From Brevibacillus ruminantium (GTDB taxonomy: Bacteria; Bacillota; Bacilli; Brevibacillales; Brevibacillaceae), in the NCBI RefSeq assembly GCF_023746555.1, contig NZ_CP098755.1, forward strand, positions 710,001-774,000: a DNA stretch of 64,000 nucleotides, written 5' to 3'. The number at the start of each line of letters is the position of its first letter. The first letter of the stretch is position 1. Made by a program: the position numbers and the translations under genes. The notes below the pieces were generated by a model. It saw only the letters and a list, made by a program, of their open reading frames with translations, ran no database searches and was not told where the DNA came from. This document shows, piece after piece, positions 1 to 64,000 of this stretch.

Positions 1-99
1 TATGGACGCAAGATTGCCGAGGGTACGCCGGAACAGATCCGCAATAATCCGAACGTGATTGAGGCTTACCTGGGGAAAAGCGCGACGGAAGTGTCGTAA
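1..99 (+). CDS. livG: Branched-chain amino acid ABC transporter ATPase LivG, C-terminal end (partial)
   Basis: The first 32 codons of the window read in frame to a TAA at 97-99 and give a tail ending in [18 protein letters not shown]. The pattern 'G-x-x-I-A-x-G-T-P-E-x-I' followed by 'VIEAYLG' is the usual C-terminus of LivG, the larger ATPase of high-affinity leucine/isoleucine/valine importers. The gene continues upstream of the window. It lies 17 bases before livF, the normal order, so the two are almost certainly one operon. The identification rests on a short tail plus its neighbour. Confidence 0.85.
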
Positions 100-116
100 G
101 AGGGGGAGGAAAAAAC

Positions 117-824
117 ATGCCGTTGCTTGAATTGCAAAACATTCACACCTATTACGGCGGTATCCACGCGTTGAAAGGCATGAGCATTGAAGTCAATGAG
201 GGCGAAGTGGTTACGCTGATCGGCTCCAACGGGGCCGGGAAGTCGACTACCTTGAAAACCATCTGTGGACAGACGCGTGCCCGAGAAGGCCGCATCACGT
301 TTGACGGGAAAGATATTACCCAGATGCGGACGCATGACATCGCACTGCTGGGAATTGCCCATGTGCCGGAAGGCCGCCGGATTTTCCCCAAACTGACCGT
401 GCGTGAGAATCTGGAGATGGGTGCGTTTTCTGTAAAAGACAAGCAGATTATCGAAGAGGGCATCGAGCGGGCGTTTCGCTACTTCCCGCGGCTGAAAGAG
501 CGGATTGATCAAAAAGGCGGGACGATGTCCGGCGGTGAGCAGCAGATGCTGGCGATCGCACGCGGACTGATGATGAAGCCCAAAATTCTGATGCTGGATG
601 AGCCGTCCATGGGCTTGGCGCCGATTCTGGTGGAACAAATTTTTGATATTGTCACAGAGCTGAACCGGGAAGGAATGACGATCCTGCTGGTTGAGCAAAA
701 CGCAAACCAGGCGCTATCGGTGGCGAATCGCGGTTACGTCATTCAGACAGGTGAAATTATTCTGAAGGACGATGCGCAAGATCTCCTGGCAAATCCTCAG
801 GTGCGGGAAGCTTATCTGGCGTAG
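117..824 (+). CDS. livF: Branched-chain amino acid ABC transporter ATPase LivF
   Basis: This 235-residue protein is one of the two cytoplasmic ATPases that power the LivJHMGF importer for branched-chain amino acids. Walker A is GSNGAGKST (about residues 36-44), the ABC signature is MSGGEQQ (about 137-143) and Walker B ends in LMLDEPS (about 158-164). The short length and the motif HVPEGRRIFPKLTVRENL are typical of LivF rather than LivG. The start has a GGGGGAGG ribosome site 6-8 bases upstream. It is the last gene of the operon: a terminator follows at 935. A LivJ-type binding protein occurs 23 kb away at 24088-25323, on the other strand. Confidence 0.95.
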   Translation: MPLLELQNIHTYYGGIHALKGMSIEVNEGEVVTLIGSNGAGKSTTLKTICGQTRAREGRITFDGKDITQMRTHDIALLGIAHVPEGRRIFPKLTVRENLEMGAFSVKDKQIIEEGIERAFRYFPRLKERIDQKGGTMSGGEQQMLAIARGLMMKPKILMLDEPSMGLAPILVEQIFDIVTELNREGMTILLVEQNANQALSVANRGYVIQTGEIILKDDAQDLLANPQVREAYLA

Positions 825-934
825 GCTGACAGATACGAAACGGTGGACGTTCGGTGGACATATAGAAGTAAGCGTATAGAATGATAGAAAGTATGGAAAG
901 TATAGAATGGGGTTCATAAATAGAACGGATAGAA

Positions 935-966
935 AAGGCCGATGGCGTGATCCATCGGTCTTTTCA
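935..966 (+). terminator. Rho-independent terminator of the liv operon
   Basis: An imperfect stem (GGCCGATGG pairing with CCATCGGTC) is followed directly by TTTT. It lies 110 bases after livF and before the MocR gene. Confidence 0.7.
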
Positions 967-1077
967 TGTTGAGGGTGCTCCACAAAAACGTTTTCATTTG
1001 CTACGATGTTTCTAAGAATACTGACCTTCTCATTTCGAGGATTTTACCTGAAAGTATCAGGTCAACAGGAGGGCAAG

Positions 1078-2562
1078 ATGGAGATACACCCCAACTGGAT
1101 GAAAGACAGCACTGGCATGTTGTACGCGCAGCTTTACCAGTATTTTCGGGAAGAAATCCGGAGCAGGCGTATCCCGCCGGGCACCCGCCTGCCGTCTGTT
1201 CGTGCTTTGAGCCGTAACCTGCATCTGAGCAAAACCACAGTGGAAACGGCCTACCATCAGCTCCTGGCAGAAGGTTATATCGAAAGCCGGGAGAGAAGCG
1301 GTTTTTATGTGGTGGAGTGGGAGGAGGAGATCGGCGAGGCGGCGGGCATTTCGAGGGATTTCCCGTGGCTGGAACCAATCAAAAACAGTGATGGCCAGGA
1401 AAAGGTGAAGAGGCAGTCAGTCGAGAAGGAAAACACGGCAAGAGTTCTCTACGATTTTCACCATGCGCGGGTCGACGCTGATCATTTTCCCTATGAGATC
1501 TGGCGTCGTTACAGCAATCAGTGCTTGCAGCGGGAAAACAGGGAGATTCTCTACTACGGTGACCCGCAGGGCGAGCTGGTTTTACGGGAGCAGATCGCGA
1601 GCTATTTGCAAAAGGCGCGTGGGGTACATGCTCATGCCGATGCGGTTGTGATTGGAGCGGGGACACAGCTTTTGATTCAGTTGCTGTGCTGGTTGTTTGG
1701 CCGGGAGAGTCAAAGCATCGCCATGGAGGAGCCGGGCTACAACGGCGTGCGAAGTGTTTTTGTGCAAAACGGCTACCAGGTCATCCCGATCCCGCTGGAT
1801 GAGGATGGCATCCAGGTGGAAGTGCTCGAAGCCAGCCGAGCACCGCTGGTTTATGTTACTCCTTCCCATCAGGAGCCGCTCGGGGCGGTGATGCCCTACG
1901 CAAAGCGATCCAGACTGCTGCAATGGGCAGCCCGGACAGGGGCGTACCTCATCGAGGACGATTATGATGGCGAGTTTCGGTATCAGACAAAACCGATTCC
2001 CTCTCTGCAGGGGATGGATCAGGCGGGACGGGTCATTTATCTGGGGACCTTCTCCAAATCGCTTCTGCCCTCAATACGGATCAGCTATATGGTGCTGCCG
2101 CCTGAACTGCTGCGGCGCTATCAGGAGAGACTCCGGGAGTTTGATCAATCCTGTTCGCGCATACATCAAGAGACACTGGCTCTGTTCATGAAAAACGGTG
2201 AATGGGAACGGCATATTCGCAAAATGCGGACGCTCTACAGCAAGAAGCATCAAGCTATGCTGAGCAGTTTGCATGAACAGTTTGGAGAGCGCATCCGGGT
2301 GATGGGCCATAATGCGGGCTTGTCGATGACTGTAGAAGTGGCCTCTTTGCTGACGGCGGAGGAGTTGGCCCGTGTGGCGCGGTCAGCAGGAATTCGCGTC
2401 TATCCGGCCACGCCAAAATGGATGGCCTATCCACCGGGCCAAGCCCCTGTTTTTCAGTTTGGATTTGGCGGTTTGTCTACGGAAGAGATTGCAGCAGGAA
2501 TTCACCTGTTAAAAGAGACATGGGAACCCTATTTGCCTGGACCGAAGGCCGCTTATCTTTGA
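1078..2562 (+). CDS. MocR/PdxR-family transcriptional regulator (GntR winged helix plus aminotransferase-like domain)
   Basis: A 494-residue protein. Residues about 10-75 form a GntR-type winged helix (PPGTRLPSVRALSRNLHLSK), and about 120-490 form a fold-type I PLP-dependent aminotransferase-like domain used as an effector sensor. The expected PLP lysine is K327 in LGTFSKSL, preceded by the Asp motif DDYDGEF. I chose the ATG at 1078 because CAGGAGGGCAAG lies just before it; an upstream in-frame ATG at 1006 lacks a ribosome site. Its position directly before azlCD on the same strand suggests it controls that exporter. Effector and targets are not visible in the sequence. Confidence 0.88.
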   Translation: MEIHPNWMKDSTGMLYAQLYQYFREEIRSRRIPPGTRLPSVRALSRNLHLSKTTVETAYHQLLAEGYIESRERSGFYVVEWEEEIGEAAGISRDFPWLEPIKNSDGQEKVKRQSVEKENTARVLYDFHHARVDADHFPYEIWRRYSNQCLQRENREILYYGDPQGELVLREQIASYLQKARGVHAHADAVVIGAGTQLLIQLLCWLFGRESQSIAMEEPGYNGVRSVFVQNGYQVIPIPLDEDGIQVEVLEASRAPLVYVTPSHQEPLGAVMPYAKRSRLLQWAARTGAYLIEDDYDGEFRYQTKPIPSLQGMDQAGRVIYLGTFSKSLLPSIRISYMVLPPELLRRYQERLREFDQSCSRIHQETLALFMKNGEWERHIRKMRTLYSKKHQAMLSSLHEQFGERIRVMGHNAGLSMTVEVASLLTAEELARVARSAGIRVYPATPKWMAYPPGQAPVFQFGFGGLSTEEIAAGIHLLKETWEPYLPGPKAAYL

Positions 2563-2579
2563 AGAGGCTTCGATAGAAG

Positions 2580-2629
2580 TTGTCTTCCTGCACCTCATTA
2601 TTGACAGAAAGTAGAGACAATTATAGAGT
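2580..2629 (+). promoter_or_regulatory. Possible azlCD promoter/operator
   Basis: The gap between the MocR gene and azlC holds a perfect -35-like TTGACA (2601-2606) followed by AT-rich sequence with -10 candidates (TTATAG or TAGAGT), none at ideal spacing and match. It is framed by an inverted pair TTGTCT (2580-2585) and AGACAA (2615-2620). The inverted pair could be the binding site of the upstream MocR protein; this is inference. Confidence 0.35.
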
Positions 2630-2655
2630 GGGAGTGTGCCAGGAGGGGGAATTGC

Positions 2656-3339
2656 TTGAATTCGTCAAAATTGTCTTTTCTGCAAGGGATGAAACAAATT
2701 ATTCCCGTCGCATCGGCCGGAATCGTAGACGGGCTGGTTTTCGGCATTCTGGCCAGACAAGCCGGTCTTGGCATTACAGAGGCCATGCTGCTATCCCTGC
2801 TGGTAAACGCGGGTTCCTCCCAATTTGCTGCCGTCGGTTTGATTTCGCAGGGGATCGTGGGCTGGCCGATCTTGGTCTCTACCGCGTTGTTAAACGCCCG
2901 CCATCTTTTGTACGGGCTTTCGCTGGGGCCGTATTTTCGCCAAACACCTCCGTGGAAGCTCTCGCTGATGGGAGCCGGGCTGAATGACGAGACGTACGCC
3001 TTGAAGGTGACATATCTCACCTCTGGCAATAAACCGAGTCTGCCGTTTTTTGCAGGTGCCGGGATTGTGGATTACGTGATCTGGAACGTAAGTACACTGG
3101 CGGGCGCGTGGTTTGGCACTGTCTTTACCCAGACGGAAGCGTTTGGTCTTGATTTTGCCTTTATTGCTACATTTTTAGGCTTCCTGGCGGTCAATCTCCT
3201 CTCGTCTTTTCACGTGAAGGTAGGGCTAGCTGCATCGGTGGCGGCGTGTCTTGCTTACTGGCTCGGCGGCGGAACTGCCGGAGTGATTGCGGGAACTCTG
3301 GTTGCGGTGATGATTGGGGCGGTGAAGCGGGATGGATAA
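2656..3339 (+). CDS. azlC: Branched-chain amino acid exporter large subunit AzlC
   Basis: A 227-residue membrane protein of the AzlC family, the large subunit of the two-component AzlCD branched-chain amino acid exporter. The motifs GIVDGLVFGILARQAGL and NAGSSQFAAVGL near the N-terminus, ALLNARHLLYGLSL around residue 75, and several hydrophobic segments fit the family. Translation probably starts at TTG 2656 behind AGGAGGGGGA. The 3' end overlaps azlD by 8 bases, indicating translational coupling. The same region begins with a branched-chain amino acid importer, so uptake and export genes are neighbours. Confidence 0.92.
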   Translation: MNSSKLSFLQGMKQIIPVASAGIVDGLVFGILARQAGLGITEAMLLSLLVNAGSSQFAAVGLISQGIVGWPILVSTALLNARHLLYGLSLGPYFRQTPPWKLSLMGAGLNDETYALKVTYLTSGNKPSLPFFAGAGIVDYVIWNVSTLAGAWFGTVFTQTEAFGLDFAFIATFLGFLAVNLLSSFHVKVGLAASVAACLAYWLGGGTAGVIAGTLVAVMIGAVKRDG

Positions 3340-3646
3340 CATCATCCTCATTATTATACTGATGGCACTGATCACGTATTTGACACGCTTTCCAATGCTG
3401 TTGATCAGCTCCCGCTGGTCGGTTCCCGATTGGCTGAAAAGAGGACTGGCGATGGTGCCAGTCGGGGTGTTCAGTTCCTTGACGGTACCGCCGATTCTCT
3501 TTCATACAAAAAACGGTCAGTGGAGTCCCGAATTTTTGGCTGCCGGGGTAGTTGCACTCTCCGTCGGTTTGTGGAGAAAGCAGATTGTCTGGGCGCTGCT
3601 CGCCGGTGTCGGGGCGTTGATCATCTGGCGCTATCTGGGTGGATGA
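3332..3646 (+). CDS. azlD: Branched-chain amino acid exporter small subunit AzlD
   Basis: A 104-residue protein with about four hydrophobic segments and the family opening LMALITYLTRFPMLLISSR. AzlD pairs with AzlC in branched-chain amino acid export. It starts at ATG 3332 inside the end of azlC, the usual overlapping arrangement. A terminator follows 8 bases after the stop codon. Confidence 0.9.
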   Translation: MDNIILIIILMALITYLTRFPMLLISSRWSVPDWLKRGLAMVPVGVFSSLTVPPILFHTKNGQWSPEFLAAGVVALSVGLWRKQIVWALLAGVGALIIWRYLGG

Positions 3647-3654
3647 TAGAAAGC

Positions 3655-3719
3655 AAAAAAGCGAAGATGCCCAGCGGGGGTGACGGAACTGCCCCTTGTT
3701 CGTGGCAGCTTCGTTTTTT
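3655..3719 (+). terminator. Terminator after azlCD
   Basis: A long stem pairs 3655-3671 (AAAAAAGCGAAGATGCC) with 3704-3719 (GGCAGCTTCGTTTTTT). An inner GGGG/CCCC hairpin sits in the loop. The A- and T-tracts allow termination in both directions. Confidence 0.7.
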
Positions 3720-3802
3720 CATTTTGTAAGGCAGCATGTATACGTTTTGATTTGCGCCTAGTATTTGAGGGGATGTAAACCTTTGAAATCGGTGCTCTGG
3801 CG

Positions 3803-4001
3803 AGAAGAAGCATGGTTTCCCTGCTCAGCTCCGTACTCCGCCCGCGAGGAAGCATGTACTGTCCGCTCCAGGGGGATTCGCGGGGGAGACGTAAAAGCAG
3901 TAACGCTCCGAGGTCATCCCAAGGCTACGCTCCTTTTTCCCGCGAATCCCCCTTCCGCTGGGCAGGGCTCCACAGTCGCAACGCAGGGAAACATGCTTCT
4001 T
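3803..4001 (+). repeat. 200-bp dispersed palindromic repeat, copy A
   Basis: A non-coding element of about 200 bp with inverted ends: GAAGAAGCATGGTTTCCCTG at the left and CAGGGAAACATGCTTCTTC at the right. The same element occurs in inverse orientation at 19294-19494; similarity runs across the whole length, including the centre (ATCCCAAGG). No convincing reading frame crosses it. The inverted ends and lack of a gene suggest a miniature mobile element or a structured-RNA repeat. I cannot assign it to a named family. Confidence 0.75.
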
Positions 4002-4094
4002 CATGAAACGGGAGATTTTCAAAAAATTGCGGGTGAAAGCAATGATGGTTCATATTCAACTAAAGGCAGATTTGTTTAAGATCAAGCGCGGGGA

Positions 4095-4190
4095 ACCGTA
4101 CCACAAGTGATAGTAAAAAATATTAGACACGAGATTGTGCTAGACAGTTACTACATAAGCAAGCTAATACGAGAACCGCATCACATATAA
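4095..4190 (+). pseudogene. Relic of an unknown gene's 3' end, copy 1
   Basis: This stretch translates in one frame to a tail containing IRHEIVLDSYYISKL and ends at TAA. A second, diverged copy lies at 7208-7297 with IRQEIVLDEYYISRL. Conservation is at the peptide level (shared TVPQVxV and EIVLDxYYIS), so the parent was coding. No start or upstream part remains. I do not recognise the family. The rest of 4191-4387 shows no gene, only a weak A/T-flanked hairpin (about 4340-4385) that could terminate the reverse-strand gene beyond it. Confidence 0.45.
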
Positions 4191-4387
4191 ATAATAGAGG
4201 TGATATATCGGACAAACGAAGTAGAAGGCGGATTCGCAGGAGATTGAACAGGTTAAAGACTAGGCGTGTCAATTCCATAAAGGTGCTGGTTCTCCAATTT
4301 GTTCGAAATCCTTCAAACGAATCGCCTGTTATTTATTATTGTTGGGGGTAAAGGGTCCCGCCAACTTTTAATGTTAAAAGAGACCTT

Positions 4388-5299
4388 TTAGGAATATTTA
4401 TTCACTATTTTAAGTAAATAATCTCGAAATTCTTCAATATAGGTTTTCGGCTCTACTATTTCCAGATTTGTCCCGAAACTCGCTAAAAATTGAAAGCCAA
4501 TACTGTTTTGCGGAACATAGATGGTAGCTAAAAAATATTCTGAACTGTATTTTTCAATACTCTTTCGACCGTACCTTTCAATGAATTGATCTTTTATGCC
4601 AGGCGAAATCAACGCCTTGACTGCGACTAGTTCCGGTTGAAAACTTGCTTCCTGCTCTTGTTCCAACAAATCATTTCTAGGGCTAAACGTTTGTTCATTC
4701 ATATTAAGATGATCGATCCGAGATAATTTGAACGTTCTATATCTCATGCGATGTAAGCAGAATCCTTTCAGGTACCAACTCGTCTCGCTAAAATGAAGCT
4801 GATAGGGCTCTACAGTTCTTTTCGTCGCAGTGCCATTTTTATCTATATAATCAAATGAAACTACTCTTCGCTTTAAGATGGCTTCCTGACATGTCTTCAA
4901 GGTTTGACGAATCTCAGACCGCCCCTCCCAATCATAAAAAGATAATTGAATGGAACCTTTCGGAGCCAATGGGCTAACCATGGCTTCTATTTTTTTGATC
5001 GTTATTTCAACTTCTTCACTAATTAGAATTTGTTCCAATCCGCCGAGCGCAGTCAATATATTCTCTAAGTCGGAGCTGTTTAAAAGACGTTTATCCACCT
5101 TGTATTCATCCATAATGCCGTAGCCGCCATGAATTCCAATGACCGAATAGATCGGGATGTTTGATAAACTCAAGGTTTCCATATCGCGAAGAATCGTTCT
5201 TTTGGAAACGCTAAATAATTGCGCGAATTCTTTGGTAGAAACAACATCTTTCTTCAGCAATATCATAATGATAGAGATTAGCCTCTCAACCTTTTCCAT
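4388..5299 (-). CDS. WYL-domain transcriptional regulator (YafY family)
   Basis: A 303-residue protein with an N-terminal HTH_11 winged helix (residues about 1-60, including VVSTKEFAQLFSVSKRTILR) and a C-terminal WYL ligand-sensing domain (about 130-300, with RRVVSFDYIDKNG and a SWYLKGFC core). Such proteins often repress or activate a divergent neighbour. I moved the start to ATG 5299, behind AGAGGGG, rather than a further upstream ATG without a ribosome site. The VOC-family gene at 5403 is divergent, so the 100-base gap probably holds a shared control region. Base composition is AT-rich compared with flanking core genes. Confidence 0.85.
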   Translation of the reverse strand: MEKVERLISIIMILLKKDVVSTKEFAQLFSVSKRTILRDMETLSLSNIPIYSVIGIHGGYGIMDEYKVDKRLLNSSDLENILTALGGLEQILISEEVEITIKKIEAMVSPLAPKGSIQLSFYDWEGRSEIRQTLKTCQEAILKRRVVSFDYIDKNGTATKRTVEPYQLHFSETSWYLKGFCLHRMRYRTFKLSRIDHLNMNEQTFSPRNDLLEQEQEASFQPELVAVKALISPGIKDQFIERYGRKSIEKYSSEYFLATIYVPQNSIGFQFLASFGTNLEIVEPKTYIEEFRDYLLKIVNKYS

Positions 5300-5402
5300 C
5301 GGTTCCCCTCTTTTTTTTTCTACTTCATTATGAAACGGTGACATACAGCTGTCACCTCTTATAAATTATACTCCATTTATAACAAGAAGGAGGTTATGCT
5401 TT

Positions 5403-5867
5403 ATGTCAGCTATTGCCTATTTAAACTTTGATGGAATTGCAGAACAAGCGATTGAATTTTATTCGGAGGCTTTAAGCGCACTTGAGGTAAAAATAGTGAA
5501 ATTTGGGGATATCCCACAAGATCCAAACTACCCAATGCCGGAAAATGAGTTAAATATGGTCATGGAGTCTTCCATAGAATTCGCAGGCGGGAAAATCATG
5601 ATGTCGGACATTTTGCCTTCAATGAAGGCGGTAACAGGTGAGCTGGTGAAAGGGAATAATATTCTGATTAGCCTAGTCATCGATGATAAGCAAAAACTGG
5701 AACAATACTTTAATAGTTTGTCCCTTGGTGGCTATGTCACCATGTCGTTATCCAATTATCCTTGGTCTTCGTGCTTTGGAACGCTGGTTGATAAATTTGG
5801 GGTCAACTGGAAATTCAATAGCGACGCAGATCAGTTTCTTGATAACGTAATATCCAACAAACAGTAA
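5403..5867 (+). CDS. VOC-superfamily protein (PhnB/glyoxalase-like)
   Basis: A 154-residue protein resembling the PhnB / 3-demethylubiquinone methyltransferase-like branch of the vicinal oxygen chelate superfamily. It opens with YLNFDGIAEQAIEFYSEAL and has the mid-protein motif GGKIMMSD and the C-terminal motif WGxxxGxxVDKFGVNW in the variant form SSCFGTLVDKFGVNWKFN. The substrate cannot be predicted. Its strong ribosome site is AAGGAGG. It is divergent from the WYL regulator, which is a plausible controller. It is AT-rich and lies in an accessory block. Confidence 0.75.
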   Translation: MSAIAYLNFDGIAEQAIEFYSEALSALEVKIVKFGDIPQDPNYPMPENELNMVMESSIEFAGGKIMMSDILPSMKAVTGELVKGNNILISLVIDDKQKLEQYFNSLSLGGYVTMSLSNYPWSSCFGTLVDKFGVNWKFNSDADQFLDNVISNKQ

Positions 5868-5932
5868 CTCATTCTGAAAAGTGGTCTTCCAACTGAAGGC
5901 CGTTTTTTTATATACCGATGGAGGCACGATTT

Positions 5933-6403
5933 ATGAAAAATAGCTATTTTTCGCTAATCTTTTTTCTGGCTTTAGGTATATTTGGCATCATAACAACTGA
6001 AATGGGCATGATCGGAGTTCTTCCCCAAGTCACTCAAAAGTTTCATATATCACCCTCGGAGGCCGGGTACCTTGTGAGTGCATTTGCTTTAATCGTTGCC
6101 ATTTCAGGCCCATTCCTAACATTACTCGCTTCCGGCATGAATCGAAAAGCGATCTTACTATCCGCTATCCTGATGTTTGCTATCTCTAATTTGGTGTATG
6201 CTTATACGACCAGGTTCGAAGTTATGCTGGCTTTCCGGAATGGCATCACTGTAGGGACATGGATCGGCGGCTTGTTTATTTCCCAGTTGGGCGCGCATCA
6301 GCTTATCTGGAGCGGTATTATGCTTTTGTCGCTTGCTTTCATACTGACCATGATAAAAGCATCAATTTCCAAATCACATGCTGACAAAGCAAGCATGAAC
6401 TGA
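5933..6403 (+). pseudogene. MFS transporter with in-frame internal deletion
   Basis: The frame encodes about 156 residues against roughly 400 for the family. The first ~100 residues are a normal MFS N-terminus (transmembrane helices 1-3, with TTEMGMIGVLPQV and SPSEAGYLVSAFALIVAISG). After the MLAFR segment it jumps straight to sequence typical of the last helices (NGITVGTWIGGLFIS, then a final hydrophobic segment). About 240 central residues are missing without a frameshift. The start ATG 5933 has GGAGG upstream. The product cannot form a complete transporter, so it is probably non-functional. Confidence 0.75.
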
Positions 6404-6442
6404 CGGATATATGATAAATGTAGAGAGGAAATATTTCTAAAT

Positions 6443-7012
6443 ATGGAAATCGATAATTTAATTCCTGTAAAGTCCAGAGGAGAGTTGAGGTTTTGGCTAC
6501 AGGAAAATAGTAAGATTGAAAAATCTTGTTGGGTCTTAGTTAGTATGACGCCCAAATCGGATATGCTCTTATATTTGGATGCGGTCGAGGAAGCTTTGTG
6601 CTTTGGATGGATCGATGGAGTCAAGAAGAAAATATCTGAAACAGATCTGGCACAGAGGCTGTCCCCTCGAGGCAAAAAAAGCTCATGGACCGAATTGAAT
6701 AAAGAACGTGTCCGCCGCCTCGAAAAGTTGGGGTTGATGACAGACGAAGGAAGAAAGATTCTTCCTGATATGGATTACGACTCTTTTCGAATCGATCCCG
6801 TTATAGAGCAAAGGCTGAAAGAGGAAAAGCAAATATATGAGAATTTCAAGGCATTTCCGGATCTGTATAAAAGAGTTCGGATCGACACGATACAAAGCCT
6901 AAAAAATCAACCGGAATTATTTAAGAGCAGATTGGACAAATTCATAACCAACACGAGAGAAAACAAAATGTACGGTCAATGGAATGATTATGGACGTCTA
7001 CTGGATTATTAA
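6443..7012 (+). CDS. YdeI/OmpD-associated family protein
   Basis: A 189-residue protein of the YdeI/OmpD-associated family, with the signatures SCWVLVSMTP, ALCFGWIDG and the RLSPRGKKSSWTELN segment around residues 75-90. The molecular function of the family is poorly defined; members have been linked to peptide or bacteriocin tolerance. It lies 40 bases after the deleted MFS gene and has a GAGAGGAAA ribosome site. Composition is AT-rich like its neighbours. Family assignment is fairly sure, function is not. Confidence 0.75.
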   Translation: MEIDNLIPVKSRGELRFWLQENSKIEKSCWVLVSMTPKSDMLLYLDAVEEALCFGWIDGVKKKISETDLAQRLSPRGKKSSWTELNKERVRRLEKLGLMTDEGRKILPDMDYDSFRIDPVIEQRLKEEKQIYENFKAFPDLYKRVRIDTIQSLKNQPELFKSRLDKFITNTRENKMYGQWNDYGRLLDY

Positions 7013-7207
7013 GATGCCTTGTCAGTTCTATTATCTAGGCAGGTCACCAGTGGCCACACGTTCTATGTGAGTGTCTACTATTGTTGATGCTGAGGGAATG
7101 ATCAAGATATGACGATGCTTTATACATAATTGCGTAGGCTGACCTCGGCCATATTGGATTCTGTACGGCCACTTTTACACTTTTCGCCGTTAGACCCGTT
7201 AAGCTGA

Positions 7208-7297
7208 ACCGTACCACAAGTGAGGGTACACAAGATTAGGCAGGAGATTGTACTTGATGAGTACTACATAAGCAGGCTTGGCAAACTAAATAGATAA
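7208..7297 (+). pseudogene. Relic of an unknown gene's 3' end, copy 2
   Basis: A second copy of the peptide tail found at 4095-4190, reading IRQEIVLDEYYISRL then GKLNR and TAA. The two copies are in the same orientation and bracket the WYL-VOC-MFS-YdeI block (4388-7012). The remaining sequence between 7013 and 7407 shows no other gene. Confidence 0.45.
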
Positions 7298-7407
7298 TCG
7301 TGTAAATAGGCTTCCTGAACAATGAAAAGACGTGGGGAATCGTAGAATAATATCCATGATCTCCTTGTAAACTTCACATTGGTTCAGCAAGCCCTACTTA
7401 TTTGATG

Positions 7408-7581
7408 TTACATATTCCATGTTTTCACTTCTGTATGTCTTTTCTGATACTCAACAATGTAGATGTCCAGTTCTTGGCTTAAGGCTACTACGGAAGGATC
7501 GGAGAAGCCCTTTTCTTTTACCATTTGGCATAATTGTTGTCGCAACTGTTCTATAGTCAGTTTAAGTTTTTCCTCTTCCAA
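7408..7581 (-). CDS. Spo0E-family aspartyl-phosphate phosphatase
   Basis: A 57-residue protein. It has the Spo0E hallmark LSQELD (residues 34-39) in a predicted helical hairpin: MEEEKLKLTIEQL forms helix 1 and a second helix contains SQELDIYIVEYQKRH. Such proteins dephosphorylate Spo0A-P in the sporulation phosphorelay. Translation most likely starts at TTG 7581, seven bases behind AGGAAGGG; no ATG fits. It follows a 48-codon gene on the same strand (8009-8155) that an IS605-type element now separates from it. Confidence 0.75.
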   Translation of the reverse strand: MEEEKLKLTIEQLRQQLCQMVKEKGFSDPSVVALSQELDIYIVEYQKRHTEVKTWNM

Positions 7582-7658
7582 TACAATACCCTTCCTAGTA
7601 AAATATTGGCTCCTTATACGGATTGATCATTTCTGTCTTTGTTTATTTTTTAACTTAT

Positions 7659-8012
7659 AGGTCGAGAAGTCTCCACTTCTAAAACCTTACAGCGTTTGGT
7701 TGTAAGTGGGGGATGAATCGACTTCGGACAAGGACAGGCTTTTGCCTGTTCAGTTGTCCGACACTTTGGTAAAATCTACTTATGATGTTCTTTGATAACT
7801 GGATATATGGGGTTGCATGGAGAAACAAAATGCGAAAACCAAGCTTATCCTTCCATGCGTAAAATATCCAAGGTAACAAAAGAACTCCGAAACGTCGGAC
7901 ATCTAGGGTAGGGACTACCCGAAGTAACGCTCGAGGAGACGAAAGGTTACTTTCGTCGTGGATTTGAGAAGCTCCCACTTCAAGGCGTTAGCCTAAGTGG
8001 AGAGTAGTTCAC
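7659..8012 (+). mobile_element. Collapsed IS200/IS605-type element (tnpB lost, both ends retained)
   Basis: The two ends carry matching subterminal hairpins: CTCCACTT...AAGTGGGGG at 7671-7712 and CTCCCACTT...AAGTGGAGAG at 7972-8003. The right end finishes in GTAGTTCAC, as in many IS605-group right ends. Just before the right end, one frame still reads ELRNVGHLG-stop-GLPEVTLEET, which resembles the C-terminal tail of TnpB proteins. The element is only about 354 bp, so transposase and nuclease genes are gone. The left boundary is placed after TTAT at 7655-7658 and may be off by a few bases. Confidence 0.65.
7880..8012 (+). ncRNA. Candidate omega-RNA (TnpB guide RNA) scaffold, possibly inactive
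   Basis: In IS605-group elements the 3' end of tnpB and the right end are transcribed as the omega-RNA, whose guide is the flanking DNA. Here the equivalent segment is intact: a GGTAGGGACTACCC hairpin region (from about 7911), a GTAACGCTCG...CGAAAGGTTACTTTCG structure (7924-7955), and the right-end hairpin ending at 8012. The guide would start at 8013 (GAAATTGATT). No tnpB is present here; function would need one elsewhere in the genome. Expression is not shown. Confidence 0.35.
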
Positions 8013-8155
8013 GAAATTGATTTGATTGTCCCTTTTAGATGGCGTTCCTGTGATCTTGGCCGATTGATGAACGCCTTTCTTCCAGGGTTGCCTTTCTGGG
8101 GGATATTAAAAGCATTAGAGAAATAGAAAATGTCATCTGGATACTGATCTGCCAT
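8009..8155 (-). CDS. Small hypothetical protein upstream of the Spo0E-like gene
   Basis: A 48-residue frame, beginning MADQYPDDIFYFSNAFN and rich in charged residues, starts at ATG 8155 behind AAAGGGGTGA. Its stop codon lies exactly at the right end of the IS605-type relic. Removing the relic rebuilds a TAA at the same place with the same final residues, so the insertion left the protein unchanged. Before insertion it would have been directly upstream of the Spo0E-like gene on the same strand. I do not recognise the family. Confidence 0.45.
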   Translation of the reverse strand: MADQYPDDIFYFSNAFNIPQKGNPGRKAFINRPRSQERHLKGTIKSIS

Positions 8156-8271
8156 TGATTCACCCCTTTGTTATTTTTTCTACTCTATGTAATTATTGTA
8201 AAGGCTGTCGCACACCCCCATAGCAAAAATGACGCCTTGAGAAGTTTTACATAATTCGACTTGAATCTACA

Positions 8272-8303
8272 TAAAAAACAAAAAGAACGCTCATTGAGCG
8301 TCC
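8272..8303 (-). terminator. Terminator after the signal-peptide gene
   Basis: On the minus strand a stem ACGCTC/GAGCGT with a 3-base loop, extended by a G-C and a G-T pair, is followed by TTTTTGTTTTTT. It lies 25 bases after the stop of the peptide gene at 8328-8471. Confidence 0.8.
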
Positions 8304-8327
8304 TTGAGGAAGTTTTATAGTTCTGCA

Positions 8328-8471
8328 TTAATAGCCTGGGTCATACACGTATGGGATAACAGTTGTTTTCGGAGAGACTTTTTTGTTGGAATCGGCAAGG
8401 TTGCTAGATGCTAAGTTTACAGATAAAACCATCGTAAATACCGTTAAAATCATGAAAATTTTTCTTTTCAT
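8328..8471 (-). CDS. Secreted pro-peptide, probable quorum-sensing signal for the RRNPP regulator
   Basis: A 47-residue protein with a Phr/NprX-like build: positively charged start MKRK, a hydrophobic core (residues 5-20), a small-residue cleavage zone (NLASSNLA), a short charged linker (DSNKKVSPK) and a C-terminal TTVIPYVYDPGY. Such precursors are exported, trimmed to 5-10 residues and re-imported to bind a TPR receptor. The receptor gene is at 9835-11124 on the same strand; an ISL3 element now separates them. With that element removed, this start lies 23 bases after the receptor stop. A terminator follows directly. The mature sequence is a guess: the C-terminal 5-10 residues are most likely. 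Confidence 0.7.
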   Translation of the reverse strand: MKRKIFMILTVFTMVLSVNLASSNLADSNKKVSPKTTVIPYVYDPGY

Positions 8472-8508
8472 TAATCACACCCACTTTCTTCCTATTAGGT
8501 AATAAGTT

Positions 8509-9849
8509 AGCTCTTCACCGTAAAACGTGCTTGATCTCCCTCTATCGCAGTTTTTCGTAGTTATGTAGCCGGTTTACACTCCAGTCTAATGCGAATCTTG
8601 AATCTCTCTAGATTGCGGTAGCCGTAGGCTCTTCGTTTGATCACCTTCACTTTGTTGTGTGTCCCTTCAATCTTGGCATTCGTTACCCGAAAGGAGAAAT
8701 AATTCTGAATGGGCTCTCGCCACTGGACAATCGTTTTGGCAATGGAACGAACCGCAGGAGTCGGAGAATAGAGATGGTCGTCAATCCATTTCTGAAGTGC
8801 TTCCTCGCCTGCCTCTTGGGTTTGAACGGCATACACGGTTCTTATGTCTTGAAGCGCAAAGTAGAGTCGTTTGAGGTGTGGATCTTCTGCTAACCAATTC
8901 TTCAGTTCCTGAAGCTCTTCGGGCTTCAGCTTGTCAGGGATCGTATGGAGCAGGCGTTGCTCATGTCTGCCCCGACGATGTGTTCCACGAGCATGAGTGC
9001 GTTTTCGGGTAGCTTCCAACGCTTTCGAGAAAAGCTGGATCACGTGAAATTTATCTGCTACCACAAGGGTATGCTTCCAGACTTGGCGTACTGTTTCAGC
9101 CATTCCTGGAGCCAAATCCGTGACAACTACATGGGGAGCCTTACGAAAGGGCCATTGCTGCAGGGCGTTTCGTACCTGTTCACGTGAACGTCCTTCTGTG
9201 ACTTGCCAGATATGACCGGTTTGAGCATCCATGAGGTTCACGCCGTACTTATGTCCTTTTTGCAACGCAAACTCATCCAGACAGACCACTTCAGGAGCTT
9301 CATGTTCTTTTGGTTGAGCAAGGCGTTGGGGGGCCAGTTGGTAGTACCAGCGTTCGAGTGTCGAGTAGGCCACACTCAATTGCTTGGCAACCGAGAGCAA
9401 ATCCCGGCCGCGGCACATATCCACCGCCATCTCTTGAAAAGCAGAGGTGACCAATCCTCGAGGCGGGATACCGTTCCATTCCACTGTCCATGTAAGCCCA
9501 CAACTCGCACAGCGCTGGCGATACACGGGAACGGATACCCAGACGGTCCCCCAAGAAGGAACGAAACGATGACGAAGAATACGCCGTCCAGGACGGGCAT
9601 GGTTGGTACTGGCTCGGAGACAGATCGGACAAAGATAACAAGCAGAATTCGGTTCCAGAACAGCGATCCAATCCGTTTCCGTTGTTTTTTCCCAATGAGT
9701 GAGATGGAATGATGGAAGTCTGACAAAGTCTGTGCTAAAATCAAGGCACAACGCAGATTTCCTCCTTTTCAGTGGTTGTCTCGACAACTCCCACGATAGA
9801 GGAACATCTGCGTTTTTTCAATGTCTAGCACGGGTTATGGTGATGAATC
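8509..9849 (-). mobile_element. ISL3-family insertion sequence with 8-bp target duplication
   Basis: A 1341-bp element. Its left end AGCTCTTCACCGTAAAACGT and the reverse complement of its right end GATTCATCACCATAACCCGT are imperfect inverted repeats. It is flanked by the exact direct repeat AATAAGTT at 8501-8508 and 9850-9857, matching the 8-bp duplication typical of ISL3. It carries a single transposase gene. The intact duplications show simple insertion without later rearrangement. It landed on the last codons of the RRNPP regulator gene, replacing its final residues and separating it from the peptide gene. Confidence 0.9.
8561..9751 (-). CDS. ISL3-family transposase
   Basis: A 396-residue DDE-type transposase. 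The N-terminus has zinc-binding cysteine pairs (CYLCPIC and CASC). The catalytic core shows CLDEFALQKGHKYG (first Asp), VVTDLAPGM (second Asp) and NAKIEGTHNKVKVIKRRAYG (Glu), the classic ISL3 pattern. Length fits the family. I place the start at TTG 9751, eight bases behind AAAAGGAGG; upstream in-frame codons would put that ribosome site inside the gene. No frameshift is visible, so the element may be active. Confidence 0.92.
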   Translation of the reverse strand: MCLDFSTDFVRLPSFHLTHWEKTTETDWIAVLEPNSACYLCPICLRASTNHARPGRRILRHRFVPSWGTVWVSVPVYRQRCASCGLTWTVEWNGIPPRGLVTSAFQEMAVDMCRGRDLLSVAKQLSVAYSTLERWYYQLAPQRLAQPKEHEAPEVVCLDEFALQKGHKYGVNLMDAQTGHIWQVTEGRSREQVRNALQQWPFRKAPHVVVTDLAPGMAETVRQVWKHTLVVADKFHVIQLFSKALEATRKRTHARGTHRRGRHEQRLLHTIPDKLKPEELQELKNWLAEDPHLKRLYFALQDIRTVYAVQTQEAGEEALQKWIDDHLYSPTPAVRSIAKTIVQWREPIQNYFSFRVTNAKIEGTHNKVKVIKRRAYGYRNLERFKIRIRLECKPAT

Positions 9850-11124
9850 AATAAGTTCATTATATACTTGTTTTAATTTTTGAGTAGATAGCGCATCTAT
9901 ACCTTTTCCATATGAAACGTAAGAGGCAATAAGATCACTCATGCATTTGGTAATCTCTTCATGATCATTTATCCGTCCGTATGCTAGCATACTATTCAAA
10001 TAGCTCGTAACACCTTCATCAAACTTGCCTGTATTGAAATAGAAATTACCTTTATATTTGAAGTATTCCCCCAAAGAGGAATGTTTATAGGGGGTTTTTG
10101 CATCAAATACCAAGTATTGTTCCTCTTTCGTGAGAAGTTCGGAGATTAACTCTGTATCTCCTACTTCGAAATAAACCCTTAATAATTCATTTATGACGTG
10201 TATACGGGCATGTTCGCTGATTTCTTCAAGGCAACTTTTTAACATGGGGATTGCTATGTTGTATTCCTTTTTCCTTGCTTTAACAATAGCTCTTGTTAGT
10301 TTAGCCGATTCTTTAACAAAACTATAATCAAGTAATTCATAGAAAACCAAATGACTTTCTACAGCTTCATAATTTTCAGTTAGTAGATAAGAGTTGATCA
10401 TTGCCAAATATGCCCTTGCTTTGAGTTCTGTTTGTGTCGTCTCCAATGCTAGACCTGCCTCGCAAAGTTCAATACACTGCTTGTATCTCTTTATCGCAAA
10501 AGCTTGTAGTCCCATTCTGAAATAGTAAATAATCCTTTCTTCTTGAGATAAGAAGTCGACGTAGTGCAAGATTTCCTCGCCAGCTTTGAAAGACTCCTCC
10601 ATTTGCTTTAAGTCAAGTCGCTCAATTAGATAAATTTGTAACAGACTTTTTGCAACGTATGGAGGAACCCCTCGCTCTCGTGCGTATCTTGCGATGATCT
10701 TGTATAGCATCAACTTAAAAGCTGTATCTGCAAGGTTTTCCGTCAGAAGATATAGCTGTTTTATCGCGTTATATGTATCTTCTTGTGGAGATTCGAGAAG
10801 TTTCAAAGCTACTTTTGATACTAAAGGCTCGTTTGAAAATTCTACGGCCTCCATAAGCAGTTCCTTTAACGCTTCCACCCGTTTTTCTACATCAATATAG
10901 TGCTCAACAATTTCTTGATATGGGATTTCCAGAACATGCGCTATCGCTTTGATTGTTCGTAATTCTGGTCGTTTCGTATCCCCTAATTCGATTTTTGAAA
11001 TAACCCCCTTGTGTACCCCCGACATGTTTGCAAGTTGTGTGATACTTAGATTAGCCTGTTCTCTGTATCTTTTTATGACATCACCGATGGTAGTAAATTG
11101 AAGAGTGCTTACACTTTCCTCCAT
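9835..11124 (-). CDS. RRNPP-type quorum-sensing regulator (XRE HTH plus TPR repeats)
   Basis: A 429-residue protein with an N-terminal XRE/Cro helix-turn-helix (residues about 10-65, including LSITQLANMSGVHKGVISKI) followed by roughly 350 residues of TPR-like helical repeats (for example YFRMGLQAFAIKRYKQCIEL and YFKYKGNFYFNTGKFDEGV). This is the layout of peptide-binding regulators such as PlcR and NprR. I chose ATG 11124 behind GGAAGGTG. The last codons (…DSSP-stop) come from the inserted ISL3 element; the original end was …NELIT-stop. The cognate peptide gene is at 8328-8471. Targets are unknown. Confidence 0.88.
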   Translation of the reverse strand: MEESVSTLQFTTIGDVIKRYREQANLSITQLANMSGVHKGVISKIELGDTKRPELRTIKAIAHVLEIPYQEIVEHYIDVEKRVEALKELLMEAVEFSNEPLVSKVALKLLESPQEDTYNAIKQLYLLTENLADTAFKLMLYKIIARYARERGVPPYVAKSLLQIYLIERLDLKQMEESFKAGEEILHYVDFLSQEERIIYYFRMGLQAFAIKRYKQCIELCEAGLALETTQTELKARAYLAMINSYLLTENYEAVESHLVFYELLDYSFVKESAKLTRAIVKARKKEYNIAIPMLKSCLEEISEHARIHVINELLRVYFEVGDTELISELLTKEEQYLVFDAKTPYKHSSLGEYFKYKGNFYFNTGKFDEGVTSYLNSMLAYGRINDHEEITKCMSDLIASYVSYGKGIDALSTQKLKQVYNELIDSSP

Positions 11125-11183
11125 CTCTTTCACCTTCCAATCAAATCGGTCTTTCCTTTATTTCCATTTACGTCTCTTTCCAA

Positions 11184-11212
11184 ATTTTAACACTGTGCAT
11201 TTTTTTTGTAAA
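11184..11212 (-). promoter_or_regulatory. Promoter of the RRNPP regulator
   Basis: Minus-strand TTTACA (11207-11212) and TAAAAT (11184-11189) are separated by exactly 17 bases, giving a good sigma-A promoter about 60 bases upstream of the start codon. No clear palindromic operator overlaps it. Confidence 0.6.
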
Positions 11213-11408
11213 TTGCGGATTTGAGTAGTGTTTTGAAAATGTAGCATTTCATTGAAGGTGGTTTAGTATAGAGTTTGATATTGGACTAAACTTCCTGACA
11301 GGGAATTCTGTGTAGGAAAGATATATTACTGGGTTTACTAAGCTGGGGGACGGGTCGTTCACTGTACATAGTTCAACGTACACACTTTACAAACTTGCCC
11401 CCACTTAG

Positions 11409-11449
11409 AAGGCTTATTCCACTTGTTACAGATGGAGTGAGCCTTTTTT
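11409..11449 (+). terminator. Terminator-like hairpin in an intergenic region
   Basis: AAGGCTTATTCC pairs with GGAGTGAGCCTT using G-T pairs and is followed by six T. No gene ends just upstream on this strand, so it may terminate a short transcript starting near 11280-11340; a nearby inverted repeat TGTAC/GTACA (about 11361-11380) could be an operator. Function is unclear. Confidence 0.45.
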
Positions 11450-11482
11450 GCATGAGAAAATCATTTTGGAGGATGAACGTCA

Positions 11483-11587
11483 ATGGCAAAAAGTGCACAG
11501 GCAGTAGAGGGTTTACTTGCTCAGGCGCAAGCAGAGTATGTGAATCGGCTACACTGCAGACAGCGCGGTGAGTCTTATCACAAATAA
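11483..11587 (+). CDS. Very small hypothetical ORF
   Basis: A 34-residue frame (MAKSAQAVEGLLAQAQAEYV, then a basic tail) with a good ribosome site, GGAGG, about 10 bases before ATG 11483. It may be a real small protein or the start of a deleted gene. I do not recognise it. The rest of 11213-11743 shows no other coding sequence. Confidence 0.3.
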   Translation: MAKSAQAVEGLLAQAQAEYVNRLHCRQRGESYHK

Positions 11588-11743
11588 ATGGAAAATATTT
11601 AGGGTCAGCGGTGTCAAAAGTATAAGAATCAGAATTTTTAAAAAGTAATTGTATGACTGTGGGGGAAATGATATATACTGGATTTATACTGCGAAAAATT
11701 GGAAGTAAGATACGCAACAAATATCCAGACGAGGAGGAAGAAC

Positions 11744-12844
11744 ATGAAAAAGGTAATTCGTATCGCAACTGCTCTCAGCCTTGCCGTTCCACTTATGAGC
11801 GCATCGATGGTATCAGCGGCGCCTGCACCAACGGCCCATGACTACAACAAGGAAATCCAGGTGAATCAATTCCGTCCACATGGCGGGGACCAAGCGGAAG
11901 TGCAAGAATTTTTTGCGGAGTTTGTTAAGAATATTGCGAATCCAAAAGAGGTGGAAAAGTTTCTGGCGGCTGATTCTCAAACGAGAGCAGCAGTGCAGGA
12001 ATACCTAGCGGGCCTGTCACAATACAAGGAAGTGAAAGTCGTAGAAGCGAAGGTAGAAAAGCTGTATACGGTTGCTGATTACGGTGCTTTCACCAACTAT
12101 CGTGCCATTGCCAAATTCAAGTACCTTGGCTACACGAAGGACAATAAGATTATCGAAAAGACGGATTACATAGGATTGGCGAAGCTGGGCAAGGAAACAA
12201 CGGATTGGAAGCTGTGGGGACTGGTTTGGCAGGATACCGGAATCGATGTCTCGGATGTGAAGCTGTTCCAGCTCGAAAAGCCGGCCAAGGGTGAAGAAAT
12301 CTGCGTCATCACGACCGATGCAGGAGTGATCAAGCTGAGGCTGTTCCCCGACAAGGCTCCGAAGGCAGTCCAAAATTTCAAGGAGCTTTCGAAAAAGGGC
12401 TTCTACAATGAGCGTTTGTTCCACCGTGTGATCAATGATTTCATGATCCAAATCGGCGGCAAAGAAGAAACGCCGGAGGAAAACGAGACGATCTTTGGTG
12501 GCGCGTTTGAAGATGAGTTCAACCGGGACCTGTTCCACTTCAGAGGGGCGATCAGCATGGGGAACGAAGGACCGAACTCCAATACCAACCATTTCTTCAT
12601 CGTACAAAGTCCGAATGTAGATCAGCAGTACCTGGATCTGTCTGCACTCCCGTTGAATGCGGAAGCGAAGTATCAGGAGATTGGCGGCCGCGCATATCTG
12701 GATAACCGTCACACCGTATTCGGACAAGTATTTGAAGGAATGGAAGCAGTGGACAAGATCGCTGCTCAGAATACGGATGAGAACGGACTTCCGCTTAAGG
12801 ATGCGATGCGAATCTTGAAGATTGAATTTGTGAAATACGAATAA
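11744..12844 (+). CDS. Secreted cyclophilin-type peptidyl-prolyl cis-trans isomerase
   Basis: A 366-residue exported protein. Residues 1-26 are a signal peptide (MKKVIRIATALSLAVPLMSA...VSA). Residues about 30-170 are a domain without a clear family, possibly NTF2-like. Residues about 180-366 are a cyclophilin domain: ITTDAGVIKLRLFPDKAPK, the catalytic FHRVINDFMIQIGG and the GPNSNTNHFFI motif, in which the usual SQFFI is changed to NHFFI. It would catalyse proline isomerisation during folding of exported proteins. The start ATG 11744 has AGGAGGAAGAAC directly upstream. A terminator follows at 12854. Confidence 0.85.
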   Translation: MKKVIRIATALSLAVPLMSASMVSAAPAPTAHDYNKEIQVNQFRPHGGDQAEVQEFFAEFVKNIANPKEVEKFLAADSQTRAAVQEYLAGLSQYKEVKVVEAKVEKLYTVADYGAFTNYRAIAKFKYLGYTKDNKIIEKTDYIGLAKLGKETTDWKLWGLVWQDTGIDVSDVKLFQLEKPAKGEEICVITTDAGVIKLRLFPDKAPKAVQNFKELSKKGFYNERLFHRVINDFMIQIGGKEETPEENETIFGGAFEDEFNRDLFHFRGAISMGNEGPNSNTNHFFIVQSPNVDQQYLDLSALPLNAEAKYQEIGGRAYLDNRHTVFGQVFEGMEAVDKIAAQNTDENGLPLKDAMRILKIEFVKYE

Positions 12845-12853
12845 TGTATAAGG

Positions 12854-12890
12854 AGGGGCTTGGCACGCGGTGTCGGGCTCCATTTTTATT
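12854..12890 (+). terminator. Terminator after the cyclophilin gene
   Basis: A stem between GGGGCTTGGC and GTCGGGCTCC, with several G-T pairs, is followed by ATTTTTATTT. It begins 10 bases after the stop codon. Confidence 0.55.
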
Positions 12891-12899
12891 TCGCGGTAC

Positions 12900-13139
12900 C
12901 AACCACCGGTTTTGAAGAAAAACGGTGAGAAAGTGAAAACGCCTTGGCTAACCGATACGTTAAACGTCATGCCTGGTGAGTCGTATGATGTCGCATTTCT
13001 CGCGGATAATCCCGGCATGTGGATGGACCACTGCCATAACCTGGATCATGCAGCGACCGGGATGATTTTGCATCTTATGTACGATCACGTGCTTCCTTCT
13101 TATGAAGTAGGAACACGGTCTGGAAATTTGCCTGATTAG
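12900..13139 (+). pseudogene. Multicopper oxidase, C-terminal remnant
   Basis: Only the last ~80 residues of a multicopper oxidase remain. Visible are TDTLNVMPGESYDVAFLADN and the copper-binding motif MWMDHCHNLDHAATGM (His-Cys-His with the axial Met). The rest of the protein, including the other copper motifs, is absent: sequence similarity begins right after the terminator of the cyclophilin gene. A GTG at 12870 could open the frame but lies inside that terminator. It is best read as the scar of a deletion. Confidence 0.75.
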
Positions 13140-13152
13140 AAAAAATTTTTCT

Positions 13153-13179
13153 TGTCACATTCTGCTGCCCCTCCCCGTC
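13153..13179 (+). promoter_or_regulatory. ECF41-type sigma factor promoter
   Basis: TGTCACA (13153-13159), then 16 bases, then CGTC (13176-13179). This is a full match to the promoter consensus described for ECF41 sigma factors (TGTCACA-N16-CGTC). It lies about 30 bases before the oxidoreductase gene whose downstream partner is an ECF41 sigma factor, so autoregulation of the pair is the straightforward reading. Confidence 0.8.
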
Positions 13180-13212
13180 ATACCGGTACAAAAAACGAAA
13201 GGGATGATTCAA

Positions 13213-14511
13213 ATGGAAACATACGATGTGGCTATTGTCGGCGGGGGAGTCGCAGGATTAACAGCTGCGATCTATGCAGCAAAGGCAGGCAAGCAAGCGG
13301 TAATCATTGAAAAACAGGATCGCTTAGGCGGTCGAGCGATTACGAATAAGAAAAATGGAGCGTACTTCAACCTGGGAGGGCATGCCTTGTATTGTGGAGA
13401 TGCTCATGCTACGTTCCGTGAATTTGAATTGAATCTGCCAGGAGATCAACCTTCCCGTGATGCCTATGGGATTTGGAAAGGAAAACTAAGCACTCTACCC
13501 ATGGGAGTTACATCCTTATTCACCACCCCCCTCTTAACCTGGAAAGGTAAAATGGAGGTAGCTGCTTGGTTTGCGAAATTAGGAAAGCTAGATACTCATC
13601 CATTTGATCAAATCAGTCTCCGCGAATGGATTGAAACAAATTTACAAGATCCCATGGTTCGAAATGTATTTTACTCTCTGCTGCGAACAGCAAGTTATGT
13701 AATGGCTCCTGACTTACAAGCTGCCGGCCCAGTTTTAAAACAACTTCAAAACTCCATGAAAGGTGTCTTGTATCTAGATCGTGGCTGGGGCACACTGGTC
13801 GATGAATTAAGGAAAAAAGCATCTGAATACGGAGTGCACTTTTTAACCAAGAACAAGGTCAATCGTATCGAACATCAGAACGGAATTGTACAACATGTCC
13901 TTTGTGAAGACGGAACGAAAGTAAGTGCGAGAAATATCATCGTCACAACTTCGCCTGCGATCGCTTGCCAGTTGGTGCCCCATGCGGAGGAAACCGCTCT
14001 CCATACTTGGAAAGAACAGGCGATTGAAGTCACTGCAGCTTGTTTAGATGTCGCTTTGCGCCGACTTCCACAACCGAAGCAACAATTTGTATATGGAATC
14101 GATCAAACTGTCTTTCTCTCCAATCAATCGCGTGCAGCTTACCTAAGCGAAGATGGTGCACAAGTCATATCCTTGATCAAGTATCAAGGAAGGGAGACAA
14201 ACTCAGAAAAAGATTTACAAGACCTGGAACAAACCTTGGATTTGGTGCAACCGGGTTGGCGGGAGGAATTAGTTGTCAAACAATACCTTCCAAAGATCAC
14301 GGTTTGCCATGATTTTATGCATGTAAAACGTCAAGAGAACCCAGGGCCCGCTGTCCCGGAAATTAATGGGTTATATGTAGCAGGAGAGTGGGCTTCACAC
14401 GGTGAACTACTGGTCGATGCCGCGACAGCAAGCGCCAAAAGAGCTGTACAGCATATACTCTCGCATGAGGAAATGGAGAGAATCCCCTATGAGCATCGAA
14501 AAATTGTATAA
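13213..14511 (+). CDS. FAD-dependent oxidoreductase (amine oxidase / phytoene desaturase-like), ECF41 partner
   Basis: A 432-residue flavoprotein. The N-terminal Rossmann FAD motif is VAIVGGGVAGLTAAIYAAKA with a following EKQDRLGGRA; the C-terminal FAD motif is GLYVAGEWASHGELLVDAA. It resembles the CrtI/amine-oxidase superfamily; the substrate is unknown. I favour ATG 13213 because the GAAAGGG ribosome site touches the earlier ATG at 13204. The sigma-factor gene overlaps its end by 23 bases. ECF41 genes typically sit beside an oxidoreductase, epimerase or carboxymuconolactone decarboxylase, so this is the expected partner. Confidence 0.85.
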   Translation: METYDVAIVGGGVAGLTAAIYAAKAGKQAVIIEKQDRLGGRAITNKKNGAYFNLGGHALYCGDAHATFREFELNLPGDQPSRDAYGIWKGKLSTLPMGVTSLFTTPLLTWKGKMEVAAWFAKLGKLDTHPFDQISLREWIETNLQDPMVRNVFYSLLRTASYVMAPDLQAAGPVLKQLQNSMKGVLYLDRGWGTLVDELRKKASEYGVHFLTKNKVNRIEHQNGIVQHVLCEDGTKVSARNIIVTTSPAIACQLVPHAEETALHTWKEQAIEVTAACLDVALRRLPQPKQQFVYGIDQTVFLSNQSRAAYLSEDGAQVISLIKYQGRETNSEKDLQDLEQTLDLVQPGWREELVVKQYLPKITVCHDFMHVKRQENPGPAVPEINGLYVAGEWASHGELLVDAATASAKRAVQHILSHEEMERIPYEHRKIV

Positions 14512-15355
14512 TTTGTATAAAACTCCTCTTTTTTCATTAGCCTATCGGATGCTGGGGAGTGTTATGGATGCAGAAGACATTGTACAAGAAGCCTTTCTTG
14601 CATATGATCAGTTGTCCGATTCTTCTGTAATTAAAAATGAGCGAGCATTTTTATACAAGATCGTTACGAACCGGTGTCTGGACCTTCTCCGTTCGTCGGC
14701 AAAGAAACGAGAACTGTACGTTGGACCATGGCTTCCAGAGCCTCTGATCGAGAATAATGCTCTGGGAGGAGATCCATCAGATGCGTATTTACAACACGAA
14801 TCAATTTCCACGGCGTACCTTTTGCTTTTGCAGCAACTAAACGCTGTAGAAAGAGCAGTATTCCTGCTCCGTGAGATTTTTCATTATTCGTATGATGAAG
14901 TAGCGGAAATGATCGGAAAAAGCAGTACAAATTGCCGTCAAATCTATCATCGAGCCAAAAAGAGCATTCATTTCGATCCTGATCAAACCCCTTCGATCTC
15001 GATGGCAGAGGAGCAAATAAAGGAGTTTGTGAACTCTTTAATGCAAGGAAATACGAGCAAACTGCTTGAGCTAGTCAGTGAAAATGTGGTTTTCTATTCA
15101 GACGGCGGAGGCAAAGTAAGAGCTGCGCAAATTCCTATCATTGGCTTTGATAAAGTCATCAATTTTCATGATAATATACTCAGAATGTATGGAGGGAAGT
15201 ATTCTTATTCGTTCCTTACAGTAAACGGGTTGCCGGGGGTTCAAGTCAAAGCGGATGAAAAAATTCAGTATATATACTCATTTGCTTTTAAAAATAATCA
15301 AATCCAAACGATCTATGCCGTAGCAAATCCGGATAAACTACGACATGTGCAATAA
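14489..15355 (+). CDS. ECF41-family RNA polymerase sigma factor with SnoaL-like C-terminal domain
   Basis: A 288-residue sigma factor. Region 2 spans about residues 8-75 (SLAYRMLGSVMDAEDIVQEA) and region 4 about 110-160 (AVFLLREIFHYSYDEVAEMI). The family hallmarks are both present: WLPEPL in the linker between the sigma domains, and SDGGGKV in the C-terminal extension (about residues 175-288), which has an NTF2/SnoaL-like fold. In ECF41 proteins this extension tunes activity in place of a separate anti-sigma factor. The start ATG 14489 lies within the end of the oxidoreductase gene. Confidence 0.92.
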   Translation: MSIEKLYNLYKTPLFSLAYRMLGSVMDAEDIVQEAFLAYDQLSDSSVIKNERAFLYKIVTNRCLDLLRSSAKKRELYVGPWLPEPLIENNALGGDPSDAYLQHESISTAYLLLLQQLNAVERAVFLLREIFHYSYDEVAEMIGKSSTNCRQIYHRAKKSIHFDPDQTPSISMAEEQIKEFVNSLMQGNTSKLLELVSENVVFYSDGGGKVRAAQIPIIGFDKVINFHDNILRMYGGKYSYSFLTVNGLPGVQVKADEKIQYIYSFAFKNNQIQTIYAVANPDKLRHVQ

Positions 15356-15400
15356 TGATTTGCCCCTGTTCAAAGCTCGTCGTGCAGTCCATGGGCAGTG

Positions 15401-15430
15401 AAAGCGGTTCGATCCCGCTATGCTCCACCA
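15401..15430 (+). other. 3' fragment of a tRNA or tmRNA gene (T-arm plus CCA end)
   Basis: AGCGG-TTCGATC-CCGCT forms a perfect 5-bp T-stem with a canonical 7-base loop, followed by ATGCTCC and ACCA. No matching 5' acceptor strand (GGAGCAT) occurs within 100 bases upstream, so only the 3' end is present. Such pieces are left by integrases that insert into the 3' end of tRNA or ssrA genes. A terminator follows 18 bases later. Confidence 0.6.
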
Positions 15431-15448
15431 TAGATACCGTCTACGAAG

Positions 15449-15473
15449 CCCTTGAGAGATCAAGGGTTTTTTT
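15449..15473 (+). terminator. Terminator after the tRNA-like fragment / ECF41 operon
   Basis: A perfect CCCTTGA-GAGA-TCAAGGG hairpin followed by seven T. Confidence 0.85.
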
Positions 15474-15516
15474 CCCCGCACTACCGAAAGTGCGGGGATT
15501 TGAGACGTTCAGCTTT

Positions 15517-16785
15517 CTATTGTATTCGATAGGTGTCTATCGCCTTACTTATCCGTTCATTTAGCAACGTCAAATCAGGGGGATCGACCGGCTTGTCCTC
15601 CAGGTTGAACTTGGTTTTCAACTGTAGAATTCTCCGGACGCTTTCGTCAATCCTCTCTTCGGACAGCGTGCCATCCGCTACGCTTTGCTTCAGGGCGGCA
15701 ATCACTTTATCCACATTAGAGTATTCATGGGCAATGAGAACAATATCGGTCCCCGCCTGCACCGAAAGAACAGATGCCTCCCCGATTCCATACCGGTTCA
15801 CAATCGCTCCCATGGTCAGGTCGTCCGTCAAGATGACGCCCTCGAAACCCAGCTTATCGCGTAATTGGCCCGTCACTACCGCCCGCGATAAGGAAGAAGG
15901 ATATTGCTCATCGATTTGCGGAAACAAAATATGAGCCACCATAACAGCGTCCGCCCCTTCCTCAATGGCACTGGCGAAAGGCTTCCACTCCAGTTGGGTT
16001 AAATCCTTCTCGCTCTTATGAATAACCGGCAAATCCAGATGGGAATCCGTCTCGGTATCCCCATGTCCCGGAAAATGCTTCACGACCGGGATGACTCCGG
16101 TCTGCTTCATTTTCTTCATAACTTCTATGCCCATGGAGGATACGATTTCGGCAGTCGATCCAAAAGAGCGGTCTCCGATAACCGGGTTCTTCGGGTTGTT
16201 ATTAATATCGAGCACCGGAGCAAAGTTCATGTTCAAGCCCATTCCCTTAAGCTCTTCTCCAAGGATAGCGCCAATTTCCCCCGCGGCTTCCCGGTTGTTC
16301 CATTGCCCGATTTCCTGTGCGGTCGGCAGAAGATCAAGCCCAGGCAAACGACTGACTCGCCCGCCTTCCTGATCTACAGTAAGCAGCAGTGGGACAGAAT
16401 GGCTCTCGTTCCATTGCTTGAGCTGGTTTGCAAAGCGAACGACCGAGGACGGATCGGACAGGTTATTTTTATAAAAGATAATCCCTCCGACATGCTGTTC
16501 CTTAATCATTCTTTCATCCTCGGATGAGGCGGAGGTCCCTTGTACACCGGCAATGATCATCTGTCCGATTTTTTCCTCCAGCGTCATCTTGTCTATTCTT
16601 TCACGAATCGCGTCCTTCTCCGCTATAGGTGCGGATGGACTCGGAGGCGGCTCGGAACTCGCTTCGGGCGCAGGAACGGGAGGGGATGGATTGGCAGGAG
16701 AGGTCGGTTGGTTCCCGGAACATCCGGATAGAAATCCGATGATTAACATCGACCATAAACCTACTAGCATAGACAGCTTCTTCAT
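15517..16785 (-). CDS. nagZ: Beta-N-acetylhexosaminidase lipoprotein (NagZ, GH3 family)
   Basis: A 422-residue lipoprotein that removes N-acetylglucosamine from muropeptides during cell-wall turnover. It has a lipoprotein signal (lipobox FLSGC at about residues 18-22), a Pro/Ser-rich linker to about residue 55, and then the GH3 catalytic domain. The NagZ signature KHFPGHGDTETDSH includes the catalytic His-Asp pair, and VILTDDLTMGAI carries the nucleophile Asp. The start ATG 16785 follows AGGTGATAAAC; an in-frame codon further upstream lacks a ribosome site. It is convergent with the ECF41 operon. Confidence 0.92.
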   Translation of the reverse strand: MKKLSMLVGLWSMLIIGFLSGCSGNQPTSPANPSPPVPAPEASSEPPPSPSAPIAEKDAIRERIDKMTLEEKIGQMIIAGVQGTSASSEDERMIKEQHVGGIIFYKNNLSDPSSVVRFANQLKQWNESHSVPLLLTVDQEGGRVSRLPGLDLLPTAQEIGQWNNREAAGEIGAILGEELKGMGLNMNFAPVLDINNNPKNPVIGDRSFGSTAEIVSSMGIEVMKKMKQTGVIPVVKHFPGHGDTETDSHLDLPVIHKSEKDLTQLEWKPFASAIEEGADAVMVAHILFPQIDEQYPSSLSRAVVTGQLRDKLGFEGVILTDDLTMGAIVNRYGIGEASVLSVQAGTDIVLIAHEYSNVDKVIAALKQSVADGTLSEERIDESVRRILQLKTKFNLEDKPVDPPDLTLLNERISKAIDTYRIQ

Positions 16786-16952
16786 GTTTATCACCTGCTT
16801 GCCTAGATGTATTTGTTTATCATACCATTTTTCATACATACAGGAGGTAGTCTACGCCCTTTGGAAAATCTGCCCATACTGTGACAACCTCAGAGTCATG
16901 ATAACATGCTAAAAAATATCTTTGGAGAGATAGAGGACGAGAGGTCATTAGC

Positions 16953-17073
16953 ATGACGAAAACGATACTGATTGTGGAAGACCAACAGGTTTTACGAGGA
17001 CGGGTGGTCAGTATGCAGACGCATTCGCAAGGTTTCCAACGTACCCATTCTCATGTTAACAGCTCGCTACTGT
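16953..17073 (+). pseudogene. Response regulator remnant with internal deletion
   Basis: ATG 16953, behind a GAGGACGAGAGG ribosome site, begins MTKTILIVEDQQVLRG, a typical receiver-domain start. Shortly after, in a different frame, sequence reads RRIRKVSNVPILMLTAR, the receiver segment around the conserved Thr (normally ~60 residues further on). Nothing beyond it survives. The gene has thus lost its centre, including the phosphorylated Asp, and its DNA-binding domain. The rest of 16786-17313 holds only the terminator at 17168 and the TetR promoter. Confidence 0.7.
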
Positions 17074-17167
17074 AGCAGTATGCAAATATATAATTCTACT
17101 ACAGTAGAACATGGCCGAAATGACGTGCTTTCTTGATGTATTGATTGTGAAAAGCTAATCGTTTGAG

Positions 17168-17195
17168 CACTCCCGATCTTTGGGAGTGTTTTTTT
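17168..17195 (+). terminator. Terminator downstream of the response-regulator remnant
   Basis: CACTCCC-GATCTTT-GGGAGTG hairpin followed by seven T. It is probably the original terminator of the deleted gene or operon. Confidence 0.75.
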
Positions 17196-17236
17196 ATTTT
17201 CAATTGGCGCGAACGGATACATGGATGGATACACGG

Positions 17237-17266
17237 TTGACAAAAGGAAATTGAAGGAAATACAAT
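17237..17266 (+). promoter_or_regulatory. Promoter of the TetR/monooxygenase operon
   Basis: TTGACA (17237-17242) and TACAAT (17261-17266) are 18 bases apart. The sequence just downstream contains the imperfect inverted repeat AATAC...GTATT (about 17264-17289), a plausible TetR operator positioned to block transcription. Confidence 0.6.
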
Positions 17267-17313
17267 ACTGATAGTACTGTAATGGTATTATGGGTACTGA
17301 CGGAGGGGAACGG

Positions 17314-17919
17314 ATGGATAGGGAAAGTATAAAAAGAAAACGAATTTTGGATTATGCCCAGCAGCAGTTTGCAACAGTCGGCTACTCCAAAGTTTCGACA
17401 GCACAGATTGCGTCCGATCTGAAAATGAGCAAATCGACCTTTTATAAATACTTCACAAGTAAGGAAGAACTGCTGTTTGCAGTAATCGACGATTTCTACA
17501 ATTCATTCGAGCAGGAAATTCAAAGCATCATCAACGACGATAGGATGGATATCACCGAGAAAGTACAGTCGTTCATTCTTAGTGTCAGGAAGCGGTTTAG
17601 CCAATTGCACGCCTCGGTCGTCGAAGACTTCCGAAGGGCCGTCCCGGAAGCATATGTACATCTCGAGGAACGCCGGAGGAGCATCATAACGGGAACCCTC
17701 ATCGGCATGTTCGAACAGGGGGCGAGGGATGGATTTTTCCGTTCCGATATTCCGCCGATCATTATCGTGAACGTATTGATTCAGGCGATGCAGCATTTGG
17801 AGCATCCGGAGGTGATCGACAGGTTGGGGTACAACTTCGCTGATATGTTTCCTCAAGTGTTCGCGGTTATTATGGAAGGCAGCTTATCGGAGGAGGGTCG
17901 AAAACGTTTCCGTTCATGA
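17314..17919 (+). CDS. TetR/AcrR-family transcriptional regulator
   Basis: A 201-residue regulator. The N-terminal HTH (about residues 8-55) contains the typical QFATVGYSKVSTAQIASDL and MSKSTFYKYFTSKEELL. The C-terminal ~140 residues form the ligand-binding helical domain. I use ATG 17314, directly behind GGAGGGGAACGG, rather than an in-frame ATG eight codons earlier. It is followed 42 bases later by a FAD monooxygenase gene on the same strand, its likely target along with itself. Confidence 0.9.
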   Translation: MDRESIKRKRILDYAQQQFATVGYSKVSTAQIASDLKMSKSTFYKYFTSKEELLFAVIDDFYNSFEQEIQSIINDDRMDITEKVQSFILSVRKRFSQLHASVVEDFRRAVPEAYVHLEERRRSIITGTLIGMFEQGARDGFFRSDIPPIIIVNVLIQAMQHLEHPEVIDRLGYNFADMFPQVFAVIMEGSLSEEGRKRFRS

Positions 17920-17961
17920 TCTCTTTTATTTCAAAGCTTATCGGAAAGTGGTGTATTTGAG

Positions 17962-19116
17962 ATGAAAGCAATCATTATCGGCGCGGGCATCGGAGGACTG
18001 AGTACAGCCATTGCTTTGCGTAAAATCGGGATGAACGTGAAAGTGTTTGAAAGCAAGAAAGAAGTACGTTTCGCAGGTGCCGGGCTCGGAATTGGGGCGA
18101 ACGCCGTTCGAGCATTGCAGAAGCTTGATGTCGGCGATCAAGTCCTTCGGGCAGGGAAGCTGTTAGAAGAGCTTCGCATCCTTACGCCCGCAGGGAAAAT
18201 ACTGCAGCGCACGGAAACAGCCGCCATTAGCCGCAAGTACGGACCCGATAATGTTACGATTGAACGTGGAATGCTGCTGGAGTTGCTCTTGTGCGCTTTA
18301 GGTCAGGAGCAAATTATTCATACTGGAAAAACTTACAGGCGTTTTGAACAAAATGACTCCGGAGTGAAAGTATGGTTTGAAGACGGTTCAACGGAGGAAG
18401 GAGATTTACTGGTCGGCGCGGACGGTGTTCACTCCAACATTCGCGAAGCTTTGCTGCCGAATGCAAAGCCACAATATGCGGGATACACTTGTTGGAGGGC
18501 GGTTGTGCAGGCCGAACCAGACTTGCTTCAATATGATCCGAATGTATTTATAGAAACATGGGGTCGCAGGGGACGCTTTGGTTTGGTTCCCTTGTCGAAC
18601 AACCGGATCTATTGGTTCGCCTGCGTGAATGCCAAATCACCGAATTCTCAATTAAGAAGCGATACTATACGGGACTTGATGAGGAGATTCGAGGGTTATC
18701 ATGAACCGATACCTCAAATACTGACGCAAACCTCTGATCGTCAATTGCTCCAACATGATATTTACTATCTACCGCCAATTCGCCGTTTTGCGTTCGGACG
18801 CATCGTTTTACTCGGTGACGCGGCACATGCCATGACGCCCAATATGGGACAAGGAGCCGGACAGTCTATTGAAGACGCAGTCATCCTGGCAAGTCACTTG
18901 AAACACAATCCTGCCATTAAAGTGGCGCTGGAAAGATATGAACGCGAACGTGTCGGTCGAACCGGGAAAATTACCAGAATGTCCAACCGGATCGGAATGG
19001 TAGCACAGCTGGACGGGCGCGTTTCCGCCGCCCTTCGCGATGCTCTGTTTCCGTCTATTCCGGCAAGGATCTTGGAGAAGCAGTTGGAATATCTATATGA
19101 AGTAAGACTTGAATAG
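17962..19116 (+). CDS. FAD-dependent monooxygenase (UbiH/PHBH-like)
   Basis: A 384-residue class A flavoprotein monooxygenase. It shows the N-terminal FAD motif IIGAGIGGLSTAIALRKIG, the middle DLLVGADGVHSNIREAL (DG motif, about residues 150-166) and the C-terminal RIVLLGDAAHAMTPNMGQGA (GD motif). It would hydroxylate an aromatic or similar compound with NAD(P)H and O2; the substrate is not predictable. It follows a TetR gene and is probably induced by its own substrate through that repressor. Confidence 0.9.
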   Translation: MKAIIIGAGIGGLSTAIALRKIGMNVKVFESKKEVRFAGAGLGIGANAVRALQKLDVGDQVLRAGKLLEELRILTPAGKILQRTETAAISRKYGPDNVTIERGMLLELLLCALGQEQIIHTGKTYRRFEQNDSGVKVWFEDGSTEEGDLLVGADGVHSNIREALLPNAKPQYAGYTCWRAVVQAEPDLLQYDPNVFIETWGRRGRFGLVPLSNNRIYWFACVNAKSPNSQLRSDTIRDLMRRFEGYHEPIPQILTQTSDRQLLQHDIYYLPPIRRFAFGRIVLLGDAAHAMTPNMGQGAGQSIEDAVILASHLKHNPAIKVALERYERERVGRTGKITRMSNRIGMVAQLDGRVSAALRDALFPSIPARILEKQLEYLYEVRLE

Positions 19117-19140
19117 TCTTAATAAGAGGCAACGGAATCA

Positions 19141-19261
19141 GTGGCCCCGACGAGTATACACTTGGATCTACTCCTGCATACGCTACTAATTTCTTGGCCA
19201 TGAGTAAACCGATCGATTTCTCCGATTTCAGATAGAATCGTTGGCTTTCGCTTTCTTTCAC
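19141..19261 (-). pseudogene. IS110-family transposase fragment
   Basis: The minus strand encodes LLMAKKLVAYAGVDPSVYSS, the conserved motif near the start of the C-terminal transposase_20 domain of IS110-family transposases. The frame loses similarity at both sides, so about 40 codons remain of a ~400-codon gene. It lies between the monooxygenase gene and the dispersed repeat copy B. Confidence 0.75.
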
Positions 19262-19293
19262 CCTTTAAAAACGCGGAAGTAGCAGATTGTTTG

Positions 19294-19494
19294 GAGAAGA
19301 ATCATGTTTCCCTGCGGTGCGACTGTGTAGCCCAACTCAGCGGAGCAGCGGATGGCGGGAAACAGGGGCGCAACCTTGGGATAACCACGAAGCGAAACGG
19401 CTTTTGCGCACCCCCGCCAGCCGCTGAGGAGCGGACAGTGAATCATCCTGCAGGGCGGAGTACGGAGCTGAGCAGGGAAATATGATTCTTCTCA
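19294..19494 (-). repeat. 200-bp dispersed palindromic repeat, copy B (inverted relative to copy A)
   Basis: The reverse complement matches 3803-4001 along its whole length. Shared blocks include TTTCCCTGCTCAGCTCCGTA, ACTGTCCGCTC, ATCCCAAGG and CAGGGAAACATG. Terminal inverted repeats are GAAGAATCATGTTTCCCTGC and its mirror at the other end. It is non-coding. Divergence between copies is moderate, so they are not recent duplicates. Confidence 0.75.
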
Positions 19495-19500
19495 CTACAG

Positions 19501-19580
19501 CCTCGCAGCACGGGCCAAGGTCAGAGATAACCCCGGGGCCTCGCAATACGGGCCAAGGTCAGAGATAACCAACCCTGGGG
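19501..19580 (+). repeat. Two-unit direct tandem repeat
   Basis: Two units of 38 and 42 bp start CCTCGCA and share ACGGGCCAAGGTCAGAGATA (19510-19529 and 19548-19567), differing at two bases in the conserved part. They lie between repeat copy B and the end of the MFS gene. No gene is visible in 19495-19666. Confidence 0.75.
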
Positions 19581-19666
19581 CAGTTTACGATACGAACATT
19601 TGCTCACTAGCGTAAATAGCATCGATGTCATGCTGGATCGTATCACCGACCGTGAACCACTGCCTA

Positions 19667-20842
19667 TCATTTCACCTGCGCCAGCGATTTTTTCCCGATG
19701 ACCAGTACTAGAATACCGGCGATTACTGCAATAGCTCCCATATAGAAAGGCACCTGAGGGGAATACCATTCGGCCAGTTTTCCGGCCAGCCAGGGAGCGA
19801 CGGCTCCGCCGGAAAAACGGACGAAGCTGTATGCCGAGGAAGCGACAGCTCTTTCCACAGGTGCAGCATCCATGACCGAGGTCGTCAACACCGTATTGAT
19901 CACCCCCAGAATGGCACCGGCGATGACGATGGCGAGAACCAGAATAACCCTCGAGTCGACCCCGACACCCATGGCCAGCAATACGAGAGCCAGCAAGAGC
20001 AGCATGATACGTAAAGTAGCAATTGATCCGTACTTTTCTTGCAGCCGGGGAGCGATGATGACCGAGGTGATGGCAAGCATGACGCCCCAAAAGAAGAAGA
20101 CGTATCCCAGGCTGTGTTCATCCATATGCAGGACAAACGGCGAGAAGGCAAGCAGCGTAAAAAAGCCGTAGTTGTAGAGAAGAGCAGTGACAGCCAGGGT
20201 AAAGAGCCCGCCGTGTGAGAGCGCCCGCAGAGGATCGAGCAGCGAGCTGCGGCGCGTGGGAGCGGGGACTTCATTGAGCAGAACAAATACGGCAAGAAAG
20301 GCGATCGCCATCAGGACAGAGACACCAAAAAACGGACCGCGCCAGCTGATCCCGCCCAGCAGACCGCCGAGCAGCGGACCGACGGACATGCCTAGACCAA
20401 TGGCCGCTTCATACAGGACGATGGCACCGGCAGTACCGCCGCTGGCGACGCTGACGATGACGGCGAGAGCGGTAGAGATGAAGAAGGCGTTGCCCAGCCC
20501 CCATCCGGCCCGGTACCAGACAATTTCCCCAACCGAATTGGACATGCCGCCCAAAAAGGCAAAAACGATAATCCCGAGAAGGCCAATCAACAGGGTAGGC
20601 TTGGGACCGATCCGGCTCGATACCCAGCCGGTGACCAGCATGGTGATCCCCGTCATCACCATGTAGCTGGAAAACAGCAGGGACACCTGGCTGGGGGTAG
20701 CCTGCAGCTTTTCGGCGATAGCAGGCAGGATTGGGTCGACCAGACCGATGCCCATAAAAGCAACGACACAGGCAAAGGCGACTGCCCAGGCTGATTTGGG
20801 CTGTCTAAACAAGCTTTGAAAGGAAATTTGATGACTGCTCAC
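19667..20842 (-). CDS. MFS multidrug-type efflux transporter
   Basis: A 391-residue transporter of the DHA1 drug:H+ antiporter type with about 12 hydrophobic segments. It shows VDPILPAIAEKLQATPSQV in the first loop, the loop 2-3 motif GWVSSRIGPKPTLLIG and motif C-like GLGMSVGPLLGGLLGG in helix 5. Translation starts at GTG 20842 behind AAGGAGTGAACATCT. The MerR-type regulator ends 20 bases upstream on the same strand, an arrangement like Bmr/BltR drug-responsive pumps. The pump's substrates are not predictable. Confidence 0.88.
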   Translation of the reverse strand: MSSHQISFQSLFRQPKSAWAVAFACVVAFMGIGLVDPILPAIAEKLQATPSQVSLLFSSYMVMTGITMLVTGWVSSRIGPKPTLLIGLLGIIVFAFLGGMSNSVGEIVWYRAGWGLGNAFFISTALAVIVSVASGGTAGAIVLYEAAIGLGMSVGPLLGGLLGGISWRGPFFGVSVLMAIAFLAVFVLLNEVPAPTRRSSLLDPLRALSHGGLFTLAVTALLYNYGFFTLLAFSPFVLHMDEHSLGYVFFFWGVMLAITSVIIAPRLQEKYGSIATLRIMLLLLALVLLAMGVGVDSRVILVLAIVIAGAILGVINTVLTTSVMDAAPVERAVASSAYSFVRFSGGAVAPWLAGKLAEWYSPQVPFYMGAIAVIAGILVLVIGKKSLAQVK

Positions 20843-20861
20843 AGATGTTCACTCCTTGATT

Positions 20862-21287
20862 TTACGTTTCCCGTTCGAGCTCTCGTTTTTTATTGCGGAT
20901 CCGCGTCAGTTTTTCATCGTAGCCCTCAATCATGACGGCCAATTTGGTCAGCTTTTCCTGAAGGACGACGCGCTGTGCCTCCAAAGTTTCCTCCAGCTCT
21001 GTCAACAGACGCAGCTTTTCACTGGTATGTTGATTCTGGAAGTAATCCTGCTTCAACAGCTCGTAACGTTTGCCGAGATCCATGATCTCTTTGATTTCCT
21101 GCAGGGATGCTCCCAGAAGATCACGGGTATTTTTAACCTCGATGATGTGTGCGATATCCTCCTCCGTATAAAGGCGATAACCGCCCTCAGAGCGGCCGGA
21201 TGGGCTGATCACCCCTATTTCCTCATAGTGGCGAAGCGCTCTTTTCGTCAAATTGGTCTTCTTGGAGACCTCCTCGATTCGGTACAA
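20862..21287 (-). CDS. MerR-family transcriptional regulator of the adjacent efflux pump
   Basis: A 141-residue MerR protein with the winged helix at the N-terminus (RIEEVSKKTNLTKRALRHYE, then YRLYTEEDI) and a long coiled-coil C-terminus without a large ligand domain. The start is probably TTG 21287, seven bases behind GGGAGGG. A perfect inverted repeat upstream (21344-21363) is the likely operator. It should activate itself and the pump gene by twisting a promoter with a long spacer, as other MerR proteins do. Confidence 0.88.
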   Translation of the reverse strand: MYRIEEVSKKTNLTKRALRHYEEIGVISPSGRSEGGYRLYTEEDIAHIIEVKNTRDLLGASLQEIKEIMDLGKRYELLKQDYFQNQHTSEKLRLLTELEETLEAQRVVLQEKLTKLAVMIEGYDEKLTRIRNKKRELERET

Positions 21288-21343
21288 TGCACGACCCTCC
21301 CGATACGTTCATGAAAAAAGACAGTATCTATCTTAGCAAAGTA

Positions 21344-21363
21344 TAACGTTCGCGTAAACGTTA
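21344..21363 (-). promoter_or_regulatory. Probable MerR operator (perfect inverted repeat)
   Basis: TAACGTT and AACGTTA form a perfect 7-bp inverted repeat around a 6-base spacer (CGCGTA on the plus strand), about 57 bases upstream of the MerR start. MerR proteins bind such sites between -35 and -10 elements; a clear pair of promoter boxes was not resolved. Confidence 0.6.
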
Positions 21364-21531
21364 AGGTTTTGGAAAAGGTTAGCTATAGTATCTCTCGAAA
21401 GGGAAAGGTCAGCCGTCCGGCCTGTATTATGTTCCTAAGGAGAATCCCTGCGGTGCGTTAGTGAAACGAGGGCTTAGCGCAACAAGCGTTTTTGGCGGCA
21501 AACATTATTCTATTCACTCGACAATTTACAT

Positions 21532-21561
21532 AAAAAAAAGACCAGTCCTTAGACTGATCTT
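21532..21561 (-). terminator. Terminator of a deleted reverse-strand gene
   Basis: Read on the minus strand, AAGATCAGTC-TAAG-GACTGGTCT is followed by eight T. The stop codon of the gene fragment at 21549-21650 lies in its loop. Confidence 0.75.
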
Positions 21562-21650
21562 CCAGATGGCGGCCGGTATCCAAGCTCGGAGGACATTTCC
21601 TGCACGGTCGAAAGCAATTCTTGCAAAATCGCCTGCTGCTGGGGAAGGAC
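21549..21650 (-). pseudogene. 3' end of an unknown reverse-strand gene
   Basis: About 33 codons read QQQAILQELLSTVQEMSSEL on the minus strand, then GYRPPSGRSV and a TAA inside a terminator hairpin. The upstream part is missing: from about 21655 the sequence belongs to a peptidase gene on the opposite strand. I do not recognise the family. Of 21288-21531, only the operator at 21344 is recognisable. Confidence 0.45.
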
Positions 21651-21657
21651 GCGATCC

Positions 21658-22290
21658 GATGGCCCGCCGACAGAGCCGCACGGTGCCTTGAAAACGTGGC
21701 GAAAGGGGAGTGCGCATTTTCGCATCTGCGTTCAGGGCATCTCCTCGCACGCAGGAGTCGACCATGCCAAAGGAGTATCCGCCATCGAAGAAATCTCCCG
21801 CATCATCCAGTACGTTCATACCCTTACGGATTACCAGGTGGGCACGACGGTCAATGTCGGGCTGGTCAAGGGAGGAATCGGCTCGAACGTCGTAGCGGAC
21901 TTTGCCGAGGCAGAGGTAGATGTGCGGGTGATGACGCTGGAAGAAGCAAAGCGTATAGAAGAGATCTTCTTTTCGCTACAGCCGAGTCTGCCGGGCACAA
22001 AGCTGACCGTGACCGGAGGGATACGCAGGCCGCCCATGGAGCGGACGGATCAGAGTGGAAACCTGTTCGCACGCGCCCAGCAGATCGCCAGTTCGGAGCT
22101 GGGATTTGAACTGCAGGAGTCGGGTACGGGCGGTGTCAGCGATGGCAATTTTGCTGCGGCCTGCGGGGTTCCGACCTTGGATGGAATGGGAGCAAAAGGG
22201 GCCTTTGCCCACTCGCCGGAAGAGTATGTCGAAATCGGGCAGATGGCTGTCCGGGGGGCGCTGCTGGCCCGAATGCTTCAGGAGTGTTGA
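21658..22290 (+). pseudogene. M20-family metallopeptidase, 5'-truncated
   Basis: The surviving ~210 residues are the second half of an M20 peptidase. The dimerisation (lid) domain begins KTWRKGSAHFRICVQGISSH and includes VGLVKGGIGSNVVAD; the C-terminal catalytic part has SGTGGVSDGNFAAACGVPT and GAFAHSPEEYVEIGQM. The N-terminal metal ligands (HxD and DEE motifs) are missing. The break at about 21655 abuts the tail of a convergent gene, so a deletion joined the two. A GTG or TTG near 21688 could still be translated, but the product would lack most metal-binding residues. Confidence 0.8.
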
Positions 22291-22295
22291 AGAAA

Positions 22296-22337
22296 AGACC
22301 ACACCTCAAGAATAGATGAGGGGTGGTCTTCTTTTTT
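22296..22337 (+). terminator. Terminator after the M20 peptidase remnant
   Basis: GACCACACCTC pairs with GAGGGGTGGTC and is followed by TTCTTTTTT. It lies between two convergent genes. Confidence 0.75.
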
Positions 22338-22345
22338 GAAAGGTG

Positions 22346-23386
22346 TTACCGGCTCGAGATTTTCCGGGCCGATATGGATTCGGCTATCCGGATCAGGTCG
22401 TCTTTGGAAAAACCGTCTGCAGTGGTGAGGGAGAGAAGCCAGTTTGATCCGGCTTGGAGCCACTCCAGTATTTTTCTTTTTCCGCCTTCTGGATGCAAAT
22501 ATTCCAAATAGATGCCCTCGCTTCCGTGGATCAGCACCTGCTCGGACTGTTCATGCACGGCCGGCAGCACGATACGGCCCTGTCCTTCCTGATGGCGCGC
22601 ATTCAGGAAGAGGATCTGACCGGCATCATTTTCATAGGTAATTGACACAGAAGTAATGTCAGAGCGCATGGGTACGGGGCGGATCACATATTCCTTGTTT
22701 TGTTCCTGTGCTTCTGCAGCCATGACTGCCATCTGCGAGTCGTCGAGTTCGTATCCGATAAACAGGGTGGCTTGAGAAAAACGGTACCCATCAATCTTTT
22801 CTGCCGGAGTGCGCAGATCGGGACCCAGCCGTTCTTTCAGCGCGTCCAGGTTGTTCACGACGAGCGGATTTTGAATATAGAAGTATTGGGGCTGGCCGTT
22901 TTCGTCTTTTGCCTGATAGACAGCCGCCGCCGTCCCCGGCTGAAGCGTGCTGCGCAGTTGATCGATTGTGGCTTGCTTTGCTTTCAACTCTTCGATCTTC
23001 TCCGCAGAAAGCGGCCGAGCCTCCTGGTAGGACAGCACGGTTTCTCCCGCTTCATTTTTAATCTCCAGGTATTTGAGGACAACAAATCCACTCGTGATCA
23101 TGAGGACCAGCAAGCTGACCATCGCCAAAAGCGGCTTTCCGGCATTGGTTTTACGAGACGCGGTTCTGCCAGACGGAACGCGGTGCCGAGTCGCGTCAGC
23201 CCGGTCTGCTTGAGCAGGCGGCAATGACCGAGTGGGTAGGTCGGCCTGAGCCGCTTGAGCAGCCATCTGATCCGCTTGTACCGCCATAACAGACGCCATA
23301 ATTCTATTTTTCAATCGGGGACTGACCGTAAAATCTTTGCTTTTTTGCCTCAACAACTGTGAAAGAGCTTGTTCCTGGTCAAACAT
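22346..23386 (-). CDS. Membrane-bound regulatory protein, probable anti-sigma factor
   Basis: A 346-residue protein. Residues about 1-80 are cytoplasmic and low-complexity (Ala/Gln/Arg-rich); a single transmembrane helix lies around residues 83-105 (LLAMVSLLVLMITSGFVVL); about 240 residues lie outside. It starts 4 bases after an ECF sigma-factor gene (ATG 23386 behind AGAGGAGTGATCAG), the standard place for an anti-sigma factor. The N-terminus lacks a recognisable zinc anti-sigma motif. The extracellular part contains segments like those in DUF4367-type sensors. The assignment rests mainly on context and topology. Confidence 0.6.
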   Translation of the reverse strand: MFDQEQALSQLLRQKSKDFTVSPRLKNRIMASVMAVQADQMAAQAAQADLPTRSLPPAQADRADATRHRVPSGRTASRKTNAGKPLLAMVSLLVLMITSGFVVLKYLEIKNEAGETVLSYQEARPLSAEKIEELKAKQATIDQLRSTLQPGTAAAVYQAKDENGQPQYFYIQNPLVVNNLDALKERLGPDLRTPAEKIDGYRFSQATLFIGYELDDSQMAVMAAEAQEQNKEYVIRPVPMRSDITSVSITYENDAGQILFLNARHQEGQGRIVLPAVHEQSEQVLIHGSEGIYLEYLHPEGGKRKILEWLQAGSNWLLSLTTADGFSKDDLIRIAESISARKISSR

Positions 23387-23390
23387 CTGA

Positions 23391-23966
23391 TCACTCCTCT
23401 GCGAGACCAAGCGGCATCTCGCTTAATTTGATTTTTGCCTTGCGCAGGGCGTGGTGCAGTCTGGACTTGACTGTTCCAAGGGGGAGCTGCAGGATCGCGG
23501 CGATGTCTTCCTGCGAATAATCGAACAGATAGCGAAGGATCAAGACACTCCGATAGGGAAAGGGCAGGGACATCACCTTCTCCCAGATTTCACGGCCGAT
23601 GATCTGGTCATCTACGGGTTTCGACCAGTTTGCATCCTCACGAAACAGTGAAAAAGAGGATACGCGGTCAAACAGCCGGGTAAGCTTCCAGTTTCTTCTG
23701 CGGTAGTTTTGAATTTGCCGGATGCAGAGGCCTTTCAGCCAGGCGCGAAACGGACGGCTGGCGTCGTAACCGGGCAGTGACTGATAAACCTCTAAATAAA
23801 TGTCATGAATGACATCCTCGGCATCATGCTTCTGATCCAAAAGAAAAAAGACGGTTTGTTGCACGTCCTGAATGGTCAGGTCGTACAGATCGCCAAACGC
23901 TTCTGTATCGCCGTCCAGACAGCGTAAGATGAGTTGATGCAGATGTTCTTCGTGCGGCTGCTTCAC
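23391..23966 (-). CDS. ECF-type RNA polymerase sigma factor
   Basis: A 191-residue sigma-70 family protein with region 2 (residues about 15-85: LDQKHDAEDVIHDIYLEVYQ) and region 4 (about 125-180: LILRYLFDYSQEDIAAILQL followed by GTVKSRLHHALRKAK). There is no C-terminal extension. I place the start at GTG 23966, behind AAAGGGG at good spacing; an upstream GTG at 23993 is less likely. It forms a two-gene unit with the membrane protein downstream, its probable anti-sigma factor. The inducing signal is unknown. Confidence 0.88.
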   Translation of the reverse strand: MKQPHEEHLHQLILRCLDGDTEAFGDLYDLTIQDVQQTVFFLLDQKHDAEDVIHDIYLEVYQSLPGYDASRPFRAWLKGLCIRQIQNYRRRNWKLTRLFDRVSSFSLFREDANWSKPVDDQIIGREIWEKVMSLPFPYRSVLILRYLFDYSQEDIAAILQLPLGTVKSRLHHALRKAKIKLSEMPLGLAEE

Positions 23967-24026
23967 AGCACACGCCCCTTTCCTGATTGTCACTCTCTAT
24001 TGGTAAACCGGAGGGCATTTCGTTCA

Positions 24027-24078
24027 CAAAAAAAAAGAAAAGTACATCATCTCTTTTGACAAGACGCGTACTTTTCCT
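24027..24078 (-). terminator. Terminator of livJ
   Basis: On the minus strand GAAAAGTAC (24068-24076 complement) pairs with GTACTTTTC and is followed by a run of nine T. It is located 10 bases after the livJ stop. Confidence 0.75.
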
Positions 24079-24087
24079 TGCACTTCC

Positions 24088-25323
24088 TTATTTTCCTGCC
24101 TCGCCCATGAATTCGGCTTTCTCTTTGCCATATTGGTAAATGTAAACCTGTGAGTGTTTATTGTCCCCTTTGTCGTCAAAGGTAACTTTGGTAAACAGCC
24201 CGCTGAACTCGTTGGTGCCGCGGATCGCGTTCATGACTTGCTCACGCGTAGGCTTTTTGCCGCCGTTCTCTTGGATTGCCTTTTCGATACCGTTCAGGGC
24301 AACGAGTGTCGCATCGTAGGCAAATGGAGAGAAGGCACCAGGATCTTTCTTAAAGGACTCCTTAAAACGATCGATCCATTTTTTCCCTTCCTCCTGGGAG
24401 CGGATGTCGCTGACGACTGTTGCGTATACGATGCCTTCTGCAGCAGGGCCGGCAATTTTGTAGATATCGGCTGACTCCAGTCCTTCACCGCCCATAAATT
24501 TGCCGGTATAGCCTTTATCCCGAGCTTGCTTGGCAATGATCCCCATCTCTGCGTACATGCCGCCAAAGAAAACGAGGTCAGGTTTTCTGGCAACCAGCTG
24601 ATTCACGATCGCGCTGTAATCCTTTTCCCCGGCCGTGATTCCTTCATAGCCCAGCTCATTGACACCCAGTTCTTTGAAAGCTTTCCGGACCTCATCGGTC
24701 AAGCCTTGTCCGTAAGCCGTTTTATCATGCGTCAGGAAGACGTTCGTCGCGCCCAGTTTATCCTTGGCGTATTTGGCAGCGGCCGGAGCGATCTGGTCGT
24801 TGCGTGCGACCAGGCGGTTCACGCTCTTTTTGCCTGCTTCCGTCAGTTCCACGCCTGTATTGGCAGGGGAGATCATCGCCAGCTTGCCGTCCTCGTATTT
24901 CACGGAGGAGGGGATTGCCACGCCGGTATTGTAGTGGCCAATAACAGCGAATACATCTTGATCAGCGATCAGCATCTCGGCATTGGTGACGCCGATTTTC
25001 GGGTCAGCCTGGTCGTCCTGCGGGAAGAGCTGAATTTCAAAACCGAGCTTTTTGAATTCCTCAGCCCGATCGGCTACAGCCATCTGTGCTCCCAGCTTGA
25101 TGCCTTCTCCCTCAAGCGACTGAGCGCCGGACAGCGGGCTTTGGGTAGCGATTTTCAGTACGGTCAAACCTGGATTGGGATTGCTTTCGGTAGAAGGAGC
25201 AGGAGTGTTGGTGTTTCCACTGCTCGTTTGTCCGGTATTGGCGCCACCGCTTGAACCACAGCCTGTGACCAGTGCGCCCACCAATAGGGTTGAGAGAAAG
25301 AGAAGCTTATTCTTTTTTTTCAT
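24088..25323 (-). CDS. livJ: Branched-chain amino acid ABC transporter substrate-binding lipoprotein LivJ
   Basis: A 411-residue periplasmic-binding-type lipoprotein. The lipobox is LVTGC (about residues 18-22), followed by a Ser/Thr/Asn-rich linker. The mature domain starts LKIATQSPLSGAQSLEGEGI, with further family motifs (AVIGHYNTGVAIPSS, FLTHDKTAYGQG, FVFFGGMYAEMG in the variant LVFFGGMYAEM). It delivers leucine, isoleucine, valine or related ligands to a LivHMGF transporter. It stands alone here with its own promoter and terminator; ATPase genes of such a transporter lie at 1-824. Confidence 0.92.
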   Translation of the reverse strand: MKKKNKLLFLSTLLVGALVTGCGSSGGANTGQTSSGNTNTPAPSTESNPNPGLTVLKIATQSPLSGAQSLEGEGIKLGAQMAVADRAEEFKKLGFEIQLFPQDDQADPKIGVTNAEMLIADQDVFAVIGHYNTGVAIPSSVKYEDGKLAMISPANTGVELTEAGKKSVNRLVARNDQIAPAAAKYAKDKLGATNVFLTHDKTAYGQGLTDEVRKAFKELGVNELGYEGITAGEKDYSAIVNQLVARKPDLVFFGGMYAEMGIIAKQARDKGYTGKFMGGEGLESADIYKIAGPAAEGIVYATVVSDIRSQEEGKKWIDRFKESFKKDPGAFSPFAYDATLVALNGIEKAIQENGGKKPTREQVMNAIRGTNEFSGLFTKVTFDDKGDNKHSQVYIYQYGKEKAEFMGEAGK

Positions 25324-25363
25324 GTGAAACCCCCATAAATGATCGAATTATATATTTTAAATA

Positions 25364-25392
25364 AACATATCAATTGAAAACGTTTACGTCAA
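25364..25392 (-). promoter_or_regulatory. livJ promoter with an overlapping catabolite-response (cre) site
   Basis: Minus-strand TTGACG (25387-25392) and TATGTT (25364-25369) are 17 bases apart. Between them the plus strand reads TGAAAACGTTTACG (25375-25388), which matches the CcpA-binding consensus TGNAANCGNWWNCA at all fixed positions but the last. A cre site in the spacer would mean repression by CcpA in glucose-rich conditions. Confidence 0.55.
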
Positions 25393-25456
25393 TGAATATT
25401 CTATTTAGTAAGAATATAAAAAATAGAAAGTGATAAAAGTTTTTTTCACGTAAAGA

Positions 25457-25493
25457 AAGGCCGTTCCCCGTAAAATCAACGGAAAACGGCCTT
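25457..25493 (-). terminator. Hairpin, probable terminator of the sensor-kinase operon or orphan fragment
   Basis: AAGGCCGTT pairs with AACGGCCTT. The following minus-strand tract TTCTTTAC is only moderately T-rich. Confidence 0.45.
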
Positions 25494-25545
25494 GTTCATA
25501 CCCGTGTACTTCAGAACCTTGGCATGTGGATAAGCTTTCTTCGGG

Positions 25546-25641
25546 TTATTTCGTTTGCTTGTTAGCTGCTTCTGTCGCCTGTTTTGCCTTCGATTGATCA
25601 ATCAAATCGCTGTAAACCGGGACTGTTGCTATCTTTTCACT
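25546..25641 (-). other. Orphan 3' coding remnant after the sensor kinase gene
   Basis: In another frame overlapping the end of the kinase gene, the minus strand encodes SEKIATVPVYSDLIDQSKAK, then QATEAANKQTK and a TAA. Composition is protein-like, with Ala/Lys/Gln at a C-terminus, but no start exists because the frame disappears within the kinase gene. It may be the tail of a gene once downstream, joined by deletion. I do not recognise it. The remainder of 25324-25628 holds the livJ promoter and one hairpin. Confidence 0.3.
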
Positions 25642-27029
25642 GGCAGCGTAATGGCAAAGCATGGCCCTTCTGCTTCATTGCGGACGGAGATCGTGCCTCC
25701 GTGGGCTTCGAAGACAGCGCGGGCGATGGCCAGGCCAAGTCCGTGCTTGCCTGATTTGCCCTTGCGGAAGCGTTGGAAGAGGTGAGGCAGAAGCGCTTCC
25801 TCGATCGGCGGACCATCGTTGGAGATGTGAATGACCGCCTTGCCATCTGCCTGTGACGCCGTGACGATGAGGCGACTCCTCGCATAACGCAGCTGATTTT
25901 CCAGGATATTCACAAAGGCGGTGCTCAACTGTTCTCCGTCTCCTTCGATCACCAGGCTGGAGGGAAGCGTCAGTTGCCATTCGATATCCTGATTCAGCAC
26001 GGAGAGCCGTTGCTCCAGGAGTTGGAACATCTCGATCACATCGACTCTGCCCATCTGCATCATTTCTGAGACCGATTCAATTTTCGTGAGATAGAGAAGC
26101 TGTCCCACTACTTTTTCCAGGCGTTTGCTTTCCTGCATGATCGTCTCCAGCCCTTTTTCCGCTTGCGGCCCTTGAAACACCCCCTCGATCAAGCCCTGGG
26201 TGTAGCCCTGAATCGCCATGATCGGCGTTTTCAATTCATGGGAGATGTTTTGCACAAAACGGCGCTGGGATTCATCATGCTCCTTGAGCTGGTGCTTCAT
26301 GGTCTCAAAGGAGCGGGCGAGCTGACCGATTTCATCCTCCCGATCCAGCGTCAGCGGTGTATCAAACTGCCTTTTGGCGATTTTTTGGCAGGATTCATCC
26401 AGTGAACGGAGCGGTTGGCTGAGGTACCGGCTGAACCAGACGGCGAGCAGCCAACTGACCAGAAGCAGCACCAGGAAGATCAGGAAAAACTGCCGCGTCA
26501 AAAGAGCGTTGATCTGATTCAGCTCCTGCTCTTTGGAAAACAGCACGAGGTAATAGGGAAAGCCGTGGTAATCCATCAGCTTGCTGACGAACAGATAGTC
26601 TTCTCCGCCGCGTTCCAGCATTCCGTGCTGGACCTGGTTGCGCGGGAAGGATGCGGCTTGTCTGTACAGGGCGGCTGCGTCGCGGTCTCGGAAGGAAGCC
26701 CGATCCGATATGCGGCTGCCAAGCTGTACGCCATCCGCAGAATAAACAACCATGTCAAAGGAATACTCATAGCGGGAAAGCAAAACCTGCAAAAAGTAGG
26801 GCGCGGCCGCCGGTACCGGAAGCAGTTCGTTGTGTTCGTTGAAGGAAATATGGTCGGACAAGGTGTAAAACTCCTGCTCCAGCAGGGAGTAGGTGTTGTT
26901 CACCAGATACTGCTTGACGGCAAACGGGAAGACAATCCCGACACCGATCCCCAGCACGCTGGTCAAAAGCATGAACAGGATGAGGATTTGCCGGGAGAGC
27001 GGCAGGTTTTTCAGGCGAAATCGGCTCAT
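25629..27029 (-). CDS. Sensor histidine kinase
   Basis: A 466-residue membrane kinase. TM1 is at about 14-38 and TM2 at about 180-198, enclosing a ~140-residue extracellular sensor domain. These are followed by HAMP (about 200-250), HisKA with the phosphorylated H264 in QNISHELKTPIMAIQGYT, and the HATPase domain (N-box VNILENQLRY, G-boxes ISNDGPPI and GKHGLGLAIARAV). The start ATG overlaps the stop of the response-regulator gene by 4 bases, so the two are coupled. Regulated genes are not identifiable here. Confidence 0.9.
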   Translation of the reverse strand: MSRFRLKNLPLSRQILILFMLLTSVLGIGVGIVFPFAVKQYLVNNTYSLLEQEFYTLSDHISFNEHNELLPVPAAAPYFLQVLLSRYEYSFDMVVYSADGVQLGSRISDRASFRDRDAAALYRQAASFPRNQVQHGMLERGGEDYLFVSKLMDYHGFPYYLVLFSKEQELNQINALLTRQFFLIFLVLLLVSWLLAVWFSRYLSQPLRSLDESCQKIAKRQFDTPLTLDREDEIGQLARSFETMKHQLKEHDESQRRFVQNISHELKTPIMAIQGYTQGLIEGVFQGPQAEKGLETIMQESKRLEKVVGQLLYLTKIESVSEMMQMGRVDVIEMFQLLEQRLSVLNQDIEWQLTLPSSLVIEGDGEQLSTAFVNILENQLRYARSRLIVTASQADGKAVIHISNDGPPIEEALLPHLFQRFRKGKSGKHGLGLAIARAVFEAHGGTISVRNEAEGPCFAITLPVKR

Positions 27030-27733
27030 GTCCGGGTCATCCTGTAGCCGAAGCCGTAGACGGTTTCAATCGGGAATTTGGGCATTTTTTTGCGAATCCG
27101 TTTAACCAGATCATCGACAGCCCGATCCGACCCGATATAATCCTCGCCCCAGATCGCGGCCAAAATTTGCTCGCGGTTCAGGGCCAGTCCCTGATTTTGG
27201 AGGAGGTAGACAATCAGTTCGAACTCCTTCGTGGTCAGTTCGATCTGCGACTCTCCTTCCTTTACCTGCCGCCCTTTTTCGGAAATCTGATACGGTCCCA
27301 CGGTTACCCAGTCCTGGTAAGTGACTTGGACAGGTGCAGGGCTCAAGGCTCCTCCTTTTTCGTAGGTGCGCTGCAGCAGCTTTTGCACCCGGATCACCAG
27401 TTCCCGAGGCAAAAACGGTTTTGCCAGGTAATCGTCGCTGCCCAGCTCCAGTCCGATAATTTTATCCATATCCTGATCCCGGGCAGAGATGAAGACGATG
27501 GGGACATCCGACTTCCCGCGGATTAGACGCAGCAGCTCGTATCCGTCGATGTCGGGCAGCATGATATCGAGTATCCATATATGTGGTTGCTCCGGTTCGT
27601 CCAGGACAGGCAGCACCTCGGCGCCGCTGCGGAAGGCTCGAACCTGGTAACCGGCATTTTGCAGATAGGATTGCAAAAGATCCAATAAACTGGCTTCGTC
27701 ATCTACCAAATAGACGAGGTAGGGCGTTTGCAT
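27026..27733 (-). CDS. OmpR-family response regulator
   Basis: A 235-residue regulator with a receiver domain (residues about 6-120: VDDEASLL acidic pair, IWILDIMLPDIDGYELL with the phosphoacceptor Asp, VFISARDQD, GSDDYLAKPFLPREL) and a C-terminal winged helix (about 135-235: ELTTKEFELIVYLLQNQG and GYRMTRT at the end). It is the first gene of a two-gene unit with the sensor kinase. Divergent from yerB at 27903, so the 170-base gap holds both promoters. Confidence 0.93.
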   Translation of the reverse strand: MQTPYLVYLVDDEASLLDLLQSYLQNAGYQVRAFRSGAEVLPVLDEPEQPHIWILDIMLPDIDGYELLRLIRGKSDVPIVFISARDQDMDKIIGLELGSDDYLAKPFLPRELVIRVQKLLQRTYEKGGALSPAPVQVTYQDWVTVGPYQISEKGRQVKEGESQIELTTKEFELIVYLLQNQGLALNREQILAAIWGEDYIGSDRAVDDLVKRIRKKMPKFPIETVYGFGYRMTRT

Positions 27734-27902
27734 GACGGCATTCCTCGCTTTTCATCCGTGTTTTTGTCAATTGTAGCACAGCAGCTGAACGGATGTGTGG
27801 GAGCAGGGTATGAGAATCGTGGAAATCATGTGGAAGCAGGATTCTCTTTTCCCTTCAGAGAAAAAAAGAGGGTGCGGAAGAAAACTGGAAAGGAGCGCTT
27901 TC

Positions 27903-28955
27903 ATGCAAAGACGCATCAAACGAACTCTCATGTTGCTTTCTCTGGCGCTGCTCGCAGCGTGCTCGCCGAAGCCGGCCGATACAACGCCGCAACCGGAGCA
28001 GCCGCCCGCTCCCATTACGCAGACCCCTCCAGCGGAAGAGCAGCCGCCGCAATATCCTTACACGGCACCATTTACCGGCCTGGGCAGCCAGGAGCGGCTG
28101 GATCAGCGTCCGATCATGGTGATGATCAACAACGCACCGCAAGCACGTCCGCAGTCTGGTGTAAACAAGGCGGACTTGGTCTATGAAGTTTTGGCTGAAA
28201 TGGAAATGACCCGCTTCCTCGCTGTTTTTCACAGTCAAAAGCCGGAAGTGATCGGTCCTGTACGGAGTATCCGGCCGTATTTTATTCAGTTGGGCGTTGG
28301 GCTTGATGCTATGCTGATTCATGCCGGAGGCAGTCCGGACGCACTTCGGACGCTGTCCCGCTCGGATTACAGCCACCTCGATGAGATTCCCAACGGTCGC
28401 TATTTTTGGCGAGAGAAGTTTCGTCAGGCCCCACATAATCTGTACACCAAACCGGAGCTGATTGAACAAGCGATGGTGGACAAGGGCATCCGCATGACCG
28501 GAGAGCTGCCGTACTTCCCGTTTTTTCCTTCAGATGCGGAGATTACAGAAGGCGAACCGGCAACGAAGATCGACCTGGTCTTTCATCAACTGAACAAAGC
28601 CGGATTTGTCTACGACCCGGAAAAGAAAAAGTACATGCGCTACACAGCGGGAAAACCGCACCTCGATCTGACCACCAACGAGCAGCTGTCGACAACGAAT
28701 CTGTTGGTGATTGCCACCAAACATCGCGTGCTCGACAATGAAGGACGCAAAGAGGTGGATGTCGTCGGCCCTGGGGACGGCTATCTGTTCCAGCAGGGAA
28801 AAGCGAAAAAGATCAAATGGAAACGGAGCAACGGTGTCATTCGAGCCTACGAGGATGCCTCACTTAGCAAAGAGGTGCCGCTGCTGAGGGGGAATACCTG
28901 GGTATCGATTGTTCCAAATGCACCTGCGATTACCAGCTATCTCAAATTTGAATAG
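27903..28955 (+). CDS. yerB: DUF3048 lipoprotein YerB
   Basis: A 350-residue lipoprotein with a signal peptide ending in LLAACS (lipobox) and a Pro/Gln-rich linker to about residue 55. The DUF3048 region follows (RPIMVMINNAPQARPQSGV, LVYEVLAEMEMTRFLAVFHS, GPVRSIRPYF, LIHAGGSPDAL). It corresponds to B. subtilis YerB, whose function is not well defined; an extracellular cell-envelope role is likely. ATG 27903 follows GGAAAGGAG. The order yerB-yerC-...-pcrB matches B. subtilis synteny. Confidence 0.88.
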   Translation: MQRRIKRTLMLLSLALLAACSPKPADTTPQPEQPPAPITQTPPAEEQPPQYPYTAPFTGLGSQERLDQRPIMVMINNAPQARPQSGVNKADLVYEVLAEMEMTRFLAVFHSQKPEVIGPVRSIRPYFIQLGVGLDAMLIHAGGSPDALRTLSRSDYSHLDEIPNGRYFWREKFRQAPHNLYTKPELIEQAMVDKGIRMTGELPYFPFFPSDAEITEGEPATKIDLVFHQLNKAGFVYDPEKKKYMRYTAGKPHLDLTTNEQLSTTNLLVIATKHRVLDNEGRKEVDVVGPGDGYLFQQGKAKKIKWKRSNGVIRAYEDASLSKEVPLLRGNTWVSIVPNAPAITSYLKFE

Positions 28956-29075
28956 GTTCCAGAAGAATAGGGCTTGCAGGGAGGGCCCATTTCTTCTAAG
29001 ATTATCTTGTCAGCTTTAACGCTTGAAAATTTTACAGTGAAAAACTTTCCCTATAAGAGTGATGGGGTGATCCAG

Positions 29076-29366
29076 ATGCAATTGGAAAAGTTAAAAGGCA
29101 AAGGAATTGAGCAATTGTTCGAAGCGGTGCTTTCCCTGGAGTCGATGGAAGAGTGCTACCGCTTTTTTGACGACCTCTGCACCGTCAATGAAATGCAGTC
29201 GCTCGCACAGCGGCTGGAAGTAGCCCGCATGCTGCGCAAAGGCTACACCTACAATCAGATCGAAGCGGAGACAGGTGCCAGCACAGCCACCATCTCTCGC
29301 GTCAAGCGCTGTCTGAATTACGGCAACGACGGCTATCAGCTGGCGCTTGAGCGAATCGGAAAATAG
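29076..29366 (+). CDS. yerC: TrpR-like DNA-binding protein YerC
   Basis: A 96-residue protein with the TrpR/YerC-YecD fold: a helical N-terminus (LEKLKGKGIEQLFEAVLSLE) and a helix-turn-helix at residues about 55-80 (LRKGYTYNQIEAETGASTAT then ISRVKRCL). YerC proteins resemble the tryptophan repressor but their ligand is uncertain. I use ATG 29076 behind GATGGGGTGATCC. Its stop codon lies 16 bases before the pcrB start. Confidence 0.9.
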   Translation: MQLEKLKGKGIEQLFEAVLSLESMEECYRFFDDLCTVNEMQSLAQRLEVARMLRKGYTYNQIEAETGASTATISRVKRCLNYGNDGYQLALERIGK

Positions 29367-29382
29367 GCAGGAGGCAGCACCG

Positions 29383-30072
29383 TTGATTGACTATCGCAGT
29401 TGGCGCCATACCTTTAAGCTGGACCCTGACAAAACCATCGATGACGCTGCATTGGAAGCACTCTGCGATTCAGGGACCGATGCGATCATCGTGGGCGGCA
29501 CCTTCGGCGTAACCTATGACAATACGCTGGAGCTGATGTCGCGGATTCGCCGCTTTGCGGTCCCGGCCGTGCTGGAAATCTCTTCGCTCGATGCCGTCGT
29601 ACCCGGTTTTGATGCGTACCTGATTCCGCTGGTGATCAACGCGGGAGATGCTGATTGGCTCTTTACGCCGCATGTCAGCGGTCTGAAGGCGTACGGTTCA
29701 TACATACACTGGGACGAAATCATTACCGAGGGCTATCTGGTAGCCAACCCGGATTCCGGTGTAGCCAGGCTGACGAAAGCTCGTCCTATTGAGAATGCGG
29801 CGGAAGCCAAGGCGTATGCACAGGTGGCGGCGAAAATTTGCCGTCTGCCGATTGTCTATCTGGAGTACAGCGGCACGTACGGGGACCCGACTATCGTGCA
29901 GGCCTGCCGGAATGGCGCAGCAGACGCGCATCTTTTTTACGGGGGCGGTATTCGCAGCGCCGAGCAGGCAGCGGAAATGGCTGCCGTTGCAGACACGATC
30001 GTGGTCGGCAATATCATCTACGAAGATCTGGAGGCAGCGCTGGGGACGGTTCCAGCGGTAAAAGCGAGATAA
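29383..30072 (+). CDS. pcrB: Heptaprenylglyceryl phosphate synthase PcrB
   Basis: A 229-residue TIM-barrel enzyme of the GGGP/PcrB family. It transfers a heptaprenyl chain to glycerol-1-phosphate, giving an archaeal-type ether lipid in Bacillales. Motifs: WRHTFKLDPDKTID at the start, DAIIVGGTFGVT, LEISSLDAVVPGFDAYLIP, IVYLEYSGTYGDP and YGGGIRSAEQAAEMA (phosphate binding). Translation starts at TTG 29383 behind GGCAGGAGG. In B. subtilis pcrB directly precedes pcrA; here a two-component operon and other genes (30222-34636) lie between. Confidence 0.92.
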   Translation: MIDYRSWRHTFKLDPDKTIDDAALEALCDSGTDAIIVGGTFGVTYDNTLELMSRIRRFAVPAVLEISSLDAVVPGFDAYLIPLVINAGDADWLFTPHVSGLKAYGSYIHWDEIITEGYLVANPDSGVARLTKARPIENAAEAKAYAQVAAKICRLPIVYLEYSGTYGDPTIVQACRNGAADAHLFYGGGIRSAEQAAEMAAVADTIVVGNIIYEDLEAALGTVPAVKAR

Positions 30073-30104
30073 GACAGAAAAAGCGCTTCCATTTTATTCC
30101 TCCT

Positions 30105-30130
30105 GAGAGACGAGTCAGTCTCTCTTTTTT
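30105..30130 (+). terminator. Terminator after pcrB
   Basis: GAGAGAC-GAGTCA-GTCTCTC hairpin followed by six T. Confidence 0.88.
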
Positions 30131-30221
30131 GTTTGCCTTATAATCATAAAGAATTTCTTAAATCAAAAAGAGTACGGAAAAGAGCAGCTACAATGAAACG
30201 CGTAGAGAGGGAGGAGCAGAG

Positions 30222-30932
30222 ATGGAAACAGCAGCGCACATCCTACTGGTGGAAGACGATCCGGAGATTGCCCGGATTGTGCGGGATCATTTGCGAAGAG
30301 AAGGGCATGACGTCACGTGGTCAACCAGCGGCATGGAAGGCTGGGAGGATTTTCAGACGGGTTCCTTTGATCTGGTCCTCGTCGATCTGATGCTGCCGGA
30401 GATGGACGGCTTCACACTTTGTAAAAACATTCGTCTGGTGAGCGATGTCCCCCTGTTAATCATGAGCGCGCGGCAGGAGGACGAGAGCAAGGTGCGAGGA
30501 CTCGCACTGGGAGCCGATGATTATGTGACAAAGCCGTTCAGTCTGCTGGAGTTGTCCGCGAGAATTGCTTCGCATCTTCGCCGGTACCGCCGCTACCAGA
30601 ACCATGCGGACAGCAGTGAGCTGCTCACCTTCAAGCATGGGCTCGCCATTGACAGGGAGAAGCGAATGGTCTTTGTGAACGAGGAAGAAGTGACGCTGAC
30701 AGCCAAGGAGTCTGCTCTGCTCCTTTTGCTGGTCGCGCACCCGCACCGGACGTTTTCCAAAAAAGAGCTGTATGAGCATGTCTGGCAACAGGCGGATACA
30801 GAGGGAAACAACACGGTGACCGTTCATGTGAAAAGCCTTCGCGACAAGCTGGGCGATACGATGCGGGAAGCTGCCTACATTCAGACGGTGTGGGGAGTCG
30901 GGTACCGCTTTATCGGAGAGCGCCTGTCATGA
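30222..30932 (+). CDS. OmpR-family response regulator
   Basis: A 236-residue regulator with a receiver domain (LLVEDDPEIA, LVLVDLMLPEMDGFTL with the phosphoacceptor Asp, LIMSARQED, GADDYVTKPFSLLEL) and a C-terminal winged helix (VTLTAKESALLLLLVAHPHR, VHVKSLRDKLGD, TVWGVGYRF). The ribosome site GAGGGAGGAG precedes ATG 30222. It overlaps the kinase gene by 4 bases and forms a three-gene operon with the kinase and a lipoprotein. Confidence 0.93.
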   Translation: METAAHILLVEDDPEIARIVRDHLRREGHDVTWSTSGMEGWEDFQTGSFDLVLVDLMLPEMDGFTLCKNIRLVSDVPLLIMSARQEDESKVRGLALGADDYVTKPFSLLELSARIASHLRRYRRYQNHADSSELLTFKHGLAIDREKRMVFVNEEEVTLTAKESALLLLLVAHPHRTFSKKELYEHVWQQADTEGNNTVTVHVKSLRDKLGDTMREAAYIQTVWGVGYRFIGERLS

Positions 30933-32410
30933 AGCTGAAACGCTGGCTGCTGCTCACACATCTGGTTATCATGCTTTTGCCAGTCGCTGCCCTTTTCGTC
31001 CTGTATGGATTGATCAATGCTTTCGACCAGAGCCGGGATGTCAAGGAATTTGTGCAAGCCTCGCAAAAGATTGGCGCAATCGAGCAAAAGCTGCAAGATC
31101 CCTCTCTGTATCAAATTCAGCCGCCCCAGCATTATCAGGCGATTGCTGCACTCAGCAGCCATTCGGTGAGCATCGAGCTGTACCGAATCGATGGAACTCT
31201 GCTCTACTCTTCCTTGGATCAAGGCTCGCTGCCCTACACCCGTTTGCAAACCGAACGAAAGCGCAATCTCTACGATTTGCATGAGCTGCGCAAAAACACG
31301 CGGACGTATTCGGTGAAAAAACTGGTTGACCGCGATTCGGAAATGGTCGGATTCTATCAGATCACTCTGGCCAGGGAAGAGTGGCTGGACGGCGTTCGGG
31401 AGCGGGGCATCTGGCTGGCCGGCTCGCTGGCTATCTTTTTGATCCTGTTGTATGTGACAGTGGTCTATCTGCTGAATCGCAAGCTGAATCGACCTGTGGC
31501 CTTGTTGATGAAGCAAATGACCGCATTTGCTCAAAACCTGCCGATCCCGGCCAATGAGCATCGCTCCAAAGACGAGATCGGCGAGGTACTTGCCCACTTT
31601 GAGAAAATGCGGGAGAGCATCGACAAGGCCAGGCTGGAGCTGGTTCATCAGCAGCAGGAAAAGGAGTATATGGTGGCCTCCTTGTCGCATGATTTGAAAA
31701 CACCGCTTACGTCGATCCGGGCCTATGCGGAAGCGCTCCATCATGATACCGGGTTGAGCAATCAGGAGCGGCGGGAGTACGTCTCCATCCTTTTCGATAA
31801 AATTGATTACATGAAACAAATTCTGGATGATCTGACCATGTATACGGCCCTTCGCTCATCTCAGGGAAAAACCGAGCAGGTCGCCGTTGATGGAGAAGAG
31901 TTTTTTGAGACCGTTCTGTCTGGGTACGAGGAGCTTTGCCGGAAAAATGGCATCCTTCTCCGGACAGAGACAGCGGTGGCGGGTACATGCGAGCTGCAGC
32001 CCCAGCAAATCATGCGTTTGATTGACAATCTCATGAGCAATGCCATGCGCTACACGCAGGCGGGCAAACAGATCTGGCTGGCAGCCTATTCGGAGAATCA
32101 GCCGCTGCCGCCGTGGATTTTTCCGCCATGCCGACCGGTATTGGAGGAGTGGGGGCGCGAGGGTGTTATGGTGATTGTCCAAAATGAAGGAGAAGCGATT
32201 CCGGCAGAGCAGCTGCCGCGGATATTTGAAGCATTTTACCAGGCAGACCCGGCCCGAACCAAGAAGGCGACTCACAGCACTGGGCTTGGCCTGAGCATCG
32301 CGAAAATGATCATGGATCACCACCAGGGCGAGATTCGAATCTGGTCAAAGGCCCCTTATGGAACGATGGTTGCCTGCTGGATGCCATACAGAAAGGATGA
32401 GTCGAATTGA
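30929..32410 (+). CDS. Sensor histidine kinase
   Basis: A 493-residue membrane kinase. TM1 is near residues 8-29 and TM2 near 165-187, around a ~135-residue extracellular domain. HAMP follows, then HisKA with H254 in SLSHDLKTPLTSIRAYAE and the HATPase domain (N-box LIDNLMSNAMRYT, HSTGLGLSIAKMIM). It starts at ATG 30929, overlapping the regulator gene by 4 bases, and its stop overlaps the next gene's TTG. The signal may involve the extracellular lipoprotein encoded next; this is inference from operon structure. Confidence 0.92.
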   Translation: MKLKRWLLLTHLVIMLLPVAALFVLYGLINAFDQSRDVKEFVQASQKIGAIEQKLQDPSLYQIQPPQHYQAIAALSSHSVSIELYRIDGTLLYSSLDQGSLPYTRLQTERKRNLYDLHELRKNTRTYSVKKLVDRDSEMVGFYQITLAREEWLDGVRERGIWLAGSLAIFLILLYVTVVYLLNRKLNRPVALLMKQMTAFAQNLPIPANEHRSKDEIGEVLAHFEKMRESIDKARLELVHQQQEKEYMVASLSHDLKTPLTSIRAYAEALHHDTGLSNQERREYVSILFDKIDYMKQILDDLTMYTALRSSQGKTEQVAVDGEEFFETVLSGYEELCRKNGILLRTETAVAGTCELQPQQIMRLIDNLMSNAMRYTQAGKQIWLAAYSENQPLPPWIFPPCRPVLEEWGREGVMVIVQNEGEAIPAEQLPRIFEAFYQADPARTKKATHSTGLGLSIAKMIMDHHQGEIRIWSKAPYGTMVACWMPYRKDESN

Positions 32411-33474
32411 AAATAAGAAACATGCTATTGGGGTGTACCCTGACTTTGGGTGTGATCGTGTCTGGATGCGGGAGTCCGTCATTAACCGGCGGAGAGATCG
32501 TAGGGAAGGTGCTGGCGGCGGAAAAGAACCAGCAGGACTCCTACGCAAGCGAAGCGAAGATGCGCAACTACGAGGGAGGACAATTGAAACAAGAAATCTC
32601 GGTTAACGAATGGTTTGACGCAGCGACGGGAAAACGCCTTGTCGAGACAACAACAGGGGATGAAGCAGCCACAGTGTTAAATGACGGCAAGCAGCTATTG
32701 ATCTACGAAAAGGGAAAGGATGTCGCCTATACGTTTGATCTGACCGGGAGCGGAGATATGCCTTCCCAAAAAGATCAGATCAAAAACTTCCTGGAAAATA
32801 TCAAGAATACGCACAAAGTCGATGTGATTGGGGAAGAAAAGCTGCTGGATCGGACGGTCACCCATATCAAAGCGACGCCGCAAGAAAAGGAAACCCTGTT
32901 TGGGAAGGCAGAGTTTTGGATCGATCAAAAAACGTGGCATGTCATGAAGTCGATTATGGAGAACGGCGATGCCAAAAGCGAAGTGGTCTATACGAAGATG
33001 GAGTGGAATCCGGCCTTCACCGAGAAGACCTTCCAAATCGAGCTTCCTCCCAACGTCAAAGTGACCCGGATGGAGGACGTCAATCCAGCCCAAAAAATCA
33101 CGCTGGAAGAGGCGCAGGCGGCGCTGGAAAAACCATTTCTGTATTGGGATCTTCCGGAGCTGAAGCAGGATATCGAGCTGAGTGACCTCAAAGGGGAGTT
33201 TCAGCGAAAAGAGCTGACGCTGTCCTATACCAAGGATGATGTGCCGTATGTAAGTCTCAGCATTTTTCCGGTGCCAAAGGATGATCCGTCACTGACCTTT
33301 CCAGGTAGTGAAAAAGTAACGATCCGCGGCAAGGAGGGATTGTATCTCAAAGATATTCAGTTCTTCATGTGGGATGAGGATGGCATGCGCTACTCTCTGG
33401 AGATTCAGCACCCTGACCTGAAAAAGGATGAGGTGCTGAAGCTGGCAGACAAGATGGTATCGACGAAAAAATAA
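32407..33474 (+). CDS. LolA/RseB-like lipoprotein, third gene of a two-component operon
   Basis: A 355-residue lipoprotein. The lipobox is VIVSGC (residues about 16-21), and residues about 30-215 resemble the LolA/RseB-type beta-sheet fold (EAKMRNYEGGQLKQEISVNE, a FWIDQKTWHVMK strand pair, a PP-NVKV end). A second domain follows (about 230-355), similar to DUF4367-type sensors. It starts at TTG 32407, coupled to the kinase stop codon by 4 bases. In this position it may modulate the kinase or be its main target. Similar proteins in Gram-positives bind lipids or envelope signals, but no function is assured. Confidence 0.65.
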   Translation: MKIRNMLLGCTLTLGVIVSGCGSPSLTGGEIVGKVLAAEKNQQDSYASEAKMRNYEGGQLKQEISVNEWFDAATGKRLVETTTGDEAATVLNDGKQLLIYEKGKDVAYTFDLTGSGDMPSQKDQIKNFLENIKNTHKVDVIGEEKLLDRTVTHIKATPQEKETLFGKAEFWIDQKTWHVMKSIMENGDAKSEVVYTKMEWNPAFTEKTFQIELPPNVKVTRMEDVNPAQKITLEEAQAALEKPFLYWDLPELKQDIELSDLKGEFQRKELTLSYTKDDVPYVSLSIFPVPKDDPSLTFPGSEKVTIRGKEGLYLKDIQFFMWDEDGMRYSLEIQHPDLKKDEVLKLADKMVSTKK

Positions 33475-33493
33475 TAACGGAAAAGAAGGGCAG

Positions 33494-33530
33494 GAAGGCT
33501 GTTGACTCGCAGGGGGCAACAGCCTTTCTC
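33494..33530 (+). terminator. Terminator after the two-component/lipoprotein operon
   Basis: AAGGCTGTT pairs with AACAGCCTT and is followed by TCTCC; the T-tract is short. Confidence 0.6.
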
Positions 33531-33599
33531 CGTTGGATTTTTATGGTAAGCTGAACTGGAGAAAACTGTGAGCCAGTTTCGATGAAAGTGGGTGACCCG

Positions 33600-33830
33600 A
33601 TGCGATTTTTCATCGTATTTGTCAGTATATACATCCTTATCTATCTCATCGCCAGTTTACCGGTCATGCTGGGCTGGGGAGTGGTGATTGATTTTACAGA
33701 ACAAGCAACGACCGGGCAAAAAGTGACGTCCTATATCGTAGAAGGATTACAAGCAAGCTGGGGCTGGAAGATGGTCTTTGCATGGCTGGCTTCGCTCGGC
33801 TTGATGTTGTGGAGGAGGACACGCTCGTGA
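33600..33830 (+). CDS. Small membrane protein of unknown function
   Basis: A 76-residue protein with two hydrophobic segments, residues about 3-25 (FFIVFVSIYILIYLIASL...) and about 52-68 (GWKMVFAWLASLGLML), and a basic end (WRRTRS). The ATG at 33600 has GGGTGACCC before it. Its stop overlaps the GTG start of the VanW gene by 3 bases, so they are co-translated. I do not recognise the family. Confidence 0.6.
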   Translation: MRFFIVFVSIYILIYLIASLPVMLGWGVVIDFTEQATTGQKVTSYIVEGLQASWGWKMVFAWLASLGLMLWRRTRS

Positions 33831-34636
33831 AACCAATCAAGCGCAGCCGATTGCGGCTTGTGGCTGGCATCCACTACTACCGATGGAAGCGTTATGGACA
33901 GTGGCTGATCAACAGAAAGAGCTTTGCCAAAGAGAAAAGGGAGGAGCAGCTGCCCTGCCTGCACAAACGACATCAAACACCGCTGCTGCGCCGACTGAAG
34001 GATGTAGAGATGTGGATGCAGCATAACAAAATCACCAATCTGCGCATCGCCGCAAAGCGTTTGAATGGCATCGTGATTCAACCAGGCGAGACATTTTCGT
34101 ACTGGAAGCTGATCGGAAAACCGACGCGGCGAAAAGGCTATCTGGACGGCATGCTGCTGTCCCATGGACGGGTGCTGTCTGGTGTGGGCGGGGGATTGTG
34201 CCAGCTTTCCAACCTGATTTACTGGATGACGCTGTTTACGCCGCTTATCGTCACAGAGCGTCATCGGCACAGCTATGATGTGTTCCCCGATTCCCGGCGA
34301 ACACAGCCGTTTGGCAGCGGAGCCACCTGCTTTTACAACTACCTCGATTTGCAGATCACCAATCCGACCCAGCAAGCCTTTCAATTATGTCTCTCGCTGA
34401 CCGATGCCGATCTGGCAGGCGAATGGCGAGCAGAGCTTCCGCCCACGAGACGGTATGAGGTGTATGAAAAAAAGCACTGGATCACGCCGGCCATCTGGGG
34501 TGGCTATGAGCGCCACAATCTCTTGTACCGGCGCGTTTACGATCTGGAGGGGACGTTCATCGAAGACGAGTTCATTACGGAAAATCACGCCTTTATGATG
34601 TATGAGCCGCTACTGCCAGAGGCTGCTCGCGGCTGA
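33827..34636 (+). CDS. VanW family protein
   Basis: A 269-residue protein with a VanW domain: GIVIQPGETFSYWKLIGKPT, LDGMLLSHGRVLSGVGGGLC, QLSNLIYWMTLF and the following HSYDVFPDSRRTQPFGSGAT. VanW occurs in some vancomycin-resistance clusters and in many free-standing envelope genes; its role is not established. It begins at GTG 33827 behind GGAGGAGG. The stretch 34637-34869 to pcrA shows no further gene. Confidence 0.85.
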   Translation: MKPIKRSRLRLVAGIHYYRWKRYGQWLINRKSFAKEKREEQLPCLHKRHQTPLLRRLKDVEMWMQHNKITNLRIAAKRLNGIVIQPGETFSYWKLIGKPTRRKGYLDGMLLSHGRVLSGVGGGLCQLSNLIYWMTLFTPLIVTERHRHSYDVFPDSRRTQPFGSGATCFYNYLDLQITNPTQQAFQLCLSLTDADLAGEWRAELPPTRRYEVYEKKHWITPAIWGGYERHNLLYRRVYDLEGTFIEDEFITENHAFMMYEPLLPEAARG

Positions 34637-34869
34637 CGGGCGTGTCCTGGCCGGGGTCATGCCCTGTTCGGAGTCATGCACCGCCGCTGACAGAAGCTTT
34701 CCGTTAGCAGTCGAAAAGATTCCAATAAATGGAATTTCCTGTTTACTCTCTTTGCCAGCATTAGGGCCCCTGGTTTCACTGGCACTCTCCTGCGATCTGT
34801 GAGAAAATAGGAACATATGCTTTCGTTCGGGAGCGTTTTTGAGAGGCAGGAAAGGTGGAAGTTATACAT

Positions 34870-37200
34870 ATGTCTACAGTTGACCGAATTATCGCCGGAC
34901 TGAATCCGCAGCAGCGGGAAGCGGTCCTGACCACGGAAGGGCCGGTATTGATCCTGGCCGGGGCGGGCAGTGGAAAGACCAAGGTGCTGACACAGCGTAT
35001 CGCCTATCTGATCCAGGAAAAAAGAGTGGCGCCATGGAGCATTCTCGCCATTACCTTTACCAACAAAGCCGCCCGTGAAATGCAAAACCGGGTTGCTGCC
35101 ATCATCGGCCGTGAAGCAGAGGATGCCTGGATTTCCACATTTCACTCGCTTTGCGTTCGCATCCTCCGAAGAGATATCGACCGTCTGGGCATCAATCGCA
35201 GCTTTTCCATCCTCGATGCCGGCGATCAGCTCTCTGTCATCAAGCAATGTCTCAAAGAGCTGAACATCGACCCCAAGCAATACGAACCACGGGGACTTTT
35301 AGCCGCCATCAGCGGGGCCAAAAACGAGCTGATTGACCCGCTTCGCTACTCCCAGACAGCAGGGGACGCCTTTTCGATGGTTGTCGCCAAGGTGTATGAA
35401 TTGTACCAGAAGAAGCTGAAAAACAATCAGTCCCTCGATTTTGACGATCTGATCATGACCACCGTCCGGCTGTTCAAGGAAGTGCCGGAGGTTCTCGAAT
35501 ACTACCAGAAAAAATTCCGCTACATTCATGTAGATGAGTATCAGGATACCAACCGTGCCCAGTACATGCTGATCTCGATGCTGGCCGATCAATTCCGCAA
35601 CATTTGCTGCGTCGGCGATGCTGACCAGAGTATTTACAAATGGCGCGGTGCCGATATATCTATCATTTTGAACTTTGAGAAGGACTACCCCGAGGCCAAA
35701 CTGATCAAACTGGAGCAAAACTACCGTTCCACCAAAACTATCTTGCAAGCGGCTAACCAGGTAATCGCAAACAACGTGCTGCGCAAGGAGAAAAATCTCT
35801 GGACCGATAATCAAAGCGGAGAGAAAATTGCTTGCTTCCAGGCTGATTCCGAGCATGATGAAGCGTATTTTATCGTCGATACGATCAAGCGGCAGATGGC
35901 GGAATACAAAAGATATGACAAGTTTGCGGTCCTCTACCGGACGAATGCCCAGTCCCGTGTGATCGAGGAAGTGTTCATCAAATCGAATATTCCCTACACG
36001 ATCGTCGGCGGCACGAAGTTCTACGACCGCAAAGAGATCAAGGATATTCTGGCCTATCTGCGGGTGATCTCCAATCCCGATGACGATATCAGTCTGACGC
36101 GGATTATCAACGTACCGAAGCGAAACATCGGGGATACTACCGTAGAAAAGCTGCAAGCCTATGCAAATGCACACGGACAATCCCTGTACGGAGCGATTCA
36201 GGAAGCCGGATACATGGGCCTTCCCGCCCGGGCAACCAATGCGATTCTCTCGTTTTCTGATCTGATCACAAACCTGATGCAGATGACCGATTACTTGTCG
36301 GTAACGGAGCTGGTGGAAGAAGTGCTGAAGCGGACCGGCTACCGGGAAATGCTGAAAGAAGAGAAAACGCTGGAATCCGCTGCGCGTCTGGAGAATATCG
36401 AGGAGCTGTTGTCCGTTACGCAGGAGTTTGAGAAGAAAAACGAGGATAAGAGCCTGGTCGCCTTCCTGACCGATTTGGCATTGGTTGCAGATATCGATTC
36501 CCTGCTGGAAGACGGACAGACGGAAGAAGAGGTGTCCGCAGAGGGGCAGGTTGTCCTGATGACACTGCACAGCGCGAAGGGTCTCGAATTCCCTGTTGTC
36601 TTTTTGGCAGGGATGGAGGAAGGGGTATTCCCGCACAGCCGCTCCCTGTTTGACAATACGGAGATGGAAGAAGAGCGTCGCCTCGCTTACGTGGGCATTA
36701 CCCGTGCAGAGGAGCGGCTCTATCTGACATCGGCGCGGATGCGCACCCTGTTTGGCCGCACGAATGTCAATGCTCCCTCCCGTTTCTTAAAAGAGATTCC
36801 GGCCGAATTGCTGGAAGGCAATCTGGACGTGGAGTCCGGCGGTATGGGCGGCGGCTCCTTTGGCGGACGCGGGTACGGCTCGCGTGACGGGTTTGGCCGT
36901 TCGTTCGCAGGCGGGCAGTCTGGTCCAGGAGCCAAAACAGCCTTTGGCGAGCGGGGCACAGCAGGAGTCTCTGCTTTCTCCAGACCGGCCCAGACCGCTC
37001 CAGGCAAGCTGCAGGGTCATGGCGGCGGCGCAGGAATCGCTTGGAAGGTAGGGGATAAAGTGAAGCATGCCAAGTGGGGTGTCGGAACCGTGGTCAAAGT
37101 AAAAGGAAGCGGAGACGATACGGAACTGGACATCGCTTTCCCCAGCCCGACCGGGATCAAAAAGCTGCTTGCCAAATTTGCACCAATTGAACGTGGGTAG
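34870..37200 (+). CDS. pcrA: ATP-dependent DNA helicase PcrA (UvrD/Rep superfamily 1)
   Basis: A 776-residue 3'-5' helicase for repair, rolling-circle replication and removal of proteins from DNA. Motifs run in order: [19 protein letters not shown] (I), [12 protein letters not shown] (Ia), [12 protein letters not shown] (II), [14 protein letters not shown] (III), [11 protein letters not shown] (IV), [20 protein letters not shown] (V), and [12 protein letters not shown] (VI). A Gly-rich linker (about 655-715) leads to a C-terminal Tudor-like domain ([18 protein letters not shown]) that binds RNA polymerase in PcrA. I use ATG 34870; a GTG five codons earlier is possible. It is followed by ligA at 26 bases. 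Confidence 0.97.
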
Positions 37201-37211
37201 GAATCGAATAG

Positions 37212-39242
<2,031 letters not shown>

Positions 39243-39285
39243 GCGAAAGCCAGCTTGGGAGAGAACGGGAAGGAGTGTAGTGGGC

Positions 39286-40164
39286 ATGAAAGGCTTGCTG
39301 CAATGGGGAATGATCTTGATGGCTTGGGTGCTTTTAGCCGGGTGCAGTGAGAGCGGGCGCAACAAGCCAGCTCCACCACCTGTCACGGCAGCGTCATCGA
39401 CGGGAGATCTTACCTACCGGGACGTTCTGCAGTTGGGAGGAGTCATACACAATGTTTCCATGACATCGGACGCACAGCAGATCTGGGTGGGAACTCACGC
39501 TGGTTTATACAGCTCTGCTGGCGGTGGGTTATGGGGATTGCTTTCCCCGCAGTTGGAGCAGCAAGATGTAACCGGGTGGTTTGTCGACCCCAAAAACGCT
39601 GATCTGATCTTCGCCGCCGGGAAAAACGGGGTGCTCAGCTCCAACGACCGAGGCCAAAGCTGGACCCAATTGGGAAAAGGTTTGCCAAAGTCGGCCGAAA
39701 TCCGCAGCTTTGCGGGAACGCGTGAAGGGGAGCAGCTTCGGCTGTTTGCTTTTGTCGCCGGGGAAGGGATCTACCAGTCATCTGATGCCGGGGGCGAATG
39801 GAAGCTGTGGCTCCCGCTGGATCAGGAAGTTTATGCCATGGATTTTGATCCGGTGGAAAACCGCTTATATGTGGCTGCCCAGTTCAGTCTGTTGTATCAT
39901 GAGGATGGAGAATGGAAGACAGAAGTCGTTCCTGACGTCCAGCAGGTGTATTCACTGTCGGTAGACAGCCAAGGCATTTTGGCCGTAGCAACCGATCAGG
40001 GGATTATGGAAAAAGTAAACGGCGAATGGAAGCAGCTCGATGCCAGATCGCCGGAAACATTGATTGTCATCGCACCAGGGGCAGGCAAATACCAATGGGT
40101 CGGTATCGGTGAATCTGCATTTGTTTATACATTATCAGACGATAAGTGGAAAAAGTGGAACTAA
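39286..40164 (+). CDS. Lipoprotein with Ycf48/sortilin-like beta-propeller
   Basis: A 292-residue lipoprotein. The signal peptide ends in VLLAGCS (about residues 15-21). Repeats of the BNR/photosystem-assembly type follow: QIWVGTHAGLYSSAGGG, LIFAAGKNGVLSSNDRGQSW, LFAFVAGEGIYQSSDAGGEW. These predict a beta-propeller outside the membrane. The function is unknown. An alternative GTG start at 39280 is closer to the AAGGAG site. It lies between ligA and camS and is separated from camS by a terminator. Confidence 0.75.
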   Translation: MKGLLQWGMILMAWVLLAGCSESGRNKPAPPPVTAASSTGDLTYRDVLQLGGVIHNVSMTSDAQQIWVGTHAGLYSSAGGGLWGLLSPQLEQQDVTGWFVDPKNADLIFAAGKNGVLSSNDRGQSWTQLGKGLPKSAEIRSFAGTREGEQLRLFAFVAGEGIYQSSDAGGEWKLWLPLDQEVYAMDFDPVENRLYVAAQFSLLYHEDGEWKTEVVPDVQQVYSLSVDSQGILAVATDQGIMEKVNGEWKQLDARSPETLIVIAPGAGKYQWVGIGESAFVYTLSDDKWKKWN

Positions 40165-40177
40165 TACGTAAAACGTA

Positions 40178-40198
40178 AAGAGGCTCCGGCCTCTTTTG
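40178..40198 (+). terminator. Terminator after the propeller lipoprotein gene
   Basis: AAGAGGC-TCCG-GCCTCTT hairpin followed by TTG; the stem itself ends in T. Confidence 0.65.
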
Positions 40199-40219
40199 TC
40201 CTGTAAGGAGTAGGAATAA

Positions 40220-41290
40220 ATGAAAACAAAACGATGGATATACATGTTTCCGCTGGTATTGATGCTCGCTTTGACGGCTTCAGGCTGTTCTCTTCTGCCC
40301 GGTGGAAAGCCAACGGAAGATTTACAGCCTGCAATTCCTTCCCTGTCTCCTGTGGTGGAGGTTTCGGAAGATTACTATGGCAGCATCTCGCCGTATTCGC
40401 CCAATCAGACCCGAGGGATGTTGTCCGGGACAGGCTATCGAATCGATTTCAGCCACCTGGAGCTGGGCTTGATGGAGATCGCTCGTGATACGTTCCCGAC
40501 CACGGATTATCTGTTTCAGGAAGGACAATTGATCACCCGCGATCAGGTGAAGGATTGGATCGCTCAGGAAAAGGCCGGGGCGCCCAACAGCAAGCGCAAA
40601 ACCAGCACACTGGTCCACGTCCTGGAGCATGATTATCTCAGCAAGGACAAGCAGCAGTTGGCCGGAATGGTGGTCGGACTATCATTGACGCCGCTCTACC
40701 AGGATGCCACCGGTCAAAACAAAAACTATACGCTGGATGAACTTCGGGCGAAAGGGCAGCAGTTGGCAGCGAAAATTGTGCAGACCATCCGCGCCAACTC
40801 AACGGAAGTGCCGATTGTCGTTGCCCTGTATCAGGTGCCAGAGCAAAACTCCTCACTGGTACCGGGCCGATTCATCATGTCGGGTACCGTTCATGCGAAT
40901 GAAGCGAGCGTATCCAAATGGCAGCCGATCGACGAAGCGTTCTACCTGTTTCCGAGCAGCGATGTGGAAAAAGCCTATCCGCAGCAATCGCTGCAGTTCA
41001 ATGAAAAGCTGAAGCGGCGCATACAGGGGGCTTTCAATGAGTTTATCGGCGTAACCGGAGTAGGCCGTTTCATGGGCGGCAAGCTGACAGAAATGACGAT
41101 CACCGCAATCGCAGAATACGATTCCCGAACCGAGGTCCTGCAATTTACTCAGTTTGCGGCAGCAGCGATTGACCAGGCGTTTGATAAAAATGTCCATGTC
41201 AATCTATACGTGCAAACCATCAATCAGCCGTTGGCTATTTACATCCGCCCAGCCAATGGAGATCCGTACATGCATATTTACAGAAAATAA
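40220..41290 (+). CDS. camS: CamS-family lipoprotein (sex pheromone cAM373 precursor-like)
   Basis: A 356-residue lipoprotein of the CamS family, with lipobox LTASGC at about residues 18-23. The family body includes YYGSISPYSPNQTRGMLSGT, RIDFSHLELGLMEIARDTF, LEHDYLSKDKQQLAGMVVGL and a C-terminal INQPLAIYIRPANGDPYMHI. In staphylococci and enterococci the signal peptide of CamS yields a mating pheromone; the mature protein's role is unknown. In B. subtilis the homologue yerH follows ligA, as here except for the inserted lipoprotein gene. A terminator follows. Confidence 0.92.
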   Translation: MKTKRWIYMFPLVLMLALTASGCSLLPGGKPTEDLQPAIPSLSPVVEVSEDYYGSISPYSPNQTRGMLSGTGYRIDFSHLELGLMEIARDTFPTTDYLFQEGQLITRDQVKDWIAQEKAGAPNSKRKTSTLVHVLEHDYLSKDKQQLAGMVVGLSLTPLYQDATGQNKNYTLDELRAKGQQLAAKIVQTIRANSTEVPIVVALYQVPEQNSSLVPGRFIMSGTVHANEASVSKWQPIDEAFYLFPSSDVEKAYPQQSLQFNEKLKRRIQGAFNEFIGVTGVGRFMGGKLTEMTITAIAEYDSRTEVLQFTQFAAAAIDQAFDKNVHVNLYVQTINQPLAIYIRPANGDPYMHIYRK

Positions 41291-41299
41291 CAAATTGAT

Positions 41300-41341
41300 A
41301 ACACCTTGTCTTGCTCGTTGGAGAGACAGGGTGTTTTTTTA
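41300..41341 (+). terminator. Terminator after camS
   Basis: AACACCTTGTCT pairs with AGACAGGGTGTT and is followed by a run of seven T. Confidence 0.85.
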
Positions 41342-41473
41342 AGCATATTTGTCAATGAGTGTTCAAGTTTATGCACACATCTGTTCATTTTGGGTAACCG
41401 AAGAAAGCCTGTTGTTTTCCGAGAAAAATGCAAACACTAACCCGGGAAGAAGAATCTGCAGTTTGCAGCCAAA

Positions 41474-41491
41474 TTGGTATGATCCTTGCAT
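41474..41491 (+). promoter_or_regulatory. Sigma-54 (SigL) promoter of rocA
   Basis: TTGGTAT-GATCC-TTGCAT gives the -24 GG and -12 GC dinucleotides with exactly 10 bases between them, as in sigma-54 promoters. It lies 50 bases before the rocA start. In B. subtilis rocA is transcribed by SigL with the activator RocR. An inverted pair TGCAAA (41430-41435) / TTTGCA (41462-41467) just upstream might belong to an activator site. Confidence 0.7.
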
Positions 41492-41540
41492 ATACATTTG
41501 GATGAGAAGTTTGGAAGAAAACGATAGGGAGGCGTTCTCG

Positions 41541-43088
41541 ATGCAAGTGGAATTCAAAAACGAACCATTTACCAATTTTAGCTTGCCGGAAAATAAAAAG
41601 GCATTTCAAGAAGCTCTCGCCAAAGTAGAAAGCGAACTGGGTCGCGAATATGATCTGATCATCGGTGGGGAGCGCATCAAAACGGAAAAAAAATCCCGCT
41701 CCATCAACCCTTCCAATACAGAGCAAGTGATCGGGGTTGTATCTCAGGCTGATCAGGCGTTGGCGGAGAAGGCGATCCAGACCGCTGCACAAACCTTTGA
41801 GAGCTGGAAAGCTGTACCTGCACAAGCACGTTCCCGTTACCTCTACAAAGCGGCAGCGATTATGCGCCGCCGCAAGCATGAGTTCTCCGCATGGCTGGTA
41901 AAAGAAGCAGGAAAAAGCTGGGCAGAAGCAGATGCGGATACAGCAGAAGCGATCGACTTCATGGAGTACTACGGCCGTCAAATGGATAAATTGGCGGAGC
42001 GCCATCCATTGACACGCATCCCGGATGAAGACAACGAGCTGTACTATGTACCGCTTGGCGTCGGAATCGTGATTCCTCCGTGGAACTTCCCGCTGGCGAT
42101 CATGGTCGGTATGACGACTGCGGCGCTGGTAGCCGGAAATACGGTTGTCCTCAAGCCAGCTTCCACCACGCCGGTCATCGCGGCGAAGTTCATGGAAATT
42201 CTCGAAGACGCAGGAGTTCCGGCAGGTGTCGTGAACTTCGTACCAGGCTCCGGCAGCGAGATCGGTGACTACTTGGTTGAGCATACGCTGACTCGTTTTA
42301 TCAGCTTTACCGGCTCCCGCGATGTCGGTCTGCGCATCAACGAACTGGCAGCCAAACATCGTCCGGGTCAAAAATGGATGAAGCGCCTGGTAGCGGAAAT
42401 GGGCGGTAAAGACTCCATCGTAGTTGACAATGATTGCGATCTGGAAATGGCTGCACAAGCGATTGTCGCGTCTGCCTTTGGTTTCTCCGGCCAAAAATGC
42501 TCCGCATGCTCGCGCGCAATCGTACACGCAGATGTGTATGACCAAGTGCTCAACCGTGTCGTAGAGCTGACCAAACCGTTGACAGTGGGCGATGTAGTAA
42601 ACCCTGACTTCTACACGGGTCCGGTCGTCGATGACAAAGCACAGAAGAAAATTCTCGAGTATATCGAAATCGGGAAAAAAGAAGGCAAGCTGATGGTTGG
42701 CGGAGAAAAAGGGCCAGATAACGGCTACTACGTCATGCCGACGGTTTTTGCTGATCTCGATCCGCAAGCGCGCATTATGCAGGAAGAGATTTTTGGTCCT
42801 GTGGTTGCATTCTGCAAAGCAAACGACTTTGATCATGCGCTGGAAATCGCCAACAATACCGAGTATGGCTTGACTGGATCTGTATTCAGCCGCAACCGTG
42901 CTCATCTGGAAAAAGCGCGCACGGAATTCCACGTGGGCAACCTGTATTTCAACCGTAAATGTACAGGTGCCTTGGTCGGCGTGCATCCATTTGGCGGATT
43001 CAACATGTCGGGTACTGACTCCAAAGCGGGCGGACCGGACTACCTCCTGCTGTTCACGCAAGCCAAACTGGTTTCGGAAAAACTGTAA
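41541..43088 (+). CDS. rocA: L-glutamate gamma-semialdehyde (delta-1-pyrroline-5-carboxylate) dehydrogenase
   Basis: A 515-residue NAD-dependent aldehyde dehydrogenase that turns pyrroline-5-carboxylate into glutamate, the last step of proline and arginine breakdown. The cofactor and catalytic motifs are [34 protein letters not shown], the Glu in [13 protein letters not shown] and the Cys in [13 protein letters not shown]. The start ATG 41541 has GGGAGG upstream; the length fits the RocA/PruA type in which PutA is separate. The promoter is of the sigma-54 type. Confidence 0.95.
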
Positions 43089-43106
43089 GGACCCGCTTCC
43101 TTTCCG

Positions 43107-43142
43107 GAAAAAAGCCGCCTGTTGATCAGGTGGCTTTTTTTA
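43107..43142 (+). terminator. Terminator after rocA
   Basis: AAAAAAGCCGCCTG pairs with CAGGTGGCTTTTTT; A- and T-tracts on both sides. Confidence 0.88.
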
Positions 43143-43233
43143 CCTTTCCAGGACGTATGCTGGATACGCGAGTTTCTCCCCGTTTTTGCTCACACTACAT
43201 AAAAAGCGAGCACGTCAAAGGCGGGTGAGACAG

Positions 43234-44199
43234 ATGGTTTCTTATTTAATTCCGGGTTTATCGGCATTCTGCCTCGTATGGCTGCTGATGCCTGTGGCCA
43301 GAGTGGTGGCGTTGAAGGCAAAATTGCTGGATCTTCCCCGAGGGCGAAAAAGTCACGCGCAGCCCATGCCGCTTTCCGGGGGACTGGCTATGTTCGCCGG
43401 AGTGGCGGCAGTGTCCATTTTTTTTGCAGGGGTGCAAAAACTGGTGGCTGTTTTGCTTGGCGGCAGTCTGCTCCTGGTGGCCGTGGGCTGGTTGGATGAT
43501 ACTTACAAAACGAGGGGAAAAGACTTTCCTGCGCTGCCCAAGCTGTTGATGCAGCTACTGGCCGGACTGCTGGCTTTCGCGAGCGGCATCCGTTTTCGCG
43601 GGCTGGGATTTTCATGGATTGGCGGGGAAGCGGGGGACTATTATCTCTTTCCCTTATGGCTTTCCTGTTTGGCCACGCTTCTCTGGATCACCGGCCTGAT
43701 CAACATGATCAACTTTTTGGACGGGGTTGATGGTCTGGCCGCAGGTGCCACGGTATTTTCGGCCATTACTCTGTTTTTTCTGGCATATGTGAAAGGGCAG
43801 GGATTGACGGCGTTGGTGGCGATTGTACTTGCAGGGGCTGCTCTTGGATTTTTGCGGTTTAACTTTTTTCCGGCGAAAATGTTTATGGGCGACACAGGCT
43901 CCATGTTTCTCGGCTATGCCCTGGCATTGGTCTCTCTGGAGGGTGCGATGAAGGGGGCGACTCTGATTACGTTGGTTGTCACTGTTCTGGCACTGGGTCT
44001 CCCCGTGATCGATACAGTCCAGGTGATGGTCAGCAGGGCGATGGCTGGCTCGCCGATGTATCAAGCAGACCGCCGACATGTTCACCATCGATTGATGTCA
44101 CTGGGCTTGTCCGCCAAACAAACGGTCGTGATTCTCTATCTGGTCAGCTTTCTCTTCTCTGCTCTGTCGCTGCTCTTGTTTTTCTGGATTATTCCATAG
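43234..44199 (+). CDS. Undecaprenyl-phosphate glycosyl-1-phosphate transferase (MraY/WecA/TagO family)
   Basis: A 321-residue polytopic membrane enzyme that loads a sugar-1-phosphate, probably N-acetylglucosamine, on undecaprenyl phosphate to start teichoic acid or other cell-wall polymer synthesis. Motifs: LDLPRGRKSHAQPMPLSGGL, the DDT of GWLDDTYKTRGKDF, NMINFLDGVDGLAAG, and MFMGDTGSMFLGYAL. HHR near the end is part of RRHVHHRLM, typical of TagO/WecA rather than MraY. ATG 43234 follows GGGTGAG. Its stop overlaps the convergent GGDEF gene by 11 bases. Confidence 0.9.
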   Translation: MVSYLIPGLSAFCLVWLLMPVARVVALKAKLLDLPRGRKSHAQPMPLSGGLAMFAGVAAVSIFFAGVQKLVAVLLGGSLLLVAVGWLDDTYKTRGKDFPALPKLLMQLLAGLLAFASGIRFRGLGFSWIGGEAGDYYLFPLWLSCLATLLWITGLINMINFLDGVDGLAAGATVFSAITLFFLAYVKGQGLTALVAIVLAGAALGFLRFNFFPAKMFMGDTGSMFLGYALALVSLEGAMKGATLITLVVTVLALGLPVIDTVQVMVSRAMAGSPMYQADRRHVHHRLMSLGLSAKQTVVILYLVSFLFSALSLLLFFWIIP

Positions 44200-45103
44200 A
44201 GGACGAGTAGAAGCAAAACTGATTGCGTCCGGCTTCTTTGGAGCGATACAGGGCGATGTCGGCGTGGCGCAGCAGTTCATTGATCGTCGTGCCATCGCGG
44301 GGATAGACAGCGATACCAATGCTCATGGTAAGCGTAAAGGAGTGCTGCTGGATGACCCACGGCTCCTGAAGGGTTTGCAAAACCCGTTTGGCCACTTTGG
44401 CCGCTTCTTCAGCCGAATCGAGAGAAGAGAGAAGCAGGATAAACTCATCTCCCCCGAGCCGGGCAACGGTGTCCACTTCGCGCACACAGGAAGAAAGTTT
44501 TTTCGCCAGAACCCGCAAGAATTCATCTCCCACGGCATGGCCCCAGGTATCGTTGATTTCTTTGAAGTAGTCACAGTCAAGATAGAGAACAGCGATCTGA
44601 CGGCCCATGTGCTTGGCCTGGGACATGGCCTGCTTCATTCGGTCCATCAAGAGGCGGCGGTTCGGCAATCCTGTCAGCGCATCATGGTACGCCATGAATT
44701 CGAGCTGCGTTTCCAACTTCTTTCGTTCCGTGAGATCGCGGGTGACCGTGAGGACATGCGTGCAGACTCCCTCGCTGTTAAAAATCGGGGTCAGCAGAGA
44801 CTCTCCGATGATGTCACCATAGGTTGTAAAGTAGATCGGCTTGCCGGCTTTCACTGCATCCCGGTACATACTGTTGAGCGTCGCAGCCTTCTCTTCGGGA
44901 TACACGTCCTCAATCTGTTTGCCGTACGCATCTTCTGTCAGCTTCGAAACCTGCATGGCTGGAGGGTTCATGAGAACATAGCGAAACCGTGTTCCCTCTT
45001 CGACCGACATAAGGAAGATCATATCAGACATATAGTGGAAAAAGCAGGATAATACATCTTCGTATTGATTGATCAGGTTCTCAATATCGTTCGGTCTCAT
45101 CAT
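44189..45103 (-). CDS. PAS-GGDEF diguanylate cyclase
   Basis: A 304-residue protein with a PAS sensor domain (residues about 10-130: MSDMIFLMSVEEGTRFRYVL ... TPIFNSEGVCTHVLTVTRDL) and a GGDEF domain (about 140-300). The active-site loop is intact (ARLGGDEF) and an inhibitory I-site RxxD (REVD) stands exactly five residues before it, so it should make c-di-GMP under product inhibition. FMAYHDALTGLPNRRLLMDR starts the catalytic domain. There are no transmembrane segments. ATG 45103 follows AGGAGCGACT. It is divergent from psd. Confidence 0.92.
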   Translation of the reverse strand: MMRPNDIENLINQYEDVLSCFFHYMSDMIFLMSVEEGTRFRYVLMNPPAMQVSKLTEDAYGKQIEDVYPEEKAATLNSMYRDAVKAGKPIYFTTYGDIIGESLLTPIFNSEGVCTHVLTVTRDLTERKKLETQLEFMAYHDALTGLPNRRLLMDRMKQAMSQAKHMGRQIAVLYLDCDYFKEINDTWGHAVGDEFLRVLAKKLSSCVREVDTVARLGGDEFILLLSSLDSAEEAAKVAKRVLQTLQEPWVIQQHSFTLTMSIGIAVYPRDGTTINELLRHADIALYRSKEAGRNQFCFYSSSME

Positions 45104-45258
45104 AGTCGCTCCTGTTAGTCATGCTGGTATGACTTTCTTAGTATAGCAAATCATGACCAAGAAAATGATGAGACCAAGGTCGGAGTGGGGTTTACTGTCG
45201 GTACCAGAAGATGGTACAGTATGGATAGATTTTGTACGGAAAAAACAAGGGGATGCTT

Positions 45259-46104
45259 ATGAACAAGAAACTCCTTCCTGGAATCATTCATCGTCTGCCG
45301 CAAAATGTGATGTCGCGTACCATGGGCAAAATCACAGCGTCTCGTTTTAGCCGGTTGGCGATACGCCACTATATCAAGCACTATAACATCGACCCCAGTA
45401 TTGTGGAAAAACCCGTACGCGAATACCGCTCATTAAAAGAGTTTTTCGCGCGTCGACTAAAACCCGGCGTTCGTTCGATTGCCGAGGGGGACGACGTCGT
45501 TGCCAGTCCAGTTGACGGCACCGTCTCGCAAATGGGCGATACCCATGAAGGCACCTTGATTCAGGCGAAAGGCAAGCAGTATAGTCTCGCCGAATTATTG
45601 GGCGATGCACCGGAACTGGCCCAGCGCTTTTACGGCGGCAAATTTATCACGATTTATTTAAGTCCCCGCGACTATCACCGGATTCATATGCCGGTCGAAG
45701 GTAATCTGACGCGCTACACGTACGTGCCAGGCAGATTGTATCCTGTGAATCAGCTCGGAATTGAGCATGTCGACAAGCTGTTTGCCCGCAATGAACGGCT
45801 GGTCACCCATGTGGAGACAAAGGAACTGGGGTGTGTCGCCATCGTCAAGGTAGGCGCCCTGTTCGTCGGCAGCGTAAAAGTGATGTACAACCGGGCGACG
45901 ACAAACGTGAAACGCGGCCGCAAAATGAGTGAACAGATTCCTTGCGCTCCGCATTACCGAAAAGGGGATGAACTGGGCTGGTTTGAGTTCGGTTCCACGG
46001 TCATCCTGCTGTTTGAGTCCAAGGATTTGGAGTGGGCGGACAATGTGAAGATTGGCAGCCCGGTGCTCATGGGACAAAAACTGGCGCAACTGAAGACGCA
46101 GTGA
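45259..46104 (+). CDS. psd: Phosphatidylserine decarboxylase proenzyme
   Basis: A 281-residue enzyme that makes phosphatidylethanolamine. The LGST self-cleavage motif appears as FGST (in WFEFGSTVILLFE, about residues 249-261); cleavage before its Ser yields the pyruvoyl group. Other motifs are FFARRLKPGVRSI, SPVDGTVSQMG and YLSPRDYHRIHMPVEG with the catalytic His. I favour ATG 45259, 6 bases behind AAGGGG, over ATG 45253. It carries its own terminator. Confidence 0.93.
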   Translation: MNKKLLPGIIHRLPQNVMSRTMGKITASRFSRLAIRHYIKHYNIDPSIVEKPVREYRSLKEFFARRLKPGVRSIAEGDDVVASPVDGTVSQMGDTHEGTLIQAKGKQYSLAELLGDAPELAQRFYGGKFITIYLSPRDYHRIHMPVEGNLTRYTYVPGRLYPVNQLGIEHVDKLFARNERLVTHVETKELGCVAIVKVGALFVGSVKVMYNRATTNVKRGRKMSEQIPCAPHYRKGDELGWFEFGSTVILLFESKDLEWADNVKIGSPVLMGQKLAQLKTQ

Positions 46105-46122
46105 TTTTTACTGGCTCGTGAC

Positions 46123-46158
46123 GAAGTCCCGGAGGTGATTTATCTCCGGGGCTTTTTT
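46123..46158 (+). terminator. Terminator after psd
   Basis: AAGTCCCGGAG pairs with CTCCGGGGCTT and is followed by TTTTTATTT. Confidence 0.88.
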
Positions 46159-46207
46159 ATTTATCAATAAAGATTTTTGTCTAAAAGGATAGAAATACCC
46201 GGGAAAA

Positions 46208-46237
46208 TTGACTGAACTGGTTCTTTTCAAGTAAGAT
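46208..46237 (+). promoter_or_regulatory. Promoter of the gatCAB operon
   Basis: TTGACT (46208-46213) and TAAGAT (46232-46237) with an 18-base spacer, 33 bases before the gatC start. Confidence 0.55.
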
Positions 46238-46269
46238 CAAAATTATGTGATAGATTCGGAGGTGGAAGC

Positions 46270-46560
46270 ATGAGTGGAATCAACCGCAAGGAAGTAGAGC
46301 ATGTAGCCAATCTCGCTCGCTTGCAATTGACTGAAGAGGAAGCGGAGCGCTATACCAAGGATTTGAATGCGATCCTGCAATTCGCAGCCAAATTGAACGA
46401 GCTGGACACGTCAAACGTCGTGCCGACCAGCCACGCAACCGATGTGAAAAACGTGATGCGCGAAGACGTCAATCGTCCGTGCGTTTCAAATGAAGAAGCA
46501 CTAAAAAATGCGCCGGAGCATGATGAAGGCCAGTTCAAAGTACCGGCTGTATTCGAATAA
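46270..46560 (+). CDS. gatC: Asp-tRNA(Asn)/Glu-tRNA(Gln) amidotransferase subunit C
   Basis: A 96-residue subunit that stabilises the GatCAB complex. Signatures: [40 protein letters not shown] and the C-terminal [11 protein letters not shown]. The ribosome site GGAGGTGG precedes ATG 46270. The first gene of gatCAB, which converts misacylated Glu-tRNA(Gln) and Asp-tRNA(Asn) to the correct amides. Confidence 0.97.
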
Positions 46561-46656
46561 AACGATCGAGATCCGGACCCCAAGCGGTCCCTCCTGTTTT
46601 CGCCAAACCGCGTATCGCTCAACGAAACAGGAAACAAAAGAAGGGAGGACACCCAC

Positions 46657-48129
46657 GTGTCGCTGTTTGACAAGCGATTGTCGGAAATACATAGCGCCCT
46701 GCGCGATAAAGAGCTGTCCGTAACCGAGCTGGTGCAGGCGTCCATCGCCAGCATCAAGGAGCACGACGGCGAAATCAAGTCAGTCCTGCATCTGGACGAG
46801 GAAGGGGCGCTTTCCAAGGCCAAAGAGCTGGACGAGCGTCTGGCAGGTTCAGGCGAGGAGCCGGGCCTGTTGTACGGGCTTCCTGTGGGGTTGAAAGACA
46901 ACATCGTGACGCACGGCGTTCGCACGACGTGCGCGAGCAAATTTTTGAGCAACTACGATCCGATTCATGATGCGACGGTTTCCAAAAAGCTGAAGGAAGA
47001 AAATGCAGTGGTTGTCGCCAAGCTGAACATGGACGAGTTTGCCATGGGCGGTTCCAACGAAAACTCCGGGTTTTTCCCGACGAAAAACCCCTGGAATACC
47101 GAGTACGTGCCGGGCGGTTCCAGCGGCGGTTCGGCAGCGGCTATGGCAGCTCGCCATTTCTTCTTTACACTGGGCAGCGATACGGGCGGCTCGATCCGTC
47201 AGCCTGCAGCGTTTTGCGGGGTAGTGGGTCTCAAGCCAACCTATGGACGCGTGTCCCGTTTTGGCCTGGTGGCTTTTGCCTCGTCTCTGGACCAGATCGG
47301 CCCGATTACGAAAAACGTAGAGGATTCTGCCTATGTGCTGCAAGCGATCGCAGGCCATGACGAGTACGACTCTACTTCGGCCAATGTCGCTGTGCCGGAC
47401 TATCTGTCGGCCCTGACCGGCGACGTCAAAGGACTGCGGATTGGCGTACCCAAGGAGCTGCTCGGAGAGGGCATCGACAGTGAGGTGCGCGAAGCGGTTC
47501 TGGCAGCGTTGAAGCAGCTGGAGAGCATGGGCGCTACCTGGAGCGAGGTATCAATGCCGCACACTGAGTATGCGGTCCCTGCTTACTATCTGCTGGCATC
47601 CTCGGAGGCGTCTTCCAATCTGGCCCGTTTTGACGGTGTTCGCTACGGCGTGCGTGCGGACAATGCCGCCAACCTGATCGAGATGTACAAAGAATCTCGC
47701 AGCCAAGGCTTTGGACCGGAAGTGAAGCGTCGGATCATGCTGGGTACCTACGCGCTTTCATCCGGGTATTACGATGCTTACTATAAGAAAGCCCAGCAGG
47801 TGCGTACCCTGATTATCCAGGATTTCAACGATGTGTTTGCCAACTTCGATGTGATTTTGCATCCGACCACGCCGACCACGGCCTTTAAAATCGGGCAAAA
47901 CACAGATGATCCGGTGAAAATGTACCTGGAGGATATTTGCACCGTGCCCGTTAACCTGGCTGGTCTGCCAGCGATCAGCGTTCCATGCGGCTTTGCCCAA
48001 AACGGAATGCCGATTGGCCTGCAGATCGTCGGGAAGGCGTTTGACGAATCCACGGTCTTGCGTGTGGCCCACGCTTACGAGCAGGCGGCCGGATTTTCTC
48101 AGCGCAAGCCGGAATGGGTGAGGGGGTAA
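46657..48129 (+). CDS. gatA: Asp-tRNA(Asn)/Glu-tRNA(Gln) amidotransferase subunit A
   Basis: A 490-residue amidase that releases ammonia from glutamine. The Ser-cisSer-Lys triad is visible: Lys in LPVGLKDNI, Ser in [14 protein letters not shown], and the [17 protein letters not shown] loop. It starts at GTG 46657 behind AGGGAGGAC and is separated from gatC by 96 bases that contain no gene. It is 4 bases from gatB. Confidence 0.97.
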
Positions 48130-48133
48130 GAGC

Positions 48134-49570
48134 ATGAGCCAGTTTGAAACCGTCATCGGCCTGGAGGTTCACGCCGAGCTTGCGACGAACAGTAAAATCT
48201 TCTGTGGCTGCCCGACCGAGTTCGGTGCGCCGCCGAATACACATACCTGCCCGATCTGTCTGGGGCATCCGGGCGTATTGCCCGTGACCAACAAGCAAGC
48301 GGTGGAGTTTGCCATGAAAGCGGCGCTTGCCCTGAACTGCGAAATCTCTCGCGAAACGAAATTTGACCGAAAAAACTATTTCTATCCGGACTCGCCCAAA
48401 GCCTATCAGATTTCCCAGTTTGACCAGCCGATCGGCTACAATGGCTGGATCGATATCGAGGTAAATGGCGAAACCAAGCGGATCGGCATTACTCGTCTGC
48501 ACCTGGAAGAAGATGCGGGCAAGCTGACCCATAGTGATTTCGGAGGCGATTCGCTGGTTGACTTCAACCGCGTAGGTGTTCCGCTGATTGAAATCGTATC
48601 GGAGCCAGACCTTCGCTCGCCAGAAGAGGCCAGAGCCTATCTGGAAAAGCTGAAAGCGATCATCCAGTATACCGGCGTGTCCGATGTCCGCATGGAGCAA
48701 GGCTCTCTGCGCTGCGACGCCAACGTTTCCATCCGTCCGGTGGGACAAGCAGAGTTCGGCACCAAAACCGAGCTGAAAAACATGAACTCTTTCCGCAACG
48801 TACAAGTTGCGCTGGAGTATGAAGTAGATCGTCAGCGGGAAGTCGTCTCCTCAGGCGGCAAGATCGTGCAGGAAACCCGCCGCTGGGATGAGAACAACAA
48901 AAAGACTATCTCCATGCGCTCCAAGGAAGAAGCACATGACTACCGCTACTTCCCGGACCCGGACCTGGTGCGGATGCAAATCTCCGAAGAGTGGATCGAG
49001 GCTGTTCGTGCCACGATTCCTGAGCTTCCCGATGCGCGTCAGGCCCGCTACGTGAATGAATACGGCCTGTCCCAAAGCGACGCAGGCGTTATCACGATCT
49101 CCAAGGATACGGCTGATTTCTTTGATGAAACGGTCAAGACGGGAGCGGACCCGAAAGCAGCAGCCAACTGGCTGATGGTAGAGCTGCTCGGGTACCTGAA
49201 TGCCGGAAACCTGACATTGGCTGATGTCAAAATCACGCCAGCCGGACTGGGTGAAATGATTAAGCTGATCGAAAACGGAACGATCTCCTCCAAAATCGCC
49301 AAAACCGTCTTCAAAGAGATGGTGGAGACCGGCAAAGAGCCAAAGAAGATTGTGGAAGAGAAGGGTCTGGTACAGATCAGTGACGAGGGCGCCCTGCTCC
49401 AGATCGTGCAGGAAGTCGTCAATAACAGCCCGCAAGCCGTAGCTGATTACAAATCCGGAAATGACAAGGCGATCGCCTTCTTCGTCGGACAAGTAATGAA
49501 GCAGACGCGCGGAAAAGCAAACCCGCCGATGGTGAACAAACTGCTGGTGGAAGTTTTGAAAAACGTGTAA
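48134..49570 (+). CDS. gatB: Asp-tRNA(Asn)/Glu-tRNA(Gln) amidotransferase subunit B
   Basis: A 478-residue subunit that phosphorylates the misacylated tRNA and amidates it. Signatures: [52 protein letters not shown] and [10 protein letters not shown]. The C-terminal YqeY-like domain (about residues 330-478) ends in the typical [16 protein letters not shown]. The last gene of the operon. Confidence 0.97.
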
Positions 49571-49676
49571 GGCTCGTCATCAGAAGTGTTGCTGTTTGCG
49601 GAAAACAGAGCGAAAAAGCACCAAGAAAAAGCACAAAGAGACGGCACCAAGCGAAAGCATAACGAGATCACACAAC

Positions 49677-49721
49677 GAAAAAGCCCGCGTTGCCAGGTAT
49701 TTGGCACGTCGGGCTTTTCTC
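49677..49721 (+). terminator. Bidirectional terminator between gatB and the ECF-fusion gene
   Basis: AAAAGCCCG pairs with CGGGCTTTT; with its A/T flanks it can act for both convergent transcripts. Confidence 0.85.
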
Positions 49722-49739
49722 TGTTTTTTATCCATCCAT

Positions 49740-51479
49740 TTACAATTGCTTTTGCATTTCCTCCAAAAGCGAGACGGCTTCCTGCTCCAGTGCTTCAATC
49801 CGCCCGAGAATCCGGATGGCTTCTTCACTCTCCTGCGGATCGTTGGGTTCGCCACCGGCAGGGAAGGGGAACATACGGGTCAACACTTTATATTCATCTG
49901 AGATTTGTCCGTACAAGTCTGCTGCTTTGTGAACAAGGGGGCGGATTCCGTCAAATTGGGTATCCGTCCAGGTCTTCTCGATTTCCCTCCAAAACAGGTA
50001 GCCGTAGCGGCGGGCATCCTCTGCCACGGCGAGGGTATAGGCATTGCCGTTTGGCTCGACGCCCTTCTGCGCAAAGGCATCTCGCCAGGTGGCGTAAGCA
50101 GCAAGGCCGTATGAGCAGACAGGATCGCCCGCCTCTTCGCGGTAATGCTTCAGGATCGTTTCCAAAGCCCGAGTCAGCATAGTCTTTTGGTCGATCTCCA
50201 CCTGCTTGTCGATTGCGAGCACGAACAGCTCCCCGATCAATCCGCGACCCAGATGCTCGTAGGGGATCGAGGCATTATGGCTGCAGTTGTCTCCCGCCTG
50301 GAACTGACGTGCCTCCGCATCGTAGCCGTAGATCAAGCCGAATTCGGGAATGAACAAATCCCAGGCGAGCACCGGATATCCTCGGTCAATGGAGTCATGA
50401 ACCAGAGCAAGCGCCTCCGGCAGGTTTTCCGGAAGCTTCCGTTTTTCCCGCGCTTCCGCAGAGAGCAGGAAGGAATCTACCTGATTGGCGTTGGGGCCGT
50501 GATCGGTCAGCATCCGTGTACGAACGATCTTGGTTTCAAACCCGAGGTTGCGCATCCCCTCGGTCAATACCTCGTCGAAGGGGAACATGGTGGGCCCGGC
50601 AATGTGGACGTTTCCGGGAATGACATTGAGCCGGAATGCATGTCCCGTCAATCCCATGAGCATTTCCAGGGAAAACCTCCGCTCGGTATACTCGGTCAGT
50701 CCATACATAGCAGCAGCAGCGGTCGTCCACACGTGTTTACCAAATGCTTCGGGTTTTTTCAGCTCGACTTTTTTCATAAACTCCCTCCGATTGGATACGT
50801 ATTGGTCAACCGCGACACGAATCTTTTCCTGCACCAGCTTTTTGCGGGAGCGGGAGAGAATCTGATAGACATTGGCTTCAGACATGCGAAACAATCCGGC
50901 GATTTCCTGCGGGGAGAGGTGGTCGAAAAAGTGAGACTCGACAATTTGACGCTCCCGGGGACGCAAGCAGCGAAACATTTGCGTAATGCTTTCCAGCAGC
51001 TCTCGGCGCATGAGTGCCTCCTCTGGTGTTGCGGTATGCTCCCGTTCGGAACGCTCACGCTCCCGGCCCAGCCTGTAGAGGATGCTGTCCAGACTCTCCC
51101 AGTCTGTCTCACCTGCTGCCTCTGTCTGGTAAGCGGCTTGGAGCGCGGAAAAGCTCTGTTCTTTGTTGAGAGTTGCAGCTTTCAGCTTGGTGTACGCTTG
51201 GTTGCGCACAATCCGGTGGAGCCAGGGCAGGAAACGGCGGCTGTCTGCCAGCGTGCCGAGATGGAGAAAGGCGCGGATCAGTGCATCCTGAACGATGTCC
51301 TCTGCCAAAAAGGGTTCTCTGGCGAAGGATTGGGCGTATCCGTACACCTTGGCCCGATGGCGCCTGACCAGCTCTCCAAAGGCCTCTCTGTCTCCGGTAC
51401 GCGCCTTTTCAACCAGAACCGAATCTTCCTGTTCTTCCTCCCGTGCTTCTGCTTTTGACGGGAAAAGCTCGTTGTGCAA
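49740..51479 (-). CDS. ECF sigma factor fused to a large C-terminal BtrH_N-like domain
   Basis: About 579 residues. The first ~230 residues are a complete ECF sigma factor: region 2 (FGELVRRHRAKVYGYAQSFA, AEDIVQDALIRAFLHLG) and region 4 (CLRPRERQIVESHFFDHLSP, then QEIAGLFRMSEANVYQILSR). The remaining ~350 residues form a separate domain with AAAAMYGLTEYTERRFSLEM, GYPVLAWDLFIPEFGLIYGY and a GDNCSHNASIPYEHLGRG segment. The domain recalls the butirosin-H N-terminal (C39-protease-like) family; that assignment is tentative. The start is uncertain: TTG 51479 has GAGGTG at good spacing, ATG 51524 has none. No anti-sigma gene is nearby, so the fused domain may be the sensor. Confidence 0.75.
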   Translation of the reverse strand: MHNELFPSKAEAREEEQEDSVLVEKARTGDREAFGELVRRHRAKVYGYAQSFAREPFLAEDIVQDALIRAFLHLGTLADSRRFLPWLHRIVRNQAYTKLKAATLNKEQSFSALQAAYQTEAAGETDWESLDSILYRLGRERERSEREHTATPEEALMRRELLESITQMFRCLRPRERQIVESHFFDHLSPQEIAGLFRMSEANVYQILSRSRKKLVQEKIRVAVDQYVSNRREFMKKVELKKPEAFGKHVWTTAAAAMYGLTEYTERRFSLEMLMGLTGHAFRLNVIPGNVHIAGPTMFPFDEVLTEGMRNLGFETKIVRTRMLTDHGPNANQVDSFLLSAEAREKRKLPENLPEALALVHDSIDRGYPVLAWDLFIPEFGLIYGYDAEARQFQAGDNCSHNASIPYEHLGRGLIGELFVLAIDKQVEIDQKTMLTRALETILKHYREEAGDPVCSYGLAAYATWRDAFAQKGVEPNGNAYTLAVAEDARRYGYLFWREIEKTWTDTQFDGIRPLVHKAADLYGQISDEYKVLTRMFPFPAGGEPNDPQESEEAIRILGRIEALEQEAVSLLEEMQKQL

Positions 51480-51663
51480 AGAAAACACCTCGCAAGCGAA
51501 TTGACCTGCTACATAGACTCGCATTTGAATGGGTTTCTGACAAAATGATGGCGATCCATCAGAAAAAAGTAACAAAACCTTACCGGTATATACATTTACT
51601 TCCCGTTTTCTATCTGACATTATTGTAAAAGAAATGATCAACAGATGGCAGGGGGTAAGGCGT

Positions 51664-52347
51664 GTGAGCCGCTCTTCATACAAACTGGTTTCACTGAACA
51701 TCGGAAAACCGGTGAACTTTACGTACCAAGGAAAAGATGTGCATACCGGCATCTTTAAAACACCTACGGCGGAAACGCTTTTTCTGTCACGGGAGAATCT
51801 GGAGGGAGACGGCCAGGCGGATCTCGTTTATCACGGAGGACCGGATAAAGCCGTCTGTGTCTATCCCCACGAGCATTATGCATACTGGGAAGAGCGTCTG
51901 AATCGGAAGCTGATGCCGGCCGCTTTCGGGGAGAATGTGACCACAGCAGGATTGCTGGAAGACGAGGTATGCATCGGGGATGTGTATCAACTAGGGGAGG
52001 CCATCGTACAGGTGACGCAGCCCAGACAGCCCTGTCACAAGCTCGCCAAGAAACACGATGTGCCCCAGCTCGCTTTGTGGGTGCAGGAGACCGGCTATAC
52101 CGGCTATTATTTCCGCGTCCTGCAGGAAGGCCATGTGTCGCCGGACAGCACGCTGTCGCTGATCGAACGTCATCCGGCTGGAATTACCGTAAAGGAAGCA
52201 AACCGAGTTATGCATCATGACAAGCAAGATCGGGAGGCAACCAAGCGTATTCTGGCTGTGGCAGAGCTTTCGGGCAGCTGGCGGAAAACGTTTGAGAAGC
52301 GTCTGCATGGGGAAGTGACTGATACGGCCAAGCGCTTGAATGGATAA
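51664..52347 (+). CDS. MOSC-domain protein, YiiM-like
   Basis: A 227-residue protein of the MOSC superfamily, YiiM branch. The MOSC core has GDGQADLVYHGGPDKAVCVY, ending in PHEHYAYWE, plus FGENVTTAGLLEDEVCIGD and the molybdenum-ligand cysteine in VTQPRQPCHKLAKKH; a C-terminal 3-alpha domain follows. YiiM proteins bind molybdenum cofactor and reduce N-hydroxylated compounds. GTG 51664 follows GGGGGTAAGG. It is divergent from the ECF-fusion gene. Confidence 0.88.
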   Translation: MSRSSYKLVSLNIGKPVNFTYQGKDVHTGIFKTPTAETLFLSRENLEGDGQADLVYHGGPDKAVCVYPHEHYAYWEERLNRKLMPAAFGENVTTAGLLEDEVCIGDVYQLGEAIVQVTQPRQPCHKLAKKHDVPQLALWVQETGYTGYYFRVLQEGHVSPDSTLSLIERHPAGITVKEANRVMHHDKQDREATKRILAVAELSGSWRKTFEKRLHGEVTDTAKRLNG

Positions 52348-52416
52348 AGCAGTTTCGTTTGTAAGAATGGAAATGCTCCCCTATAATGGAAGGGAGATTG
52401 TGTGGAGGAGGTTCCG

Positions 52417-52773
52417 ATGAGCATGAAAATCCTATCCGTTGCGGGGGAGAGCGTACCGCCAAGCAAAGGCGGATCGCCTGCTGATACCTTTGAACGTTCG
52501 CTGGTTACTTTCGAAAAAGAGGGACAGCAAAAGACCATCACCGTGACCTATGTACGCTATTTTGAAAAAGTACTGGCCAATGACGGCATCTATGACCAGG
52601 AAGCAGAAGGCGTGCCCGTCAATCGCCTGGTGGGTCTCCTCTATCTGGAACACCACGGGGAAGCCCGTGAAAATCGGCATTATATCAATGATACCGAAGA
52701 CTTCGTTAAATTGTTCGCGGGCTTTTCCTTGAGCGGACTGAAAGCGAAGTATCCCACTCTCTCCCTTGTCTGA
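52417..52773 (+). CDS. Conserved-looking hypothetical protein
   Basis: A 118-residue soluble protein starting at ATG 52417 behind GGAGGAGGTTCC, with charged content and features such as KTITVTYVRYFEKVLANDG and FVKLFAGFSLSGLKAKYP. It has no signal peptide or membrane segments. I do not recognise the family. It is 69 bases after the MOSC gene and is followed by a terminator. Confidence 0.6.
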   Translation: MSMKILSVAGESVPPSKGGSPADTFERSLVTFEKEGQQKTITVTYVRYFEKVLANDGIYDQEAEGVPVNRLVGLLYLEHHGEARENRHYINDTEDFVKLFAGFSLSGLKAKYPTLSLV

Positions 52774-52813
52774 CAGGCGGAGAGTGCGAAAAGGAGTCGG
52801 AAGATTCTGATGG

Positions 52814-52847
52814 AGATCTCCTCTTTTTAGGAGCGAGATCTTTTTTC
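52814..52847 (+). terminator. Terminator after the hypothetical gene
   Basis: GAGATCTCCTC pairs with GAGCGAGATCT with one mismatch, followed by six T. Confidence 0.8.
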
Positions 52848-52939
52848 GTCAATCGGAATGTTTTCGGAGAGCGACAGGAATCGCTTTTTGTCAGCAGTTC
52901 GGCTGAGCCAGTGACGATGCGAATACAGGAGGGATGCCG

Positions 52940-53677
52940 GTGATCGAGGTAGACAGAGTGAGCAAGCGATTTGGAGAACTGCGAGCGGTGGAGGATGTCG
53001 CTTTTTCCGTGGAAAAGGGAGAGGTCTACGGTCTCCTCGGGGAAAACGGGGCGGGGAAAACCACGACGATGCGGATGATGGCGACCATTCTTCAGCCTAC
53101 CTCGGGAGATATCCGGATTCGCGGATTTTCTGTGCGGCGAGAGCCGGTGGAGGTCCGCCGCTGCATCGGCATTCTGTTTGGAGGGGATGTCGGTCTTTAC
53201 AGCAGGCTTACTGCTCGTGAGAATATCGCCTATTTTGGCAAGCTGTACGGTCTGGATGATCGGATGCTCGCCCAGCGCATGGAGAGCCTGAGCTCCATGT
53301 TGGATATGAAAGAGTTTATGGATCGGCGGGTGGGCGGCTTTTCGCGCGGCATGCGGCAAAAGGTGGCGATTGCCCGTACGCTGGTGCATGACCCGGATGT
53401 CATCCTTTTGGATGAGCCGACGACCGGACTTGATGTGACGGCGGCCAACATGTTTCGCCGCATGGTTGCACGCCTGCAGGAGGAGGGCAAGACGATTCTC
53501 TTTTCCAGTCACAACATGGGCGAGATTGAACGGCTGTGCAACCGGATCGCCATCATGCATAAAGGGCGGCTTGCCTATGCGGGAACCATAGAGGGCCTGC
53601 GGAATAAAGTGAAGATGAACGATTTGGATGATATCTTCATGGCGATGGTGGAGGGAGGTGGATTGGATGAGACATAA
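52940..53677 (+). CDS. natA: ABC transporter ATPase, NatA-like (sodium or drug efflux)
   Basis: A 245-residue ABC ATPase. Walker A is GENGAGKTT, the signature is [13 protein letters not shown], Walker B is [13 protein letters not shown] and the H-loop is [10 protein letters not shown]. The early motif [16 protein letters not shown] and the permease partner are typical of NatA-type ATPases. I choose GTG 52940, six bases behind AGGAGGG, which touches the earlier ATG 52934. The permease gene overlaps its end by 11 bases. Substrate: Na+ in B. subtilis NatAB, not provable here. Confidence 0.85.
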
Positions 53678-54851
53678 CGTTGTCTGGACAGTGTTTCGCA
53701 AAGAGCTGACCGATCTGTTGCGCGATCGCAAAACCTTGATCGGCACCTTTGTCATTCCTCTTGTCATTATTCCGTTCGTCTTTTTTTTATTGAGCATGTC
53801 TTACACCAACGTAGAGAAGGAAGCCCGCGCTTATGTTCCGATCGCTGTCAACGGACAATCCATCCTCATGGACTACCTGAAAAAGCAGACGGGTGTCCAG
53901 CTGCTGTCACCTGCCGAGCCGCAAACGGAGCTGGAACAAGGGCGACTGCGGGCGATTATCTCCATCCCGGAAAACTTTGATCAGCAGGTGAAGGCAGGAA
54001 AAAAAGTGCGGGTGGAGGTGGCATATGACTCGACGAATCAAAAGTCGATGTACGCCCGCACCGTGATTGAAGAAGCGGTAAAGTCGTACAGTGAGGATAT
54101 CGTCAACCAGCGCTTGCGTCAGGCGGGACTGTCTGAGCAGGCGATCAAACCGATCGAAACGGTGTACGACAATACGGCATCGAAGGATCGACAAGCGGGG
54201 GGAATGCTTGCCGGAATTGTTCCGCTGATGCTGGTTTTGTCACTGGCTTCCGGGGGAATTGCCGCGGCTACAGACCTGGTCGTGGGGGAGCGGGAACGGG
54301 GGACCCTGGAGGCTCTTCTGACTGCTCCGATTGCAGCCAATCATCTGCTCACAGCCAAGCTGCTGGCGGTCATGGTCATGAGCTGTATGAGTGCGATGGC
54401 TTCGCTGCTGTCGCTCACCTTTGTCTTTCGGATGGGGCCGTTCAATCATACAGCGGAAAGCTCGTTTTCCCTGCGTTTTTTGGAGCCAGGCTCCTTGGTT
54501 GTCCTGGGCGGGACAATTCTGCTGCTGGCTGCGATGTTTGCCGGTCTGGAGCTGACGCTGAGTACCATTGCCAAATCGTTTAAAGAGGGGCAGACCTATA
54601 TGACGGGTGTGATTGTCCTGGCCATGGTTCCTTCGTATATGATGATGCCTGTCAATCCGGTAGACATTCCCCAGTGGGCTTACTATTTGCCGATCTTTAG
54701 CGGTGTTGCTTTGGTAAAAGAAGTGTTTTACGGCGCGATTCAGCCCTGGCACATATTCGTTGGCATGGGCACCTCGCTTTTGTATGTGGCGGGCATCGTG
54801 GCTCTTTCAGCACGTCTGTTCCGCCGGGAGGGGGCAGTCATCAAAGGGTAA
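53667..54851 (+). CDS. natB: ABC-2 transporter permease, NatB-like
   Basis: A 394-residue permease of the ABC-2 type: an N-terminal transmembrane helix (residues about 22-45), a long extracellular loop (about 50-180), and five further helices. Family motifs include FRKELTDLLRDRKTLIGTFV at the start, and VGERERGTLEALLTAPI before the core helices, typical of NatB/YhaP proteins. ATG 53667 is behind GGAGGGAGGTGG. Works with the ATPase just upstream. Confidence 0.85.
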   Translation: MRHNVVWTVFRKELTDLLRDRKTLIGTFVIPLVIIPFVFFLLSMSYTNVEKEARAYVPIAVNGQSILMDYLKKQTGVQLLSPAEPQTELEQGRLRAIISIPENFDQQVKAGKKVRVEVAYDSTNQKSMYARTVIEEAVKSYSEDIVNQRLRQAGLSEQAIKPIETVYDNTASKDRQAGGMLAGIVPLMLVLSLASGGIAAATDLVVGERERGTLEALLTAPIAANHLLTAKLLAVMVMSCMSAMASLLSLTFVFRMGPFNHTAESSFSLRFLEPGSLVVLGGTILLLAAMFAGLELTLSTIAKSFKEGQTYMTGVIVLAMVPSYMMMPVNPVDIPQWAYYLPIFSGVALVKEVFYGAIQPWHIFVGMGTSLLYVAGIVALSARLFRREGAVIKG

Positions 54852-54917
54852 CGCTGTTTTTTAGAGAGAAGGCACTAGACGATAATCGGTTCGTATCCAA
54901 AAGGTTGGTGACCAGAA

Positions 54918-55820
54918 ATGAACGCGCTTTATGCTGGCGTGCTCTATGTATTTTTGTCCGCAGCAGGCTTTGGCGTCATGTCGATTTTTGCTATTTACGC
55001 CTATGAGGCAGGCGTTTCCGTTTCGACCCTGTTGTTTTTGCGCTTTTTGCTGGCAGCTATCCTGTTTTTTGTCTGGATGGCGGTAAAAAGGGAGCCGCTT
55101 CGAATCAACCGGAAGCAGGCGCTTGCGCTGTTTTGCCTGGGCGGGGTATTGTACACACTCCAGTCGCGCTGCTTTTTCTCCTCGGTGCAGTACATCCCGG
55201 CCTCCATGGCGGCCTTGCTTTTGTACACATTTCCCGTCTATGTGGCGATTCTCAACTATTTCGTCAATAAAGAGCCCCTGCGAAAACAGACGATCGGGGC
55301 AATCCTGCTGTCGCTCGCGGGACTTGCTTTGGTTCTCGGTCTCTCGTTTGACGGCGTCCAGCCGCTTGGTGTCGTGCTGGCTTTGGCGGCGGCTGTGATC
55401 TATTCCGTTTATTTTATCGTCGGCAATCGCGTCGTCACGGGTCTTTCTCCTTATGTCACCAGTGCGTATGTCTCCCTGTTTGCCACGTTTTCGACGTTTG
55501 GACTGGCCCTGAAGGACGGCGGACCGGATTTTGGCTTTGGCATGCAGGGCTGGCTTGCTTTGGGCGGTATCGTCCTGTTCTCCACAATCCTGGCGATGGC
55601 TTGTCTGTTTCGAGGCATCCAGCTCATCGGGTCTACGCGGGCCTCTGTCTTGAGTACACTGGAGCCGGTGGTGACGATTGGCTTTTCGGCGATGCTGTTC
55701 GGTGAGCGACTGGGCTGGCTCCAGCTTCTGGGCGGTTGCGCCGTGCTGTTGGGGGCGGTTTTGATCGTCACCAGTCAGAGAAAGGTGGAAGAGGGGGCCG
55801 GGGCGGGACACGGCGCTTAG
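54918..55820 (+). CDS. EamA/DMT-family permease
   Basis: A 300-residue membrane protein with ten predicted helices in two EamA repeats (residues about 8-140 and 155-290). Typical are LLFLRFLLAAILFF, IPASMAALLLYTFPVYVAIL and the second-repeat GSTRASVLSTLEPVVTIGFS. These proteins export metabolites or drugs; the substrate is unknown. ATG 54918 has AAGGTTGGTG upstream. Degenerate tandem repeats begin right at its stop codon. Confidence 0.88.
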   Translation: MNALYAGVLYVFLSAAGFGVMSIFAIYAYEAGVSVSTLLFLRFLLAAILFFVWMAVKREPLRINRKQALALFCLGGVLYTLQSRCFFSSVQYIPASMAALLLYTFPVYVAILNYFVNKEPLRKQTIGAILLSLAGLALVLGLSFDGVQPLGVVLALAAAVIYSVYFIVGNRVVTGLSPYVTSAYVSLFATFSTFGLALKDGGPDFGFGMQGWLALGGIVLFSTILAMACLFRGIQLIGSTRASVLSTLEPVVTIGFSAMLFGERLGWLQLLGGCAVLLGAVLIVTSQRKVEEGAGAGHGA

Positions 55821-55985
55821 TTACCGAGGTGGGGGACACGATACTTCGTTTCCCGAGCTTGCTCTGGTCGCCTGAGGTGAGACACGGATCTTGGTTACCT
55901 GAGGTGTTGACACGGTACTTCGTTTCCCGAGACGATCACACAGCTCCTGCCGCCCGAGTCGTGACACCTCTTCTAGTTGCCAGAG
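55819..55985 (+). repeat. Degenerate tandem repeat between the EamA and Cdd1-like genes
   Basis: Seven diverged units of about 22-29 bp each begin GTT-x-CC-x-GAG (variants GTTACCGAGGTG, GTTTCCCGAG, GCCTGAGGTG, GTTACCTGAGGTG, GCCCGAGTCGTGACAC, GTTGCCAGAGG) and often continue GACACGG-x-ACTTC. The array starts at the stop codon of the EamA gene and overlaps the last codons of the reverse-strand gene. Confidence 0.65.
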
Positions 55986-56437
55986 GCCGGACGCGTTGGG
56001 GGATAGCCGTGCTGGGCACGAAAGCTTTTCCGCTCTTCGGTAAACTCCCACCACTGCTTTTGGCTGTCCGGATAGTCGGCATGGTGGATGACGCAGCGAA
56101 TCTGATCCTCGACACAAGGATCGATTTGGCAGCCGTAGATAAGCTCCAGCGTATCAATCAGTTCGGCTCCATCCCGGCCGCGAAGCTCGTCCAACGAGTA
56201 GTAGCCGAGCCGGACAAGGTCTTCAGCCAGCTTCGGGCCAATGGACGGGATCGTTTGGAATGCCGCAAGCGCGATCAGCTCCCGAGCTCGCTCCACAGAA
56301 ATCCCCAAAAGGGAGGAGAAGGGCTCGGGGCTTTGCTTTTCGATGTCTGTCAGCCGCAGTTTTGCACGTCTCAGTTGTGTGCGTTCGGCGTGAGTCAACG
56401 GCAGCTTCGGCGACTTTGGTTTCTGGGATGTAGGCAT
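55973..56437 (-). CDS. Helix-hairpin-helix protein, 'pathogenicity locus' (Cdd1) family
   Basis: A 154-residue protein resembling the Cdd1 family. It has a helix-hairpin-helix-like segment (ALAAFQTIPSIGPKLAEDLV in the variant LAAFQTIPSIGPKLAEDLVR), then LGYYSLDELRGRDGAELIDT and the cysteine pair of GCQIDPCVEDQIRCVIHHAD, with a WWEFTEERK end. The fold suggests nucleic-acid binding; function is unknown. ATG 56437 follows AAGGAGGAG. Confidence 0.8.
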   Translation of the reverse strand: MPTSQKPKSPKLPLTHAERTQLRRAKLRLTDIEKQSPEPFSSLLGISVERARELIALAAFQTIPSIGPKLAEDLVRLGYYSLDELRGRDGAELIDTLELIYGCQIDPCVEDQIRCVIHHADYPDSQKQWWEFTEERKSFRAQHGYPPTRPASGN

Positions 56438-56526
56438 GGGAACTCCTCCTTGCTGTTTGGGTAAAAAGCATAAAAAGCTTGAAGATTCTTTGGTTTTTCA
56501 TCAGTTACCGAAAAGAACACCTAGAA

Positions 56527-57528
56527 TCAATCCAGTCTAGCTTCGGCATCGCCCGGTTCATGCTGCGTTTGGGACAGGATCAGCCAGGCCGCCCCGATCA
56601 TGCCGGCATCATTTCCCAGCGTGGCGGGCAGAATTTCCGTAGACGCAATGACGTACGGAAAGGGGACGAAGTGACGAAAAGACTGACGCACTTTGGCCAG
56701 GAGAAACTCGCCCGCCGCCGCCACACCGCCTCCGATGATCAGCCTGGATGGATTTAAAAGAATCGCCAGATGAGAGAGTGCCAGCCCGAGGTACAGTCCA
56801 GCCTGCTCGACAATGGCTGCTGCGCCTGGATCACCCGCTTTGGCTGCCTCCAGGACGTCTCTGGCTTTGATGTCGACCTTGTTTGCCAGCAGTTCGGCGA
56901 GAGCGGGACTGACTCCGCTGGCGGCGGCCTCACATCCAGCACGAATAAACGCGGTAGCGGAGGCGTACGTCTCCAGACAGCCTGTCTTGCCACAGTTGCA
57001 GAGCGGGCCTCCCTCCGGGGCCATGGAGATATGACCGATCTCACCCGCAATGCCGTTGACGCCTTCGACAATCTGGCCATTGCAGATAATCCCGCCGCCG
57101 ACACCCGTTCCCAGCGTTATCATGACCATGTCCCGGGCACCTTGGCCCGCTCCCTGCCATCTCTCTCCGAGCGTGGCCGTGTTGGCATCGTTCTCGACTG
57201 CTACGGGAAGTCCAGTGGCGGCTGCCAGTTTGTCCCGCAGATGCACCGGGCTTTTCCAGTTCAGATTGACGGCCTCCCGGACGATTCCGTTTTGGGCATC
57301 CACTGTTCCCGGTACGCCTACGCCAATTCCGGCTGCATCTCCCCGCTGCAGGCCCTGCCCATCCAGCAGCAGATCCATCATTTCCGCCACTTTTTGCACA
57401 ATGCCATCCTCACCGTCCGCAACGGGCGTCGCTTCCATCGTTTTGCCAAGCATGGCCCCGTCCCTGCGAAGCAACGCCATTTTAATGGCGGTCCCTCCGA
57501 TATCTACACCCACCAGCACCTGATTCAC
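56527..57528 (-). CDS. glcK: ROK-family glucokinase
   Basis: A 333-residue sugar kinase phosphorylating glucose. It has the ATP motif VGVDIGGTAIKMALL, the sugar-binding VENDANTATLGE, the phosphate loop TLGTGVGGGII, the ROK zinc motif CNCGKTGCLETYAS and the GEIGHI segment. It starts at GTG 57528 behind GGAGGGG. The length and motif set match the GlcK enzymes of Bacillales rather than NagC-type repressors, as no HTH is present. Confidence 0.92.
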   Translation of the reverse strand: MNQVLVGVDIGGTAIKMALLRRDGAMLGKTMEATPVADGEDGIVQKVAEMMDLLLDGQGLQRGDAAGIGVGVPGTVDAQNGIVREAVNLNWKSPVHLRDKLAAATGLPVAVENDANTATLGERWQGAGQGARDMVMITLGTGVGGGIICNGQIVEGVNGIAGEIGHISMAPEGGPLCNCGKTGCLETYASATAFIRAGCEAAASGVSPALAELLANKVDIKARDVLEAAKAGDPGAAAIVEQAGLYLGLALSHLAILLNPSRLIIGGGVAAAGEFLLAKVRQSFRHFVPFPYVIASTEILPATLGNDAGMIGAAWLILSQTQHEPGDAEARLD

Positions 57529-57668
57529 AGCAACCCCTCCGTATCCAACAGGTAATCTTTTCCTATCTTAACACGCCCAACAGCGGCATAGCGATTCCCA
57601 AAAATGGCTATACAGGATATGATGAGTAGAGAGAACGACAAGAGCGTATAAAGGAAGAAGGGAATGCG

Positions 57669-58559
57669 TTGAAACGAGCCAGATTAATATACAACCCCAG
57701 CTCCGGTCGGGAAATCGTGCGTCGCAATCTGCCGGAGATCCTGGAACTGTTGGAATCGGCCGGGTACGAGACATCATGCTACGCCACCAAAGGTGAATAC
57801 GATGCCACAGAAGAAGCATCACGCGCTGTGTCTCGTGGCTTTGACGTCATCGTCGCGGCTGGGGGAGACGGTACGATTTACGAGGTAGTCAACGGCATGG
57901 CGGAGAAAAAAGCCCGCCCTGCTCTGGGGATCATCCCCTGCGGAACCAGCAATGATTTGGCCCGCGCACTCGACATCCCTCGTTCGATCAAAAGAGCGTG
58001 CCGCATCATCTCTTCGGGAAAAAAGAGAAAAGTGGATATCGGCCGGATTAATAACCGGTATTTTATCAATATTGCGGGGGGCGGCTCGCTGACCAACCTG
58101 ACCTATGAGGTGCCGAGCAAACTGAAAACCGTCATGGGCCAGCTCGCTTACTATGTGAAGGGATTGGAAAAGCTGCCGTTCCTCCATCCCATCCATGTCC
58201 GGCTGGAGACAAAAAATGAGGTGCTGGTCGACGAAGAAATCATGATCTTCCTTATCGCCAACAGTCCTTCTATTGGCGGCTTTGAGCGATTGGCCCCGAG
58301 CGCAAACCTGGGCGACGGCAAGCTCGACGTCATCGTCGTCAAAAAAGCCAACCTTGGCGATTTCATCCGTTTGGCGACGCAGGCCATACGGGGCGAACAC
58401 CTCAAGGACCCGCTCATCAAGTACATCCAGACCGATTATTTAAAAGCAACCACGCTCGGCACAGAAAAAGTGCAGCTGAACCTGGACGGAGAGCTGGGCG
58501 GCGAGTTGCCCTGTGAAATCAAAGCGCTGCCTGGGCATTTAGAGCTGTTTGTACCTTGA
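57669..58559 (+). CDS. dgkB: Diacylglycerol kinase DgkB
   Basis: A 296-residue soluble lipid kinase that recycles diacylglycerol from lipoteichoic acid synthesis into phosphatidic acid. Motifs: LIYNPSSGREIVRRNLPEIL, the catalytic VAAGGDGTIYEVVNG (GGDG), GIIPCGTSNDLARAL and the C-terminal LNLDGELGGELP. It starts at TTG 57669 behind AAGGAAGAAGGG. The order gatCAB ... dgkB-rlmD agrees with B. subtilis (yerQ-yefA). Tandem repeats include its last codons. Confidence 0.93.
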   Translation: MKRARLIYNPSSGREIVRRNLPEILELLESAGYETSCYATKGEYDATEEASRAVSRGFDVIVAAGGDGTIYEVVNGMAEKKARPALGIIPCGTSNDLARALDIPRSIKRACRIISSGKKRKVDIGRINNRYFINIAGGGSLTNLTYEVPSKLKTVMGQLAYYVKGLEKLPFLHPIHVRLETKNEVLVDEEIMIFLIANSPSIGGFERLAPSANLGDGKLDVIVVKKANLGDFIRLATQAIRGEHLKDPLIKYIQTDYLKATTLGTEKVQLNLDGELGGELPCEIKALPGHLELFVP

Positions 58560-58635
58560 ATTCGGGGCTATTTGTAACTAAATTTCGGTCTGTTCATACC
58601 CTGAATTTGAAGCTGTTCGTACCCAATACAACCGA
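58541..58635 (+). repeat. Degenerate tandem repeat starting within the end of dgkB
   Basis: Four diverged units of about 23 bp: GAGCTGTTTGTACCTTGAAT (the dgkB end with its TGA), GGGCTATTTGTAACTAAATT, GGTCTGTTCATACCCTGAAT and AAGCTGTTCGTACCCAATAC. The first unit is coding, the others are not. Confidence 0.7.
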
Positions 58636-58800
58636 TTTTTTCGGCTCTGCCCGCTTGCCCGTAACCAACCCTGGCTAGATTGCTGCGGGCAACGTGTTCG
58701 GTTACAATTTACGAGAGAAACGCAGGTGTCTATTCGCTGGACGGGGTTGTTCGTCATGCGGCAGCCGCAGCGGGTAAACAGAGAAAAAGGAGCAAGGTTT

Positions 58801-60237
58801 GTGGCGAAGACAACAAAGAAACGACGCGGAGCGCAGGCGGCGGGGAAAGAACCGCTCGACTTGCCGGTGCGTCTTGGACAAATCATAGAGGTAGAAATAA
58901 CCGGATTGAGTCACGAAGGAGCAGGTGTAGGCCGTGTAGAAGGCTACACCTTATTTGTGCCGAAAGCGCTGCCGCAGGAGAAAGTCCGTGCCCGTGTCGA
59001 GCATGTGAAAAAGAATTTTGGCTTTGCCGAGCTGCTCGAAGTGGTGGAAAAGAGCCCGAGCCGTGCCCTTCCGCCCTGTCCGATCTACGACCGCTGCGGC
59101 GGTTGCTCTCTTCAGCATCTCGCTTACGAGGAGCAATTGATTCACAAGCAGCAGATCGTCAAAGACAATCTCCGCCGCATCGGCGGCTTTAAAGTGGAAG
59201 GGGAAGAGGCGGTCATCGTCCACCCGACACTGGGCATGAGCGATCCGTGGAGATACCGCAACAAGGCTCAGGTGCCCATTGGGGAGCAGGACGGCGGTTT
59301 GGTTGGCGGTTTTTACGCGGAAAAATCACACGAGATTATCGATATGAACGAGTGCCTGATCCAGCATCCGGCCAATGACGAGGCGGTAAACGCCGTAAAG
59401 GAGATCGCCTCTCAGTTAAACATAACCCCATACGACGAGAAGAATCACACGGGGCTGCTGCGCCATGTCGTCGTCAAGGTTGGGGCGCGCACCGGCGAGG
59501 TCATGGTGGTGCTGGTAACTACCGAGGCGTTTATTCCGCAGCGGGACAAGCTGGTCGAAGAGATCCGCACCAGGCTCTCGGGCGTGAAAAGCATCGTGCA
59601 CAATATCAATCCCGCCCGCACCAATGTGATTTTTGGTGAGAAAACCGTTACCCTGTGGGGAAGCGACGTCATCTATGATTACATCGGGCCGATCAAATTC
59701 GCCATCTCTGCCCGTTCGTTTTATCAGGTAAACCCCGCGCAGACTGAGGTGTTGTACAACAAAACACTGGAGTATGCGGGTGCGACCGGGACGGAGACCG
59801 TGATCGACGCTTACTGCGGAATTGGAACCATCTCGCTCTTTTTGGCGCAGAAATCGCGTCATGTGTACGGCGTGGAGATTGTGCCGGAGGCGATTGCGGA
59901 CGCCAATCGTAATGCGAAGCTGAACGGGATTGAAAACGTGACGTTTGAGACAGGGCCGGCCGAAGTGGTGATCCCGGCCTGGAAGGAACAGGGAATTCGT
60001 CCCGATGTGATCGTAGTGGACCCGCCGCGCAAAGGCTGCGACGAGGCGCTGCTCACGACGATTTTGCAGATGAAGCCGCAGCGGGTAGTGTACGTGTCCT
60101 GTAATCCATCGACGCTGGCCCGGGATTTGAAGGTGCTGGCGGAGTTGTATGAGGTGAGGGAAGTGCAGCCGGTGGATATGTTTCCGCATACGGGGCATGT
60201 GGAGTGCGTAATAGGAATGCAACGAATCGATACGTAG
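58801..60237 (+). CDS. rlmD: 23S rRNA (uracil-5-)-methyltransferase RlmD/RlmCD
   Basis: A 478-residue methyltransferase with an N-terminal TRAM RNA-binding domain (about residues 25-85: EVEITGLSHEGAGVGRVEGY). A four-cysteine iron-sulfur motif includes CPIYDRCGGCSLQH, and the C-terminal SAM domain holds DAYCGIGTISLFLAQK, VDPPRKGCDEALL and YVSCNPSTLARDL. In Bacillus the single RlmCD enzyme methylates U747 and U1939 of 23S rRNA. GTG 58801 follows AAAAGGAGCAAGG. This is the last clear core gene before the AT-rich block. Confidence 0.93.
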   Translation: MAKTTKKRRGAQAAGKEPLDLPVRLGQIIEVEITGLSHEGAGVGRVEGYTLFVPKALPQEKVRARVEHVKKNFGFAELLEVVEKSPSRALPPCPIYDRCGGCSLQHLAYEEQLIHKQQIVKDNLRRIGGFKVEGEEAVIVHPTLGMSDPWRYRNKAQVPIGEQDGGLVGGFYAEKSHEIIDMNECLIQHPANDEAVNAVKEIASQLNITPYDEKNHTGLLRHVVVKVGARTGEVMVVLVTTEAFIPQRDKLVEEIRTRLSGVKSIVHNINPARTNVIFGEKTVTLWGSDVIYDYIGPIKFAISARSFYQVNPAQTEVLYNKTLEYAGATGTETVIDAYCGIGTISLFLAQKSRHVYGVEIVPEAIADANRNAKLNGIENVTFETGPAEVVIPAWKEQGIRPDVIVVDPPRKGCDEALLTTILQMKPQRVVYVSCNPSTLARDLKVLAELYEVREVQPVDMFPHTGHVECVIGMQRIDT

Positions 60238-60486
60238 AAATCCTTTATTTTCAACACTTTGCGCGTTTTATGACTTTCACGGCGGACGGCAGCGACTTCA
60301 AAAATAAGGTGCTCAAAGACAAAATTGAGGTTTCGGTCGTTTTGGATCTGGATTTGGACGTCGGGTGTGTAGACATGTTTAATGCAGGAGAATAGTTTCG
60401 AGAACTGTATAATCGTGGAATACCCAAGAGAACGTTACTTCATCATCGAAGGCGTTCTCTTTTTATATACTAAGAAAGTTCAATAA
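60238..60486 (+). other. Intergenic stretch after rlmD with a weak small ORF
   Basis: A 41-residue frame at 60270-60395 (MTFTADGSDFKNKVLKDKIE, then an acidic hydrophobic tail) lacks a ribosome site; it may be the trace of a lost gene. Otherwise the stretch holds the terminator at 60427 and becomes AT-rich at about 60400. Confidence 0.3.
60427..60466 (+). terminator. Terminator at the core/accessory boundary
   Basis: AGAGAACG (60427-60434) pairs with CGTTCTCT (60453-60460) and is followed by TTTTAT. Confidence 0.8.
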
Positions 60487-60579
60487 TGTCCAATTTAATT
60501 TTCTGTTTAATGAATGTAAATACTGATATTACATGCGATTTAACTTGATTTCATTTTGGTTTGTCCAATCGTGTCCAAT
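60487..60579 (+). promoter_or_regulatory. Three direct TGTCCAAT repeats upstream of the defence operon
   Basis: TGTCCAAT occurs at 60487-60494, 60562-60569 and 60572-60579, all in the same orientation. The last two are 10 bases apart, one helical turn, and end 7 bases before the -35 box. They look like binding sites for a regulator. Confidence 0.5.
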
Positions 60580-60586
60580 ATTCATT

Positions 60587-60615
60587 TTGACTTAAGTGTG
60601 GTTGTGAATTATAAT
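60587..60615 (+). promoter_or_regulatory. Promoter of the IetAS-like operon
   Basis: TTGACT (60587-60592) and TATAAT (60610-60615) are exactly 17 bases apart, a near-consensus sigma-A promoter 36 bases before the first start codon. Confidence 0.75.
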
Positions 60616-60650
60616 GTATTACATAATTAGCTATGAATTGAGGGGAACAA

Positions 60651-61802
60651 ATGAAGTCGGGTTTAATAATTAAATTAATTGAGGCGCATTGTTCAGGAAA
60701 TGAGGATGCGTTTAAGAAAGCTCTTGAGAATCTGGCAAGTGATGAAGAACGAAAAGGAAATTCTTCATTATCTAATGCTCTTATGAGCGCCTATTCTTAC
60801 GATAAAAAAAGCAATGTCTCGTTTAACTCGAGTCCGCTGTCCGAAATGTCGTTTTCTGTGCAAAGCGCATTCCCCACTCCTAAAGATAAGGATAGCGCTT
60901 TAGAATTGATTGAAGTATTGCAGCCCAAAGTCAAATTGTCTGATGTAGCATTGCCAGAGAAAACGAAAGAAGCTTTGCTTCAAATTATTGAGGAGCAAAA
61001 GCAAGCGGAGGAATTGTTAACTAAGGGTGTTTCTCCAACGAATCGGATATTACTTTGTGGACCTCCCGGTTGCGGCAAGACATTAACAGCTAATGCAATT
61101 GCAGGAGAAATTGATATTCCGGTCGCTTATGTAAGGCTAGATGGTCTTGTCTCGTCGTATCTTGGTCAGACGGGAACAAATATAAGAAAAATTTTTGAGT
61201 TTGTTAAGAACAAACGAATTGTGTTGTTTCTTGATGAATTCGATGCCATAGCTAAAAAAAGGGATGATGCGCACGAATTAGGGGAATTAAAGAGGGTAGT
61301 GACAACACTGCTTCAAAATTTGGACTCGATGCCTGTTAACGTGTTTTTAGTTGCGGCAACCAATCATCATCACCTTCTTGATCCAGCAATCTGGAGAAGA
61401 TTTGATACTTCAATTTTATTAGAACTACCGAATGCACAGCAACGTGAAAGCATTATCACTAAATTTATTAACGAGACACTTGAGCTTTACGAAATGGACA
61501 TTAAGATCCTTACGACCTTAACAGAAGGAATGAGCGGAGCTCAAGTTGGTACTTTCTTACAGGCTCTAGCCAAATATTGTATTATGCAACACAAAACTAA
61601 AATTGTCACAAAAGAAGATATTGCGAATGTATGGGTTAAGCAGTCCTCTCTTTTGATTAGCGAAGACAGTGATGCTTATACTCGTGCCCTATATAAGTTA
61701 AATAAAAGTGGCATTTCGATGCGTACACTTGAAGAAATCACAGGGATTTCTAAATCTACTTTGAGTTATCGGTTCAATAAGGAGGAAAAGAGCGATGAGT
61801 GA
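60651..61802 (+). CDS. ietA: AAA+ ATPase of an IetAS-type anti-phage system
   Basis: A 383-residue AAA+ ATPase. Residues 1-90 form a helical N-terminus; the ATPase core spans about 90-300, with Walker A GPPGCGKT (137-144), Walker B VLFLDEFD (191-198), sensor 1 VFLVAATNHHHLLD and the arginine finger region PAIWRRFD. The C-terminal ~35 residues look like a helix-turn-helix (ISMRTLEEITGISKSTLSYR). The gene overlaps a subtilisin-like protease gene by 8 bases. AAA ATPase plus subtilase in this order is the composition of IetAS, a described anti-phage system. Start ATG 60651 follows GAGGGGAACAA. Confidence 0.75.
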   Translation: MKSGLIIKLIEAHCSGNEDAFKKALENLASDEERKGNSSLSNALMSAYSYDKKSNVSFNSSPLSEMSFSVQSAFPTPKDKDSALELIEVLQPKVKLSDVALPEKTKEALLQIIEEQKQAEELLTKGVSPTNRILLCGPPGCGKTLTANAIAGEIDIPVAYVRLDGLVSSYLGQTGTNIRKIFEFVKNKRIVLFLDEFDAIAKKRDDAHELGELKRVVTTLLQNLDSMPVNVFLVAATNHHHLLDPAIWRRFDTSILLELPNAQQRESIITKFINETLELYEMDIKILTTLTEGMSGAQVGTFLQALAKYCIMQHKTKIVTKEDIANVWVKQSSLLISEDSDAYTRALYKLNKSGISMRTLEEITGISKSTLSYRFNKEEKSDE

Positions 61803-64000
61803 TGAGCAGAAAAGTCATTTTTGGATTCCAGATGAGGAAGTTCAACGAGTTGATAAAACCTTAAGAGCGTTGCCAACAAAAAGGAATGTTTCCTTTTCAG
61901 AGCATGGTTCCAAACTGAGTCACAGCTTGCAGGCAATAAAGCAAACATTGGAAGCAGTAGCTTCAGACAATTCTTTAGCAGATTCGGATTTGCTTGTATT
62001 TAATATCGAGTTGCCTCAGGGGGAGAAGATTCAAGACAAGCAGAGTTTATTTGATTCTAATGGTATGAAGGTAAGAGCTGTTAAAAATGTACGGAGTGCT
62101 ATCGTGACTTCAACAAGCAGTCAGTTCCAAACGTTAAGAAATCGGGTTGACGCTTATACACGTAATGGCAGTGGAAGAACTTATTTTGATTTTATTGAAG
62201 ATTTCAAACCATACATTGGTTCCGAAAAGAATTCAAGTGAATTGCGAAAATTAACCGCTTCTGCACAGGTGCCTGTTACCTTAGATATTCAACTTATGCT
62301 GATACCAAATTTGGAAAACCATTTGTATCATTCTGCTCTGACGCATCTAATTGAAAAAATAAATGAAACGCGAGGGCATGTCCAGGAATCACCCTATTAT
62401 TTATCGGATAACACGCCAGTTGTCCGTGCCATAATCCCATCAAATGCATTGACTCGTTTCGAGAACGATTCTGCAATTTATAGAATCGAGAAAACAGATT
62501 TTTTTAATGTAGAGACTACTCAAGAGGCCTCTGTTGATATGGGGGAACTTGAGCTTGATCCTAGCGTTAATTTAGAAGAGCTTCCGATTGTCGCTGTCTT
62601 GGACTCCGGTGTAATGTTCCCTGAGTCATTATCATCGTTAATCATAAAGAATTGGGTTGCTCCAGACTCTAGTGGAGGAGATAGCGATCATGGAACTAAG
62701 GTAGCAAGCCGAGTGGCCTTTAAATATATTAATCAACAGCTATCATCATCAATAATTACCCCTCGTACTAGAATTCTTGACTGCAACATACTCGATGGTA
62801 ACGTGCCGGTAAATATCTTTATTCAGCGAATACAGGCTGCGGTAAGTGCTCATTCGGATATTGTTAAAATCTATAATTTATCTGCCAACGCTTCCTCCCC
62901 TATAGAAGGAGATGAAATGAGTATTATTGGGTATGAACTAGACGCTTTACAATCAAGAACAGGCGTACAGTTTTTTGTATCGGCGGGTAATAATAAGCTT
63001 TGGCAAACGGAATTTGGTCTGGAAGATATTTTGGATGATGATGATTCAAGAATATCCGCACCGGCAGATTCGATGCTGTCGGTAGTGGTTGGATCAATTA
63101 TCGGTGCAGACCACCAAAATAGTCTTTCTCAGAGAAACCAAATTGCACCTTATAGTCGACGCGGACCAGGTTTTCAAGGATTCTCTAGACCGGATTTAAG
63201 CGCATATGCAGGAACGATTATTCTGGATGGTAGTGATGCATCCGTACCTAATGATCCATTTTCAATGGTTATTTCAAAAGATGGAAGGTTAATACCTGAT
63301 GCGGGCACTAGCTTTTCTGCTCCTATTGTAGCAGGTGATTACGCAGAAATACTAAATACGATTCCGGATCGAGATACGCTATTATCGAAAGCGTTGCTTT
63401 ATCATAATGCAGTTGCTTTGTGGGACGTTGATGGGATGGAGGAAGAGGAACTGACTCTAGCGCATAATCTGTATGGTAGGGGAATTTCCAATGTAGTCGA
63501 CAGCAAATATTCCTCTCAGTCAAAAGTAACTTTTGTTAGGACAGGCACTTTGAACAGAACTACTAAGGAAAGAGTAACCATATTTATGCCGCAAATTTTG
63601 GCAGCCCAGGTTGGACGTAATGTTGCAAAGGTTTCTGTAACATGTGTGTCTAGGCCATCGGTGGATAGAACAAAGGGAACAGAATATTTAGGGGCTTATA
63701 TACGGGCATCATTAAAGAAAAGTCATGTGGACGGAGTGACATTGCAGCCTGTTCAACAAGACTTCAAAGAAGGACGACAAAAATGGGATGTTTGTCAACA
63801 GTTCAGTAAAACCTTTTCTAGATTTAATGCTGGCGACTGGCAGGTCTGGCTTGAACTGTTTTCGCGTTGGGAGGATAAAAATGATGATGTTCCCTATGCC
63901 CTTGTTGTTACTATTGAGGATGTCAGCGGTTCGTTAGATGTCTACAGCGAAATTGAAGCTTTAAACAGATATAGAGCACTCAATACAATCCGGTTGAGAA
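61795..64000 (+). CDS. ietS: Subtilisin-like serine protease of an IetAS-type system (3' end beyond window)
   Basis: At least 735 residues, open at the window edge. It has no signal peptide, so it acts in the cytoplasm. The S8 catalytic triad is complete: D270 in VAVLDSGV, H299 in SDHGTKVASRV and S506 in AGTSFSAPIVAG, with the oxyanion Asn in FVSAGNN. The N-terminal ~260 residues and the C-terminal part after ~560 have no clear family. ATG 61795 has AAGGAGG upstream, inside the end of the ATPase gene. In IetAS the pair together blocks phage; here the protease is presumably controlled by the ATPase. Confidence 0.78.
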   Translation, partial: MSDEQKSHFWIPDEEVQRVDKTLRALPTKRNVSFSEHGSKLSHSLQAIKQTLEAVASDNSLADSDLLVFNIELPQGEKIQDKQSLFDSNGMKVRAVKNVRSAIVTSTSSQFQTLRNRVDAYTRNGSGRTYFDFIEDFKPYIGSEKNSSELRKLTASAQVPVTLDIQLMLIPNLENHLYHSALTHLIEKINETRGHVQESPYYLSDNTPVVRAIIPSNALTRFENDSAIYRIEKTDFFNVETTQEASVDMGELELDPSVNLEELPIVAVLDSGVMFPESLSSLIIKNWVAPDSSGGDSDHGTKVASRVAFKYINQQLSSSIITPRTRILDCNILDGNVPVNIFIQRIQAAVSAHSDIVKIYNLSANASSPIEGDEMSIIGYELDALQSRTGVQFFVSAGNNKLWQTEFGLEDILDDDDSRISAPADSMLSVVVGSIIGADHQNSLSQRNQIAPYSRRGPGFQGFSRPDLSAYAGTIILDGSDASVPNDPFSMVISKDGRLIPDAGTSFSAPIVAGDYAEILNTIPDRDTLLSKALLYHNAVALWDVDGMEEEELTLAHNLYGRGISNVVDSKYSSQSKVTFVRTGTLNRTTKERVTIFMPQILAAQVGRNVAKVSVTCVSRPSVDRTKGTEYLGAYIRASLKKSHVDGVTLQPVQQDFKEGRQKWDVCQQFSKTFSRFNAGDWQVWLELFSRWEDKNDDVPYALVVTIEDVSGSLDVYSEIEALNRYRALNTIRLR

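Follow-up and report, generated by a model that had tools for sequence, protein, structure and literature searches.

A probable DPG-motif peptide signalling module of Brevibacillus ruminantium, split by an ISL3 element and apparently reshaped by cassette exchange

A stretch of 64,000 nucleotides of Brevibacillus ruminantium DNA, referred to here as the window, most probably carries a receptor-peptide-spo0E module of RRNPP subfamily 08 that was recently split by an ISL3 element and had earlier acquired a new cassette. Three genes, encoding the receptor, the secreted propeptide and a Spo0E-like protein, follow one another in that order on one strand and are listed here with the associated features (window positions; strand in brackets, the two duplications being unstranded).

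11184..11212 (-): promoter-like site upstream of the receptor, TTTACA-17-TAAAAT with TG before the -10, 10/12 matches
9835..11124 (-): XRE-TPR quorum-sensing receptor, open ORF of 429 aa (HTH_3 match and all-helical model)
10909..11076 (-): HTH DNA-binding domain of the receptor, residues 17-72 (profile match)
8328..10401 (-): putative exchanged specificity cassette, receptor codons ~241 to end plus peptide gene, ~0.72 kb without the IS now inside it
9850..9857: target-site duplication AATAAGTT
8509..9849 (-): ISL3-family insertion element, 1,341 bp (transposase match, imperfect terminal repeats, 8-bp target duplication)
8561..9787 (-): ISL3 transposase ORF, 408 aa, TTG start (open frame and profile matches)
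8501..8508: target-site duplication AATAAGTT
8328..8471 (-): secreted propeptide ORF, 47 aa, C-terminus VIPYVYDPGY (ORF and relatives)
8283..8305 (-): terminator-like hairpin behind the peptide gene (conserved in B. parabrevis)
8200..8282 (-): probable promoter region of the Spo0E-like gene, a conserved upstream stretch that contains GTCGAA (8255-8260)
7648..8012 (-): mobile element of ~365 bp without a sizeable ORF (14 other full copies in the same genome, 97-99%)
7408..7581 (-): gene for a Spo0E-like phosphatase of 57 aa, the probable output (PF09388 match)

The receptor has the RRNPP architecture of an N-terminal HTH and a C-terminal TPR superhelix, as judged from a profile match to HTH_3 (E 5.3e-13) and a predicted structure of all-helical repeats (mean pLDDT 90.4). 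TPR_12 was matched at E 9.2e-6 yet under its gathering score, and TPR models stayed below their cut-offs. AimR chains are among the top Foldseek hits of the model. A profile search of PDB chains (E 0.001) listed HTH proteins, TPR proteins of designed origin and, through its HTH part, ComR, with no NprR or Rap among them; Rap proteins lack the HTH DNA-binding domain that the window receptor has. An NprR/NprX or Phr identity was set aside, these profile searches having given no match to such families. Promoter-like sites in the receptor upstream region number 6 against a shuffle mean of 7.7, that is, no excess.

Instead of NprR, Rap or AloR, the pair fits subfamily 08, whose peptides carry a DPG motif. 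These 'cluster 8 / subfamily 08' RRNPP systems of Paenibacillaceae have been described computationally (Bernard 2023, PMC10075063; Structural phylogenetics 2025, PMC12700828). The window receptor is 43.8% identical over 420 aa to RS22615 of plasmid pBRLA33, whose peptide ends in YDPGY like that of the window. Judged from this DPG peptide, RS22615 rather than RS22620 would be the cluster-8 member of pBRLA33, while RS22620 appears AloR-like from an overlapping peptide ending in HGVGG. Membership in AloR, first suggested by the spo0E neighbour, was dropped: with the AloR-like RS22620 as a stand-in for AloR, the window receptor gave no significant match (E 0.52) and falls short of the published threshold of at least 30% identity over 80% coverage (PMC10075063). 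The sequence-only reading had paired the 47-residue frame ending in VIPYVYDPGY with the receptor and called it a Phr/NprX-type precursor; sequence and pairing hold, whereas the peptide type is better matched by the DPG-motif peptides of subfamily 08.

Several described systems resemble the module in part. Like AloR-AloP, it consists of a receptor and a downstream propeptide, often with a spo0E-like gene behind, and for instance AloR13 of Paenibacillus polymyxa activates spo0E until its peptide AloP13 shuts it off; unlike AloP, which ends in SHGRGG, the window peptide ends in DPGY (Voichek 2020, PMC7425212). It shares with AimR-AimP arbitrium a many-TPR receptor with an HTH, and DPG motifs occur in the peptides of both AimR-AimP and subfamily 08 (PMC12700828), but the window module is chromosomal and adjoins spo0E. 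With Rap-Phr of Bacillus it has in common a receptor co-diverging with a downstream peptide gene and, as proposed for the window module, control of sporulation (Even-Tov 2016, PMC5199041). Within subfamily 08, the window copy differs in being split by an ISL3 element and in a receptor C-terminus and peptide that look exchanged as one cassette.

Pairing of receptor and peptide is supported by a survey of sequence relatives. An adjacent secreted-peptide ORF accompanies 80 of 89 homologous receptor ORFs or fragments, compared with 21 of 332 controls, which were other ORFs of at least 200 aa in the same loci scored by the same adjacency rule. The 84 loci (40 + 4 + 40) were picked from longer match lists, the rule was settled once 40 of them had been inspected, and the 89 rows include the split fragments L047 and L072 as well as one plasmid counted twice (L103 = L126). 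Nine rows lack a peptide by this criterion. L047 and L072 are N-terminal fragments, L051 is a Spo0E fusion, and none was found in L066; the peptides of L124 and L128 are visible by eye just outside the rule; the remaining three, one from L129 (its second hit) and two from L141, are frames with stops or tandem genes. In B. parabrevis, the closest IS-free relative among the matches listed, the peptide starts at +15 nt after the receptor and has the same DPGY end. IS-free relatives carry the peptide ORF right behind the receptor, and the check proposed by the sequence-only reading, a search for IS-free homologues with no peptide after the receptor, did not refute the pairing. In all, 49 of 79 distinct peptides end in [DN]PG[YHFW], against 0.0085 expected by shuffling. 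That the 47-aa ORF arose by chance, unrelated to the receptor, is barely credible; 6% of controls do pass the same rule, but the adjacency contrast led us to reject this idea, and the shared position and C-terminal motif in relatives and the conserved hairpin and promoter region behind the peptide gene also stand against it. In samples of 121 and 398 genomes of Bacilli, at least 7 and at least 27 had matches, each of them a member of the window's family; no more than 14 and 4 candidates per genome, respectively, were scored, so that weaker homologues may be missed. A contig scan returned a single locus, and Paenibacillus plasmids hold relatives at 32-34%.

The receptor C-terminal half and the peptide gene appear to have been exchanged as one cassette. 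Compared with its closest relative, L037, the window receptor shows identities of 86, 87, 70 and 41% in successive blocks (87% at residues 1-200, 41% at 311-429), and the peptide tail reads ...VYDPGY in the window and ...VVDPGY in the closest relative. At the DNA level, identity to L037 is 81-89% up to nt 724, 40-67% up to nt 1474 and 87% thereafter, placing the drop near codon 240 and the recovery just past the peptide gene. The flanks are conserved, with the HTH half in front and the probable spo0E promoter region behind. N-terminal and C-terminal trees conflict: by the AU test, the C-terminal tree rejects grouping the window receptor with L037 (p 3.4e-5) and the N-terminal tree rejects grouping it with L110 and L111 (p 2.9e-5). 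In a three-sequence test, the window receptor shares 81 residues with L037 and 12 with L110 in its N half, as opposed to 21 and 40 in its C half (p 1.7e-11), with codon 240 as the best cut. It is the C-terminal tree that the residue before DPG tracks, requiring 4 changes there, the minimum for five states, and 10 on the N-terminal tree (31 rows, without L051 and L126; a further analysis drops ten more near-identical rows). This apparent joint exchange of the receptor half with the peptide gene lends independent support to their pairing. The accessible parts of PMC10075063 and PMC12700828 contain no mention of such an exchange.

The same contrast could in principle have arisen in place, through accelerated receptor-ligand coevolution of the C-terminal half and peptide with no exchange at all, a reading we consider unlikely. 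It draws on the excess of unique changes in the window receptor over L037 with three outgroups (53:21, 47:18, 45:18; with L038 as outgroup 46:30, p 0.085), on their concentration in residues 251-429, and on a cassette that has no close donor and a long C-terminal end branch (0.58-0.67). Yet divergence in place would hardly explain why the window receptor agrees with L110 at more C-half positions than with L037, its sister, and with L037 at more N-half positions, nor does it sit well with a DNA change from 89% to 64% between neighbouring 75-nt bins. The identity drop also recurs at the same place in the pairs L115/L119 and L118/L119, and pairs with the same peptide tail, e.g. L103/L128, L131/L133 and L055/L057, lack any difference between N and C halves. 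Cassette exchange, with further cases among relatives, is what these comparisons indicate. As for the larger proposal, in which the subfamily changes its pheromone through a ~0.7-kb cassette with the pre-DPG residue as code letter, and the window lineage went from V-type to Y-type before the ISL3 element left it in a receptor-only, eavesdropping-type state with spo0E output, we regard the chances as evenly balanced.

The split itself is well defined. The element combines an ISL3 transposase (PF01610, E 2.7e-54; NF033550, 248.2 bits against a cut-off of 180) with terminal inverted repeats and an 8-bp target duplication; the genome holds five copies, 100% identical across 1,341 bp, each with a perfect 8-bp repeat of its own. 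Because all five are identical, the split looks recent. The insertion point falls between the final codons of the receptor and the start of the peptide ORF, and both frames stay open. The coordinates and exact repeats given by the sequence-only reading were confirmed, and its in-silico excision was reproduced by script: with one repeat kept, the receptor ends in NELIT-stop and the peptide ATG follows 23 bases on. As that reading also held, the receptor survives with a changed tail, ...NELIDSSP (DSSP for T), which lies beyond the last helix predicted by the model (residues 411-425). All DNA upstream of the peptide is displaced by 1,349 bp, leaving promoters ~1.35 kb away, and the peptide gene has presumably lost its own.

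Whether the insertion silenced the signal or rewired it depends on transcription from the element. Continued peptide production, by transposase read-through or from a promoter at the IS end, is plausible though doubtful: the transposase gene points toward the peptide on the strand of receptor and peptide and ends 90 bp before it, with no terminator-like site found between them, but no promoter-like site was found on the peptide strand in 8472-8560. Transposase promoters are usually weak, and after so recent an insertion an undamaged peptide ORF is little guide. Somewhat closer to an even chance, if still short of it, is plain decay, in which the IS, the second element and a frameshifted paralogue mark the loss of such systems without adaptive meaning. 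Two mobile elements do sit inside one module and another receptor of the genome (L072) is broken into two frames, but none of the receptor, peptide and Spo0E ORFs is interrupted here, and three more receptors of this genome likewise show open frames with a peptide alongside (L046, L065, L070).

Behind the peptide gene, the second element separates the probable spo0E promoter region from the Spo0E-like gene (PF09388, E 2.5e-16, 59.8 bits against a cut-off of 23). Both this gene and this element had been overlooked by the sequence-only reading. Among the 89 receptor rows, a Spo0E-like gene lies downstream in 20, stands divergently upstream in 10 and is joined to the receptor as a fusion in 1; it is the likely output of the module, and the receptor-Spo0E fusion in L051 offers a natural hint in that direction. 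The motif GTCGWA, picked by eye after earlier inspection of the sequences and then counted, is enriched over shuffle means in intergenic stretches downstream (16 of 21 against 4.5), in divergent ones (9 of 10 against 1.9) and upstream of receptors (21 of 84 against 9.6). It also resembles the Spo0A box TGTCGAA and may be either a receptor operator or a Spo0A-box-like motif. Within 7000-12000, no known RNA element matched Rfam at gathering score, and a 48-aa ORF (8009-8155) found only itself and one weak match (E 0.008) in 39 genomes.

By analogy with its family, the propeptide would leave the cell by secretion, be cut down to its C-terminal end (~VYDPGY) and, once imported again, bind the TPR half of the receptor. 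The receptor would in turn control the spo0E-like gene, and with it Spo0A phosphorylation and sporulation timing, as for AloR13/AloP13. Before the insertion, the lineage would have gained a new C-terminal-TPR and peptide cassette by recombination, changing its signal; today the strain may keep its receptor with little or no signal of its own, unless transposase transcription reads through.

How peptide signalling pairs shift specificity yet stay functional is a standing question. Here, a receptor half and its peptide gene apparently move as one unit, which supplies chimeras made by nature and points to a residue that may set specificity and can be tested directly with synthetic peptides. This contrasts with Rap-Phr, for which a large survey reported no evidence for divergence through recombination among Rap homologues (PMC5199041), as mosaics are seen in the window receptor's family. 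The IS-split copy amounts to an experiment of nature, in which the usual link between a seemingly intact receptor and its signal is gone.

Along the minus strand, the locus is ordered receptor, ISL3 element, 47-residue ORF, hairpin, conserved stretch, 48-residue ORF, ~365-bp element and Spo0E-like gene (window positions):

9835-11124, minus strand: XRE-TPR receptor ORF, 429 residues
8509-9849, minus strand: ISL3 element, with open transposase frame and imperfect terminal repeats
8328-8471, minus strand: peptide ORF, 47 residues, ending VIPYVYDPGY
8283-8305, minus strand: hairpin with T-run, terminator-like by scan and comparison
8200-8282, minus strand: stretch kept in the closest relative by sequence comparison
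8009-8155, minus strand: ORF of 48 residues; judged by eye, its ribosome-binding site is good
7648-8012, minus strand: ~365-bp repeated element, from its genome copies
7408-7581, minus strand: Spo0E-like gene, by domain match

The 48-residue ORF found no match in 39 family genomes apart from a weak one (E 0.008). An exact 8-bp duplication flanks the ISL3 element, whose insertion looks recent, since its five genomic copies are 100% alike across 1,341 bp and each carries its own 8-bp duplication. A script joining the flanks reproduced the claim of the sequence-only reading that removal of the element yields a receptor ending in NELIT-stop with the peptide ATG 23 bases on. The present receptor ends in NELIDSSP, a tail lying past the last helix (411-425) of a confidently predicted model (mean pLDDT 90.4).

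Receptor homologues were found in the same genus (17 of 26 genomes at E 1e-20) and the same family (23 of 39 at E 1e-90), and 84 loci were picked from longer match lists. That earlier reading had named relatives lacking a peptide ORF as the case against pairing receptor and peptide, and the pairing survived: a secreted-peptide-like ORF starting at most 60 nt from the receptor stop, a rule fixed after an initial view of 40 loci, adjoins 80 of the 89 receptor rows (whole ORFs or fragments) versus 21 of 332 further ORFs, 200 aa or longer, in these loci. In L124 and L128, both among the nine misses, a peptide lies slightly beyond the rule. Among 79 distinct peptides, the window's included, 49 end in [DN]PG[YHFW] (0.0085 expected when residues after position 20 are shuffled), and 75 end in [DNE]P followed by one or two residues (3.2 expected by shuffling). 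The closest relative is B. parabrevis NRRL NRS 605 (L037, the same locus as L082), with a receptor 70% identical and a peptide at +15 nt that ends VVDPGY.

A B. laterosporus strain's plasmid is described as encoding one AloR-AloP and one cluster-8 system (Bernard 2023, PMC10075063), and a 2025 structural phylogeny describes the DPG motif as widespread in subfamily 08 and AimR peptides (PMC12700828). We infer that the window system belongs to subfamily 08 rather than AloR, because its receptor resembles RS22615 of B. laterosporus plasmid pBRLA33 (43.8% identity, 420 residues), which has an annotated downstream peptide ending YDPGY, and shows no significant similarity to the AloR-like RS22620 (E 0.52), the second candidate on that plasmid. 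RS22620 is overlapped by a frame ending HGVGG, resembling the SHGRGG of AloP13; the gene itself (L107, 11580-13061) is annotated as hypothetical and is absent as a gene from the PLSDB table.

In the window lineage, the second half of the receptor and the peptide gene appear to have been exchanged together, as a unit from about codon 241 through the peptide gene (~0.72 kb without the IS). Identity between the window and L037 receptors is 86% over residues 1-80, 87% over 81-190, 70% over 191-310 and 41% over 311-429; at the DNA level, in 75-nt bins, it is 81-89% over nt 49-724 of the gene, 40-67% from nt 724 to the end of the peptide gene, rising to 87% one bin further on. A survey of 40 receptor pairs with N-half identity of 70-95% found that pairs sharing a peptide tail mostly differ little between halves (exception L064/L065, 19 points), while drops of 44-45 points separate the halves of window/L037 (89 vs 45%), L113 or L115/L119 (86, 41) and L042-L044/L053 (81, 36). 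L142/L143 is the opposite exception, its tails differing yet its halves lying 5 points apart. Identity falls abruptly near nt 725-750 and recovers behind the peptide in L115/L119 and L118/L119; it falls without recovery in L113/L119, L042/L053 and L127/L132, earlier in L042/L053.

The main rival is rapid co-divergence of receptor and peptide in place. Against exchange, no donor exceeds 56% identity, the exact tree position of the window receptor is weakly supported, a Y preceding DPG also turns up in rows that lie apart from the main Y group (L048, L103, L125, L128), and the partial correlation is weak (0.14) when all 3,240 pairs are taken. For exchange, residues of the window receptor that match just one of L037 and L110 divide 81:12 in favor of L037 ahead of codon 240 and 21:40 beyond it (p 1.7e-11, with 240 as the best cut), with no shift in the residue-match control of L110 against L111 and the window (p 0.70). 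Window and L037 group in the N-terminal tree (100/99) and not in the C-terminal tree. AU tests, with groups chosen after both trees, rejected window plus L037 for the C half (p 3.4e-5) and window plus L110 and L111 for the N half (p 2.9e-5); also rejected for the C half were L119 with L113, L115 and L118 (p 8.3e-8) and L042 with L053, a long branch (p 0.0019). Furthermore, in 31 rows the residue before DPG requires 4 changes on the C-terminal tree (five states allow no fewer) against 10 on the N-terminal one. For 21 non-redundant rows the counts are again 4 (bootstrap trees 4-6; reached by 0 of 2,000 label shuffles) and 10 (bootstrap 9-12; reached by 549 of 2,000). If exchange is accepted, the window lineage would be the likelier recipient, as the L037 C-terminus sides with L039 (46:13, residue-match count).

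The open-licence papers examined on Brevibacillus RRNPP, arbitrium, Rap-Phr and RRNPP recombination yielded no description of such exchange in subfamily 08, and those on IS elements with quorum sensing and on Brevibacillus RRNPP none of an IS between a quorum-sensing receptor and its peptide. For Rap homologues, the available text of a Rap-Phr study reports recombination evidence as absent (PMC5199041).

Across the 89 rows, as raw counts, 20 have a Spo0E-like gene behind the receptor in the same orientation, 10 have one ahead of it in divergent orientation, and in 1 row the two are fused. The divergent gene forms a second arrangement, found in 10 of 11 of L039-L044, L052, L053 and L055-L057 (exception L041). 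In L051 (complement of 4429-5829), a long branch, the homologue continues in frame, behind its HTH and TPR parts, into a Spo0E-like domain (PF09388, E 5.8e-10), and no peptide ORF was found behind it; the row closest to it in the tree, L038, carries both a peptide and, downstream, a Spo0E-like gene. Phage Sundance shows the window's order of receptor, peptide and Spo0E-like gene, as do phage SecTim467 and a plasmid of B. halotolerans, where the peptide is unannotated. In these last two, the peptide ORF overlaps the receptor gene and precedes the Spo0E-like gene (L105, about 3780-3920, ending YTDDPGY; L106, about 3788-3930, ending YHDDPGH). A GTCG(T/A)A element is conserved in peptide-Spo0E stretches (e.g. 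L104, L115, L118, L119, L137), about 50-60 nt ahead of a GGTAAAATAAT-like -10 that is followed by a GC-rich hairpin in the Spo0E-gene leader. In P. polymyxa, spo0E is described as activated by AloR13 and shut off by its peptide (PMC7425212); by analogy, the window system may follow the same logic.

The other receptor loci of the window genome have peptides ending TDDPRG, DIDPGY, KIDPEW and VEPEW, so VYDPGY is repeated by none of them. One same-genome receptor (L072, 2440-3682) has its reading frame broken in two, and the peptide ORF following it (..NVEPEW) is open. The ISL3 insertion displaced all DNA upstream of the window peptide by 1,349 bp, and the site scan, at chance overall (6 promoter-like sites versus 7.7 in shuffles; 4 terminator-like versus 3.6), found no terminator-like site, and no promoter-like site on the peptide's strand, between transposase and peptide. 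The insertion has therefore probably weakened the peptide signal, though transcripts may read through from the transposase. The 7648-8012 element, of which the genome holds 14 other full copies (97-99%), has hairpin-like ends that by eye resemble those of IS200/IS605 relatives. It lies between the spo0E-like gene and the conserved stretch ahead of it, the probable spo0E promoter region, and thus the output of the module may be altered too.
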